Source: Oscillospiraceae bacterium
Lineage (GTDB): Bacteria; Bacillota; Clostridia; Oscillospirales; Acutalibacteraceae
Reading direction: 5' to 3'
DNA: 34,899 nt
NCBI GenBank assembly: GCA_902791335.1
Contig: CADAVL010000005.1
Location: 1 to 34,899 of the forward strand
Position 1 is the stretch's first letter; the number at the start of each line of letters is the position of its first letter. Shown one piece after another: positions 1-34,899 of the stretch. The position numbers and the translations under genes are program-made. The notes under the pieces were generated by a model. That model was not told where the DNA came from. It saw nothing but the letters and a program-made list of their open reading frames with translations, and ran no database searches.

Positions 1-42
1 CGGCAAAGCCACGGTTTTTGGCTTTGCCGAAAGGCTTTTTTG
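1..42 (+). terminator. Rho-independent terminator of a gene left of the window
   Basis: A 10-bp stem (CGGCAAAGCC / GGCTTTGCCG) encloses a 9-nt loop and is followed by AAAGGC and a T6 run. It should end a plus-strand transcript that enters from outside the window. The 5' arm and loop closely resemble the hairpin near 3000. Confidence 0.7.
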
Positions 43-327
43 TGTAGGCCGCCTGAAAGGCGGCCGCGGCGGGGCGCCCAATCTTTGCTGTAATTCCTTT
101 TTTCAAAAACGGCACACCGCACAAAAAAATCGGCGAAGCCGCTCAAAAAATCAAGCCGATGAGGGGCGAACCCTATTACAGGTGCTTTTGCCCGTCAGCC
201 GGGTTGGACGAGCGAAAAAAACAAATCGCAGGTTCTCTCGCTTGTCCGTCCTTAATAGCGGTTTCGCCGACAGTTTATCAACGAAAACAAACCGTGTTGC
301 AAAGTCGTTCCGGTTTTTGACCCGTCA
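43..327. other. Intergenic region without a recognised gene
   Basis: No coding region is convincing here. Short hairpins are visible, including GGCCGCC/GGCGGCC around 48-66. On the minus strand, a small CGGC-TTC-GCCG stem followed by T7 lies near 126-145. The stretch 150-250 contains several short complementary blocks (for example CCCG/CGGG) and could be a structured RNA, but it matches no class I recognise. Confidence 0.35.
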
Positions 328-360
328 GTGAAAAAGGGCGGCACGCCGCCCCTTTCACCG
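328..360 (-). terminator. Terminator of the CE2 esterase gene
   Basis: On the minus strand, just past the esterase stop codon, a stem GGGGCGGC-GT-GCCGCCC lies inside GTGAAA...TTTCAC flanks and runs into T5. It is a good intrinsic terminator for the secreted esterase gene. Confidence 0.7.
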
Positions 361-379
361 AAAAAACTTTTCTAAAAAA

Positions 380-2740
380 TTATTTTAGTACATTTTCACG
401 CAGGAATTTCGTCAATACCTTTGTTGCAGCTAAGTGACCCTCCTTGTTCGGATGTCCTCCGTAATGCGGCGCCTTGGAGACCGAGGATACGGTAACGGTT
501 TTCCCGTCTTTGTCCGTGTAGGTATAGTCTTCACCTCTGTCAAAGGGCAGTTCACAGCTGAAGTAACCCTTTTCGGCACCGCCGTGCGCGGTCAGGACTT
601 CCTCAATGACATTTTGATAGCTCTTGTCGCCGGTATACATCATTCCGTACACCCAAACAACCTTGGCATTCGGGTTCTTCTCCTTCACCGTCTTCAAAAG
701 TTCATTCATGGACGCTCTGTATTGCTCGTCAGTGACGCCGGCGGTTCGATCATTCGTGCCGAGATTCACCACCACAATATCCGAGCCCTTGCCAAAATTA
801 TACGGAGTTTTTGAAAGTGTGAGCCGCCATGGATTTTCGTAAGTGTAAATATCTTTGATGCAGCCCCTCGGCGGCGCTGTTGTTAAGGTATATCCGCTGC
901 AACTGAACAGCCGGTAAGGAAGCGAGAGTTCATGCGAAGCCAAAAAGGCGTAGGACCAGGTGGCATCGTGTGCCTTGCTGTTATTGCTTTCATAAACCGA
1001 GCCGACACCGCTGGTGATCGAATCTCCGAGGAATTCAATGCTCGGATTTTCGTTGACCTCAACCGGAAGCAATGTGCCACAAAGCTGAATACGGTCCAAG
1101 TTTGCTTTTCTGCTGCCCACGTCGGTCTGACGTGCCAGCTCAAAGGTGTGATAACCCCTTTTAAGCCCCTTGGCAATCGTAAGATATCCCGTACCGGAAA
1201 GATCCGTCTCCAGTCGTTTGCCGTCCACAAAGGCGGTATATAACACTTCTCCGCCCGATGAATTGACGCGCACTTTTACATCGCCCTCGCAATAGGCTGC
1301 AAACTGCAGGCTCATGCCGGCAAAGTCAAAGGTGACGCCGCCCAACGCATTAATAGATTCACTATAGCGGCCGTTCAAGCGGATATATTGAAGCCTTGTT
1401 GAAATGGGATAATCGGTCGCAGACTTTTTGCAGTCCTCGTTTTTATATTCTTCGGGGTCGCCCAAAAGAACCATTTTTCTCATATTCACAAGATCGGTAA
1501 CGGTGCTGCGGCCGTCGCTGTTTACATCCAAAGCGGCCGAAACGGATTTTTGACCGTTTAAAACCAAGTCAATGCCGGAAATAATATCCGAAACGGTGGT
1601 CTTGCCGTCACCCGTAAGGTCGCCCTTTACCGCAACGGTTTTTACGGTATCACCGCTTATAAGGGTCATTCCGGTGGTGACCGGCGTTCCGCCCGAAACG
1701 GCGCTTCCGTCCTTTGTTACACGTGCTGACGGTGCGTCGTGAAAGAGCATTCTGGCCGCGGCCGCCGGCATACCTTTCGGCAGCACCACCGTGCCGTCCG
1801 CCGCTTCGTATTGCCCCACGGTTTCGGGGTTGTCATAGGGCTCAAAGCGCGCCGTGTCCACAATACCCAAACGAAGATTATCTACCCAAGCCACAAAATT
1901 CTTGCTTGAGCAGATCTGGAATAGTCCGTCGGCCACATAGGAATAGCCCATGCCCGTCTGCTCATCGGTTTTGAATACCTGTTCATAATGAACCCAACCG
2001 GCGGTGTTTCGATCATCGGCGGCAAAGCGCTCGGCAGGGGATTCATCCAAATAAAGGGATTTGTGCGCCGCGACACGAAAAACGTCGCTGTCAACATTTC
2101 CGGGGTCTTTGATGAAATAATCAAAGCTTAATCTATATGTGGTGTTCGGCTTGTAATGCGTGCTTTCATAAAGATCGGTGTCGCCGTTATACCATATTTT
2201 TGTGATCGCCCAATCGCGATCGGGATGGTAGCTCATAAAGGTGTTGCCGTCCTCGGTTTCCAGCGACATATACTGAGCCGTTCGCGGCGTGTACTTCCCG
2301 TTTTCAAAGGTAATATCCCATATAAGTCCGGTGGAAAAGACCGCGGTAAGCTTTTCGCCTTTTTTAAAGGTATATTTTATTGTGACCTTCTTGGAAATTT
2401 CCTCACCGTTTGCGTTTTCCCAGTGCGAAAAAGCATAGTCCTCGTCCTGCGGCGCGGCTTTCAAAATGGTTTCCTGTCCCACCGTAATTTTGCCGTTCGG
2501 TGCTGTGACCTTGCCGTATTCGCCGGTTAGATGCGTAAAATCGTCGGCCAAAAGCTTTGTTTCCACAAATTCGGAAACATTTGACTGCGCCGGCTGAGCA
2601 TTCGGATTGTCAAGATCGTCGTTCACCGTGCCGTAATGGTCGCCAAAACCGCCGGCGGCGCTGACGTTTGAAAAGCCACCGAGGCACACTGCAAAAAGCA
2701 GGGCTACACTTAAAACACGAAGAACCCATCGTTTTTTCAT
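380..2740 (-). CDS. Secreted SGNH/CE2-type carbohydrate esterase with internal dockerin
   Basis: 786 aa from the ATG preceded by AAAGGAG; an upstream in-frame ATG would add 17 residues but lacks this spacing. Residues 1-30 form a signal peptide (basic start, hydrophobic core, VSAAG). Residues 75-136 resemble an InlB-type repeat. Residues 138-298 look like a carbohydrate-binding beta-sandwich. Residues 371-430 are a type I dockerin with two calcium-loop repeats (DLTGDGKTTVSD and DVNSDGRSTVTD). The C-terminal part is a CE2-like N-terminal beta domain followed by an SGNH hydrolase: GDSITSG with Ser574, GTND at 661-664, and a HPN...GH block with likely catalytic His763. The family deacetylates plant polysaccharides such as xylan. 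The dockerin would tether it to a cohesin scaffold. A dockerin in mid-protein is less usual than a C-terminal one. The exact substrate is inferred. Confidence 0.85.
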   Translation of the reverse strand: MKKRWVLRVLSVALLFAVCLGGFSNVSAAGGFGDHYGTVNDDLDNPNAQPAQSNVSEFVETKLLADDFTHLTGEYGKVTAPNGKITVGQETILKAAPQDEDYAFSHWENANGEEISKKVTIKYTFKKGEKLTAVFSTGLIWDITFENGKYTPRTAQYMSLETEDGNTFMSYHPDRDWAITKIWYNGDTDLYESTHYKPNTTYRLSFDYFIKDPGNVDSDVFRVAAHKSLYLDESPAERFAADDRNTAGWVHYEQVFKTDEQTGMGYSYVADGLFQICSSKNFVAWVDNLRLGIVDTARFEPYDNPETVGQYEAADGTVVLPKGMPAAAARMLFHDAPSARVTKDGSAVSGGTPVTTGMTLISGDTVKTVAVKGDLTGDGKTTVSDIISGIDLVLNGQKSVSAALDVNSDGRSTVTDLVNMRKMVLLGDPEEYKNEDCKKSATDYPISTRLQYIRLNGRYSESINALGGVTFDFAGMSLQFAAYCEGDVKVRVNSSGGEVLYTAFVDGKRLETDLSGTGYLTIAKGLKRGYHTFELARQTDVGSRKANLDRIQLCGTLLPVEVNENPSIEFLGDSITSGVGSVYESNNSKAHDATWSYAFLASHELSLPYRLFSCSGYTLTTAPPRGCIKDIYTYENPWRLTLSKTPYNFGKGSDIVVVNLGTNDRTAGVTDEQYRASMNELLKTVKEKNPNAKVVWVYGMMYTGDKSYQNVIEEVLTAHGGAEKGYFSCELPFDRGEDYTYTDKDGKTVTVSSVSKAPHYGGHPNKEGHLAATKVLTKFLRENVLK

Positions 2741-2813
2741 TTGCGGTCGCTCCTTTGTTTTAATAGATGATCGTTTTAAGAAGGATTGCACTTTTCATAA
2801 TGATCGCAGTTTT

Positions 2814-2843
2814 ATTGTAGCACAACAGGAAATTGTCGCGCAA
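2814..2843 (-). promoter_or_regulatory. Putative promoter of the CE2 esterase gene
   Basis: On the minus strand TTGCGC and TACAAT are separated by 18 bp, about 75 bp before the esterase start codon. The -10 box is good and the -35 box is only partly consensus. Confidence 0.5.
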
Positions 2844-2993
2844 TGGGCACAAATCGGAAATTTTAAAAAATATCGCCCCTAAAAAAAGCTTTCCTACGGC
2901 GAAATTATTTTGTTTTTCACTTTATAAACCACCGCGCGACCAAAGCACCTTAAAAACCGGGGCGCTCTGCCTCCCGGCATTCGCGCAAAAAGA

Positions 2994-3047
2994 AAAAACC
3001 TTGCGGCAAAGCCACGTTTTTGGGGGATTTGTCGCAAGGCTTTTTTG
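2994..3047. terminator. Bidirectional terminator hairpin
   Basis: A stem CCTTGCGGCAAA / TTTGTCGCAAGG is flanked by A6 on the left and T6 on the right, so it can terminate in both directions. On the minus strand it stops read-through from rarA before the esterase gene. Its 5' arm and loop resemble the hairpin at 1-42. Confidence 0.7.
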
Positions 3048-3064
3048 TATGAGCGAACAATAAG

Positions 3065-3099
3065 GCCGCCGTCCTCGGCGGTTTCGGCAGGACGGCGGC
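3065..3099. repeat. Perfect inverted repeat, 11-bp arms
   Basis: GCCGCCGTCCT and its exact reverse complement AGGACGGCGGC are separated by 13 nt. No T run follows, so it is not a typical terminator. It sits next to the cloverleaf element at 3145-3316 and may be part of the same structured stretch. Confidence 0.6.
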
Positions 3100-3144
3100 G
3101 AAATTTTAACTCACAAAATTTTTTGGGTTTTTAGAATTTGATCT

Positions 3145-3316
3145 TTCACGGTTTTTCGGCTGGCGGCAGGGTTCGTGCTCGCGCGCATTGAAAATTTTTT
3201 CAATGCTCCCCGCGATACGGCGCGGCAAAACTCTTTTGCCGCGCCGTATCGCGGGGCTTGCCGCCTGCGGCGGCCGCGCGGGCGCGGACCCTGCCGCCAA
3301 CCGAAAAATCCGTGAA
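3145..3316. repeat. Cloverleaf palindromic element A
   Basis: The outer arms pair over about 40 positions with a few mismatches (TTCACGG at 3145-3151 with CCGTGAA at 3310-3316, and TGGCGGCAGGGT with ACCCTGCCGCCA inside). Between them are three hairpins. The first is at 3186-3205 (CATTGAAAA/TTTTCAATG). The second, at 3208-3256, is a perfect 23-bp stem with a 3-nt loop. The third is at 3260-3274 (GCCGCC-TGC-GGCGGC). It lies downstream of rarA and is non-coding by appearance. It shares its shape with elements B to G. Confidence 0.8.
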
Positions 3317-3471
3317 GACCGCAAACCGGATTTTTTACAAAGGCAACTTACAAAATGCGTGTTTGCCTACCGCCGCCGTTTTTTGAGATTCTTTTTCAAA
3401 AGATTGCGGCGGTAACTTTTTTAAAAAGTCCGCCTTTTGCGGCAGATTTTCCAAAGCCGCTTCATGAAACA

Positions 3472-4749
3472 TTAAAGCCCGTGCTTTTTCTTTACGCCGT
3501 CCCAGTACGCGCGGAAGGTCTGTTCGTTTTTATTGTCGCCGTAGGTGTAATAAGAAACATCTTTCAAGGTTTCCGGCAAATAGTTCTGCTTCACAAAATG
3601 GTCGGGATAAAGGTGCGGATAAATATAATGCTGCCCCTTCACAGCGGCGTCGGCACCGTCAAAGTGCTTGTTTTGCAGATTGCGCGGCACGGGGCCGGTC
3701 TTGCCGGCCTTAATATCCGCCATAGCGTCATTAATGCCGTTATAAGCCGAATTGGATTTCGGGCAGGTTGCCACCAAAACCACCGCGTCAGCCAGCGGAA
3801 TGCGCGCCTCCGGCAGACCCACCTTCTCAGCTATCTCCACCGCCGCGTTCACAATGGGCAAAATTTGCGGATAGGCAAGCCCCACGTCCTCGGCGGCGCA
3901 GACCATCAGCCGCCGACAGGCGGAGGGCAGATCGCCGGCTTCCAAAAGCCGTGCCAAATAGTGCAGCGCCGCGTCGGGATCAGAGCCGCGCATGGACTTT
4001 TGATAAGCCGAAACAATGTCGTAGTGATCGTCGCCCTCGCGGTCGTAGCGCATGGCACTGCGCTGAGATAATTCCTTGGCAATTTCGGTCGTTACACACA
4101 AAACGCCTTTTTTATCGGGCTCGGCCGTCAAAACGCACAGCTCCACGGCATTAATGGCCTTTCGCACGTCGCCGCCGCTGCCCTCGGCAATCACTTTGGC
4201 CGCGTCATCGGGGATACTGATCTTTTTTTGCAGCTCGTCCTCCAAAATTCTTGCGGCACGCTGCACCGCCGGTACAATGCTTTTCGGCTCGACCTGCTTG
4301 AATTCAAATACGGTGGATCGGCTTAAAATGGCGTTGTACACATAAAAATAAGGATTCTCGGTGGTGGAGGCGATCAGCGTGATCGCACCCGACTCAATAA
4401 ATTCCAAAAGAATTTGCTGCTGCTTTTTATTGAAATACTGAATTTCGTCGAGATAAAGCAAAATGCCGTTCATGCCCACCATAGTGCCGATCTCGGAAAC
4501 CACGTCTTTAATATCGGCCGTGGTGGCGGTGGTGGCGTTGAGTTTATGCAAACGCATACCGCTTTTTTCGGCAATGATCCGCGCCACCGTGGTCTTGCCC
4601 ACACCGGACGGGCCGTAAAAGATCATGTTAGGGATCTTGCCCGATTCAATAATACTTCTTAACGCGCGGCCCTTTTGGAGCAGATGCTCCTGCCCCACGA
4701 CCTCGCTGATATCCGTGGGGCGTATTCTGTCTGCAAGAGGGGTATTCAT
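3472..4749 (-). CDS. rarA: Replication-associated recombination protein A, AAA+ ATPase
   Basis: 425 aa, starting at an ATG eight bases after GGAGG; an upstream in-frame start would add 34 residues without a ribosome site. The protein belongs to the RarA/MgsA/WRNIP1 clamp-loader-like AAA+ family, which acts at stalled replication forks with SSB. Walker A is GPSGVGKT at 46-53. Walker B is LLYLDEIQ around 97-104, where many family members have DEIH, and it is followed by FNKKQQ. A Sensor-1 region with ASTTENP and the conserved MRGSDPDAALHYLARLLEAG segment complete the family signature. Length is normal. It is divergent from the flippase gene, with an apparent promoter of its own. Confidence 0.95.
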   Translation of the reverse strand: MNTPLADRIRPTDISEVVGQEHLLQKGRALRSIIESGKIPNMIFYGPSGVGKTTVARIIAEKSGMRLHKLNATTATTADIKDVVSEIGTMVGMNGILLYLDEIQYFNKKQQQILLEFIESGAITLIASTTENPYFYVYNAILSRSTVFEFKQVEPKSIVPAVQRAARILEDELQKKISIPDDAAKVIAEGSGGDVRKAINAVELCVLTAEPDKKGVLCVTTEIAKELSQRSAMRYDREGDDHYDIVSAYQKSMRGSDPDAALHYLARLLEAGDLPSACRRLMVCAAEDVGLAYPQILPIVNAAVEIAEKVGLPEARIPLADAVVLVATCPKSNSAYNGINDAMADIKAGKTGPVPRNLQNKHFDGADAAVKGQHYIYPHLYPDHFVKQNYLPETLKDVSYYTYGDNKNEQTFRAYWDGVKKKHGL

Positions 4750-4822
4750 AAATTGACCTCCGAAAGATAAACGGCGCCACGAAAGAAAAAGCTCCGGCGT
4801 CGGTTTCATCGTTTTCACATCT

Positions 4823-4851
4823 ATTATACTATACTCTTTCTTTCGGTACAA
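4823..4851 (-). promoter_or_regulatory. rarA promoter
   Basis: On the minus strand TTGTAC and a consensus TATAAT are separated by exactly 17 bp, ending about 75 bp before the rarA start. Confidence 0.7.
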
Positions 4852-4859
4852 GGAATAAA

Positions 4860-4888
4860 TTGTCCGAAAAAACTATATTTATTATTAT
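4860..4888 (+). promoter_or_regulatory. Putative promoter of the flippase/GH18 operon
   Basis: TTGTCC and TATTAT are separated by 17 bp on the plus strand, about 100 bp before the flippase start. A short hairpin (GACGC-TGG-GCGTC followed by TTTTCCTTTT) lies in the leader and might attenuate transcription; this is uncertain. Confidence 0.45.
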
Positions 4889-4990
4889 CCGCCGACGCTG
4901 GGCGTCTTTTCCTTTTCGGAATTTTAGCGTTGGCCGAAAAAACGCCGACGGATAACAAAAAATTTTGAATTATAAAAAAGGGGGGCTTGC

Positions 4991-6484
4991 ATGAAACACA
5001 AAGCGTTTATTAAAAACGCCGTGATTCTCACGGTGACTTCGCTGATATTAAGAACCGTGGGCATTTTCTTCAGAATCTGGATGTCCAACACCATCGGCGC
5101 AGAGGGCATTGGCCTTTATCAGCTGATCTTCTCGGTTTATGTGCTGGCCTCCACCTTTGCCACCACCGGTATTACCACCGCGGTAACACGCATGGTGTCC
5201 GAGCTGCCCACCCCCGGCAGCGCCGCCAAAAAAATACTTTTAAGAGCCGTTTTATTATCGCTTATCATCGCTTTCGTTACCCTTGTCACGCTGTTTTTCT
5301 CAGCCGATTTTATTGCGCGGCGGCTCTTGTGCGACGAGCGCGCGACCCTCTCCATTCAGATTTTGGGCTTTTCGCTGCCGTTTATGGGGGTTTCCTCCTG
5401 CCTGCGGGGCTACTTTATTGCCGTTCGCAACACGGCTTCCCCCTCCGTGGGTCAGCTGTTTGAACAGCTTATAAGAATGGTGCTGATCGTCTTTTTGGTC
5501 AGCCGCTATGCGGCACTGGGACTTGCGGCGACCTCGGCCGCCGTATTGGCCGGTGATACCGCGGCGGAAGCGTTCGGCTGCATACTTTTATATATCCTTT
5601 ATAAGCTTGAGCGGCGAAAATATAAACGAACACCGAAAACGCCCTATCCGGTTACAAGAAAGCTTTTGCACATTGCCGTGCCGATCACGGCCGGACGGTA
5701 TATCCACACCATTCTTCGCACCTGCGAAAATCTCCTGGTTCCGGCAAGGCTTTCGCTTTTTACCTCGGCCAAAAGTCACGCGCTGGAGCAGTTTGGGCGC
5801 TTAAAGGGCATGGCCATGCCGATTCTATTCTTTCCGGCTTCGTTTTTAACCGCCTTTTCCACCCTGATGATTCCCGAAATCAGCGAATCGCTCGCCTGCG
5901 GCAAGGTGGGGCGCGTGCGTGTCGCTACGCAAAAATCCATTGGGATTACCGTGCTGATCTCCACCCTGCTCGGCGGTATTTTTCTTCTATGCGGTGAAGA
6001 TCTTTCCGAGGTTTTATATCACGAGCGCGAAACGGGCTTTTTGATCAAGGCGTTGGCGCCGCTGGTGCCGCTGATGTATCTTGAAAGCGTTTGCGACGGC
6101 ATTTTAAAGGGCCTGGATCAGCAGGGGTATTCCTTTGCTTACGGCGTGGTTGATTCGGTTTCAAGAATTGTGCTCATTTGGTTTTTGGTGCCGGGCTACG
6201 GCATGAAAGGCTTTTTGCTGATCATGGTCTACAGCAACCTTTTGACCTCGCTTTTAAATGTGCGGCGGCTTTTAAAGGTGACCGAAACGCCGATCAAAAT
6301 AAAAAGCTGGGTGCTGATTCCGCTAATTTCGGCTGCGTCCGGCGTGACGGCCGGATACTTTTGTATGCGCGCGTTTGACGGCGCGCTGCTGCGGCTCGCG
6401 GTCGGCAGCGGCGTTACGGCGGCGGTCTATATCGCTTTCATGCTGTTATTGGGCGAGCTGGCGGTTTTTAACGATCTTTATTAA
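4991..6484 (+). CDS. spoVB: SpoVB-like lipid/polysaccharide flippase (MOP superfamily)
   Basis: 497 aa, with a GGGGGG-type ribosome site just before the ATG. The sequence is almost entirely hydrophobic segments consistent with 12-14 transmembrane helices. The N-terminal pattern (LILRTVGIFFRIWMSNTIGAEGIGLYQLIFSVY) and the central LRGYFIA...SVGQLFEQLIRM segment are typical of the SpoVB/MurJ-like branch of the MOP exporter superfamily. These proteins flip lipid-linked cell-envelope precursors; SpoVB is needed for spore cortex in Bacillus. The GH18-LysM gene starts 45 bp downstream on the same strand, which fits a spore-envelope pair. It could instead serve vegetative wall or polysaccharide export, as several paralogues exist in Clostridia. 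Confidence 0.85.
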   Translation: MKHKAFIKNAVILTVTSLILRTVGIFFRIWMSNTIGAEGIGLYQLIFSVYVLASTFATTGITTAVTRMVSELPTPGSAAKKILLRAVLLSLIIAFVTLVTLFFSADFIARRLLCDERATLSIQILGFSLPFMGVSSCLRGYFIAVRNTASPSVGQLFEQLIRMVLIVFLVSRYAALGLAATSAAVLAGDTAAEAFGCILLYILYKLERRKYKRTPKTPYPVTRKLLHIAVPITAGRYIHTILRTCENLLVPARLSLFTSAKSHALEQFGRLKGMAMPILFFPASFLTAFSTLMIPEISESLACGKVGRVRVATQKSIGITVLISTLLGGIFLLCGEDLSEVLYHERETGFLIKALAPLVPLMYLESVCDGILKGLDQQGYSFAYGVVDSVSRIVLIWFLVPGYGMKGFLLIMVYSNLLTSLLNVRRLLKVTETPIKIKSWVLIPLISAASGVTAGYFCMRAFDGALLRLAVGSGVTAAVYIAFMLLLGELAVFNDLY

Positions 6485-6529
6485 AACTGTGCTTGCTAAA
6501 AAATTTTACATAGATAGGAGCTTCCACGT

Positions 6530-7810
6530 ATGATTATTTACACCGTAAAAAAAGGCGACACCATTATGCGGATTGCGAGGAAATACAACGCCTCGCCGGC
6601 AAAGCTTTTGGAGATCAACAATCTTTCGGAAAACGACCGTCTGCCGGTGGGGGCGGCGCTGGTAATTCCAACCGAGAACGGCGCGCACGTTGTGCGGCGC
6701 GGCGACTCGCTTTACTCCATTGCCATGCACCACGGAACAACGGTTGACGAGCTTTTAAAGCTCAACCCCACCATAAAGCCGCCGTACACCATTTATCCGG
6801 GGCAATACATTGTAATTCCCGGCGACGCAAAGCTCGGCTCAATTGATGTCAACGGCTACTGCTATCCCTCGATCTCCGATGAAACGCTCAATAAGACCCT
6901 GCCGTACCTAACCTATCTTTCGGTTTTCAGCTATAATATCCGACCGGACGGCTCTTTTACGGAAATTTCAAACGACGATCGGATTATCGGCGCGGCAAGG
7001 GCGCAGAACGTGGCGCCTTTAATGGTGATCACCAACCTGAATTCCGACGATTCCTTTGATTCTCAGCTGGCGCTGCGGTTTTTAAGAAACGACGTGGCAC
7101 AGCAGAAATTTATTGACATGATTCCCGCCTATCTCAAAAGAAAGGGTTATATGGGCGTGAATTTGGACTTTGAATATGTTTACGATCAAAATATGGACGA
7201 CTACAGTCTGTTTATGAAAAACCTCGGGGAACGGCTTTCGGCCGAGGGGTTGCTTTTAACCACGGCTTTGGCTCCGAAAACCTCGGATAATCAGCAGGGT
7301 GTCCTTTACGAGGGACACGACTACCGCGCGCTTGGGCAGGTGTGCGACTGGATTATGCTGATGACCTACGACTGGGGCTATGTGGCAGGGCCGCCCATGG
7401 CGGTGTCGCCCTATAATGAGGTAGATCGCGTGCTGCGCTACGCCGTAAAGGTGATACCGCCCGAAAAGCTGCTGCTTGGGATGCCGAACTACGCCTACGA
7501 CTGGACGCTGCCTTATCAGCCGGGTACGCGCGCAAAATACTACAATTTAAACGCTGTTTTAAAGCTGGCCGCCGACACGGGCGCGGAAATTGAATTTAAC
7601 GATTCGGCCAAAGCGCCGTTTTTTACCTACCGCGACGCTTCGGGCAAGGATCACATTGTGTGGTTCGACGACGCAAGAAGCTATCGGGAGAGAATGCGCC
7701 TTGTCAACGAATACGGTCTTGGCGGTGTCGGGTTCTGGACGATCAACTCCTTCTTTGCGCCGGGGTGGTATGTGCTGTCGTCGCTTTACGATATCAACAA
7801 GGTTTTTTAA
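6530..7810 (+). CDS. LysM-GH18 glycosidase, spore cortex/peptidoglycan type (SleL/YaaH-like)
   Basis: 426 aa with an ATAGGAG ribosome site. Two LysM peptidoglycan-binding modules lie at about 2-47 and 52-97 (both open with the YTVKKGDT / HVVRRGDS pattern), followed by a GH18 barrel from about 105 to the end. The catalytic strand is GVNLDFEYV with Glu215 as the likely acid/base. WIMLMTYDW and GGVGFWTINS are further GH18 strand motifs. There is no signal peptide, as in Bacillus SleL/YaaH, which act on spore cortex muropeptides as N-acetylglucosaminidases. Its position behind a spoVB-like flippase supports a spore or wall role. Exact bond specificity cannot be read from the sequence. Confidence 0.9.
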   Translation: MIIYTVKKGDTIMRIARKYNASPAKLLEINNLSENDRLPVGAALVIPTENGAHVVRRGDSLYSIAMHHGTTVDELLKLNPTIKPPYTIYPGQYIVIPGDAKLGSIDVNGYCYPSISDETLNKTLPYLTYLSVFSYNIRPDGSFTEISNDDRIIGAARAQNVAPLMVITNLNSDDSFDSQLALRFLRNDVAQQKFIDMIPAYLKRKGYMGVNLDFEYVYDQNMDDYSLFMKNLGERLSAEGLLLTTALAPKTSDNQQGVLYEGHDYRALGQVCDWIMLMTYDWGYVAGPPMAVSPYNEVDRVLRYAVKVIPPEKLLLGMPNYAYDWTLPYQPGTRAKYYNLNAVLKLAADTGAEIEFNDSAKAPFFTYRDASGKDHIVWFDDARSYRERMRLVNEYGLGGVGFWTINSFFAPGWYVLSSLYDINKVF

Positions 7811-7997
7811 GGTCGTTTCAGCATCTGTTTTTGCGGCTTTGGATAATATTTCGGTTTTTTGCGGCTTTGCACGATTTGTTCGCTGAATTTAAAGGGCAGT
7901 CTTTTTTGCAAAGGCCAATTCTTTAAAAACGGGGGTTCGGAATACGAAACCGCCGAAGAAAGCCGCAAAAAGGGCGGCCGGTTTCAAAAAAAAGAGG
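7811..7997. other. Intergenic stretch after the GH18 gene
   Basis: No gene is supported. Overlapping open frames on both strands have biased composition and run into the cloverleaf at 7998. No clear intrinsic terminator was found directly after the GH18 stop. Confidence 0.4.
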
Positions 7998-8224
7998 GGG
8001 ACGCCCCCGAAAAGACTGCGGAAAAAGGCAGAGAATCTCCGCGCGCCGCGTCGCCGAACGGCGACCGGCCGCAGGTGAGGAGCAAAACAAAATCTTGTTT
8101 TGCCCTTCACCCTGCGGCCGCGACACAAAAGCAAGGCCCAAAAGGCACCGCCATTTGAGCCTTGCTTTTGTGTCGGCGGCGCGCGGGAGCCCCTGCCTTT
8201 CTTCATAAACTGCGCGGGCGTCCC
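7998..8224. repeat. Cloverleaf palindromic element B
   Basis: The outer arms pair discontinuously: GGGACGCCC (7998-8006) with GGGCGTCCC (8216-8224), AAAGGCAG with CTGCCTTT, and CTCCGCGCGCCGC with GCGGCGCGCGGGAG. Three hairpins sit inside. They are 8050-8065 (GTCGCC-GAAC-GGCGAC), 8066-8120 (a long stem starting CGGCCGCAGG and ending CCTGCGGCCG), and 8121-8175 (CGACACAAAAGCAAGGC with its reverse complement). It lies between two convergent genes. Confidence 0.8.
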
Positions 8225-8354
8225 AAACCGCATTGCCGACTTTTGCAGCTTGGCATCGCTTTTAACTACCCACTTTTACACGGCTTAACATCTTTTAAAC
8301 CGGCCGGCCTTCTTTGTCCGCTTTTTCCGCTTTGAAAAACAAACGAAAAAAACG

Positions 8355-8735
8355 TCAGTCTAAAACAACCATCTTTTTCTTCTGCCTTTTTGCATAATCC
8401 AGCGCGACCTTCGCCCCACTGCGGCGGTACTGCGGCTCGTTGTCTATATCGTAGTAAAACACGCAATATCTGCTGTTGTCTATCATTTTAAAATAGCGCT
8501 CGGTATATTTCGAACCGCTCGTGCAAAAAATTCTTTTCAGATGCGGATATTTTTTCACCATCTCCGATAATACATCGTTGCACAGTCGGTCAAATTCGTT
8601 CTTTCCGCCCACCAGAAAGGTTCCAACCTTTCTGTCCACGATCAGCTCCTCAATGACCGCACACAGCTGCGGCCTTAATTCCTTTTTGGATCGCACGCAC
8701 CCCTGCCCGATCAAGCAAGCAGTATAAACTTCCAC
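8355..8735 (-). CDS. Small SLOG-like nucleotide-binding-fold protein
   Basis: 126 aa. The start is a GTG seven bases after AAAGGAGG; the overlapping ATG two bases away is out of frame and stops quickly. The sequence has a Rossmann-type pattern seen in short Firmicutes SLOG (DprA/YpsA-like) proteins: LVGGKNEFDRLCNDVLSEMVKKYPHLKRIFC near residues 41-71, then VFYYDIDNEPQYRRSGAKVALDYAKRQKKKMVVL at the C terminus. SLOG domains bind nucleotides or nucleotide-derived ligands. No catalytic motif is obvious and the function is unknown. It is divergent from a ribbon-helix-helix protein across a 109-bp AT-rich spacer, so the two may be co-regulated. Confidence 0.7.
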   Translation of the reverse strand: MEVYTACLIGQGCVRSKKELRPQLCAVIEELIVDRKVGTFLVGGKNEFDRLCNDVLSEMVKKYPHLKRIFCTSGSKYTERYFKMIDNSRYCVFYYDIDNEPQYRRSGAKVALDYAKRQKKKMVVLD

Positions 8736-8759
8736 ATTATTTCCTCCTTTAAATATTGT

Positions 8760-8776
8760 AGATATACCATATATCT
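8760..8776. promoter_or_regulatory. Palindromic operator candidate between divergent genes
   Basis: AGATATA and TATATCT form perfect 7-bp arms around a 3-nt centre. The palindrome lies just upstream of the SLOG-like ribosome site and within the AT-rich divergent spacer. The neighbouring ribbon-helix-helix protein is a plausible ligand, because that fold binds short inverted repeats. This is inference. Confidence 0.4.
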
Positions 8777-8844
8777 ATAACAATCATTTTAACACATCTT
8801 TTGCATAAAATAAATACAAAATATATTTATTATGAGGTGTATTT

Positions 8845-9045
8845 ATGGCTACAAAGAGCGTTTCGATCCGAATCGAAGAAGAAATGTTGAAAAAACTCTC
8901 TTATATTGCCGATTATGAAGGCCGCAGTGTAAACAGTCAGGTGCTTGTTTTGATCAGAGAAAATATCCAAAGCTTTGAAGAAAGCAACGGCGCGATCGAC
9001 GGCAGTATTAATCCCACCTTAAACGTAAAACCCACCAAAAAATAA
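8845..9045 (+). CDS. Arc/MetJ-type ribbon-helix-helix protein
   Basis: 66 aa with a GAGGTG ribosome site. KSVSIRIEEEMLKKLSYIADYEGRSVNSQVLVLIRENIQSFEE fits the ribbon-helix-helix fold: one beta strand (residues 4-10) and two helices, with the G-R-S-V-N turn before helix two. The C-terminal 16 residues are polar and probably disordered. Such proteins are dimeric DNA-binding regulators, and many are antitoxins or autoregulators. No toxin lies next to it; the divergent neighbour is the SLOG-like protein. A terminator follows directly. Confidence 0.75.
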   Translation: MATKSVSIRIEEEMLKKLSYIADYEGRSVNSQVLVLIRENIQSFEESNGAIDGSINPTLNVKPTKK

Positions 9046-9063
9046 CCGAATATATAAAAGGAA

Positions 9064-9100
9064 AGCGCTCCGGTTCAACCTTAACCGAGGCGCTTTTTTG
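9064..9100 (+). terminator. Terminator of the ribbon-helix-helix gene
   Basis: The stem AGCGCTCCGGTT / AACCGAGGCGCT (one mismatch) has a 7-nt loop and runs into a T6 run 20 bp after the stop codon. Confidence 0.85.
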
Positions 9101-9104
9101 TTGT

Positions 9105-9175
9105 CAAAAAAAGCGCAAAGGGCAAAATCACAGAATCTTTTGTTTTATCAAAAGACGCTGAATTCTGCCCTTTGC
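9105..9175 (-). terminator. Terminator of the MMPL/heptad-protein operon
   Basis: GCAAAGGGCA (9115-9124) pairs with TGCCCTTTGC (9166-9175), with an inner TCTTTTG/CAAAAGA hairpin. On the minus strand the structure ends in a T7 run. It lies about 200 bp past the end of the heptad-repeat gene. Confidence 0.65.
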
Positions 9176-9233
9176 ACTTTTATAAATGGGGTACGAAATA
9201 AAAGGAGAAATCAAAGTAAAGAATTTTTATCAT

Positions 9234-9281
9234 GGGCTGACGAGCGCCGGATTCGTCACGGAGTTCAACGCTCGTCGGCCC
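9234..9281. repeat. Intergenic inverted repeat
   Basis: GGGCTGACGAGCG and CGCTCGTCGGCCC form a 13-bp stem with one wobble around a 22-nt loop that has CCG/CGG inside. No T run follows, so it is not a standard terminator. The core GCTGACGA recurs in other intergenic stretches of this window. Confidence 0.55.
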
Positions 9282-9375
9282 AGCCGCTCGACCGTCGGCA
9301 AAGCTTATTCGCTAAGGGTTGTTACCCACGGTGAAAAGCAATTCCTCGGCCGAATGCTATATTTTTTAAAACCGC

Positions 9376-11601
9376 TTATTCGGCTTTGTCGTCGGGTTCC
9401 ACGCTGTCGGTTTTATAAATGAACTTCACGCTGCCGTCCATATCGTCGGCAATGCCGGAATAGGTGCGATAGTTCTTGGAAACCTTCTGAATGGCGCGCA
9501 GGCGCTCAAGCAAAGAATCTACGTCGCCGCTGAGCGATACCAAACGACCCACGCCCTCGCTGTTGAACTGCTTCAAGCCGGAGGACAGCTGCATTGCACC
9601 GTTCGTCAGCTTTTTCACGCCGTCCTTGAGCGTGCCGGTAGAACTGTTGAGCTTTGACGTGCCGGCATAAAGCTCGTCGGCACCGCCGGAAAGGCTCTTG
9701 GCACCGTTGGAGATCTCACCAATCGCGTCGGCCACGGTGTTGGCGCCCTTGGAAAGCTTTTTACTGCCCTCGTAGGCGGCGGTGGCACCGTTGGTATAAT
9801 CCACCACGCCCTGATAAAACGTGCCGTAGGTATCCAGCTGTTTTTGTGCGTTCTGAATGGTGGGGGTAAGCGTGTTGATCGCAAGCATTAAGCAAAGCTT
9901 GTTGGATTTTTCCGTTGCCTTTTTATCGGCTGCGGCAGCCTGCACTGCGGCGGCGGTCTTTGCCATTTCGGCGGCGGTATTAATGTAGCTTACCGCGCTG
10001 CCGCCCTTTTGCTGAGCCAAAGCCGTGCAAAGCTTTGCCACAATTCCGGCGTCCTGCTTGCTGTAGCCCTGCGCGAGCATTCCGGCATACACCGTGGGAT
10101 CGGGTGCAATGCTGTCGTTGGCCATCACAGCCGAAACCGTGCCTGCTGTGGTGAGCATTTCGGACGTTTCTTTCATTGCCGTGTCGGTGTCCTTGCCTGC
10201 GGTCACCTTGTCGTAGATCAGCACCTTTGCGGCCGGTCTGTAGTCTTCGGGTACGGCGGCAAGCTTGGAGTCCATCTCTTTGGAAGCAATGGCGATCAGC
10301 TGCGCCTGCTGCTCGGCCGTCGGGTTTTTCAAAAGGGCATTTAAAACCTTATTGTAGTTTTTAATGGTCAGCTTTTCGGTGGTGATCCCGTTTTCTTTCA
10401 GCTGAGAGGAAACCTGCGACAGCAGGGTGTTGTAGACCTGCTCGGCACCGCCGGTCAAAGCGCTGTTGTTCTTCGTCAATTCGGAAAGACCGTTTTGAAG
10501 ATCCTTTGCGCCGCCGGTCAGATCGGATTTTTTGCTGTTCAGTGTACCGGCACCGGTGGAAAGCTTCTTTGCACCGTCGGAAAGCGCTTTGGCGCCGTTG
10601 TTGAGCTGTTTTACACCGGAGATCAGATCGTCGGATTTATTCAAAAGGGTATTGAGGCCGTTATAAAGCGCCGAGGAGCCGTCCATTAATTTGGTCATGG
10701 CGTCGGTAAGCTCGCTCATGGAATCCTTCAAATCGTCAAGGTCGCTCACGTCGTCGAAGTTCACCGAGTTAAAAAGCTCGTTGCTTGCCAGCGTCATGGT
10801 GGTGGCAAGGGTGAATTTATCGGCTTTGGCGCTGATCTCTACATAATCGGGAATATCCAGCTTGTCGCTGTCAAGATTCAGATCTTCGCGAAGTCCCGGA
10901 AGCGCCAGACCCATTACAACGGTGTGGTTGCCGTCGTTGATCAGCTTGCCGTTGGTCACTTCCACCTCGCTGAAATGGTCGTTGTCCAAAATCAGACCGG
11001 TGAGCATTAAAAACGGCACATAAATTTTCTCATTTCTGCCGCCGATCTCCACGTTCTCATACAACGTATTTGTATAATTGAAGCGCAGCTTTACATCGCC
11101 GGACTTGCCGCGAATTTCGTCGGCCGAAACTTTTTTGCCGTCGAGATAATACTCCACACCGAGGGTTACGGGCAGCGGTTCGCTTGACGTGCCCTGATAG
11201 CAAATATCCGCGCCGTCGGTCGTCCAGACCTTCATGTCCTTGCCGTTCATGGTGTAGCCTTCGTCGCCGTTTACATTTTCAATGTTTTGAAGGTTGCTTT
11301 TATCGGTAACCTCTCCTTTGGTTCCTGCATTTTTGAGCCAGTCGCTCACAATGATTTTCTGCGCCGTACCGTCGGCCGAAGCGATGACGTAAACCGTTTC
11401 GTCCTTGCTTACGCTCAAAGCCTTATCGTCGGTATCTTTGGAGGAAACCGTGGCCGATCTGTCGGCTTTGTCCGCGGCGGCCTTGTCGGCAGTTCCGTTG
11501 CCCACCGCGCAAACGCCCAAAGTGGAAGCTAAAAACAGCGCGGAAAGCGAAAGGGAAATTACGCGTCTTGATTGATTTTTAAGATTTAGAAAGCGTTTCA
11601 T
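9376..11601 (-). CDS. Secreted/anchored heptad-repeat protein, partner of MMPL transporter (YhgE-like repeats)
   Basis: 741 aa, starting 11 bases after AAAGGAG, seven bases past the MMPL stop. An N-terminal signal or anchor (SLSLSALFLASTLGVCAVG) precedes an extracytoplasmic body. Residues about 280-380 and 610-690 contain repeated LxxGAxxLxxG heptads (for example VKQLNNGAKALSDGAKKLSTGAGTL). These are the X-X-X-heptad pattern of YhgE/Pip-type proteins and predict a long helical rod. The middle (about 390-590) is Ala/Lys-rich and helical. Unlike classical YhgE there is no C-terminal membrane domain; the end is charged. Co-transcription with an MMPL permease suggests an extracytoplasmic accessory subunit for lipid or peptide export. 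That role is inferred. Confidence 0.75.
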   Translation of the reverse strand: MKRFLNLKNQSRRVISLSLSALFLASTLGVCAVGNGTADKAAADKADRSATVSSKDTDDKALSVSKDETVYVIASADGTAQKIIVSDWLKNAGTKGEVTDKSNLQNIENVNGDEGYTMNGKDMKVWTTDGADICYQGTSSEPLPVTLGVEYYLDGKKVSADEIRGKSGDVKLRFNYTNTLYENVEIGGRNEKIYVPFLMLTGLILDNDHFSEVEVTNGKLINDGNHTVVMGLALPGLREDLNLDSDKLDIPDYVEISAKADKFTLATTMTLASNELFNSVNFDDVSDLDDLKDSMSELTDAMTKLMDGSSALYNGLNTLLNKSDDLISGVKQLNNGAKALSDGAKKLSTGAGTLNSKKSDLTGGAKDLQNGLSELTKNNSALTGGAEQVYNTLLSQVSSQLKENGITTEKLTIKNYNKVLNALLKNPTAEQQAQLIAIASKEMDSKLAAVPEDYRPAAKVLIYDKVTAGKDTDTAMKETSEMLTTAGTVSAVMANDSIAPDPTVYAGMLAQGYSKQDAGIVAKLCTALAQQKGGSAVSYINTAAEMAKTAAAVQAAAADKKATEKSNKLCLMLAINTLTPTIQNAQKQLDTYGTFYQGVVDYTNGATAAYEGSKKLSKGANTVADAIGEISNGAKSLSGGADELYAGTSKLNSSTGTLKDGVKKLTNGAMQLSSGLKQFNSEGVGRLVSLSGDVDSLLERLRAIQKVSKNYRTYSGIADDMDGSVKFIYKTDSVEPDDKAE

Positions 11602-11607
11602 AATAGC

Positions 11608-13695
11608 TCATTCTCCTTTATTCGTATTTACCTTGAACCCCATACTTGTTTTAATAATTACTTTATCCAGCAGCATAAACATGGCCGGTAACACCAATAT
11701 TACGCTGAACATACTTACAATAGCGCCGCGTGCGAGCAGACCGCACAGCGAGCTGATAATATCAATATCCGAATAAACGGCTACGCCGAAGGTTGCGGCG
11801 AAGAAGCCCAGTGCACTCACGATAATGGAGGGCATAGAGGTTCTCAGCGCGGTGGTCACGGCCTCCTGCTTGCAAGCACCCAAAGAGCGCTCGCGTTTAT
11901 AACGGGTGGTCATCAAAATCGCGTAGTCCACCGTAGCACCCAGCTGAATGGTGCTGATACAAATTGGCGCGATAAACGGCAGCGACTGGCCGAGATAGGC
12001 CGGAATACCGAGGTTGATGAAGATTGCCACCTCGATAAGCGCCACCAAAATCACCGGAATGGAGATACTCTTTAACACCAAAAGAATGATAATGAAAATT
12101 GCCACAATGGAAATGGTATCCACAATCTTGAAATCCTTGTCGGTAATTTCAATCATATCCTTGGTGCAGGGACCCTCGCCGATCAGCATGGCATTTTTAT
12201 CGTAGCCTTTAATGATCGTGTTGATCTTGTCAATCTGCGCGTTGGCCTCGTCGCTGGCAACGCCGTATTCGGAATTAATAAGCATTAAACCGTAACGGTC
12301 GCTTTCCAGAATTTCACGAATAGAATCCGGAATGATCTCTTTCGGCACCAGCGTGCCCACAACCGATTGCAGACCCAACGTGTAATGAACGCCGTCCACC
12401 TTGTCGATGCTGTTCATCATGGCTTTGGTATCCTTTTGAGAAAGATCCTTGTCATAAAGCACCATGTGGGTGGTGGAAACATCGAATTTTTCTTTCAGCT
12501 TTGTGTTGGCAATCATAAACTGCATATCTTTCGGTAGTGTGTTTGCCATATCATAATAAAGCGTATCGTTGGTTTTGGCATATCCGAGGTAAGCCGGCAC
12601 AACCGCCACCGCAAAGATGACCAAGAACACCCAGGCGTGCTTTACAATGAAAGCGGAGGTCTTTTTCATCTGCGGCACCAGCGGACGGTGCATGGTCTTT
12701 TCGAGCAGCTTGTCGCAAACCAAAATCAGGGACGGCAGAACCGTGACGCAGGAAATAACGCCCAGCACAACGCCCTTTGCCATAACGATACCGAGGTCCA
12801 CGCCCAGTGTAAAACTCATGAAGCAGAGCGCCACGAAGCCTGCAACCGTGGTAATAGAGCTGCCGATAACAGAGGAGAACGTCGCTTTAATGGCGTGCGC
12901 CATGGCGCGCTTTTTATCGCCGGAATACCGCTCCTTTTGCTCTCCGTAGCTGTGCCACAGGAAAATGGAGTAGTCCATGGTAACCGCCAGCTGCAACACC
13001 GCCGCCAGCGCTTTTGTGACATAGGAAATTTCGCCCATGAGCACGTTACTGCCGAGGTTGATGACAATTGCAATGCCGATGTTAATTAAGAATAGGAACG
13101 GAATGATCCAATTGTCCATGAAGACCATCATGGTGACTGTAGCGCAAAGCACAGCCAACGCTACATAGATCGGTTCTTCCTTTTCGCAAAGGTCTTTTAA
13201 GTCGGTAACCAGTGCGGACATACCGGAAACAAAGCACTGCTTGCCGGAGATCGAACGGATATCCTTGATCGCCTGCATGGTTTCATCGGCCGAAGTAGAG
13301 GTATCAAAGAATACCGCGATCACTGTGGAGTCACCGGAATTGAAGGCGTCATAGATCTTGTCGGGCAAAATCTCCTTCGGTATGGAAAGATCCGCAAGGC
13401 TGTCGTACCAAAGCGCGGTCTCCACATGATCGACCTTTTCAATTTTTCCGCGCAGAGCGGAAACGTCCTTGTCGTCCATACCCTCCACAACCACAAAAGA
13501 AAAGGCACCTTTGCCGAAATCCTCCAGCAAAATGTCCTGACCCTTGATGGTTTCAAGGTCTTTCGGAAGGTAGGTCAGCATATCGTAGTTGATACGGGTG
13601 GTAAGTATACCGAAAACCGACGGTATCAACAGCAAAATGCTGAGGATGAGGATCAGCACGCGGTGCTTTACGATCCCCTTTGCCATTTTAATCAT
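11608..13695 (-). CDS. MMPL/RND-superfamily membrane transporter
   Basis: 695 aa preceded by GGGGTG. The topology is the doubled RND plan: helix 1 at about 13-33, an extracytoplasmic domain to about 175, a five- to six-helix bundle at about 176-330, then a repeat with helix 7 near 345, a second external domain, and a terminal bundle from about 530. Each bundle carries the Asp-Tyr pair of MMPL proteins (MDYSIFLWHSY and VDYAILMTTRY), probably the proton relay. MMPL proteins export lipids, siderophores or peptides. The substrate here is unknown. The heptad-repeat protein follows in the same operon and a TetR regulator lies upstream, so expression is probably inducible by a ligand. Confidence 0.9.
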   Translation of the reverse strand: MIKMAKGIVKHRVLILILSILLLIPSVFGILTTRINYDMLTYLPKDLETIKGQDILLEDFGKGAFSFVVVEGMDDKDVSALRGKIEKVDHVETALWYDSLADLSIPKEILPDKIYDAFNSGDSTVIAVFFDTSTSADETMQAIKDIRSISGKQCFVSGMSALVTDLKDLCEKEEPIYVALAVLCATVTMMVFMDNWIIPFLFLINIGIAIVINLGSNVLMGEISYVTKALAAVLQLAVTMDYSIFLWHSYGEQKERYSGDKKRAMAHAIKATFSSVIGSSITTVAGFVALCFMSFTLGVDLGIVMAKGVVLGVISCVTVLPSLILVCDKLLEKTMHRPLVPQMKKTSAFIVKHAWVFLVIFAVAVVPAYLGYAKTNDTLYYDMANTLPKDMQFMIANTKLKEKFDVSTTHMVLYDKDLSQKDTKAMMNSIDKVDGVHYTLGLQSVVGTLVPKEIIPDSIREILESDRYGLMLINSEYGVASDEANAQIDKINTIIKGYDKNAMLIGEGPCTKDMIEITDKDFKIVDTISIVAIFIIILLVLKSISIPVILVALIEVAIFINLGIPAYLGQSLPFIAPICISTIQLGATVDYAILMTTRYKRERSLGACKQEAVTTALRTSMPSIIVSALGFFAATFGVAVYSDIDIISSLCGLLARGAIVSMFSVILVLPAMFMLLDKVIIKTSMGFKVNTNKGE

Positions 13696-13768
13696 TCAAT
13701 CACCCCATTTATGATTTCTGCTACTATTTTAGTCACCGCAAGGGGAAATTGGAATAGGTAAAACAAAA

Positions 13769-13793
13769 GCAGTGTACAAAATTTGTACACTGC
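13769..13793. promoter_or_regulatory. Perfect palindrome, TetR operator candidate
   Basis: GCAGTGTACAAA and its exact complement TTTGTACACTGC flank one base. On the minus strand the TTGTAC within it is followed after 17 bp by TATTCC, so it may overlap the -35 box of the MMPL promoter. The tetR gene is adjacent. A weak terminator for tetR is the alternative reading, since TTTTGTTTT follows on the minus strand. Confidence 0.6.
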
Positions 13794-13896
13794 TTTCAAT
13801 GTGTCTGATTTTTGGGCAGACCGCAAAAAATGCCCAAATTTTATGGGATTGGCAAAAATTCAAAAAAGTAAAGCCGACCGACAAAGTATGTTTTGC

Positions 13897-14472
13897 CTAT
13901 CTTATGATCTCAGAAATTCCTTTCGGCTCCTTGGTCAAAGCCGCCAGAATGTTGCCTTCCAAAAGCTCGCCGAGCTTTTGAATGGTGGTTTTCGGATCCT
14001 CGGTCATGCCGCACTCGATCCAATCCATAGTGATGCCGCACAGGCCGCAGGTATAAAAATTGCAAACCAGTTCGCAGTCATCGGAAGATACCAAGTGTCC
14101 CTCGGTGGCTTTTTTTACAAACCGCACCATCACCTCTTTTGCAATATCCTTTAAATACTGCTCCAGCTCGTCGCGGCAGTTGGAATGATAAAGGTGCAGA
14201 ATGATCTTTTTATTGGAAAGCGCAAACTGCGCCGCCGCAATAAAGCCGTCCTGCCAGGAATCCGGCTCGGTGTATTCCGAAAAGATCCGCTCGGTTTCGT
14301 TGCGTAAAATGGTTTTTACCACCGCGCGGGTGTCCTCAAAATGATAGTAAAAGGTGTTGCGGTTAATCCCGCACGTGTCGGCAATATCCTTTACGGTGAT
14401 CTTATCCAGTCGCCGCTGTTCCAAAAGCTCCAGCATGGCGCCGATAATTGCCCTTTCGGTAAGGGTTGCCAA
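13897..14472 (-). CDS. TetR/AcrR-family transcriptional regulator
   Basis: 191 aa from a TTG codon eight bases after AGGAGG; no ATG with a comparable site is available. The N-terminal helix-turn-helix is clear (ITVKDIADTCGINRNTFYYHF around 24-45), with the TFYYHF recognition-helix signature of the family. The C-terminal helical ligand-binding domain resembles the TetR_C_7-type group common in Firmicutes. It lies directly upstream of, and in the same direction as, the MMPL transporter operon, with a 25-bp palindrome in between. It probably represses that operon and perhaps itself. Its ribosome site overlaps the end of gtrA, so the two are co-transcribed. Confidence 0.88.
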   Translation of the reverse strand: MATLTERAIIGAMLELLEQRRLDKITVKDIADTCGINRNTFYYHFEDTRAVVKTILRNETERIFSEYTEPDSWQDGFIAAAQFALSNKKIILHLYHSNCRDELEQYLKDIAKEVMVRFVKKATEGHLVSSDDCELVCNFYTCGLCGITMDWIECGMTEDPKTTIQKLGELLEGNILAALTKEPKGISEIIR

Positions 14473-14487
14473 AAAATCAGCCTCCTT

Positions 14488-14889
14488 TTATTCCGGATCG
14501 TGCTTTTCCAAAAGCCCCTTCCGTGTGAGAAAATTATAGACGAGCACCACGGCCGTGGCGCCCAATTTAACCAACAGATAGTGAAACGACAGTACCCCGG
14601 TGCCGAGCCACATAATCAATTGGTTGATACCTAATCCGCCTGCACTCAGTGCGGCAAAAAGCAGAAATTCGAGCCACTTACTGCCGCCGCGGCTTTGAAA
14701 CACATAACGCATGCTTAAAAAATAGTTCAGCACGGTGGAAAGTGTAAAGGACAAGCCCGACGCAAGCAGAACCGGCATTTGAAAGACCTCGCGAAACAGC
14801 GCCAAAAGGCCATAGTCGAACAAAAAACAAATGCCGCCCACAAAGCCGAATTTTACAAGCTGCCAAAAAAGTGCAAAAAGCTTTTGCAT
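14488..14889 (-). CDS. GtrA-family small membrane protein
   Basis: 133 aa with an AGAGG ribosome site. Four hydrophobic segments (about 9-29, 37-57, 74-95, 102-122) and the motifs FGFVGGICFLFDYGLL and LNYFLSMRYVF are characteristic of GtrA proteins. These are thought to help flip undecaprenyl-linked sugars for cell-surface glycosylation. No glycosyltransferase lies beside it here. The stop codon overlaps the ribosome site of tetR, suggesting one transcript, though a functional link to the exporter operon is not evident. Confidence 0.85.
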   Translation of the reverse strand: MQKLFALFWQLVKFGFVGGICFLFDYGLLALFREVFQMPVLLASGLSFTLSTVLNYFLSMRYVFQSRGGSKWLEFLLFAALSAGGLGINQLIMWLGTGVLSFHYLLVKLGATAVVLVYNFLTRKGLLEKHDPE

Positions 14890-15138
14890 TCTTTAAAAAC
14901 CTCTTTTATGGTGTGTGCCCGTCTTTCGGCTGGCTCTCGTCAGCCTTGGCAAACAATGAAAATTAAGAATCGGCCGCACGCGGCGGTCGTTGCTTTTTTT
15001 AATCGGTGGTTTCCGCTGTTCATTGTATCATAAATTTTTGTTAAAATCAATGAACAGACTTTAAAATTCCCGAACGAAAGCGCAAATTTTTCGTTCGGGT
15101 TTCGGTGCGGCCGCACTTTCTTGAAGCCGCCGAAAGGC
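14890..15138. other. Intergenic region upstream of gtrA
   Basis: There is no gene. A hairpin CCCGAACGAAA / TTTCGTTCGGG lies near 15068-15099. The motif TCGTCAGC occurs near 14930. No good promoter for gtrA was identified. The cloverleaf elements follow. Confidence 0.35.
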
Positions 15139-15268
15139 GGAAGATTATCCCCCTCGCGCCGTGCGGTGTTTTTCCAAAAAAGGGAAAACACCGCACGGGC
15201 GTCCCCGAAACGCCCGACGGGCGGTTCGGGGCATCCGCCGAAGGCGGCGGCGCGCAGGGGGAGCTTCC
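15139..15268. repeat. Cloverleaf palindromic element C1
   Basis: The outer arms are GGAAG...CCCCCTCGCGCC and GGCGCGCAGGGGG...CTTCC. Three hairpins are inside: 15159-15198 (CCGTGCGGTGTTTT with complement), 15203-15231 (CCCCGAAACGCCC / GGGCGGTTCGGGG) and 15235-15247 (CCGCC-GAA-GGCGG). Bases 15235-15260 are identical to 21102-21127 in element D, while the other two hairpins differ in sequence. Confidence 0.8.
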
Positions 15269-15397
15269 GGCTTCCCTGCGGCTAAGGTGCTTTGCTCCGT
15301 CTTTTTCTTTCCTGCCAAAGCACAAAAGCAGCGAAATACCAAAACAGGTTTTGTCAGTCTGTCCGTTCGGCTTGCCACTTCTTTTTTTAAAATCTGC

Positions 15398-15519
15398 GAA
15401 TACCGACAGCGCCCTTTCGCGCGTTTGGCGTTTTTTAAAAACGCCGTGCGGGGCGAACCGTTTCGGTTCGACCCGTGTCGCCTTCGGCGACAACGCGCGA
15501 AAGGGCGCTGCCGGTATTC
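15398..15519. repeat. Cloverleaf palindromic element C2
   Basis: This is the clearest copy. The 28-bp outer arms at 15398-15425 and 15492-15519 have a single mismatch. The interior is filled by three hairpins: 15427-15445 (GGCG...CGCC with T/A stem), 15454-15470 (CGAACCG-TTT-CGGTTCG) and 15477-15491 (GTCGCC-TTC-GGCGAC). This is a four-way junction in outline. Confidence 0.85.
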
Positions 15520-15586
15520 ACAGGGCTTTTAAGCTGTCACAAAATGCCGCCCGAACCGCAAAAAATTCCACGCTGAAAATCGGCTT

Positions 15587-15630
15587 AAAAAAAGCCCCCA
15601 AAGCGCCGTTTTTCTCACGCTTTGAGGGTC
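15587..15630 (-). terminator. Terminator of the citrate-to-2-oxoglutarate operon
   Basis: On the minus strand GACCCTCAAAGCG pairs with CGCTTTGGGGGC and is followed by T7, about 40 bp after the isocitrate dehydrogenase stop. Confidence 0.85.
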
Positions 15631-15667
15631 TTCAATGGTTTTTATTGCAAAAAGCAACCGTCGCCTA

Positions 15668-16807
15668 TTAGAGCTTTTCCAACAAATAGCTTGTAAATTC
15701 CTTGCCGGTTGCACCGTCACGGTCGCCGGTGATCACCACGCGTTTTTCGGTTTCGGTGCAGATATCCAGCGCTTTTTTCAGCCGATCGGCCTCGTCGGTC
15801 AGCGAAATATGCCGCAGCATCATTTCGGCCGCACGCATTAAGCTTTGCGGATTGGCATAGTCGCCGAGCCCCTCCTCCAGCATTCTCGGCGCGGTGCCGT
15901 GAATGGCTTCAAACATGGCGTAGCGGTCGCCGATATTGGCACTGCCGGCCGTACCGACGCCACCTTGCAGCTGCGCGGCTTCATCGGTGATAATATCACC
16001 GTAAAGATTCGGCAGCACAAACACCTGAAATTTTGAACGAATGGCCGGATTCACAAGGTTGGCCGTCATAATATCAATGTACCAGTCCTCAGCGTGAATG
16101 TCGGGATAATCCGCCGCCACCTCGTGCGCGATGGCAGAAAAACTGCCGTCGGTCTTTTTCATAATGTTGGCCTTGGTCACAATGGCTACCTCGGTTTTCC
16201 CGTTTCTTTCGGCGTAATCAAAGGCCGCGCGGCAAATTCTTTGCGTACCTGCTTTGGTGGTCACCTTAAAATCCATGCAAAGCTTATTTGGAATTTCCAC
16301 ACCGCGGCTGCCGAGCACGTATTCGCCCTCGGTGTTTTCACGGTAGAAGATCCAGTCAATGCCCGCTTCGGGAATGGTGACCGGCCGCACATTGGCATAA
16401 AGATCCAGCTCGCGGCGTAAGGTGACATTGGCACTCTCCATGGTGCCGCCTTTGGGCGTGGTGGTGGGGCCTTTGAGCAGTACGTCGCACGCCTTGATCG
16501 CCGCGAGGGTGTCGCCCGGCACGGCCTGTCCCTTTGCCAGTCGGTTTTCAATGGTCAGACCCTCAATGCGCCGAAGCTCTATGCGGCCTTTTTTGATTTC
16601 GTCTTTTAAAAGATGCTCTAAAACGGCAACGGTTTCCTCGGTGATGATGGGGCCGATCCCGTCACCGGCGGCAATGCCGATGACGATTTTATCCATTTTT
16701 TGAAAATCCTTTGAAGGCTCGCCCTGCTCCATGCGGTTTTCGCGTTCCAGCTGTTCGCTCAAAAGCATGCGGAACTGCGCGACCGCCGCTTCAATATACT
16801 CGTTCAT
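15668..16807 (-). CDS. icd: Isocitrate dehydrogenase (isocitrate/isopropylmalate dehydrogenase family)
   Basis: 379 aa. The start overlaps the aconitase stop by four bases and follows AAAGGAG, giving an N-terminal extension of about 38 residues before the conserved IVIGIAAGDGIGP strand. Family signatures are GGTMESANVTLRRELDLYANVRP (substrate phosphate/carboxylate site with the S-x-N-x-x-L-R pattern of isocitrate enzymes), FYRENTEGEY, NLYGDIITDEAAQLQGG (metal-binding aspartates) and MFEAIHGTAPR (cofactor loop). It should oxidatively decarboxylate isocitrate to 2-oxoglutarate. NAD versus NADP preference cannot be decided safely. Aconitase and a Re-citrate-synthase-like gene upstream make isocitrate a better substrate assignment than isopropylmalate; no leuCD or leuA regulatory-domain gene is present. 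Confidence 0.88.
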   Translation of the reverse strand: MNEYIEAAVAQFRMLLSEQLERENRMEQGEPSKDFQKMDKIVIGIAAGDGIGPIITEETVAVLEHLLKDEIKKGRIELRRIEGLTIENRLAKGQAVPGDTLAAIKACDVLLKGPTTTPKGGTMESANVTLRRELDLYANVRPVTIPEAGIDWIFYRENTEGEYVLGSRGVEIPNKLCMDFKVTTKAGTQRICRAAFDYAERNGKTEVAIVTKANIMKKTDGSFSAIAHEVAADYPDIHAEDWYIDIMTANLVNPAIRSKFQVFVLPNLYGDIITDEAAQLQGGVGTAGSANIGDRYAMFEAIHGTAPRMLEEGLGDYANPQSLMRAAEMMLRHISLTDEADRLKKALDICTETEKRVVITGDRDGATGKEFTSYLLEKL

Positions 16808-18738
16808 TCGTTGCCCATCTCCTTTGTATACTGCAAAAGGCTGCCGGCCTTTAAAATGCTTTTCTGACGCTCGCTGAAATCACAGCAAAGCGGAATTTCC
16901 TCGCCGGTGGTAAGATCTTTGAGCGTCATTTCGCCGCGATCCATGCCTTCGTATATATCGGAAAGCGCCAGCTTGTCACCGGCGGTCAGACGGTCGTAAT
17001 CCTCGGGATTTTTAAAGGTCAGCGGCATAATACCGGCGTTGATAAGGTTTGCAATGTGAATTCTCGCAAAGCTTTTGGTGATGACCGCGCGCACGCCGAG
17101 ATACATCGGCACCAGTGCCGCGTGCTCACGCGAGGAACCCTGTCCGTAGTTCGTGCCGCCCACAATGATGCTCTGACCCAAAGCTTTGGCACGCTCGGGG
17201 AAGGTTTCGTCGCAAACAGAGAAGCAGAAGTTTGACAAATACGGAATATTGGAGCGATAGGGGAGAATTTTTGCGCCTGCCGGCATAATGTGGTCGGTGG
17301 TGATATTGTCGCCCACTTTCAGCACCAGTTCGGCAGAAAGCTCGTCTTTTTGAGGAACGGCTTTCGGGAATTCCTTAATGTTCGGGCCGCGTAAGATTTC
17401 AACCGATTTTGCCTCCTCGGGCGAAGCCGGCGGCAGCACGGCGCTGTCGTCCACCAAAAAGTGCTCCGGCAGGCTGTACTCCGGCATTTTGCCAAGGGTG
17501 GTGGGATCGGTGATCTCGCCCGTTAATGCGGCGGCAACCGCCGTTTCGGGAGATACCAAATAAACCTGCGCGTCCTTTGTACCGCTGCGACCTAAGAAAT
17601 TGCGGTTGAAGGTTCTAAGGCTCACACCGGCGGAATTCGGAGAAAAGCCCATGCCGATGCAAGGGCCGCAGGCGCATTCGAGCAGACGCGCGCCGCTTAA
17701 AAGAATATCGGTTAGAGCGCCGCATTCCGAAAGCATGGAAAGCACCTGTCTTGAACCGGGAGAAACCGAAAGACTGACATCGGGCGAGATCGTCTTGCCG
17801 CGCAGCATGGCGGCGACCTTTAACATATCCTGCAAGGAGGAATTCGTGCAGGAACCAATACAGACCTGATTGACCTTGGTACCCTTTAAGGACGAAACCT
17901 TTACCACGTTATCCGGACTGTGCGGACAGGCGATCATGGGCTCCAGGGTGGAAAGATCAATGTCGATCACGCGGTCGTAAACGGCGTCGGGATCGCTTGA
18001 AAGCGGCACAAAATCCTTTTCTCTGCCCTGCTTTTTCAGAAAATTGAGCGTGATCTCGTCCGACGGAAAGATTGAAGTGGTGGCGCCAAGCTCGGTCCCC
18101 ATGTTGGTGATGGTGGCGCGTTCGGGAACGGACAGCGTTTTTATGCCCTCGCCGCCCCATTCAATTATGGCGCCTACGCCGCCTTTGACCGAAAGAATAC
18201 GCAATATTTCAAGGCTTACGTCTTTGGCTGTAACAAAATCGCGCAGACGACCCGTGAGGTTCACTTTATACATTTTCGGCATGGTGATATAGTAAGCGCC
18301 GCCGCCCATGGCAACCGCAACGTCCAGACCGCCGGCACCCATGGCAAGCATGCCGATACCGCCGCCGGTGGGCGTGTGGCTGTCGGAGCCGATGAGGGTC
18401 TTGCCGGGAATGCCGAACCGCTCAAGATGTACCTGGTGACAAATGCCGTTGCCGGGACGCGAAAAATAAATGCCGTGCTTTTTGGCAATGGACTGAATAA
18501 AGCGGTGATCGTCGGCGTTTTCAAAGCCGGATTGCAAGGTATTGTGATCGATATAAGCCACCGATCGCTCGGTCTTTACACGGTCAATGCCCATGGTTTC
18601 AAATTCCAAGTACGCCATGGTTCCGGTTGCGTCCTGCGTTAAGGTCTGGTCGATTTTAAGCGCGATTTCCTCGCCCGTCTTCATTTCGCCGCTTACTAAG
18701 TGCGCTTTGATGATTTTCTGTGCAATGGTCAATCCCAT
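16804..18738 (-). CDS. acnA: Aconitate hydratase
   Basis: 644 aa, with its start two bases after the fadR-type gene's stop. The 4Fe-4S ligands are visible as Cys297 in CIGSCTNSS and Cys357/Cys360 in CACGPC. GSDSHTPTGGGIGMLAMGAGG is the core active-site segment. The C-terminal swivel domain carries GGTNYGQGSSREHAA. Length fits the mitochondrial-like aconitase group rather than the larger AcnB or the split isopropylmalate isomerase. It converts citrate to isocitrate and feeds the overlapping isocitrate dehydrogenase gene. Iron-sulfur dependence fits a strict anaerobe. Confidence 0.95.
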   Translation of the reverse strand: MGLTIAQKIIKAHLVSGEMKTGEEIALKIDQTLTQDATGTMAYLEFETMGIDRVKTERSVAYIDHNTLQSGFENADDHRFIQSIAKKHGIYFSRPGNGICHQVHLERFGIPGKTLIGSDSHTPTGGGIGMLAMGAGGLDVAVAMGGGAYYITMPKMYKVNLTGRLRDFVTAKDVSLEILRILSVKGGVGAIIEWGGEGIKTLSVPERATITNMGTELGATTSIFPSDEITLNFLKKQGREKDFVPLSSDPDAVYDRVIDIDLSTLEPMIACPHSPDNVVKVSSLKGTKVNQVCIGSCTNSSLQDMLKVAAMLRGKTISPDVSLSVSPGSRQVLSMLSECGALTDILLSGARLLECACGPCIGMGFSPNSAGVSLRTFNRNFLGRSGTKDAQVYLVSPETAVAAALTGEITDPTTLGKMPEYSLPEHFLVDDSAVLPPASPEEAKSVEILRGPNIKEFPKAVPQKDELSAELVLKVGDNITTDHIMPAGAKILPYRSNIPYLSNFCFSVCDETFPERAKALGQSIIVGGTNYGQGSSREHAALVPMYLGVRAVITKSFARIHIANLINAGIMPLTFKNPEDYDRLTAGDKLALSDIYEGMDRGEMTLKDLTTGEEIPLCCDFSERQKSILKAGSLLQYTKEMGNE

Positions 18739-18740
18739 TT

Positions 18741-19391
18741 TTATTCCTCTCCCCCGTTTAAAATCCTTGCTCTTGCGTTTCTCACGTGTTCGGCCGCGGC
18801 CGCCTCGGCGGCTCTTGGATCGTGGGCGGCAATCGCGTCGAAAATGGCTTTGTGTTCTTTTAGAGAAACCTCCGCGCGCGTGTGATCCGCAAGAGACGCA
18901 CGGCGGTATTTCTGAATTTTGCGATGCAGCGGAATTAAGGTGTCGTAAAACACGGTGCTGCCGCAGAAGGTGTAGATCAGCTCATGAAAACGGCTGTCCA
19001 TTAAACGAATATTGTCAGTATTGTCGCGGCTGATATAAAATTCCTGCAGCTCTAAGGCCTCTTTCAGCTCCGCTAACTGCTCGTCGGTAATTCTCGACGC
19101 GGTTTCGGCTGCCACCACGCCCTCTAAAGGCAGGCGAATTTTGAAAATGTCCTTGACGTCCTCTTTGGTGATACCGATAACCACCGAGCCGCGCGCGCTG
19201 TCCTCAATAATATGTTCCATGGAAAGGCGGCGCAGTGCTTCGCGAATGGGGGTGCGGCTCACGCCCAAAGCGTCGCTGAGTTTCGATTCGGTCAAAACGT
19301 CGCCGCGCGAATATTTACCGCTTAAAATATCCTGCTCCAGTTTTTCAAAAATCTGATCCGCCAAAGATACGCTTTTATGTCTTGGATCCAT
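18741..19391 (-). CDS. GntR/FadR-family regulator with FCD domain
   Basis: 216 aa, preceded by GGAGG and starting 12 bases after the citrate synthase stop. Residues about 8-75 are a GntR winged helix (YSRGDVLTESKLSDALGVSRTPIREALRRLSMEHII). Residues about 85-210 are an all-helical FCD ligand domain with the metal-binding histidine pattern (DSRFHELIY, EHKAIFDAI, AAEHVRNA). FCD regulators commonly sense carboxylic acids, so citrate, isocitrate or 2-oxoglutarate are reasonable but unproven effectors. Being embedded as gene two of a metabolic operon implies autoregulation. A palindrome TGTATACA sits over the operon's start site. Confidence 0.88.
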   Translation of the reverse strand: MDPRHKSVSLADQIFEKLEQDILSGKYSRGDVLTESKLSDALGVSRTPIREALRRLSMEHIIEDSARGSVVIGITKEDVKDIFKIRLPLEGVVAAETASRITDEQLAELKEALELQEFYISRDNTDNIRLMDSRFHELIYTFCGSTVFYDTLIPLHRKIQKYRRASLADHTRAEVSLKEHKAIFDAIAAHDPRAAEAAAAEHVRNARARILNGGEE

Positions 19392-19403
19392 GAATTCCCC
19401 TCC

Positions 19404-20780
19404 TTAAAGTCTTGAAAGTCGGCCGTTTGACAGCCGCTCGATCTGTTCTTCCAGTTCTGCGGTGGAAAGCGAAGTCTGCCGTCCGTCGGCGTACTGCGCG
19501 TCAATCCAGTCTTTGAGCTTTAATACCAGCTCGTCGCGCTTACCAACGGCTTCGTCGCCCGAAAGGTCATAGTTATCGTTGATCCAGTAAGCAATGCCGG
19601 CAAGACCGGAATTCTGACCGAGCAACACCGAGATCGGGCGGTTCAAAAGCTTTTTCGTATCAAAAATATTATAAATTTCTTCATCCTTTAAAAGACCGTC
19701 AGCGTGAATGCCGGCGCGGGTCACATTGAAGTTTTTGCCCACAAACGGCGTCATTTCCGGAATTTTGTAACCGATCTTCTTGCGATAGAATTCCGCGATC
19801 TCGGTGATCACGGTGGGATCCATGCCGTCCAACGAGCCGCGCAGGGAGGCGTATTCAAACACCATGGCCTCCAGCGGAACATTGCCGGTGCGCTCACCGA
19901 TGCCGAGCAGTGAGCAGTTCACGGCCGAAGCGCCGTACAACCACGCGGTGGAGGCGTTGGCAACCGCCTTATAAAAATCGTTGTGTCCGTGCCATTCCAG
20001 CATTTCGTTCGGCACGTCGGAATAGTGCTGCAATCCGTAAATAATGCCCGGCACGCTGCGCGGCAGGGCCACCTCCGGGTACGGTACGCCGTAACCCATG
20101 GTGTCGCACGCACGAATCTTCACAGGAATTCCGGCGTCCTTGGACATCTTCATCAGTTCGTTTACAAAAGGAACCACAAAACCGTAAAAATCGGCGCGGG
20201 TAATATCCTCCAAATGGCAGCGCGGCATCACGCCGGCTTCAAAAGCCTCGGCCACGGCGGCAAGATAATGCTCCATGGCTTCTTTGCGCGACATTTTGAG
20301 CTTTTTAAAAATATGATAATCGCTGCAGGACACCAAAATACCGGTTTCACGGATACCGAGATCGCGCACCAGACGGAAATCTTCCTTGCTTGCGCGAATC
20401 CAGGTGGTGATCTCCGGAAATTTCAGCCCCAGCTCCTGACATTTTTCAATGGCCTTGCGATCCTTTTCGCTGTATACAAAAAACTCGGTCTGGCGAATGA
20501 TGCCGAATGGGCCGCCGAGCCGCGACATCAGCTTGTAAAGTTCCACGACCTCCTCAACCGTGTACGGTTCTCTGGACTGCTGTCCGTCGCGCAGGGAGGT
20601 ATCGGTAATCCAGATCTCCTTTGGCATGCCCATAGGTACGCGGCGGTGGTTAAAGGCCACCTTCGGCACGCCCTCATAGCTGTATATATCCCGATATAAA
20701 TTGGGTTCTTTAACGTCCTGAAGCGAATACTTATAGCTTTTCTGCTCCAATAAATTGGTTTTGTTCGATACTTCGAGCAT
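19404..20780 (-). CDS. Re-type citrate synthase (HMGL/isopropylmalate-synthase-like)
   Basis: 458 aa after AAAGGAGG. It is an HMGL-like TIM-barrel acyltransferase of the alpha-isopropylmalate/homocitrate synthase superfamily: ITDTSLRDGQQS (58-69) carries the catalytic Arg and metal-binding Asp, EWHGHND is the metal His-x-His, and GIGERTGNVPLEAM is the flexible-loop motif. It lacks the C-terminal leucine-binding regulatory domain of LeuA. The best-characterised relatives with this architecture are the Re-citrate synthases described from Clostridium kluyveri, which condense acetyl-CoA with oxaloacetate. Operon partners aconitase and isocitrate dehydrogenase strongly favour citrate synthesis over isopropylmalate or homocitrate. 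It would be the only citrate-forming enzyme visible here. The start follows a consensus promoter and a roughly 75-base leader. Confidence 0.85.
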   Translation of the reverse strand: MLEVSNKTNLLEQKSYKYSLQDVKEPNLYRDIYSYEGVPKVAFNHRRVPMGMPKEIWITDTSLRDGQQSREPYTVEEVVELYKLMSRLGGPFGIIRQTEFFVYSEKDRKAIEKCQELGLKFPEITTWIRASKEDFRLVRDLGIRETGILVSCSDYHIFKKLKMSRKEAMEHYLAAVAEAFEAGVMPRCHLEDITRADFYGFVVPFVNELMKMSKDAGIPVKIRACDTMGYGVPYPEVALPRSVPGIIYGLQHYSDVPNEMLEWHGHNDFYKAVANASTAWLYGASAVNCSLLGIGERTGNVPLEAMVFEYASLRGSLDGMDPTVITEIAEFYRKKIGYKIPEMTPFVGKNFNVTRAGIHADGLLKDEEIYNIFDTKKLLNRPISVLLGQNSGLAGIAYWINDNYDLSGDEAVGKRDELVLKLKDWIDAQYADGRQTSLSTAELEEQIERLSNGRLSRL

Positions 20781-20846
20781 CTTCTGCCTCCTTTTCGGCG
20801 CGCGGCCGAGGGTATTTGATTTTCGAAATTTTGTCTATTGTATTTA

Positions 20847-20854
20847 TGTATACA
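20847..20854. promoter_or_regulatory. Operator candidate of the citrate operon
   Basis: The palindrome TGTATACA directly abuts the -10 box of the citrate operon promoter, near the expected transcription start. It resembles the short TTGTATACAA-like sites of GntR/FCD regulators, one of which is encoded in the operon. Assignment is inferred. Confidence 0.5.
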
Positions 20855-20883
20855 ATTATACAACTGTACTGAAATTTTGTCAA
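20855..20883 (-). promoter_or_regulatory. Consensus sigma-A promoter of the citrate operon
   Basis: On the minus strand TTGACA and TATAAT are separated by exactly 17 bp, a perfect match to the vegetative consensus. It is located about 75 bp before the citrate synthase start codon. Confidence 0.85.
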
Positions 20884-20998
20884 GCCGGTATGTCGATAAT
20901 GTTGTATCTCTATGCGAATTGTCTCCTTTTTATGTCAACAAACCGTCCGATTTTTTGTTAGCCACGCTCATTTTTGGCCGGTGAAGAAATCGCTTTGA

Positions 20999-21156
20999 CC
21001 CCCGACTGCGAGCAAACCGGAAGCTTCCCCCTGCGCGCTAATCGGCGTTTCCCATGCGGGAAACGCCGATTTTAGCCAAAACGCCGTAGGCGTTTTGGCT
21101 GCCGCCGAAGGCGGCGGCGCGCAGGGGAAAGCTTCCGGTTTGCTCACGGTCGGGGG
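20999..21156. repeat. Cloverleaf palindromic element D
   Basis: The outer arms are nearly perfect: CCCCCGACTGCGAGCAAACC... at the left and GGTTTGCTCACGGTCGGGGG at the right, extending inward through CGGAAGCTT and CCCCTGCGCGC. Three hairpins fill the centre: 21040-21071 (14-bp perfect stem AATCGGCGTTTCCC), 21075-21099 (GCCAAAACGCC-GTA-GGCGTTTTGGC) and 21101-21115 (GCCGCC-GAA-GGCGGC). Confidence 0.85.
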
Positions 21157-21311
21157 CCGCTCGGTTCTTCCCTTGCCGGTGTTTGGCAGTCGCCGTCCGC
21201 AAGCGCGGACCGAACGGTTATAATGAAAGCCCCATTTTTTCGTGGCCGTATTTTCCGCGCGTCAAGCGATACTTTCGGCAGTCGCCTTTAAAAGCTTTGC
21301 CGAAAAAAGGG

Positions 21312-21496
21312 AGGGCACCCGCGCGCGGCACGCGGAGCAGTGCGTCCGCCCCAAAACCGGAAATTCCGGTTTTGGGGCGGCTTGGTCGACTTTATCGGCC
21401 GGAGATTTAAAGCGCCGCGTTGCCCCGCTCAGGCGACCGCAGGAACGCGGCCGCCGTTGTCGCCTTTTTTAAAAAAGCGACAGTGCCGCGCGCCCT
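21312..21496. repeat. Structured palindromic element E (homologue of F)
   Basis: Outer arms AGGGC...GCGCGCGGCAC and GTGCCGCGC-GCCCT enclose a sub-cloverleaf. Its inner arm GCGGAGCAGTGCG pairs with GCGTTGCCCCGC. Inside are a perfect 15-bp hairpin at 21346-21380 and a short GGTCGA/TCGGCC hairpin at 21384-21399. A second domain follows, with the GGCGACCGC hairpin from 21432 and a GTCGC/GCGAC hairpin. Bases 21404-21450 are identical to 26219-26265 in element F. Confidence 0.8.
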
Positions 21497-21562
21497 ATCA
21501 TCAGTTCAAGTTTCAAAGCACGCGAACCGCCGAACAAAAATCCTCTGCTTTATAAAAGAAAG

Positions 21563-21599
21563 GGTGCCACCGCAGTTTTGCACTTTTTGCGGTTGCACC
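21563..21599. terminator. Bidirectional terminator downstream of the GH2 gene
   Basis: GGTGCCACCGCA pairs with TGCGGTTGCACC (one G-T wobble). T5CTTTATT follows on the plus strand and CTTTCTTTT on the minus strand. On the minus strand it lies about 180 bp past the GH2 stop. Confidence 0.7.
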
Positions 21600-21778
21600 T
21601 TTTTCTTTATTCCTTTATTTATGTAGCGCTGTCCAATGAGCAGTAAAAGAATTTCAAACAACGGCTTTTGAAAAATTCTTCTGTTTTTTTCGAAACCGCT
21701 CCGGCGCTTTTCGTGCCGCATTTGGCACCCAGACTCTGCGTAATAAGCTGACGAGCGCCGCACCTAAGCGCCTTTTTT

Positions 21779-24124
21779 TCAGTTCTTGTTGTCCGGGCGC
21801 AGGGTAATACTCGCGTAGCCGCAGTTTGCGCTTTCGGCCGTCAGGGTAAACGCCGTGTCCTTTTGCGGCTTTACACAAACCGCAATTTTGCCCATATACA
21901 TCTGCCGATTGGGGCAGCTCACGCGAACGTGGTCGGTATTATCGGAGCCGGTGCCCACGATCTTTGCAGGTGCGGACACCGAAAACCGCACAAACTCCGC
22001 CGCGTTTGGCACCGCGCGTCCGTTTTCATCCACCGCTTCAAGGGTGAAAAGCGCGAGATCCTCGCCGTTGAAGCAAAACGGCGCTGTTTTTGTGAACCGC
22101 AGCTTTTGGGGCTTCCCGGTAGTTACCCGCTCGTCCTCTGCTACTGCTTTTCCGTTTTTATAACCCACTACTTTCAGCGTTCCCGGCTGATAGGCTACCT
22201 GCCACTCGCCGCGGCCGTATTTTTCAATCTGTTTTTTTCCAAGCGATACACCGTTTAAGAAAAGCTCCAGCTGATCGCAGTTGGTGTAAACCGTCACCGG
22301 CAGGGGCTGACCCTCTAAGCCCTCAAAATTCCAGTGCGGCACAAGGTGCGCCATTGGCTTTTCCGACCAGTGCGAAAGATTTTGATAAAACACGCCTTTT
22401 TTCTGCAAATAGAGGTCGATTGCACCCGAAGCCGAGCAAACGCGCGGCCAGGTCGCCTCGCCGCGATGCTCCACACCAATCCACTGATAGCAGCCGAATA
22501 CATAAGGCGTTGAGCGCAAAAAGCGGTAGGTCTTTTCGCGTCCTAAAAACCATTCGCTCGCATCCTTGTCGTATTCCCTCAGTCGTCCGCCGTCGGCAAA
22601 ATCGGGGAAATTCCAATCCCTTGTGGTGCCGGTCGCACAGCATTCCGAAGAAAACACCGGCTTTTTCGGGTAAGCTTTGTGAACCTCATCGTAAAGGTTT
22701 AAATTATAATTAATGCCGATCACGTCGCAGTCCTCATAAATAGTGGAAAACTGCGGTTTTCGGTCTTCGGCGGCAGTGATAAAACGAGTGTCGTCCAGCT
22801 TTTCGATCTCGGCCGACAGCGAACGGTGGATCCGCCGCCCGGCGTCGCTTAAAAAATAAGGTTCTTCGTTGCCGGTGGACCACAGAATGACCGAGGGGCG
22901 GTTGCGGTCGCGTTTTACAAGCGCGCTTAATTGTTTACGGCTTTCCTCGGTATTTTCAAACCAGCGCATTTCGTCCATAACCAAAAAGCCCATTTCGTCG
23001 AGCGCGTCCATGTAAGCAGCCGTTTGCTCATAGTGACTGGTTCTGTAGCCGTTTGCACCCATTTCTTTTAAAAGTGAAATCTTATACCGCGCAATATTCT
23101 CCGGCACAGCAAGGCCTGTAAGCCCGAAATCCTGATGACAGCAAACACCGTTGATGAACACCTCTTTTCCGTTGAGCAGCATTCCTTTTTCGGCGGTGAT
23201 CTCCACGGTCCGAAAGCCGATTCGGGTCGTATTGCAGTCGGTACTGCCGTCGGAGCCTGAAAGCGCTGTTTTTATCGTGTAAAGATTCGGGTTGTCGCAG
23301 TCCCACAAAAGCGGCGCTTTCACCACAGCGGAATAATTTACGGTGGCTTTTCCCCTTGCCGGAATTTCACCTTTTGCCGTGGCCTCGGCCGCCACCGTGC
23401 CATCCGGCGCGATCACCTGACTTTTTAAAGTAACGGTTTCGGACCTGAAACCCGCGTTTACACATTCGGTTTTGAAATTCACCTGAAAATCGCGGTCGTT
23501 GATCTTCTCATAAGGCGCGTAAACGCCGTAAAGATCAATGGCTACAGTGTCGGTCACGGTTAAATAAACATCTCTGTAAATTCCGCCGCCGCCATACCAC
23601 CAACCCTCAAACTGATCGGTCACATTCACATAAACCGCCAGCACATTTTCGCGGTCGTACCAGACATAGTCGCTGACGTCAAGCTCAAAAGTATTGTAGC
23701 TTGAAAAATTCCGTCCGATCAGACAGCCGTTTAAATACACCGTACTTTGCCCCGTTACGCCCTCAAACCGGAGCAAAACGCGGCGGTCCTTTTCTGTACC
23801 GTCCGGCAAAGAAAAGTGCTTGCGATACCAGGCGTTTTCATAGTGAAAATACCCCAGCGCCTGATTTTCGTCCTCCTGATTGTCGCTTTCAATGATATAA
23901 TCGTGCGGCAGCGACACTTTACGCCAGTCATTTTTATAAACCATATCGCCCGGCATGGCGCGGTAGGCGTCCTCAAAATCGGGCAGACCGTAGGCGGCAG
24001 GACCGGATTTTTTGCGCTCGGTCTTGGCCTGAGAATACACAAAGCCTTTATCTTTCGACAATGGATTTTCAATCTCCCCTTTGTGAAACAGCCAGTCTTC
24101 GTTGAGTTTTATCTCGGTACGCAT
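21779..24124 (-). CDS. Glycoside hydrolase family 2 enzyme, beta-galactosidase-like
   Basis: 781 aa from the second of two nearby ATGs, which lies seven bases after GGAGG; the first ATG abuts the ribosome site. Domain order is GH2 sugar-binding (about 45-195, with SLPHDY, GYFHYENAWYRKHF and NVTDQFEGWWYGGGGIYRDV), an immunoglobulin-like domain (about 200-305), a TIM barrel (about 306-600) and C-terminal DUF4982/Ig-like domains. Catalytic residues are acid/base Glu420 in WSTGNEEPYF and nucleophile Glu494 in FSSECC. No signal peptide is present, so the enzyme is cytoplasmic and acts on imported oligosaccharides. Specificity (galactoside, glucuronide, other) is not readable. A divergent AraC regulator suggests sugar induction. 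Confidence 0.92.
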   Translation of the reverse strand: MRTEIKLNEDWLFHKGEIENPLSKDKGFVYSQAKTERKKSGPAAYGLPDFEDAYRAMPGDMVYKNDWRKVSLPHDYIIESDNQEDENQALGYFHYENAWYRKHFSLPDGTEKDRRVLLRFEGVTGQSTVYLNGCLIGRNFSSYNTFELDVSDYVWYDRENVLAVYVNVTDQFEGWWYGGGGIYRDVYLTVTDTVAIDLYGVYAPYEKINDRDFQVNFKTECVNAGFRSETVTLKSQVIAPDGTVAAEATAKGEIPARGKATVNYSAVVKAPLLWDCDNPNLYTIKTALSGSDGSTDCNTTRIGFRTVEITAEKGMLLNGKEVFINGVCCHQDFGLTGLAVPENIARYKISLLKEMGANGYRTSHYEQTAAYMDALDEMGFLVMDEMRWFENTEESRKQLSALVKRDRNRPSVILWSTGNEEPYFLSDAGRRIHRSLSAEIEKLDDTRFITAAEDRKPQFSTIYEDCDVIGINYNLNLYDEVHKAYPKKPVFSSECCATGTTRDWNFPDFADGGRLREYDKDASEWFLGREKTYRFLRSTPYVFGCYQWIGVEHRGEATWPRVCSASGAIDLYLQKKGVFYQNLSHWSEKPMAHLVPHWNFEGLEGQPLPVTVYTNCDQLELFLNGVSLGKKQIEKYGRGEWQVAYQPGTLKVVGYKNGKAVAEDERVTTGKPQKLRFTKTAPFCFNGEDLALFTLEAVDENGRAVPNAAEFVRFSVSAPAKIVGTGSDNTDHVRVSCPNRQMYMGKIAVCVKPQKDTAFTLTAESANCGYASITLRPDNKN

Positions 24125-24230
24125 AAGCATTCCTCCTCTATTTTATTTTTAAAAATTGTTTCTATGGTTCCAAATCCTCTCAAGAGGTCCGCGTTTTGAA
24201 CGGTTTTTTGCAAATATTTTTAGATTTACG

Positions 24231-24306
24231 CCAATTTAACGCTTAAATGTATCGCCAATTTGCAAATTAACAGCTTGTAAAGCCGCGCGTGCTGTGCTAC
24301 AATTGG
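24231..24306. promoter_or_regulatory. Candidate AraC-binding sites between araC-type gene and GH2 gene
   Basis: Two direct GCCAATTT copies are spaced about one to two helical turns apart (near 24231 and 24254). An exact palindrome AATTTGCAAATT overlaps the second, and an inverted AATTGGC lies near 24303. Clustered half-sites in a divergent spacer fit an AraC-type activator. Confidence 0.45.
24275..24303 (+). promoter_or_regulatory. Promoter of the AraC-family gene
   Basis: TTGTAA and TACAAT are separated by 17 bp on the plus strand, about 140 bp before the start codon. Confidence 0.6.
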
Positions 24307-24444
24307 CAAAATGCAAACGCCCGATAAAAGACGATCAAATTCCAAACGGGTGCAATTTAGACAAAAGAGCGCCGATCCCGTCACGCCTGTTTGCCTAAAG
24401 AAAAGCGCCGCCGCAAATTTTAAAAAAGGAGCGAGTACCAAAAA

Positions 24445-25341
24445 ATGATCTACTACCGTTTTCCAAAGGAAAATCTTCCCCACGTGCGCAACACCTCGCT
24501 TGCAACCTTAATCGGTGGGCCGCACGTTACCAGAACCGTGGAGGAAACCATTGTATATTATCTCATTGAGGGGCGGCTTTCCCTGCAAAGCGGCGGTGAA
24601 GAGGTTGTGATGACGCCGGGCGACGTACATATTTTCAGCATTGGAGAATTTCAAAAGCCTTTAAAAACCGAGGACTGCAAATACTATTTCCTGCACTTTT
24701 TTGAAGACCTCCAAACGGTGAAAATGAGCGCCGGCGAGGCCGCGGAATACTACAAAGCAACACAAAACTATTATTTAAGAAGCGATCACACCAAAAAGCC
24801 CGAGCAAACGGCCGAACCGCCGCTTTTTGTGCCGAAGCATTTTCATATCGGCGGCACGGCTTACGAAAAAAGAATTGTGCGGTGCTTTAAAAGCGCCGAT
24901 CTGAGCCGATTTACCCCAAAGGATAATTTTTACACCTTTTCGAGCAATTTAAAGGCGGCCGAAATCATGCTGTTGCTCCACCGTTGTCAAAGCGAGGCAA
25001 ACTGCCAAAGTGAAAAAGGCTGTTTCAGCGAAAAAACGGCAAGGCTCATCGGCGAATATCTCAATCATCACCTGGAGACAAAGCTATGCGGCAAGGAATT
25101 GGAAAAAATTTTTGGATACAGCTTTGATCACATGAACCGCCGCTTTAAGGCAGTAACCGGAAAAACCATTTATGCTTATTTGCAAAATGCGCGCATTGAG
25201 CAGGCAAAGCTCCTGCTTTACACCCAAAGCGCCACGGTGTCGGAAGTGGCACAAAAAACCGGATTTGGCGACATTTATCATTTTTCAAAGGCCTTTAAGC
25301 GGCTCACCGGCATGACGCCGAGCGAATATAAGCACCGTTGA
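24445..25341 (+). CDS. AraC-family transcriptional regulator
   Basis: 298 aa with AAAGGAG 13 bases before the ATG. The N-terminal part (about 10-100) is a cupin-like sugar-sensing domain (YYLIEGRLSLQSGGEEVVMTPGDVHIFSIGEF). The C-terminal 100 residues hold two helix-turn-helix motifs: GKELEKIFGYSFDHMNRRFKAVTGKTIYAYLQNARIEQAK and ATVSEVAQKTGFGDIYHFSKAFKRLTGMTPSEYKHR, the canonical AraC signature. It is divergent from the GH2 glycosidase across 320 bp containing repeated half-sites, and most likely activates that gene in response to its sugar. Confidence 0.92.
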   Translation: MIYYRFPKENLPHVRNTSLATLIGGPHVTRTVEETIVYYLIEGRLSLQSGGEEVVMTPGDVHIFSIGEFQKPLKTEDCKYYFLHFFEDLQTVKMSAGEAAEYYKATQNYYLRSDHTKKPEQTAEPPLFVPKHFHIGGTAYEKRIVRCFKSADLSRFTPKDNFYTFSSNLKAAEIMLLLHRCQSEANCQSEKGCFSEKTARLIGEYLNHHLETKLCGKELEKIFGYSFDHMNRRFKAVTGKTIYAYLQNARIEQAKLLLYTQSATVSEVAQKTGFGDIYHFSKAFKRLTGMTPSEYKHR

Positions 25342-25391
25342 TCTTTATTGTAAAAATTTCTTCGGGTTTTTCAACGCTTTAAATAAAGATC
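25340..25391. repeat. Inverted repeat after the AraC gene
   Basis: GATCTTTATT (overlapping the stop codon) and AATAAAGATC form a perfect 10-bp stem around a loop with an inner AAAAAtttcttcggGTTTTT fold. It may act as a terminator, but T-run support is weak. Confidence 0.4.
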
Positions 25392-25501
25392 GGCCCGACA
25401 AACAGCCGACAAAATACCGAAATCAAGCGCCTTTTGATTTGAGGATTTTTTGGAACCGACCTTTTTGAAAACGGATCCTGTAAGCCGTGCTGCGGAGCAT
25501 T

Positions 25502-25789
25502 TCATCCAAGACCGCCGCCGAGCGCCAGACTTAACAGCACCAGCATACCGTTTACGATCATGTTTAAAAGCACGGTGGGAATGCCGATGACGGTATTGGA
25601 TACATTTACTGCCGTTACAGCGGAGGGCGAAACGTAGGTCAGTGCAACGGTGTTCACCGTGCCGAGCAACAGGTTAAAAACAAGATTCATGAAAATGGGG
25701 AAGGACAAGGACCAGAGCTTTAAGGTGCCGCTTTCATCCTGCAAGGTGCAAAGAGCTGGGTCAAACAAACGTAACTTTCGGCTTTGCAC
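25502..25789 (-). pseudogene. N-terminal remnant of a MATE-family efflux gene
   Basis: 95 codons from a GTG eight bases after AAAGGAGG. LWSLSFPIFMNLVFNLLLGTVNTVALTYVSPSAVTAVNVSNTVIGIPTVLLNMIVNGMLVLLSLALGGGLG matches the first two helices of a MATE multidrug/Na-coupled transporter, whose members are about 440-460 residues. The frame then ends, and the following DNA shows no continuation in any frame, only short AT- and hairpin-rich sequence. The break falls after the conserved GGG motif where ...AISRALG is expected. It is a truncated, presumably dead copy with an intact translation start. A small expressed peptide cannot be excluded. Confidence 0.8.
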
Positions 25790-26103
25790 GGGATCACCCT
25801 CCTTTTGCGCTTTTTGAAAGTTTATTTAAAAGCCTTTTTTCGCCGCGGCACAAATAACCGATCAGAGCCTTTTTTCTTATTATCCCAAAATCGGCAAAAG
25901 AGTAAATGGCAAAAAGCGATATACTTTGGCAGGTTTTCATTTTAAAAGTCGATATTTTACAAATGAAAAGCTTTTATTGGCGGTTTTCGCCGTTTGAAAC
26001 AGCCGCCGAAAAAAGCCCAAAAACGCCCGACGCACAAAAGATAAGAAAACCCGGTTTTCCTAAAAAATTTGTTTCGCCGAAAAAACGATTGAAAGCAGTG
26101 CAC
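25790..26103. other. Intergenic stretch upstream of the MATE remnant
   Basis: No gene is supported. An open frame through 25906-26487 crosses element F and the folT terminator, so it looks accidental. No repeat beyond the adjoining element F was seen. Confidence 0.4.
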
Positions 26104-26341
26104 GCCCGAACGCTTTTTTTTAAAAATCCGCCCCCTGATCGCGCGGCACGCGGGGCAATGCGACCCGATAAGCCGAAAAATTTCGGCCTTTCGGGATCGG
26201 CCGACTTTGTCGGCCGGCGATTTAAAGCGCCGCGTTGCCCCGCTCAGGCGACCGCAGGAACGCGGTCGCCGCCGTCGCCTTTTAAAAAAGGCGACAGTGT
26301 CGCGCGATCAGGGGGCGGATTTTTTCAAAAAAGTGTCGGGC
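26104..26341. repeat. Structured palindromic element F (homologue of E)
   Basis: The outer arms are long and almost continuous: GCCCGA at 26104-26109 with TCGGGC at 26336-26341, T/A-rich tracts, then ATCCGCCCCCTGATCGCGCG with its complement. The inner arm is GCGGGGCAATGC with GCGTTGCCCCGC. Hairpins are at 26163-26195 (CCCGA...GCCGAAA), 26199-26215 (GGCCGAC-TTT-GTCGGCC), one from 26247 to about 26270 (GGCGACCGC-AGGAAC-GCGGTCGCC), and GTCGCCTTTT/AAAAGGCGAC. A 47-bp core is identical to element E. Confidence 0.85.
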
Positions 26342-26409
26342 AGCGAAGAAGTTCTGCCCGAGCTACCGCCGAAAAACGCCGATTTTCGGCCAAAGCCGCT
26401 TTTAAAAAC

Positions 26410-26470
26410 AAAAAATTCGGGCTGACAGGAAGCATTGCACCAAACTGTGCCAAGCCCCTGTCAGCCCGAA
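26410..26470 (-). terminator. folT terminator
   Basis: On the minus strand TTCGGGCTGACAGG pairs with CCTGTCAGCCCGAA, a 14-bp perfect stem enclosing an imperfect inner hairpin, followed by T6. It lies about 80 bp past the folT stop. Confidence 0.85.
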
Positions 26471-26551
26471 AGCGCGATAAATTCTAAAATGATCTCGCCG
26501 AAATCCTCCAAACAAGCACTAAACCTTCGTTGCGGTTTTCAGCTTTTTTGT

Positions 26552-27085
26552 CTATAACGAAAAGGCCTTTACGCGGCGCAGACCAACCGCAGTGAAATGC
26601 AAAGTGACCAATTGAACAGCGGCCATTAAAACGCACTGAACCGCGCGCGAAAGCACGATCACGCCGAACGATTTTTGCGGCGTCAAAAGACAGATCCACA
26701 GCGAATTCATCAATAGACTGCAAAAGATCTGGTTAAACGCCACCGGAATGAGCGTAAAGCGAAAACGGTAGGGCGTCCTGATCAAAAATAAGCCGAACAC
26801 GGCGCCGCTGAGTGCCGCCGTGAAGGTATAGCCCGGAAAATACGGTCCGGTAGGAAAGATCAGCGCGCCCAAAAGGTCGCCGAGGCCGCCCACCAAAGCA
26901 CCGCCCAGAGGGCCCAAAATCATGGCGCCGAGCGCGACGGGCAGAAAGGAAAAGGAAATTCTTGTGATCGGGGTGCTGATAGAAAGCAACCGCCCCAGCA
27001 CGATGTTGAGCGCCACCATCAGCGCGAGCAGTGAAAGGCTTTTCGGGGTGAGCCTTCCTTTTAAGAATGTTTTTTTAATGTCCAT
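26552..27085 (-). CDS. folT: Folate-family ECF transporter S component
   Basis: 177 aa from an ATG preceded by GGGAGGA; longer upstream frames are excluded because that DNA is the riboswitch leader. Five to six hydrophobic segments and the motifs SISTPITRISFSFLPVALGAMILGPLGGALVGGLGDLLGALIFPTGPYFPGYTFTAALSGAVFGLFL match FolT-type substrate-binding membrane subunits of energy-coupling-factor transporters. The shared EcfA/A'/T module must be encoded elsewhere. The THF riboswitch directly upstream supports folate rather than another vitamin as substrate. Expression should fall when reduced folate is plentiful. Confidence 0.92.
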   Translation of the reverse strand: MDIKKTFLKGRLTPKSLSLLALMVALNIVLGRLLSISTPITRISFSFLPVALGAMILGPLGGALVGGLGDLLGALIFPTGPYFPGYTFTAALSGAVFGLFLIRTPYRFRFTLIPVAFNQIFCSLLMNSLWICLLTPQKSFGVIVLSRAVQCVLMAAVQLVTLHFTAVGLRRVKAFSL

Positions 27086-27147
27086 AAAAAATCCTCCCAA
27101 TTCTTTACGAGAACATCTCTGAGCCATAAAAGAATCGGGAGGGTGCA
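27074..27147 (-). promoter_or_regulatory. Shine-Dalgarno-sequestering hairpin of folT
   Basis: CCTCCCGATTCTTT upstream pairs with AAAGAATTGGGAGG, which contains the folT ribosome site. The anti-SD strand also has an alternative short pairing (ATCGG/CCGAT) with sequence nearer the riboswitch. This indicates translational control, with the sequestered form expected when ligand is bound. Confidence 0.7.
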
Positions 27148-27167
27148 ATTTTCTTCCGATAAGTATG

Positions 27168-27297
27168 ACAGCGGGATGCGACCGCCGAACCGCAAGAAAA
27201 CACTTTATTTTAAAAACCCTTGCTTTCGTGTTTTGCTTTTCGTCCCACCGGCAACTCCCCGTCCGGTCGGCACTTAACGCTCGACTGTCTACTCTGT
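27168..27297 (-). ncRNA. THF (tetrahydrofolate) riboswitch, folT type
   Basis: Read on the minus strand, the element opens with ACAG-AGTAGAC and GCGTTAAGTG. It has a P3 arm CCGACCGG...CCGG and an ACGAAAAGC segment, and closes with GGTCGCATCCCGCTGT. These match the conserved blocks of THF-I riboswitches (GAGTAGA, GCGTTAAGTG, ACGAAGCGAGAGC, GCATCC). P1 pairs as ACAG/CTGT instead of GGAG/CTCC, a compensatory change. One peripheral arm is extended (AACACGAAAGC...GTGTTTTCTTGC). It sits about 80 bases before folT. Confidence 0.92.
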
Positions 27298-27570
27298 AAA
27301 TATTTCGCCGGCAAAATTTCTTGAAACCGCTCGCGGTTTTAGCTTTTGATCTCGCCGACGAAAACAAGTATACCGCACTTTTTCATAAAATGCAAGTGCA
27401 AAAGCTTAGCAAGGTGCAAAATCGACTGGCGGATCAGGGATCTTTGCGGCGGCGCGCTTTGAGAACAAAGGAAAAACCGAGCACCTCCCGCTCGAAACCT
27501 AGGATCGGCACTGCTTTTTAAAAGTTGATTTTGTTAAAATGGAAAATTTCCCGAACTTCGCAATATTCGA
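27298..27570. other. Intergenic region upstream of the riboswitch
   Basis: A promoter for the folT leader should lie here on the minus strand. TATACTTG is present near 27370, but no convincing -35/-10 pair was settled. There is no gene. The right end merges into element G. Confidence 0.3.
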
Positions 27571-27732
27571 TTTTTTCAAAAAGACTTCGGTCGCGCTCGG
27601 TGCCGCGCTTTGCCGCCGAAGGCGGCGCCGGAACGGAATTGTTCCGGCAAGGGCCCGGCGGTTTTTCCGAGGCGAAAAACCGCCGGGCCCAAAGCGCGGC
27701 ACCGAGCGCGACCGAAGCCTTTTTGGAAAAAA
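27571..27732. repeat. Cloverleaf palindromic element G
   Basis: Outer arms of 28 bp without mismatch (27585-27612 and 27690-27717) extend through TTTTTTCAAAAAG / CTTTTTGGAAAAAA. Three hairpins follow one another inside: 27612-27626 (GCCGCC-GAA-GGCGGC), 27627-27648 (GCCGGAAC-GTTCCGGC) and 27651-27690 (17-bp perfect stem GGGCCCGGCGGTTTTTC). It lies between folT and the LCP-like gene. Confidence 0.88.
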
Positions 27733-27808
27733 TTCCGGAAGCTGAAAACTGTAGGTGGCCTTTCATTGTGAAACATTCTTCACGGCCGTTTTAAAAAATG
27801 CCGCCGAT

Positions 27809-28492
27809 TTATGCGCCTTCCTTGATCGCCTTGAACTCCCCTTGCAGCGGCAGATAACCGGCGTAGGATAAATCGTTATCGGAAAGCTCCAAAAGCTTGA
27901 AAAAACAGCGGCGGTTGTCCAGAATGCCGCACCACTTCAAAAAAACCTCCTCCACAAGCTGCAAGCACAACGGCTCATATTGCCGCTCCGACGAAAAAAG
28001 CTTGATCGCCGCGACGCCGCAAAGCTCTTGCTCGCCTACCGAAACGCCGTCCAGTATTTTAGAAAGCGTTTCGTCCACCGTGCAGTGAACACCGCCGCTG
28101 TAATCAATCAGCGCGGCCAACTGGGTTTCGGTCACGGCCAGCGCCGCATGAAAATTTGTTCCGAGCTTTTGCGCTTCCTTTTTCATGCCGGAAAGCCCCG
28201 ATTTTTTATAAATACTGTTATCAAAATAAAGCCGCCGCACGCGGTGCGATTTTGTTTCAAAATCCAGCGTCAGAACATAGGACACGTTGTGATCGGTCTC
28301 GCAAAAAAGCACCTCGTATTTCGGCTCGGTCAGCCTTGCCGGTTCTGCCGCCGGTACCAGCGGCGCCACCCCAAACCATTCGCTGTGCCACAAAAGCACG
28401 CCGCCTGCGCCGAAAAACATCGTTAAGAAAAGTGCGGTAAAAAAGAGCGCCACGCCGCGCGCACCCCATTTTTTGCAGCATTTTTTCTTCAT
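27809..28492 (-). CDS. Membrane-anchored LytR-CpsA-Psr-like protein (degenerate)
   Basis: 227 aa after AGGAGG. A basic N terminus and one transmembrane segment (about 14-36) anchor an extracytoplasmic domain. The stretch VLTLDFETKSHRVRRLYFDN, then LAALIDYSGGVHCTVDETLSKILDGVSVGEQELCGVAAIKLF, follows the order of an LCP domain (strand with ...SIPRD, then lvd..GGV.v.v......G.h.L.G..ALk). However, the arginines and aspartates needed for phosphotransfer of wall polymers are mostly missing. It may be a non-catalytic relative or an unrelated fold. The gene is monocistronic by appearance, divergent from trpS. Function not assigned. Confidence 0.55.
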   Translation of the reverse strand: MKKKCCKKWGARGVALFFTALFLTMFFGAGGVLLWHSEWFGVAPLVPAAEPARLTEPKYEVLFCETDHNVSYVLTLDFETKSHRVRRLYFDNSIYKKSGLSGMKKEAQKLGTNFHAALAVTETQLAALIDYSGGVHCTVDETLSKILDGVSVGEQELCGVAAIKLFSSERQYEPLCLQLVEEVFLKWCGILDNRRCFFKLLELSDNDLSYAGYLPLQGEFKAIKEGA

Positions 28493-28509
28493 TTTTTTGC
28501 CTCCTGTAC

Positions 28510-28538
28510 TTGTTCAAAGCCAAGACTTGTGATAAAAT
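28510..28538 (+). promoter_or_regulatory. trpS promoter
   Basis: TTGTTC and TAAAAT are separated by 17 bp on the plus strand. The implied leader before trpS is about 240 nt. Confidence 0.5.
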
Positions 28539-28566
28539 AAGATATCATTCACAAAAAACCGAACGG

Positions 28567-28716
28567 TGAGAACCCGAACGCTCAGCGCGCACCAAAAAGC
28601 CGCTTTGCCTTTTTCCGGTAAAGATCATCAAAGGTTCTCAGCCAAAAAGGCCTGCCGGCAAAGAATATATCCCAATAGCGCGCCCGTTCGTGCGCTGCCT
28701 TTTTGCAGGTGTTCAG
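28567..28716 (+). promoter_or_regulatory. Structured leader of trpS, not a T-box
   Basis: GAGAACC near 28568 pairs with GGTTCTC near 28634. A second domain, AAAAAGGC near 28645 with GCCTTTTT near 28702, encloses an AGCGCGC/GCGCT hairpin and ends in a T5 run. The later hairpin could act as an attenuator. The T-box signature (GGTGG-ACCGCG) is absent, so control by uncharged tRNA is not supported. Confidence 0.4.
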
Positions 28717-28785
28717 TTTTTGTTATTTTGCGCGGAAAAACACAGCTTATTCAGTTTTTATCTTTTCATAAAGGACGGTATTTTT

Positions 28786-29814
28786 ATGTGTCAAAACAAT
28801 AATTCTTCTATCGAAACGCCAAAAAAACGCGTTCTCAGCTGTATTCAGCCCAGCGGCATGCTCACCCTCGGCAACTATCTCGGCGCGCTGAAAAACTTTG
28901 CCGCCATGGGCAAAGACCCCGAATTCGAGTGTATTTATGCCGTTGCGGACCTGCACGCTATTACGGTGCGGCAGGACCCCAAAGAATTCAGAGCCAGAAT
29001 TTTAAGCACCTACGCACTGCTTTTGAGCATTGGTCTGGATCCTCAAAAAGCCATCATCTTCATTCAGTCGCACGTGCCGGAGCATACACAGCTCAGCTGG
29101 GTTTTAAGCTGCTATACGCAGTTCGGCGAAATGTCGCGCATGACGCAGTTTAAGGACAAATCCAAAAAACGCCCCGAAAACGTGAACGTCGGTCTGTTTT
29201 CCTACCCCGACTTAATGGCGGCGGATATTCTGCTTTACAACCCCGACTATGTACCGGTGGGCGAGGATCAAAAACAGCATGTTGAGATCACCCGTGATAT
29301 TGCCGCGCGGTTCAACGGCATTTACGGCGACGTTTTTAAAATGCCGGAGGCCTATATCCCAAAGGTCGGCGCCAGAGTGATGTCCTTACAAGATCCGCAG
29401 AAAAAAATGTCCAAGTCGGACGAAAATCCCAACGCCTATATCGGCATTTTGGATAAGCCGGAGGAAATCATGCGCAAAATGAAGCGCGCCGTGACCGATT
29501 CACAGTCCACCGTGGAGGTTGGCGAGGGCCGCTACGGCATCAACAACCTCATCGGTATTTACGGCACCATCACCGGCAAAACCGCCGACGAGGTAAAAAA
29601 AGAATTTGAAGGCCGCGGTTACGGCGACTTTAAAGCGGCCGTCGGCGAGGCGGTGGCAGAGGAGCTGCGCCCCATTCGCGAAAATTACGAGCGCTTTATT
29701 TCCGACAAGGGAGAGTTAGAGCGCCTTTACCGCGCCGGCGACGAAATGGCCGAGCACCTTGCAAGAAGAACCCTTCGCAAAGTCATGAAAAAGGTTGGCT
29801 TTATCGGGTTTTAA
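28786..29814 (+). CDS. trpS: Tryptophanyl-tRNA synthetase
   Basis: 342 aa; the ATG follows AAGGAC, and earlier in-frame starts have no ribosome site. A class I synthetase: PSGMLTLGNYLGA near 22-34 contains the HIGH equivalent (TLGN), and KMSKS is at 207-211. Other TrpRS signatures are YAVADLHAIT, FSYPDLMAADILLY (tryptophan pocket) and VGEDQKQHVEITRDIA. Length is slightly above the bacterial norm of about 330. It charges tRNA-Trp in the cytoplasm. The gene is followed by an inverted repeat and then holB on the same strand. Confidence 0.97.
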   Translation: MCQNNNSSIETPKKRVLSCIQPSGMLTLGNYLGALKNFAAMGKDPEFECIYAVADLHAITVRQDPKEFRARILSTYALLLSIGLDPQKAIIFIQSHVPEHTQLSWVLSCYTQFGEMSRMTQFKDKSKKRPENVNVGLFSYPDLMAADILLYNPDYVPVGEDQKQHVEITRDIAARFNGIYGDVFKMPEAYIPKVGARVMSLQDPQKKMSKSDENPNAYIGILDKPEEIMRKMKRAVTDSQSTVEVGEGRYGINNLIGIYGTITGKTADEVKKEFEGRGYGDFKAAVGEAVAEELRPIRENYERFISDKGELERLYRAGDEMAEHLARRTLRKVMKKVGFIGF

Positions 29815-29817
29815 TCC

Positions 29818-29851
29818 TGGTTTTTCGGCATCTGAAAATTTCTTGAAGCTG
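29818..29851. terminator. Inverted repeat after trpS
   Basis: GGTTTTTCGGCA and TGCCGAAAAACC form a perfect 12-bp stem eight bases past the stop, around a 10-nt inner loop region. The T and A tracts lie inside the stem rather than after it, so termination efficiency is uncertain. Confidence 0.5.
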
Positions 29852-29943
29852 CCGAAAAACCACTGAAAAAATACAAAAGAGCCGCGAATCGGCCGTTTTG
29901 GGCTTTACACGGAAGAAACGACAAAAAAGGGGGCGACACAAAA

Positions 29944-30879
29944 ATGCTTGAAAACTTTGCCGGCAATCGGGAACTAAAAGAGATCCTTTATCGGCTGCTT
30001 ACGGGCAGCCATATTCCGCACGCAATTCTTTTAAAAGGCGAAGAGGGACTCGGCAAGCACACCGTAGGCCGCGCCCTTTCCAAAGCCATTCTTTGCGACA
30101 CTGCGGAAGATGAAACGCAAAGAGTGCGCGGTGCCGCCCTTTTTGAAGCAGGAAGTCACCCCGATTTTTCCGTTATTTCCAAAAACGGCAACGGCATTAT
30201 TCCCGTGGATACAATCCGAAATCTTCGCAGCTCGGTGGCTTACCGACCCGACCGCGCGGCCTATCGGGTTTTTTTGATTGAAAACGCCGATTGCATGAAC
30301 CGCGAGGCGCAAAACGCCTTTTTAAAAATATTGGAGGAACCGCCCGGCTTCATTGTTTTTATTTTATTGGCCGACTCCGAGGTTGGATTTTTGGACACCG
30401 TTTTGTCGCGCTGCACGGTATTGACCCTCCACGCCCCCACCGAGGACGAGGCATTGACCGTTTTAAAAGAGCGCCTGCCGGACATTCCGGAGCAACAGCT
30501 TTACACGGCACTTTTATCGGCCGACCAAAACATCGGCCGCGCGCTTTTGTATCTCGGCGACGGCGCGATGAGTGAGATCAGCCTGGACGCCGACCTCCTG
30601 TTCGGTTTTATTGCCGGTCGGCGCGGCTACGAATGCTTAAAAACCTTTGCAAAATACGAACGGGATCCCGCCGGACTGAACGCACTGCTGCATCTGCTGC
30701 GCTCACGCGCGGCGCTTCAGCTTCGCTGGCTCTCGGTTGGAAAGCCGCAGTCGGGCAACACCCTTTCCAAAGCGGATTATTTAAAGATCATTGAACTGCT
30801 CGACGAAACCGAACGGCTTTTAAAACAGAATGTTGGACAAAGCCTCGCTGTAACAAGGCTTTGCGCCGGATTCTTTTAA
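29944..30879 (+). CDS. holB: DNA polymerase III delta' subunit, zinc module lost
   Basis: 311 aa with a GGGGGCG ribosome site. A clamp-loader AAA+ subunit: GEEGLGKHT at 32-40 is a Walker A, FLIENADCMNREAQNAFLKILEEPP is the Walker B and delta'-box region, and LSRCTVLTL is the SRC motif that supplies the arginine finger. The RFC-like helical C-terminal domain follows. It assembles with DnaX and HolA to load the sliding clamp. The usual four-cysteine zinc module before LFEAGSHPD is reduced: the segment CDTAEDETQRVRGAALFEAG keeps only one cysteine. Gene placement apart from tmk and a stage-0 protein gene is also less usual for Firmicutes. Confidence 0.9.
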   Translation: MLENFAGNRELKEILYRLLTGSHIPHAILLKGEEGLGKHTVGRALSKAILCDTAEDETQRVRGAALFEAGSHPDFSVISKNGNGIIPVDTIRNLRSSVAYRPDRAAYRVFLIENADCMNREAQNAFLKILEEPPGFIVFILLADSEVGFLDTVLSRCTVLTLHAPTEDEALTVLKERLPDIPEQQLYTALLSADQNIGRALLYLGDGAMSEISLDADLLFGFIAGRRGYECLKTFAKYERDPAGLNALLHLLRSRAALQLRWLSVGKPQSGNTLSKADYLKIIELLDETERLLKQNVGQSLAVTRLCAGFF

Positions 30880-30934
30880 AGCGCCTTTTAAAAAAACGGC
30901 TGCTTTCGCCTTTTCTTTGAAAGGCGCTTCCATT
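30880..30934 (+). terminator. Terminator of holB
   Basis: AAGCGCCTTT at the stop codon and AAAGGCGCTT pair as a perfect 10-bp stem with a long loop, followed by CCATTTTCTTTT. Confidence 0.55.
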
Positions 30935-30969
30935 TTCTTTTATTTGTCACCTTTATTTTAAATTAACGG

Positions 30970-30998
30970 TTGACAATTTGCGTTTTAACTGCTATAAT
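30970..30998 (+). promoter_or_regulatory. Consensus sigma-A promoter upstream of bioY
   Basis: TTGACA and TATAAT are separated by exactly 17 bp. The implied start is near 31005, leaving a leader of about 420 nt before bioY, long for a simple gene. A separate small RNA from this promoter is possible. Confidence 0.75.
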
Positions 30999-31080
30999 GT
31001 TCCTCGGTCGATATTTGAAGTACCCTCTCGAAAACTTTTATCGGCTCTTTTTAAGCCTTCGGACAAAGTTCCTCATTTTA

Positions 31081-31100
31081 AAGCAGGCCTTCCGGCCTGC
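31081..31100. repeat. Short perfect hairpin in the bioY leader
   Basis: AAGCAGGCC-TT-CCGGCCTGCTT-like stem (AGCAGGCC/GGCCTGCT with TTCC loop). No T run follows. Confidence 0.55.
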
Positions 31101-31140
31101 TTCCCTGCCTGAAAGCTCTGCCGCAAAATCGGGCGGCGTT

Positions 31141-31291
31141 TTCTCCGGCCGGCGGCTATTTTTGAGTTTCTGCCGTTTGTGCCGCTTTTGAACAGTTTTT
31201 GCGCACCGGCAAGAAAAATCGGGCGCACCAAAAGGACGAACCGCCCGAAAATTAGCGGCGGTTTCAAAGGCGGTACTTTCCGGCCGGAGAA
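31141..31291. repeat. Possible degenerate cloverleaf element H
   Basis: TTCTCCGGCCGG (31141-31152) is an exact inverted repeat of CCGGCCGGAGAA (31280-31291). Inside, CCGC-TTTTGAA can pair with TTCAAA-GGCGG, and TCGGGCG/CGCCCGA form a hairpin at about 31219-31249. The pairing is less complete than in elements A to G. Confidence 0.5.
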
Positions 31292-31427
31292 TTTTTGTAT
31301 TTTCATATTTTCGCGCTTAGGCGAGTTCGGATTCGTGCGCTATGGTTAGGCTGACGAAACCGCATAAATAAAATTAAAAGAGAAATTTCAAACACCGTTT
31401 TTCGTGTTTCAAAGGAGCGTTTTTAAA

Positions 31428-31979
31428 GTGACAGAACAGCCGGCCAAAGCAAAATTTTCCGCCATCAAAACCGCCTATGTTGCGCTTTTCGCGGCATTGA
31501 TCGCCGTCTGCTCCTGGATTTCCGTGCCGACGGTCGTGCCCTTTACCATGCAGACCTTTGCCGTTTATGTTGCGGCGGCGCTGTTGGGCGGAAAGCTGGC
31601 AGCGCTGTGCATTGCGCTTTATATGGCGCTCGGCGCGGTGGGACTGCCGGTTTTTGCCGGTTTTCGCGGCGGTGTGGGTGTTCTTGTGGGTGCCACCGGC
31701 GGCTATATTTGGGGATTTTTGGCACTGGCGCTCATTTTAGGCCTTTGCACAAAATTTATTAAGAACCGCCGCATTGCCACAGCGGTCGGTATGCTTTTGG
31801 GTACCGCCGTCTGCTATCTGTTCGGTACGGTGTGGTACGTCCTGTTTTATAACGGCGGCAAGGCGTTTTCGGCGGCCTTAATGCTCTGCGTGGTGCCGTT
31901 TATTCTGCCTGACCTTTTAAAAATGGCGCTGGCGCTCTTTGTGAGCGAGCGTGTGCAGCCGCACCTAAAGGGGCTGTAA
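31428..31979 (+). CDS. bioY: BioY-type biotin ECF transporter S component
   Basis: 183 aa from a GTG ten bases after AAAGGAG; an upstream in-frame GTG lacks a ribosome site. Six hydrophobic segments and the BioY hallmarks VPFTMQTFAVYVAAALLGGKLAALCIALYMALGAVGLPVFAGFRGGVGVLVGATGGYIWGF are clear; the GPTGGY equivalent appears here as GATGGY. It binds biotin and works with the shared ECF module or alone. No BirA operator was recognised in front of it. With folT, it indicates dependence on imported vitamins. Confidence 0.95.
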   Translation: MTEQPAKAKFSAIKTAYVALFAALIAVCSWISVPTVVPFTMQTFAVYVAAALLGGKLAALCIALYMALGAVGLPVFAGFRGGVGVLVGATGGYIWGFLALALILGLCTKFIKNRRIATAVGMLLGTAVCYLFGTVWYVLFYNGGKAFSAALMLCVVPFILPDLLKMALALFVSERVQPHLKGL

Positions 31980-32024
31980 CACAACTTAAAAAAGCAGAAA
32001 ATTTACCAACAGAAAAAGCATCGA

Positions 32025-32068
32025 AACGCTGTCCTTTTGTAATTCAAAGGGCGGCGTTTTTTCTTTTT
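32025..32068 (+). terminator. bioY terminator
   Basis: AACGCTGTCCTTT pairs with AAAGGGCGGCGTT (two G-T wobbles), followed by TTTTCTTTTT, about 45 bp after the stop. Confidence 0.8.
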
Positions 32069-32124
32069 ATGAAGGCTTGTTGGTGTGGGAGCAAAACGGC
32101 GCCGAATATTTTTTAAAATTTTCA

Positions 32125-32140
32125 ACACTATATATAGCGT
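32125..32140. promoter_or_regulatory. NrdR box 1
   Basis: ACACTATATATAGCGT is close to the NrdR-box consensus ACACWATATATWGTGT, with its second half imperfect. It lies about 145 bp upstream of the nrdD -35 box. Confidence 0.75.
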
Positions 32141-32214
32141 TGATAAAAGAATTGGAATACCGCCGGAATCACTCTGTATACGGTGGTTTTGCCGTTCATT
32201 GGGTTGTCGCCTTA

Positions 32215-32230
32215 ACACTATATATTGTGG
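32215..32230. promoter_or_regulatory. NrdR box 2
   Basis: ACACTATATATTGTGG matches the NrdR consensus at all but the last position. It is exactly 90 bp from box 1 (start to start), roughly a whole number of helical turns, and about 40 bp before the -35 box. Confidence 0.8.
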
Positions 32231-32268
32231 TTTTAAAAATATTTTTACAAAATATTGCGGATTAGGGC

Positions 32269-32297
32269 TTGCAAAATACCGTCAAATGCAGTATAAT
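32269..32297 (+). promoter_or_regulatory. nrdD promoter
   Basis: TTGCAA and TATAAT are separated by 17 bp. The start would be near 32304, leaving a leader of about 65 nt. Confidence 0.75.
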
Positions 32298-32336
32298 AAA
32301 TCTCGCTTGAATTATACCGCTGTTTTTGCGGAAAAG

Positions 32337-32352
32337 ATACTATATATAGTTA
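32337..32352. promoter_or_regulatory. NrdR-box-like palindrome 3 next to the ribosome site
   Basis: ATACTATATATAGTTA contains the exact palindrome ACTATATATAGT and resembles an NrdR box, though its flanks deviate from ACAC...GTGT. It lies downstream of the promoter and four bases before the GAGGAGG ribosome site. Confidence 0.6.
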
Positions 32353-32370
32353 TTCGAGGAGGATATGGGT

Positions 32371-34548
32371 ATGAAGATCATCAAAAGAAGCGGCACGGAA
32401 GTTCCTTTTGACGCAAAAAAAATTGAAATTGCTATTGCAAAGGCAAATGAAAGCGTGGTTTCCAGCGAACGCATGACCCCCATTCAGATCAAAAGAATTG
32501 CGGAAGACGTGGAAAGCGCCGCCACCAATATCAACCGCTCTTTAAGCGTGGAGGAAATTCAGGATCTGGTGGAGGACCAGATCATGAATCAGCGCGCGTT
32601 TGCGGTTGCAAGAAGCTATATCACCTACCGCTACACCCGTGAGCTGGTGCGTAAATCCAACACCACCGACGAACAGATTCTTTCACTCATTGAGTGCAAC
32701 AACGAGGAAGTCAAGCAGGAAAATTCCAACAAAAACCCCACGGTCAACAGTGTTCAGCGCGATTACATGGCCGGTGAGGTCAGCAAAGATATTACGCGCC
32801 GTGTCCTGCTGCCGCGCGATATTGTGGAGGCGCACGACAACGGCCTGATCCACTTCCACGACGCCGACTATTTTGCCCAGCACATGCACAACTGCGATCT
32901 TGTAAACCTTGAAGATATGCTGCAAAACGGCACTGTAATTTCCGGCACCATGATCGAAAAGCCGCACAGCTTTTCCACCGCCTGCAACATTGCCACGCAG
33001 ATCATTGCTCAGGTGGCCTCCAGTCAGTACGGCGGCCAGTCCATCAGCCTGACGCATTTGGCGCCGTTTGTGGACATCAGCCGCAAAAAGATCACCAAAG
33101 AGGTCAAAGAGGAATTTTCGTCGGCCGGCTTTGAGCTGCCCGATGAAAAGCTTTCAAAAATTGTAGAGGAGCGTCTGCGCGAGGAAATTCGCCGCGGCGT
33201 TCAGACCATTCAGTATCAGGTCGTTACCTTAATGACCACCAACGGACAAGCGCCGTTTGTTACCGTGTTTATGTATTTGAACGAGGCCAAAAACGAGCAG
33301 GAAAAACGCGATCTTTCGGTGATTATTGAGGAAACTTTGCGCCAGCGTTATCAGGGCGTGAAAAATGAAAAGGGTGTTTGGATCACGCCGGCCTTTCCAA
33401 AGCTTATCTACGTTTTGGAGGAGGACAACATCCACGAGGACAGCCCGTATTACTATTTGACCAAGCTTGCCGCAAAATGCACCGCCAAGCGCATGGTGCC
33501 GGATTATATTTCCGAAAAGGTGATGCTTCAAAACAAAATTGACAAAAACGGCGAAGGACACTGCTACACCTGCATGGGTTGCCGCAGCTTCTTAACGCCT
33601 TATGTAGACGAAAACGGCAAGCCGAAATACTACGGCCGCTTTAACCAGGGCGTTGTTACGGTGAATCTTGTGGACATCGGTCTTTCCGCACAAAAGGATA
33701 TGGACGAGTTCTGGAAGATCTTTGACAAGCGCATGGAGCTGTGCCACCGCGCACTGCAATACCGTCATGAGCGCCTGACCGGCACACTTTCCGACGCGGC
33801 GCCGATTCTATGGCAGCACGGCGCACTGTTAAGACTCAAAAGTGGTGAAACCATTGACAAATATCTCCACGGCGGTTATTCCACCCTGTCGCTCGGCTAT
33901 GCCGGTCTTTGGGAGTGCGTTTACAGCATGATCGGCAAAAAACTTACCGAAAAAGAGGGTGAGAAATTCGGCCTTGAGATCATGAAAAAGCTCAACGAAT
34001 ACACGGCCAAGTGGAAAGCGGAGGAAAACATTGACTACAGTCTTTACGGCACGCCGCTGGAGAGCACGACTTATAAATTTGCAAAATGTCTGCAAAAGCG
34101 GTTTGGCATTGTAAAAGGTGTTACCGATAAAAACTACATCACCAACAGTTATCACATTCACGTTACCGAAAGGATCGACGCTTTTGACAAGCTGGCGCTT
34201 GAAGCAAAATTCCAGGCACTGTCGCCCGGCGGCGCAATTTCTTATGTGGAAGTGCCGAATATGCAGGACAATATTGAAGCGGTTTTAAGCGTGATGAAGT
34301 TTATTTACGACAACATCATGTACGCCGAGCTGAACACCAAGAGCGACTACTGCCAGGTGTGCGGCTATGACGGCGAGATCGAGATCAAAGAGGACGCGGA
34401 CGGCAAGCTGATCTGGAGATGCCCCAACTGCGGCAACACCGATCAGTCGAAAATGAACGTCGCCAGACGAACCTGTGGCTACATTGGCACGCAGTTCTGG
34501 AATCAGGGCAGAACGCACGAAATCAAGGAGCGCGTGTTGCACCTGTAA
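32371..34548 (+). CDS. nrdD: Anaerobic (class III) ribonucleoside-triphosphate reductase
   Basis: 725 aa from the second ATG, nine bases after GAGGAGG; the first ATG abuts the ribosome site. Residues about 1-92 are an ATP-cone (KIIKRSGTEVPFDAKKIEIAIAKAN), which gives allosteric dATP control. The catalytic barrel follows, including HFHDADYF and SGTMIEKPHSFSTACNIATQI. Near the C terminus are the zinc-binding cysteines Cys661/664 and Cys684/687, then the glycyl-radical site RRTCGYIGTQFWNQGR with Gly703 as the radical residue. It reduces NTPs to dNTPs without oxygen. The activase gene nrdG, which usually follows, is not within the 350 bp remaining. Confidence 0.97.
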   Translation: MKIIKRSGTEVPFDAKKIEIAIAKANESVVSSERMTPIQIKRIAEDVESAATNINRSLSVEEIQDLVEDQIMNQRAFAVARSYITYRYTRELVRKSNTTDEQILSLIECNNEEVKQENSNKNPTVNSVQRDYMAGEVSKDITRRVLLPRDIVEAHDNGLIHFHDADYFAQHMHNCDLVNLEDMLQNGTVISGTMIEKPHSFSTACNIATQIIAQVASSQYGGQSISLTHLAPFVDISRKKITKEVKEEFSSAGFELPDEKLSKIVEERLREEIRRGVQTIQYQVVTLMTTNGQAPFVTVFMYLNEAKNEQEKRDLSVIIEETLRQRYQGVKNEKGVWITPAFPKLIYVLEEDNIHEDSPYYYLTKLAAKCTAKRMVPDYISEKVMLQNKIDKNGEGHCYTCMGCRSFLTPYVDENGKPKYYGRFNQGVVTVNLVDIGLSAQKDMDEFWKIFDKRMELCHRALQYRHERLTGTLSDAAPILWQHGALLRLKSGETIDKYLHGGYSTLSLGYAGLWECVYSMIGKKLTEKEGEKFGLEIMKKLNEYTAKWKAEENIDYSLYGTPLESTTYKFAKCLQKRFGIVKGVTDKNYITNSYHIHVTERIDAFDKLALEAKFQALSPGGAISYVEVPNMQDNIEAVLSVMKFIYDNIMYAELNTKSDYCQVCGYDGEIEIKEDADGKLIWRCPNCGNTDQSKMNVARRTCGYIGTQFWNQGRTHEIKERVLHL

Positions 34549-34619
34549 GCAGAGGTGCGACGGATTCGATTTCGTCAGCCGAAAGGACAACGGCGTTCCT
34601 GCAAAAATTTTTAAGCGAA

Positions 34620-34664
34620 CAAAAGGCCGATCGCGCGTTTTATAAAATGCGCGGCCGGCCTTTG
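34620..34664 (+). terminator. nrdD terminator
   Basis: AAAAGGCCG-AT-CGCGCGTTTTA pairs with TAAAATGCGCGGCCGGCCTTT, a long GC-rich stem about 70 bp after the stop, followed by GTTGTG and then T7. Confidence 0.8.
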
Positions 34665-34820
34665 TTGTGTATTTTTTTGTAAATGAGGCGGTTTATGCGA
34701 CTCGGGTTTTAATGTTCGGGAAACCATCAATATTTTAAAGGTTGAAAATGCCGAAACAAGAAGTTCGCAGCGAGTTGCCCCCTTTTTTGATCCTGCCGGC
34801 AGCCCGTCGCCCGCGCAAAA
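34665..34820. other. Intergenic sequence downstream of nrdD
   Basis: No gene is supported. A 36-codon frame (34748-34858) has a weak AAAGG site but runs through the following hairpin. No repeat or regulatory site was recognised. Confidence 0.35.
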
Positions 34821-34836
34821 CGACCGTGCCGCAAGT

Positions 34837-34880
34837 TTTGCGGCGCGGTCGTTTTAAAAAACAAGCGGAAAGCTTGTTTT
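34837..34880. terminator. Hairpins at the right edge, probably terminators
   Basis: AAAACGACCG-TGCCGCAA pairs with TTGCGGCGCGGTCGTTTT around a short loop (from about 34818). A second stem, AAAACAAGC-GGAAA-GCTTGTTTTTT, follows at about 34857-34880. T and A tracts flank both, so they may work in either direction between nrdD and a gene beyond the window. Confidence 0.55.
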
Positions 34881-34899
34881 TTCGCCGTTTTCGGCGGCG

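Follow-up and report, generated by a model that had tools for sequence, protein, structure and literature searches.

Elements E and F of the window (the whole stretch of 34,899 nucleotides that was analysed) are established as members of a dispersed class of polarised, co-varying cloverleaf repeats, which is abundant in this genome and placed near the 3' ends of genes. On balance, and with modest confidence, the two are best read as the sole copies of one subfamily within this set of non-coding, intergenic repeats, whose present form would reflect an old dispersal and stems rewritten by template switching.

Elements E and F

Both elements were delineated on the forward strand, with the following features (positions in the window):

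21320-21493 (+): element E, decayed cloverleaf with an outer stem of about 10 bp, an elaborated first arm, and M and S hairpins (fold and homology to F)
21346-21380 (+): first hairpin of E, swapped stem of 17 bp with a 1-nt loop, CCGCCCCAAAACCGGAA / TTCCGGTTTTGGGGCGG (inverted repeat I15, 100%)
21384-21400 (+): second small stem of E, GGTCGA/TCGGCC, with one U.G
21404-21450 (+): 47-bp identical core, copy E
26110-26336 (+): element F, full cloverleaf with outer arms 26110-26149 and 26297-26336 (fold and inverted repeat I3)
26150-26243 (+): first arm of F, stem GCGGGGCAA/TTGCCCCGC with inner hairpins (fold and inverted repeats)
26164-26195 (+): first hairpin of F, swapped stem, CCCGATAAGCCGAAA..TTTCGGCCTTTCGGG
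26219-26265 (+): 47-bp identical core, copy F
26247-26270 (+): second (M) hairpin of F, GGCGACCGC..GCGGTCGCC (fold)
26274-26295 (+): third (S) hairpin of F, GTCGCC..GGCGAC, the short one at one end

The fold of F has an energy of -155.9 kcal/mol (z -14.9) and that of E -115.6 kcal/mol (z -5.8); in each case 0 of 200 shuffles was as good. F matches the three-hairpin design of the class, its first arm being elaborated to a smaller branched stem. The first-pass annotation had reported that the two 47-bp cores are identical and that the similarity continues on both sides in the same orientation, and both points were borne out, the flanking similarity taking the form of a 96-nt direct repeat (90%). 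The homology as a whole covers 21322-21492 and 26140-26310, about 170 bp, and does not reach past the ends of the elements; flanking comparison found the sequences outside the elements unrelated to each other. Rather than marking the boundary of an element, as had been considered, the core spans the inner stem's 3' arm, a linker and the greater part of the second hairpin.

The first hairpin was described as different in the two copies and still paired or nearly so in each, and the neighbouring stem as GGTCGA/TCGGCC in E and GGCCGAC/GTCGGCC in F; both descriptions agree with the sequence. The outer arms pair in each copy, as had been stated, but they are not equivalent, the stem being about 40 bp in F (26110-26149 / 26297-26336, 90%) and only about 10 bp in E (21322-21331 / 21483-21492). 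Stem replacement or compensatory evolution had been proposed for the pair; the first hairpin supports replacement, while compensation is not shown by E and F. In a letter-by-letter alignment, and leaving the swapped hairpin aside, every difference within the shared stems affects a single side. The inner stem of E has two (A.C and G.U), its M hairpin has an A.C and its neighbouring stem a U.G, and the outer stem of F has one G.U. Because these differences are one-sided and the outer stem of E is mostly gone, the pair represents one swapped hairpin plus decay rather than compensatory evolution. With these corrections the earlier observation largely holds and is partly confirmed. The M hairpin of type A copy L078 was considered as a donor for the E hairpin (77% over 35 nt, E=0.003) and rejected as too weak.

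No copy of this sequence other than E and F was found in this genome. Homologues of the core were found neither in 60 relatives, where four weak matches were read as coding after their surroundings were inspected, nor in IMG/VR (exact pattern) or phages. In the absence of such matches, the proposal that stem changes among homologues are paired was checked on the sister subfamily only.

Co-variation in the main subfamily

This sister, or main, subfamily (type A) has at least 40 copies, whose identity to the query copy is 76-88%, none being an exact match; the number is a floor because 40 of 91 candidates were scored. The 29 copies that were aligned are about 79% identical, and the closest pair among them reaches 89%. 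In these copies the named structure is paired in 96.1% of cells (88.8% in shuffles) and 39 of 64 base pairs are changed on both sides (17 in shuffles), in keeping with the proposal of paired changes; 0 of 500 shuffles reached any of five measures, a comparison that relatedness can inflate, the measures counting pairs and types being least affected. Pairing falls to about 48% when the partner is slid by one base. Within a copy the arms mismatch at 9.5% (outer), 4.2% (L) and 9.0% (M), whereas corresponding arms of different copies diverge by 22.9%, 15.2% and 26.5%, respectively; the two sets of values would be alike if the arms drifted independently. Compensatory evolution is evident in this subfamily. 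The 138 two-sided changes comprise 88 transitions and 50 transversions, and the single changes 94 transitions and 33 transversions. Mismatches on the canonical strand show a modest excess of G.U over A.C (59 vs 35, p=0.017), which is not significant in other elements (21 vs 16). A loop-inversion test gave a weak signal that rests mostly on AAA/TTT loops. Two type A elements (L063:1509-1609 and window 21006-21102) match Rfam sraL at 31.4 and 26.5 bits, where the gathering score is 39; these matches are probably compositional.

The wider cloverleaf class

The genome was sampled as stretches amounting to about 808 kb of 2.1 Mb, and the inverted-repeat scan covered first 435 kb and then 808 kb. 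Members of the class are about 120-220 bp long, with an outer inverted repeat of 26-49 bp (mean 95% complementary) that closes a junction of usually three hairpins. When arms of at least 24 nt with gaps of 40-300 nt were counted with no folding filter, 55 inverted repeats were found in the 808 kb, against 4 in 1.57 Mb of relatives. Exactly three top-level domains are present in 38 of the 55, and about ten further ones have three hairpins and an ungapped arm that ended early. After the folding filter, three domains were counted in 37 of 37 elements. The shortest hairpin is never the middle one: it stands at an end in all 37, at the 3' side in 20 and at the 5' side in 17. Of 740 shuffled interiors, 108 had three domains, and in 43 of these the shortest domain was the middle one. 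A covariance model built from the main-subfamily alignment (R1) matched 64 distinct loci at E<=1e-3 in the 808 kb, as counted by hand from the match table. Many members share the design without alignable sequence. Further members in the window are as follows:

3152-3308: cloverleaf of the same class, sequence unrelated to E and F (R1 E=3.4e-10)
8012-8212: cloverleaf-like element (R1 E=8.8e-5)
15124-15284 (+): diverged cloverleaf of the main subfamily, type A (R1 E=2.6e-18)
15394-15523: cloverleaf of the same class (inverted-repeat search and R1)
20999-21156 (+): cloverleaf of the main subfamily, type A, immediately left of E (R1 E=3.5e-24)
27571-27731 (-): cloverleaf of the same class, with the short hairpin first on the + strand

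A weak partial R1 match (E=0.049) lies at window positions 34779-34899; the contig ends inside it, and the repeats may therefore break the assembly there. Stretches shared between elements mostly join like positions (O-O, L-L, M-M), with a minority across positions, and for this reason a shuffling of modules between elements was rejected.

Distribution

The repeat set is apparently lineage-specific, as judged against genomes that include none other of the genus. In 300 genomes of the family, likewise with no other member of the genus and run with 9 candidates scored per genome and stricter filters, R1 matched this genome only. In 92 loci (1.28 Mb) from relatives and one viral contig it matched nothing at E<=0.1. 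The main subfamily was found neither in 393 further genomes from the order, with 2 candidates per genome scored, nor in genome contigs searched with one 22-mer, nor in plasmids. An IMG/VR match to this 22-mer (L209) contains no cloverleaf and looks like chance. One relative's locus (L152:7866-8023) carries an inverted repeat with an arm of 22 nt and three hairpins, possibly of similar design. At gathering score, Rfam reports only a THF riboswitch within the window, and the E, F and type A loci give sub-threshold matches only. The riboswitch (27167-27298, minus strand, 75.8 bits) is located at the beginning of a gene (26552-27367, minus strand) that encodes an ECF-transporter S component. Among open-licence papers, no cloverleaf repeat of such design was found described.

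Genomic context

Gene calling relied on a simple codon-usage script, which makes the gene edges approximate; the context of F was set to convergent by hand, the script having missed the ECF transporter gene. The elements occupy gaps between genes, in either orientation. A small open frame at window 8846-9044 (+) resembles, by eye, a ribbon-helix-helix protein. In tandem gaps, 17 of 18 elements are nearer the 3' end of the upstream gene, with median distances of 144 nt to the stop codon vs 506 nt. Convergent gaps hold 12 of 34 elements, whereas 37 of the 225 gaps that are 250 nt or longer are convergent (p=0.008). The most likely use of the elements would be at gene ends, as bidirectional 3'-end structures or insulation.

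The placement near gene 3' ends, together with the strong co-variation and the G.U excess on the canonical strand of the main subfamily, are also what would be expected of a structured RNA under selection, in which a cloverleaf in 3' UTRs ends transcription or protects the mRNA and compensatory point mutations alone keep the pairing. We regard this as possible, at a clear minority of the probability. Orientation relative to transcription shows no significant bias (12 co, 6 anti), G.U and A.C mismatches of the outer arms are similar in the transcribed sense (13 and 16), and many of the two-sided changes are transversions, all of which argue against it. A terminator consensus scan was modestly above shuffles (26 vs 16.6, sd 3.9). 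An intrinsic terminator would be expected closer than the median of 144 nt past the stop codon, and the outer stems of 26-49 bp do not resemble one.

Mobility and comparison with known repeats

A second alternative, which we consider doubtful, is selfish mobile DNA comparable to REPINs or to IS200/IS605 elements, with non-autonomous single-stranded hairpins moved by an HUH (Y1) transposase that needs the pairing. It would account for the high copy number, the intergenic location in both orientations and the lack of target duplications, and one Y1_Tnp gene is present in the genome (a 166-aa frame at approximately L090:1453-1929, minus strand), read as a putative IS200-type TnpA. That gene is single-copy, however, and no cloverleaf was noted on reading its 3.4-kb surroundings; no phage or plasmid carrier was found; and no near-identical young copies occur among those aligned, the closest pair being at 89%, although identical copies could have been merged in a short-read assembly. 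The outer arms of 26-49 nt are terminal inverted repeats as in a MITE of a DDE transposon, and the flanks of 28 copies show no excess of repeats that would represent a target-site duplication.

REP/BIME elements and REPINs with RAYT transposases (PMC3116915, PMC3733652) are likewise high-copy, extragenic inverted-repeat DNA with predicted hairpins. REP sequences are 20-40 bp, however, and a REPIN is a REP doublet forming one hairpin, whereas the present elements are about 120-220 bp, with three hairpins in a long stem and very diverged copies; REP and REPIN come with RAYT, while here no RAYT was identified, the sole Y1_Tnp gene having been read by eye. The 92 stem-loop sequence families of bacterial genomes of Cozzuto et al. 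2008 (PMC2267715) are also intergenic repeats with a common predicted secondary structure; many copies here have the design in common but no sequence that can be aligned. Palindromic repeats of Volvox (PMC2670323) and the RHE hairpin elements of sponges (PMC2800124) are reported as dispersed intergenic hairpins of organelle genomes, with similar structure and differing sequence. The Volvox repeats are single short hairpins of 14-79 nt in plastid DNA, whereas the present elements are multi-armed and bacterial.

A recent segmental duplication of E and F with sequencing differences, named in the first-pass annotation as what would overturn its reading and suggested by the 47-bp identity and the 90% over 96 nt, is refuted because the flanks are unrelated; homology ending at the element ends, one hairpin fully different yet paired, and the missing outer-arm sequence of E make it highly improbable as well.

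Proposed origin of the rewritten stems

In the favoured reading, an old subfamily whose stems were rewritten by template switching, the elements would have been mobile in the past and their copies would descend from an old dispersal. A stem would then be rewritten in one step, one arm being copied from the other at the DNA level by template switching at hairpins, and fold-breaking changes would be eliminated; E would afterwards have lost most of its outer stem. Template switching is described as making and mending RNA hairpins (PMC8794818), and under it a single event is predicted to yield new perfect stems and paired changes of several bases; there it is a mutational mechanism reported in RNA genes rather than an element family, and its action here is what we infer. 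It offers a simple explanation for both the swapped perfect hairpins and the transversional paired changes; transversions cannot be bridged by G.U intermediates. No direct stem-copying event was captured, the loop-inversion signal is weak, two-sided changes are expected from selection on structure alone too, and the uncompensated changes in the shared stems of E and F speak against this reading; selection for structure may act alongside template switching.

An unlikely further proposal is that of a new bacterial repeat class in which the polarised cloverleaf fold, and not the sequence, is inherited, the arms being rewritten wholesale by replication-coupled copying so that the fold outlasts alignability. 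If this were true, one genome would offer dozens of cases in which stems have changed and pairing was kept, and would let one ask whether paired changes are two point mutations or a single copying event, a question that is open for RNA genes (PMC8794818).
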